Below the pieces are notes generated by a model that did not search any database, was not told the DNA's origin, and saw only the letters and a list, made by a program, of their open reading frames with translations. Of a DNA stretch of 7,256 bases, positions 1 to 7,256 are shown one piece after another. The position numbers were made by a program, and so were the translations under genes. Each line of letters opens with the position of its first letter. Position 1 is the stretch's first letter. Origin of the DNA: Candidatus Poribacteria bacterium (GTDB lineage: Bacteria > Poribacteria > DTPJ01 > WJIO01); assembly GCA_014730235.1 (NCBI GenBank), contig WJIO01000276.1, positions 1 to 7,256 of the forward strand, written 5' to 3'.

Positions 1-102
1 GCAAATTTAGCAAGAGGAGGTGATAGTCTCAGCAATTTGACTTTTATACAGAGAAGTTTTGCTGTGATTTCATTGGATCCTATAGGCGGATATAAACTTT
101 AA
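1..102 (+). CDS. C-terminal tail of an unidentified protein (partial)
   Basis: Frame 1 is open from the first base to a TAA at 100-102, giving 33 codons that end in ...FAVISLDPIGGYKL. The other two plus-strand frames close within about the first 20 bases. The mix of residues is protein-like, but I do not recognise the family and see no motif. The stop lies 29 nt before the ATG of the next plus-strand gene, so the two could be co-transcribed. An open run of this length can occur by chance, so this is a tentative call that rests on the frame and the spacing. The start lies left of the window. Confidence 0.45.
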   Translation, partial: ANLARGGDSLSNLTFIQRSFAVISLDPIGGYKL

Positions 103-131
103 TAATCACACACACCTCTAGGAGAAAAAAT

Positions 132-1181
132 ATGAGGAAAATTATCTTTACACTTCTGGTTGTTATGATGGTATTTACTCTGGGTATTATGGAGTCATTT
201 GCCCAAGAAGAGACTGTGTTCTCCGGAAACCTTCGGATGGGATACAAAAAGTTGTATAATGATGCTGCTGAAGAGTGGATGGATGATGGCTTATCATTGC
301 ACTTTTTGGAACTTTGGGTAAGAAAGCAGGTTGGAGATTTTGGTATATTTGTCAATCAGAGAATTGGCGATGCCAATAACAACTATCTTTGGGAAGGTCA
401 GATCTATTACAATATACCAAACTCCCTTGGAAAGCTTAATATTGGTCTGGTTCGTGTGCCTTTTGGTATTTATGCCAATGGTCTTTATTATCCTAAAGGC
501 ATCCTATATGATAAAAACTGGATGTGGGATCGGGATTATGGCATTACATATGAAGGTAAGTTCCAGCTTAGCGACACCCTGGGGATTGACGCCGCAGCAG
601 GTTTCCTGACCAACCAGAATGGCTCAGGTGAATTAGGAGCTTTCACAGTTGAACATCCTGACTGTGCACCATGTACCGGCGAAAACAATAATATTTCAGG
701 TCGCGTTGGCGCTGATATTACAATGGAAGATGCCCTGGCTTTAAAAGTCGGCGGTTCAGTTCAGACAGGTAAACTCATGCGGGAGGATGCGGAAGATGAT
801 ACCAAGCTGGGTATAGCCGGTGATGTAACTGTCGATCTTAATATGCTTCCTGTGCCAGTATCTGTATGGGGAGAATTTGTCAATTACAGCCTGGCTGATA
901 TAGATGCCGCAAAGGGTAATATCCTGGGCGCTCAGTTGAATATAACCAGTCCTGCAGGTATGGAAATTGGCCCAATCGGTAAGATGATCCTCAGCCTGCA
1001 CCTAAGTCAGGATATGCCAAAAGATGATGCTCTAAGCAGTAAAACAGCCCTTATAGGACAGCTTCGTCTTATAATGCACAAGAATTTCAATATCTTTGCT
1101 CAGGTATTCGGTAACAGCGTTGAAGGTGCTGATGGTTTATTGGACAAGGGTGTAAGAGTTTGGTTGATGTATATATTCTAA
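132..1181 (+). CDS. Putative outer-membrane beta-barrel (porin-like) protein
   Basis: A 349-residue exported protein. Residues 1-24 form a Sec signal peptide: MRK, a hydrophobic core to about residue 20, and a likely cleavage after SFA before QEE. The mature part alternates polar and hydrophobic residues in many short stretches typical of transmembrane beta strands, for example around 31-41, 54-80, 88-95, 101-112, 205-213, 242-255, 284-293 and 306-328. It ends in VRVWLMYIF; a terminal aromatic residue preceded by alternating hydrophobics is the usual recognition signal for outer-membrane barrel assembly. A good AGGAG ribosome site at 120-124, 7 nt upstream, supports the ATG. A C-A-P-C pair at 178-181 sits in a probable surface loop and could form a disulfide or bind metal. 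The substrate is unknown. It converges on the transporter operon, so a functional link to it is not shown. A periplasmic or non-pore barrel protein remains possible. Confidence 0.72.
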   Translation: MRKIIFTLLVVMMVFTLGIMESFAQEETVFSGNLRMGYKKLYNDAAEEWMDDGLSLHFLELWVRKQVGDFGIFVNQRIGDANNNYLWEGQIYYNIPNSLGKLNIGLVRVPFGIYANGLYYPKGILYDKNWMWDRDYGITYEGKFQLSDTLGIDAAAGFLTNQNGSGELGAFTVEHPDCAPCTGENNNISGRVGADITMEDALALKVGGSVQTGKLMREDAEDDTKLGIAGDVTVDLNMLPVPVSVWGEFVNYSLADIDAAKGNILGAQLNITSPAGMEIGPIGKMILSLHLSQDMPKDDALSSKTALIGQLRLIMHKNFNIFAQVFGNSVEGADGLLDKGVRVWLMYIF

Positions 1182-1194
1182 AATAATATAAATT

Positions 1195-1230
1195 TATTGT
1201 AGTGACACAGTATACTGTGTCACTACAATA
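1195..1230. terminator. Perfect 36-bp palindrome between convergent genes; probable bidirectional terminator
   Basis: The 18-bp arm TATTGTAGTGACACAGTA is followed directly by its exact reverse complement, with the centre between 1212 and 1213. It starts 14 nt after the porin-like gene's stop and ends 5 nt before the paaK stop, as expected for a shared terminator. Read on the minus strand, the hairpin is followed by T-rich sequence (1194 down to about 1178), which fits an intrinsic terminator for the operon. On the plus strand no T-run follows, so termination there is less certain. It could also be a dispersed palindromic repeat or a dimeric operator. Confidence 0.7.
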
Positions 1231-1235
1231 TGACA

Positions 1236-2501
1236 TTACTCTGAATCATTTAATCTTTGTATAGAATTGGGTTCTACAAGCTTAACCCGGACAAAGAAAC
1301 CCAAAGCTTCTTCCAGCCTTTTTTGAATTTCCTCATGCAGCGCATCCATTCTCCTGATCTCGTCGAAGAATATATTTTCTGAAACTTCCACCCTCACTTC
1401 CAGTTCATCCTTCGCGCCGCTTCTGTCAACTCTCAGCCGGAAATGCGGTTCTGTCCCCTCTATTTCAGTAAGAATCTGACCGATTAAAGCTGGCTGAATT
1501 TTTACTCCCTGCACGATCACCAGATCGTCTGTGCGCTTTGCTACCCTTGACATCCTGGCCAGAGTGCGGCCACAGATACATTTTGACCGATCCAGACTGG
1601 TTAAATCGCCAGTTCTGTAGCGTATAACGGGAAAAGCTTCCTTAGTTATGGTAGTTAGTACTAATTCTCCAACTTCACCGTCTGGTAAAAGTTCCTCTGT
1701 ATCTGGATTTATAACCTCGGCAATAAAATGATCTTCGGCAATATGAAGGCCGTTTTTCTCCTGACATTCACAGGAAACACCAGGGCCTATTATTTCGCTT
1801 AAACCGTAGTTGTCCAGAGCCAGAATATGCAGTCCTTCCTCTATTTCCAACCTTACAGGCTCAGACCAGGGTTCTGAGCCGATTAACGCTACACGCAGGG
1901 ACAATTCAGCCGGACTTATATCGCTCTTTTTTACAATGTCAGCAAGCTGCAAAGCGAAGGTAGGAGTGCAGACCAGCGCGGTAGTTCTGTAGTTGCGCAT
2001 TATGTTTATCTGCTTTTCTGCGCTGATCCTCGAGGATGGTATAACCGTTGCACCTATATATTCTGCACCGTAATGAAAGCCGATTGCACCAGTAAACAGA
2101 CCATAATCAAAAGATATCTGAACCACATCATCTTTATTCACGCCACCGCTGTTAAGGACGCGTGCAACCAGTTCCGTCCAGTGTTCAATATCGTTCCTGC
2201 TGTAGCCTACGACTATAGGTTCCCGGGTTGTTCCAGAAGAGGATTGCAGCCTTACCACATCCCGCAGGGGCAGAGCAAACATATCATAAGGTTGATTTTC
2301 TATAAGGGATTCTTTAGTGGTGAAGGGGATTTTTTTAAGATCGTCCAGGGATGTTATATCCTCCGGAGCTATGTTTGCTTTATCCAGAAGACTTCGGTAA
2401 AATTTTACGTTCCTGTATACTCTATTGATTGTGACCTGTAAGCGTTCTAGCTGAAGCTGTTCCAATTCACTGCGTTTAATGGTTTCGTATTTTATATCCA
2501 T
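1236..2501 (-). CDS. paaK: Phenylacetate-CoA ligase family, AMP-forming
   Basis: A 421-residue cytoplasmic adenylate-forming enzyme of the PaaK branch of the ANL superfamily. The family activates phenylacetate or related aryl-acids with ATP and CoA, giving the acyl-CoA, AMP and pyrophosphate. Visible motifs are the phosphate loop SSSGTTREP (87-95; the family usually has G where R93 stands), the YGLSE aromatic/adenine motif (232-236), YRTGD (295-299) and the hinge region RTDDLVIVQGV (323-333), followed by a small C-terminal domain. Two C-x-C pairs (244/246 and 308/310) resemble those in anaerobic homologues and may bind zinc. The C-terminus is odd: it ends KLVEPNSIQRLNDSE, whereas PaaK proteins usually continue with a GKAKRV-type segment carrying the A10 lysine. 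The ATG is supported by GGTGGTG 5 nt upstream. The gene starts 14 nt after livF and is the last gene of the set, so its substrate is likely imported by this transporter. The exact aryl acid is not readable from sequence. Confidence 0.9.
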   Translation of the reverse strand: MDIKYETIKRSELEQLQLERLQVTINRVYRNVKFYRSLLDKANIAPEDITSLDDLKKIPFTTKESLIENQPYDMFALPLRDVVRLQSSSGTTREPIVVGYSRNDIEHWTELVARVLNSGGVNKDDVVQISFDYGLFTGAIGFHYGAEYIGATVIPSSRISAEKQINIMRNYRTTALVCTPTFALQLADIVKKSDISPAELSLRVALIGSEPWSEPVRLEIEEGLHILALDNYGLSEIIGPGVSCECQEKNGLHIAEDHFIAEVINPDTEELLPDGEVGELVLTTITKEAFPVIRYRTGDLTSLDRSKCICGRTLARMSRVAKRTDDLVIVQGVKIQPALIGQILTEIEGTEPHFRLRVDRSGAKDELEVRVEVSENIFFDEIRRMDALHEEIQKRLEEALGFFVRVKLVEPNSIQRLNDSE

Positions 2502-2515
2502 TTTTACACCACCGT

Positions 2516-3250
2516 TTATTCCCAGACTTCTTTATAACCTCTACCCAGATATGCCCTCTTAATTTCTTTGTTCTCCAGAAGCTCCTCAGAGCTTCCCTGA
2601 AGCACGATCCTACCTGTCTCCAGGATATATCCCCGATCTGCAACTTTAAGGGCTACATGGGCGTTTTGTTCCACCAGTAATATAGTTGTTTTTTGCTGTT
2701 CCCGAAGATCTGTTATAATCTTGAATATTTCACTAACTATCTTAGGAGCTAAACCCATAGAAGGCTCATCCAGAAGCAAAAGTTTTGGTCTGGACATTAA
2801 AGCCCTTCCAATGGCCAGCATCTGCTGTTCTCCTCCACTTAATGTGCCTGCTTGTTGTTCCTGGCGTTCTTTTAATATAGGGAAAATGTGGAAAATCTGT
2901 TCAAGGTGATTATACACCTCTTTCTTCCTTTTGCGATAATGCTGATAAGCTCCCATTATCAGGTTTTCCTTTACGCTGAGTTCAGAGAACAACTGTCGGC
3001 CTTCAGGAACTTGGGATATTCCCAGCTTGACGATTTTTTCGGGAGATGTGTTTGTAATATCCTTTTCACCAAAATTTACAGTGCCGCTGCGGGAATTTAC
3101 AAGACCGCAGATGGTGTTAAGCAGAGAGGTTTTTCCTGCACCATTAGCTCCCAGAAGCGTGACGATCTCTCCATCGTCTACATGCAAAGAAACACCCCGC
3201 AGGGCCTGTATGTTTCCATAAAATGTGCTTAGACTTTGTATCCTGATCAT
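2516..3250 (-). CDS. livF: Liv-type ABC transporter ATP-binding protein LivF
   Basis: A 244-residue ATPase that pairs with LivG at the cytoplasmic face of the LivH-LivM channel. Visible are the Walker A motif GANGAGKT (34-41), the Q-loop region VPEGRQLF (81-88, characteristic of LivF), the signature LSGGEQ (137-142), Walker B LLLLDEP (157-163), and VEQNA (193-197), where LivF proteins normally carry Gln in place of the switch His. The C-terminus AYLGRGYKEVWE is normal for the family. I place the start at the ATG 3248-3250, which shares its A with the livG stop in a TGATG overlap typical of translational coupling. An in-frame TTG one codon upstream (3251-3253) is possible but less likely. All catalytic motifs are intact. 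paaK follows after 14 nt. Confidence 0.95.
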   Translation of the reverse strand: MIRIQSLSTFYGNIQALRGVSLHVDDGEIVTLLGANGAGKTSLLNTICGLVNSRSGTVNFGEKDITNTSPEKIVKLGISQVPEGRQLFSELSVKENLIMGAYQHYRKRKKEVYNHLEQIFHIFPILKERQEQQAGTLSGGEQQMLAIGRALMSRPKLLLLDEPSMGLAPKIVSEIFKIITDLREQQKTTILLVEQNAHVALKVADRGYILETGRIVLQGSSEELLENKEIKRAYLGRGYKEVWE

Positions 3251-4023
3251 CAAAAATCCAGTTCTTCCCCCAGATACGCGGTTATAACGTCCTGGTTGTT
3301 TTGTATATCCCTGGGAGTACCTTCGGCTATCTTCTGCCCGTAATTCAGCACTGTAACCACGTCGGATATGTTCATAACCAGACCCATATCATGCTCTATA
3401 AGCATAACCGTAACGCCGTTATCCCTTACTCTGTATATCAATTCCGCCATGTGTTCCATTTCGGGTATATTCAGGCCGGAAGCCGGTTCATCCAGCATCA
3501 GCAAATCTGGATCACAGACCAAAGCCCGGGCGAATTCTACCATTCTCTGCTCACCAAAGGACAGGCTTGACGCAGGCCAATCGGCTTTTGACTCAAGCCC
3601 GACAAATTCCAGAACGCTCATGGCTTTGTTCCTGCCATCGCGCTCTTCTTTTTTATATAGGGGCAAACGAAGAGCAGCCGTAATAAGTCCGTGTTTTGAC
3701 TTGCAGTGATAACCCACCATAACATTTTCCAGTACTGTCATGTTATTCATAATCTGTAAGCTCTGGAACGTGCGAGTTATGCCCAGTCCAGCCATTTTGT
3801 GGGATGGCAGATGGTCTATACGCTTTTGTTTGTAGATTATATTTCCCGATGTAAGGGGGTAAAATTTGGTTATAAGGTTATAAGTTGTAGTTTTACCAGC
3901 ACCATTGGGCCCAATTATAGCCATGATCTGTCCCGGATGTACCTTAAACGATACGTCATTAACTGCCACCAGACCGCCGAATTCTTTTCTTAAATTATCT
4001 ACTTCAAGGATAGGTGTTGACAA
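3250..4023 (-). CDS. livG: Liv-type ABC transporter ATP-binding protein LivG (TTG start)
   Basis: A 257-residue ATPase and partner of LivF. Motifs are Walker A GPNGAGKTT (38-46), the Q-loop ITRTFQ (82-87), signature LSFGEQ (154-159), Walker B LLMLDEP (174-180), a GLN D-loop segment (183-185) and switch histidine H211 in IEHD. The insertion around 103-135 after the Q-loop is usual in LivG. I choose the TTG at 4021-4023 as start: the protein then begins (M)STPILEVDNL like other LivG proteins, has the usual length, follows the livM stop by 1 nt, and has AGGAG 10 nt upstream. An ATG at 4108-4110 would add 29 residues read out of frame through the livM C-terminus, which do not look like LivG. It overlaps the livF start by 1 nt. 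Confidence 0.95.
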   Translation of the reverse strand: MSTPILEVDNLRKEFGGLVAVNDVSFKVHPGQIMAIIGPNGAGKTTTYNLITKFYPLTSGNIIYKQKRIDHLPSHKMAGLGITRTFQSLQIMNNMTVLENVMVGYHCKSKHGLITAALRLPLYKKEERDGRNKAMSVLEFVGLESKADWPASSLSFGEQRMVEFARALVCDPDLLMLDEPASGLNIPEMEHMAELIYRVRDNGVTVMLIEHDMGLVMNISDVVTVLNYGQKIAEGTPRDIQNNQDVITAYLGEELDF

Positions 4024-4024
4024 A

Positions 4025-5017
4025 TCAACCGTTCTCCTCTGCCTGTGTCCGGGGTGAAAAACGCGACCATAAACGATGGAATAAAGTTGTAAGCCTTCCC
4101 ACCAAGCCATCGGGCATAAATATCATAACCACCATAAGGAGTATACCATAAAACATTATATCATATTCTTCCGCAACTGTAAGCCATTCAGGAAGCCATG
4201 TAAGTAACACAGTGCCTAATACTGCACCCCAGATGTTTCCCTGACCGCCAATCACAACCATTGTAACCAAAGTTATAGAAGTATGCAGTTGAAATATAGA
4301 AGGCGCTATAAATTGTCGGAAGTGGGCATACAGGCAACCGGCTACAGCGGCATATACTGCGCTGAGGACGAAAACCTGAACTTTGTATTTAGCAATATTT
4401 ACACCCATACTGCTGGCTGCCGTTTCACTTCCATGAATAGCCTTAAAAGCCCTACCTACCCGGGAATTGGTGATATTCATGGATATGACAAGTATAGCAA
4501 CAGCTATTATCCATGCCATAAAATACTGTCCCATAACAAAACTGCTGTCAAATTTAATTCCGAATAAACCGAAAGGTTTAATATCTGCTAAGCCATCGGG
4601 ATTATCAGTAAGCCAGTCCATCTTGCTTAATATTACATGAACTACTTCACCAAAGCCCAGTGTAGCCATAGCCAGATAGTGACCTTTGAGCTTTAAAGTA
4701 GGTATACCGATGAAATATGCTATACCGGCAGTAAATATTATAGCTATGATAGCAGAAATCCAGGGAGGAAGTCCCATTTTCACATTAAGCAGTCCTGAGC
4801 AGTATGCACCTATGCCAAAGAAACCGGCATGTCCCAGTGATATTTGTCCGGCATAACCCATAAGCAGGTTAAGCCCTACCACAATCATGGTATACAAGCC
4901 CACCAAGGTCATTACATTGATATGGTAGTTATTTCCAGAAGCGAAAGGATAAATTATCAGGATAATGGCGAGTATAACTGTGGGGATGTGTTTCTTATAA
5001 CTGCTGTCTTTTATCAT
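4025..5017 (-). CDS. livM: Liv-type ABC transporter permease LivM
   Basis: A 330-residue inner-membrane permease that forms the channel with LivH. Hydrophobic helices are visible at roughly 11-27, 33-53, 64-76, 86-105, 164-181, 213-230, 247-257, 261-276 and 286-301. Family hallmarks are GYAGQISLGHAGFFGIGAY (54-72), LKGHYLAMATLGFGE (110-124) and the cytoplasmic coupling-loop stretch SRVGRAFKAIHGSETAASSMG (185-205), which contacts the ATPases. The C-terminal tail is charged and cytoplasmic. The ATG is preceded by GGACAGGA, with the GGA triplet 6 nt and the AGGA 1 nt from the ATG, so the ribosome site is moderate. It is separated from livH by 178 nt containing an inverted-repeat element, unusually wide for neighbouring liv permease genes. 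The length is normal and no motif is broken. Confidence 0.95.
   Translation of the reverse strand: MIKDSSYKKHIPTVILAIILIIYPFASGNNYHINVMTLVGLYTMIVVGLNLLMGYAGQISLGHAGFFGIGAYCSGLLNVKMGLPPWISAIIAIIFTAGIAYFIGIPTLKLKGHYLAMATLGFGEVVHVILSKMDWLTDNPDGLADIKPFGLFGIKFDSSFVMGQYFMAWIIAVAILVISMNITNSRVGRAFKAIHGSETAASSMGVNIAKYKVQVFVLSAVYAAVAGCLYAHFRQFIAPSIFQLHTSITLVTMVVIGGQGNIWGAVLGTVLLTWLPEWLTVAEEYDIMFYGILLMVVMIFMPDGLVGRLTTLFHRLWSRFSPRTQAEENG
4034..4038 (-). promoter_or_regulatory. Ribosome binding site that decides the livG TTG start
   Basis: AGGAG on the minus strand lies inside the last codons of livM, 10 nt before the TTG at 4023. No comparably placed site serves the 29-residue-longer ATG alternative. 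With the 1-nt livM-livG gap this suggests translational coupling. Confidence 0.65.
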
Positions 5018-5062
5018 ATCCTGTCCGTATGAAGTTAATAAAGTTTACTAAATTCTTTTATC

Positions 5063-5140
5063 TGTCATTCTGAGTTTTTTTTACTCAAGCTTTTTCAAAA
5101 AGCTTGAGTAAAAAGGAATAAGAATTTCGCAGAAATGACA
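5063..5140. repeat. MITE-like nested inverted-repeat element in the livH-livM gap
   Basis: The element is bounded by TGTCATTCTG (5063-5072) and its near-inverse CAGAAATGACA (5130-5140), differing by one extra base. Inside is a perfect inverted repeat (5078-5114). The ends resemble TGTCATTCTGAG...AAGAATTTC dispersed repeats that I recall from many bacterial genomes; that link is from memory. There is no ORF inside and no clear target-site duplication. The flanks 5018-5062 and 5141-5195 show nothing else I can support. Confidence 0.6.
5078..5114. repeat. Perfect inverted repeat, 18-bp arms around one base
   Basis: The left arm TTTTTACTCAAGCTTTTT pairs exactly with 5097-5114 around the single base at 5096. 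In RNA from the minus-strand operon it would form a strong hairpin between livH and livM with an A/U-rich tip. The sequence after it on that strand is A-rich, not T-rich, so it is not a classical intrinsic terminator. It may stabilise the livH 3' end or simply be the core of the surrounding repeat. Confidence 0.75.
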
Positions 5141-5195
5141 TGCCTATAAAAGTTTTTCATTTTTACCACATTTAACTCTGAAGAACCAAAAGTCC

Positions 5196-6086
5196 TTATT
5201 TCTGACTGGTTCCAAAAAGACCACTGGGTTTCAAAAACAATATCACCAGCAGTATAATAAATGCAACTGCGTCCTTATATCCAGAATACCCCAGGGGGGC
5301 AAAGCCTATTGCTAGACGCTCGATAATGCCTATGGTAAATCCCCCTACCACTGCACCAACACCGTTACCAAGACCACCCAACACAGCAGCGCAAAATCCC
5401 TTAAGACCCAGCATTGATCCCATATCGTAAGAGGCATGAGCAACCGGGGCTATAGCCATTCCAGCACCTGCTCCCACAGCCGCGCTTAATGCAAAAGAAC
5501 AGAGAACCATTAATCGGACATTTATGCCCATTAATCTGGCAGCGGTTCTGTTTATGGCTGTGGCTCGCATAGCTTTGCCTATTATGGTGTATTTATAAAA
5601 TAACTGGACAGCTACAACAATAACGGCAGTTATTCCCAAAACCCATAACTGCTGAAGGGAAATTTTAGCCCCCAGAAAGGAAACTGGATCACCAGAGGAA
5701 AAAGGTTTTGCATATATAGGATCCTGTCCCCAGATCGGTAGTGCAATACCGCTAAAAAATATAGATGCACCTACTGTTATAATAATAAGGGTTATAACTG
5801 AAGCATTCTTTACAGGGTTTATTGCTGCCCTTTCGAATATTATACCTATAGCCGTTACAATAAGTATTGAAAGGAAAAAAGCCAATGGCATAGGTAAATT
5901 CAAAGTTGTATTCAGGGACACCATAATCATGGCTCCCAGCATAACAAAACCACCCTGAGCGAAGTTTATTACATCTGTAGCGTTGTATATAATCGTAAAG
6001 CCCATGGCCACCAGGGCATATATACCTCCTACAGTAATCCCGTATATAATGTGTTGTATTAACTGCTGAAAAGTTGGAAATTGCAT
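5196..6086 (-). CDS. livH: Liv-type ABC transporter permease LivH
   Basis: A 296-residue inner-membrane permease, partner of LivM. The start MQFPTFQQLIQHIIYGITVGG is typical of LivH and fixes the ATG at 6084-6086. Hallmarks are GGIYALVAMGF (20-30), NFAQGGFVMLGA (41-52), the coupling-loop stretch GKAMRATAINRTAARLMGINV (170-190), GLKGFCAAVLGGLGN (227-241) and the C-terminal LVILFLKPSGLFG (280-292). Hydrophobic helices alternate with short loops throughout and the length is normal. Upstream of the ATG no good Shine-Dalgarno sequence is visible: the preceding bases are GCGTTAAAGTAAC, and the nearest GGAATGG is 14 nt away inside a repeat. Translation may therefore be weak or depend on the upstream gene. 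Confidence 0.95.
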   Translation of the reverse strand: MQFPTFQQLIQHIIYGITVGGIYALVAMGFTIIYNATDVINFAQGGFVMLGAMIMVSLNTTLNLPMPLAFFLSILIVTAIGIIFERAAINPVKNASVITLIIITVGASIFFSGIALPIWGQDPIYAKPFSSGDPVSFLGAKISLQQLWVLGITAVIVVAVQLFYKYTIIGKAMRATAINRTAARLMGINVRLMVLCSFALSAAVGAGAGMAIAPVAHASYDMGSMLGLKGFCAAVLGGLGNGVGAVVGGFTIGIIERLAIGFAPLGYSGYKDAVAFIILLVILFLKPSGLFGTSQK

Positions 6087-6102
6087 GTTACTTTAACGCG
6101 CC

Positions 6103-6127
6103 ATTCCAGCAAAGGCTGGAATCCAGC
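6103..6127. repeat. REP-like palindromic repeat upstream of livH
   Basis: ATTCCAGC (6103-6110) pairs with GCTGGAAT (6115-6122) across a 4-nt AAAG loop. The second arm also begins an overlapping palindrome, GCTGGA-A-TCCAGC (6115-6127), so two alternative hairpins are possible. This CATTCCAGC...GCTGGAATCCAG pattern matches a widespread class of short dispersed palindromes that I know from other bacteria. The element lies 17 nt upstream of the livH ATG. Confidence 0.6.
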
Positions 6128-6149
6128 TTTAGGTTATTTATAGCAAAAA

Positions 6150-6194
6150 GGTGCAAGGCAGAGGATAACCTTTTGTTTACGCCTTCCTTGCACC
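6150..6194 (-). terminator. Hairpin with T-run after the binding-protein gene (terminator or attenuator)
   Basis: On the minus strand GGTGCAAGG (6194 down to 6186) pairs perfectly with CCTTGCACC (6158 down to 6150) across a 27-nt loop, followed at once by TTTTT (6149-6145). It begins 38 nt after the stop codon of the binding-protein gene and precedes livH. A partial terminator here would give more binding protein than membrane and ATPase subunits, as known between livK and livHMGF in other bacteria. The long loop makes the strength uncertain. Confidence 0.6.
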
Positions 6195-6232
6195 CTATTT
6201 AAATCAATATACCGTAAATTTTCAAGACAAAT

Positions 6233-7256
6233 TTACTTGAGCAAAGTCCAATCGCCGTCGACTATTTTTACCATTACCAGACCATCTTTTGTCAAGCCAT
6301 TATGATCTGTAGGTGAGAAATTAAAAATGCCACCAGTACCGACAAAATCTTTGGTATTTTCGATTTCGTCTCTGATTTTGGCTTTATCTTCTCCGGCTTT
6401 CTTCATAGCAGAAGTAACAATCTGAAGTGCATCCCAGGCGTGACCACCGAAGGTATTTGGCTCTTCGTTAAATTTTGCCTTATAGTCAGAGGTGTATTTT
6501 AACAATACAGCTTTCTGTGGATCGCTATCAGGCAATTCATCTGCCACAAGAAGCTTACCCGCCGGGAATATTACGCCGTTGGCAGCTTCACCGGAAAGGT
6601 CAATATAGGCTTTGTTTGCAACGCCATGACTCATGATAAGAGGAATTTCCATGTTCAGATCGGCTTTCATGTTCTTGGTCACAGTTGCACCGCCACCTGA
6701 AACGCTCCAGCATATAACGGCTTCAGCTTCTGTTCCCTGAATTTTGGTCAACTGAGAAAGCACGTCTGTATCTTTTTCGCCGAATTCCTCCTGAGCAACG
6801 ATTTCAACACCAGCAGGAGGCAGGAGCTTTTCCAACTGTTCCTTACCACTTCTGCCAAATCCATCGCTAGTAGTGATTATTGCAACTTTTGTAATTGCTT
6901 TTTCTTTCAGATGTTCTGCAATTACTTCACCTACCAGGACATCTGATTGAGGTGTTTTGAAAACCCATTTGCGTTCTTCAACAGGTTCTACGATCTTGAC
7001 ACTGGCTGCGCATGAAACCAATGGAATCTGGGCATTCTGTACCAGATCAATAATTCCCAGACTTGCACCGCTTGTAGATGGGCCAATAATAACCGAAACT
7101 TTGTCCACGTTAATTAACTTGTCAATCCTTGTACGGGCTGTAGTCGGATCAGTTGCAGTATCATAGACAATAACGTCAATTTTATTACCGTTGACGCCAC
7201 CTGCTGCATTTATCTGCTCCATTACCATATCCACAGTATTTTTTTCAGGTATACCA
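6233..7256 (-). CDS. ABC transporter substrate-binding protein, probable aromatic-acid type (partial, 5' end off window)
   Basis: A periplasmic Leu/Ile/Val-type (Peripla_BP_6) solute receptor for the LivHMGF channel. The frame is open to the window edge: residues GIPEKNT precede the internal GTG at 7232-7234, so that codon is not the start. The signal peptide and first strand, perhaps 40-50 residues, lie beyond 7256. About 340 residues are visible, with the two-lobe pattern MVMEQINAAGGVNG, IIGPSTSGAS, a hinge region near KVAIITTSDGFGRSGKEQL, and the C-terminal FGGHAWDAL and VGTGGIFNFSPTDHNGL. The segments EPVEERKWVFKTPQSD, SHGVAN, LLVADELPDSDP and SPTDHNGL recall, from memory, the RPA1789-like binding proteins for lignin-derived aromatic acids, not classical LivJ/LivK. 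With paaK in the same set this favours an aromatic substrate. It is followed by a hairpin with a T-run, then livH after 146 nt. Confidence 0.92.
   Translation of the reverse strand, partial: GIPEKNTVDMVMEQINAAGGVNGNKIDVIVYDTATDPTTARTRIDKLINVDKVSVIIGPSTSGASLGIIDLVQNAQIPLVSCAASVKIVEPVEERKWVFKTPQSDVLVGEVIAEHLKEKAITKVAIITTSDGFGRSGKEQLEKLLPPAGVEIVAQEEFGEKDTDVLSQLTKIQGTEAEAVICWSVSGGGATVTKNMKADLNMEIPLIMSHGVANKAYIDLSGEAANGVIFPAGKLLVADELPDSDPQKAVLLKYTSDYKAKFNEEPNTFGGHAWDALQIVTSAMKKAGEDKAKIRDEIENTKDFVGTGGIFNFSPTDHNGLTKDGLVMVKIVDGDWTLLK

Follow-up and report, generated by a model that had tools for sequence, protein, structure and literature searches.

A probable aromatic-acid receptor and a diverged PaaK homologue in a Liv-type operon of a Candidatus Poribacteria genome

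Operons of the Liv type are routinely annotated as importers of branched-chain amino acids. The operon described here, in which receptor residues and gene context indicate aryl acids, raises the question of which substrate it imports and what a phenylacetate-CoA ligase (PaaK) homologue does at its end. The window analyzed, 7,256 nt, is the whole of contig C212 in a 5.53-Mb draft genome with a completeness of 91.6%. Its minus strand encodes, in this order, a substrate-binding protein (SBP), LivH, LivM, LivG, LivF and the PaaK homologue, hereafter PaaK'.

Positions, strands and assignments of the features in the window.
Feature	Position	Strand	Remarks
Substrate-binding protein (Peripla_BP_6, HAAT fold), probable aromatic-acid type	6233..7255	-	5' end missing; first 44 codons on contig C310
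Hairpin between SBP and livH	6135..6209	-	a minus-strand T run comes next, as read from the sequence
LivH-type permease	5196..6086	-	PF02653; best NCBIfam match LivH
LivM-type permease	4025..5017	-	PF02653; best NCBIfam match LivM
LivG-type ATPase	3250..4023 (about)	-	ABC_tran and BCA_ABC_TP_C
LivF-type ATPase	2516..3250	-	best NCBIfam match LivF
livF/PaaK' gene spacer, 14 nt	2502..2515	-	
PaaK', divergent phenylacetate-CoA-ligase homologue	1236..2501	-	phosphate loop SSGTTREP instead of SSGTTGKP
Perfect 18+18 palindrome	1195..1230		separates the convergent PaaK' and porin-like genes

Pfam and NCBIfam assigned these genes to an HAAT receptor, LivH, LivM, LivG, LivF and a PaaK-like protein, none of which reached a curated NCBIfam cut-off. 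The two permeases (BPD_transp_2) and the two ABC ATPases, of which one has a BCA_ABC_TP_C tail, correspond to an importer of the HAAT type. A previous sequence-only reading of this DNA had anticipated that automatic annotation would call it a branched-chain amino-acid transporter. Indeed, the names given would be Liv and PaaK, although SBP and PaaK' miss the curated cut-offs: SBP, which is truncated, scored 77 bits against the 477 bits of NF011933 for the LivJ/LivK type, and PaaK' scored 470.5 bits against 646.3 for TIGR02155. This last cut-off alone is weak evidence, because a canonical PaaK encoded on contig C310 also fell short of it, with 597 bits. The five peptides quoted in the earlier reading were all found in the SBP frame, and the spacing it gave between livF and the PaaK homologue was confirmed from the sequence. 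The livF ATG shares one base with the livG stop codon, as read from the sequence. For livG, the listed ATG at 4110 falls within livM, and a TTG at 4023 appears the likelier start.

Contig C310 carries, on its minus strand, iorA, iorB, canonical paaK and the gene of an ACT_8 protein. IorA scored 732.2 bits (TIGR03336 cut-off 650.9) and IorB 258.4 bits (NF005322 cut-off 237). At 62 nt past the ACT gene, an ATG and 44 codons encode the N-terminus of a lipoprotein-type receptor, MLKKIILLCLALSIVAASITGCAREEKVYKIGAVFAITGPASSL, after which the contig ends. SBP opens with GIPEKNT in frame with this end, and its orthologs read ..SSLGVPEENT.. across the junction. The genome yielded three receptors of the same Pfam family, of which only the one on C212 lacks its N-terminus. 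An overlap between the two contigs was sought as proof and none was found; the ends abut, joining flush and in frame. From this flush reading frame, rather than from reads, we infer a full operon of iorA-iorB-paaK-ACT-SBP-livH-livM-livG-livF-PaaK'. In a genome of the sister order (G001), an exact 123-bp overlap connects an SBP-LivH piece to a LivM-G-F-PaaK' piece, and iorAB and paaK-ACT are located apart from the transporter.

The relationship of SBP to receptors of solved structure was assayed by sequence and by predicted fold. In a single-sequence search, the top matches were 4dqd/3sg0, IadK2 (7ylt) and the p-coumarate receptors of R. palustris, with E-values from 3e-47 to 6e-37, and E. coli LivJ reached 6e-11. 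With a profile built from twelve orthologs, the aromatic receptors ranged from 1e-70 to 2e-56 versus 1.5e-23 for LivJ, and the top seven distinct sequences were without exception aromatic-acid receptors or close homologues. In the reverse control, a LivJ query found LivJ/LivK first, and not 4dqd. The AlphaFold model of SBP (pLDDT 91.8) was closest to 4dqd, with a Z score of 42.9. The aromatic receptors (42.9-41.4) all scored above every amino-acid receptor, but fold alone is only mildly discriminating, since the best of the latter, S. pneumoniae LivJ (4gnr), was close behind at 39.8. When best matches are compared with LivJ/LivK, the receptor thus falls with the aromatic-acid receptors.

The binding pocket was then compared residue by residue. 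LivJ Tyr202 and Glu226, which we take to hold the ammonium group of the amino acid, are aligned with Val185 and His210 in SBP, so this clamp is lost. A histidine at the Glu226 position is common to all the aromatic receptors compared (3sg0, 3tx6, 3ukj, 3uk0 and 7ylt). In contrast, the Liv paralogue encoded by the same genome on contig C282, whose best matches are Liv receptors, retains Tyr/Asp at the clamp positions. Among the IadK2 residues important for indoleacetate binding (PMC10374108), the pocket Phe308 is kept in SBP, whereas Trp172 is replaced by Phe, Tyr311 by His (as in 3sg0/3tx6), Phe168 by Thr129 and Arg199 by Glu160. Given the last two replacements, the comparison points to a class of ligand rather than to one compound. 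SBP thus resembles the aromatic-acid receptors (4dqd/3sg0, RPA1789 type, IadK2; cluster B-III) in fold, best matches, clamp-position histidine and pocket Phe, and differs from them in its 27-31% identity and in the replaced IadK2 positions. Judging from these comparisons, it very likely belongs to the aromatic-acid class. The sequence-only reading had likened it to RPA1789-type receptors, whose ligands are described in PMC3223731. Sequence, predicted fold and clamp loss bear out the class, but the nearest characterised receptor is 4dqd/3sg0, bound to phenylpyruvate, and not RPA1789.

The gene arrangement was followed in other genomes. The class of a Desulfobacteraceae genome (G061), Desulfobacteria, provided a sample of 117 genomes. 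The receptor, at an E-value of 1e-70 or below, was present in over half of these (65/117), mostly in the same layout. Where sequence extended beyond livF, a PaaK homologue was the next gene in 37 of 47 loci. On the upstream side of these loci, canonical paaK followed by ACT was present in 21, and ACT in 12 more. Single contigs of Desulfobacteria carry paaK-ACT-SBP-livHMGF-PaaK', and one locus (L160) carries IorA-IorB-SBP-LivHMGF-PaaK'-AMP ligase-PaaK-ACT, also on one contig. In Pelotomaculum-type Bacillota, a PaaK of canonical type follows livF; the PaaK linkage is absent in most other sampled Bacillota relatives of the receptor. Since the SBP-LivHMGF-PaaK arrangement recurs in the sister order, Bacillota and Desulfobacteria, it is beyond chance. 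Two outliers also suggest a link with aromatic acids or methyl transfer: in a distant relative (L243), the receptor and Liv genes occur with UbiD, UbiX and a gene of the benzoate-CoA ligase family, and a further locus (L037) has corrinoid and pterin methyltransferase genes.

PaaK' is a full-length homologue of PaaK (B. cenocepacia 2y4o, B. theta 4r1l), with the YGLSE, YRTGD and RTDD motifs, but the second glycine and the lysine of its phosphate loop are replaced. The loop SSGTTREP stands in place of SSGTTGxP in both the window protein and its sister-order ortholog. When 86 PaaK homologues were sorted without reference to the phosphate loop, on whether they carried RTRD or RTKD versus RTGD, SSGTTG was present in 38/38 canonical PaaK, and the second glycine was missing in 47/48 PaaK'. 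The aryl-pocket motif YG[LM]FT was found in 38/38 canonical proteins versus 3/48 PaaK', these three being the window protein (YGLFT) and two relatives of the same phylum. In a tree, alongside which a smaller one was also made, 19 rows fell on the canonical side and 23 on the PaaK' side, the window protein among the latter, and the split had a support of 100/99. The description of the last gene as a PaaK-family ligase therefore stands for its homology, but not for a canonical ligase. The ordinary ligase of the operon is probably the second, upstream paaK past the window end.

In close Desulfobacteria pairs, PaaK' dN/dS was 0.05-0.20; between the window and G001, dS was saturated, hence no ratio could be derived. 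These values and the open full-length frames rule out a pseudogene. Because PaaK' genes evolve under constraint, we regard PaaK' from its sequence as a conserved, diverged sister group of PaaK under purifying selection, not as a decaying gene. The PaaK' of Desulfobacteria have probably lost adenylation, and that of the window lineage might still act as a ligase, whether slow or re-specialised. Tentatively, and with less than even confidence, we suggest that PaaK' is an ex-ligase that has become a non-catalytic partner of the aryl-acid ABC importer, for example a sensor of aryl acid, aryl-adenylate or aryl-CoA that gates or assists transport. It would have persisted in several phyla next to a functional PaaK, and the window lineage would represent an early stage of the change. 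Current models name PaaK' a phenylacetate-CoA ligase despite its degenerate ATP loop, and automated pathway calls made from it may be wrong.

The whole operon is probably that of a Liv-fold ABC importer of an aromatic carboxylic acid, likeliest an arylacetate (phenylacetate, 4-hydroxyphenylacetate or indole-3-acetate), feeding the upstream PaaK and IorAB. The receptor would capture the acid and LivHMGF would import it. Canonical PaaK would then activate it to aryl-acetyl-CoA, which IorAB would reductively carboxylate to arylpyruvate, and transamination would yield aromatic amino acids. The ACT protein may be a regulator responding to amino acids. The purpose would thus probably be aromatic amino-acid salvage. 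This direction is favoured because neither a crotonase (PF00378) nor the ring hydrolase of the benzoyl-CoA route (TIGR03200) was detected in this genome or its sister, because the shikimate enzyme AroA is present, and because aryl acids are a source of aromatic amino acids in Methanococcus maripaludis (Porat 2004, cited in PMC4162585). At 91.6% completeness of the genome, these absences are soft. The proposal that capture, import and CoA activation of one acid are encoded together agrees with the aromatic-type receptor and the arylacetate/arylpyruvate gene context; activation by the last gene, with its altered phosphate loop, is the less certain part.

The ligand of the receptor might instead be phenylpyruvate or another 2-oxo acid of that kind, to be transaminated or oxidized by IorAB, the ligases acting on the downstream arylacetyl-CoA/arylacetate pair. 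Indeed, 3-phenylpyruvic acid, and not an arylacetate, is the ligand named in the title of 4dqd, the closest solved receptor by both sequence and fold, and IorAB, whose substrate is arylpyruvate, would belong to the same operon. However, the receptor shares no more than about 31% identity with 4dqd, and the importer genes in related genomes adjoin PaaK-type genes more often than IorAB. We consider arylpyruvate import unlikely. Still less probable is the uptake of a lignin acid of the benzoate or cinnamate type for ring degradation, by analogy with RPA1789. R. palustris receptors of this type are among the nearest solved structures, and the UbiD/UbiX and benzoate-CoA ligase linkage of the distant relative fits such a role. 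On the other hand, the nearest relative is 4dqd, and the missing TIGR03200 and PF00378 matches leave the benzoyl-CoA route and coumaroyl-CoA hydration without a visible enzyme; on the same grounds, ring degradation through benzoyl-CoA or the aerobic paa pathway was rejected.

The name that annotation would give, a usual importer of branched-chain amino acids to which the PaaK gene next door is unrelated, draws on real likeness. The permease and ATPase families and the gene order are those of the high-affinity LivJ/LivK-LivHMGF transporter, LivH/M/G/F models fit these proteins best, and the fold score of S. pneumoniae LivJ is not far behind. Against this, the receptor is without the ammonium clamp that the C282 paralogue keeps, the E-values of aromatic receptors are over 25 orders of magnitude better than that of E. 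coli LivJ, and arylacetate genes lie in the operon, a linkage conserved across phyla. Leucine import was rejected on these clamp residues, receptor ranking and gene context, and the branched-chain reading as a whole is very improbable.

The preferred arylacetate importer belongs to a kind of system that is already known. Its counterpart is the iorAB-paaK interconversion of arylacetate and arylpyruvate, part of the pathway that leads from aryl acids to aromatic amino acids in methanogens, in which IorA, IorB and canonical PaaK are also clustered. Here, in contrast, these genes are joined by a dedicated ABC importer, a protein with an ACT domain and a further PaaK-like gene, an arrangement that links the uptake of aryl acids in anaerobes to IorAB and PaaK. 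A literature search for the operon or for DVU_1553-type ligases found nothing among the papers covered, and we know of no earlier description of this gene combination or of the PaaK' family.

Beside the operon, the porin-like protein had no Pfam match even at E 1. The palindrome between its gene and that of PaaK' is likely a terminator serving both. Finally, the hairpin between SBP and livH may cause less permease than receptor to be expressed.

In some Desulfobacteria operons two receptor genes lie in tandem 5' of livH (loci L034:8451-11020 and L036:9857-12394), an arrangement suggesting that a single importer serves two ligand specificities. In a Desulfobacterales relative (L037:8707-14022) genes for RACo, pterin/B12 methyltransferase and URO-D take the place of PaaK 3' of livF. 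This replacement suggests that the L037 receptor binds a substrate carrying methoxy or methyl groups. In Bacillota, a distantly related receptor and its Liv genes have as neighbours two UbiD genes, UbiX and a gene of the benzoate-CoA ligase family (L243:2122-14330).

Features of the window lying outside the operon genes.
Feature	Position	Strand	Context	Basis
Porin-like ORF	132-1181	plus	signal peptide; convergent with the operon	
Long imperfect palindrome including TGTCATTCTGAG	5054-5138		livM-livH gap, 178 nt	
Dispersed inverted repeat CATTCCNGCNNANGCNGGAATCCA	6102-6125		SBP-livH intergenic gap	pattern count in genome

The product of the convergent ORF looks like an outer-membrane porin; compared with Pfam, it gave no match, even at E 1. 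Searching the genome with the CATTCCNGCNNANGCNGGAATCCA pattern returned 127 exact matches (73 forward and 54 reverse), whereas the reversed pattern, used as a control on the same genome, returned none. The palindrome between livM and livH is possibly another dispersed element.
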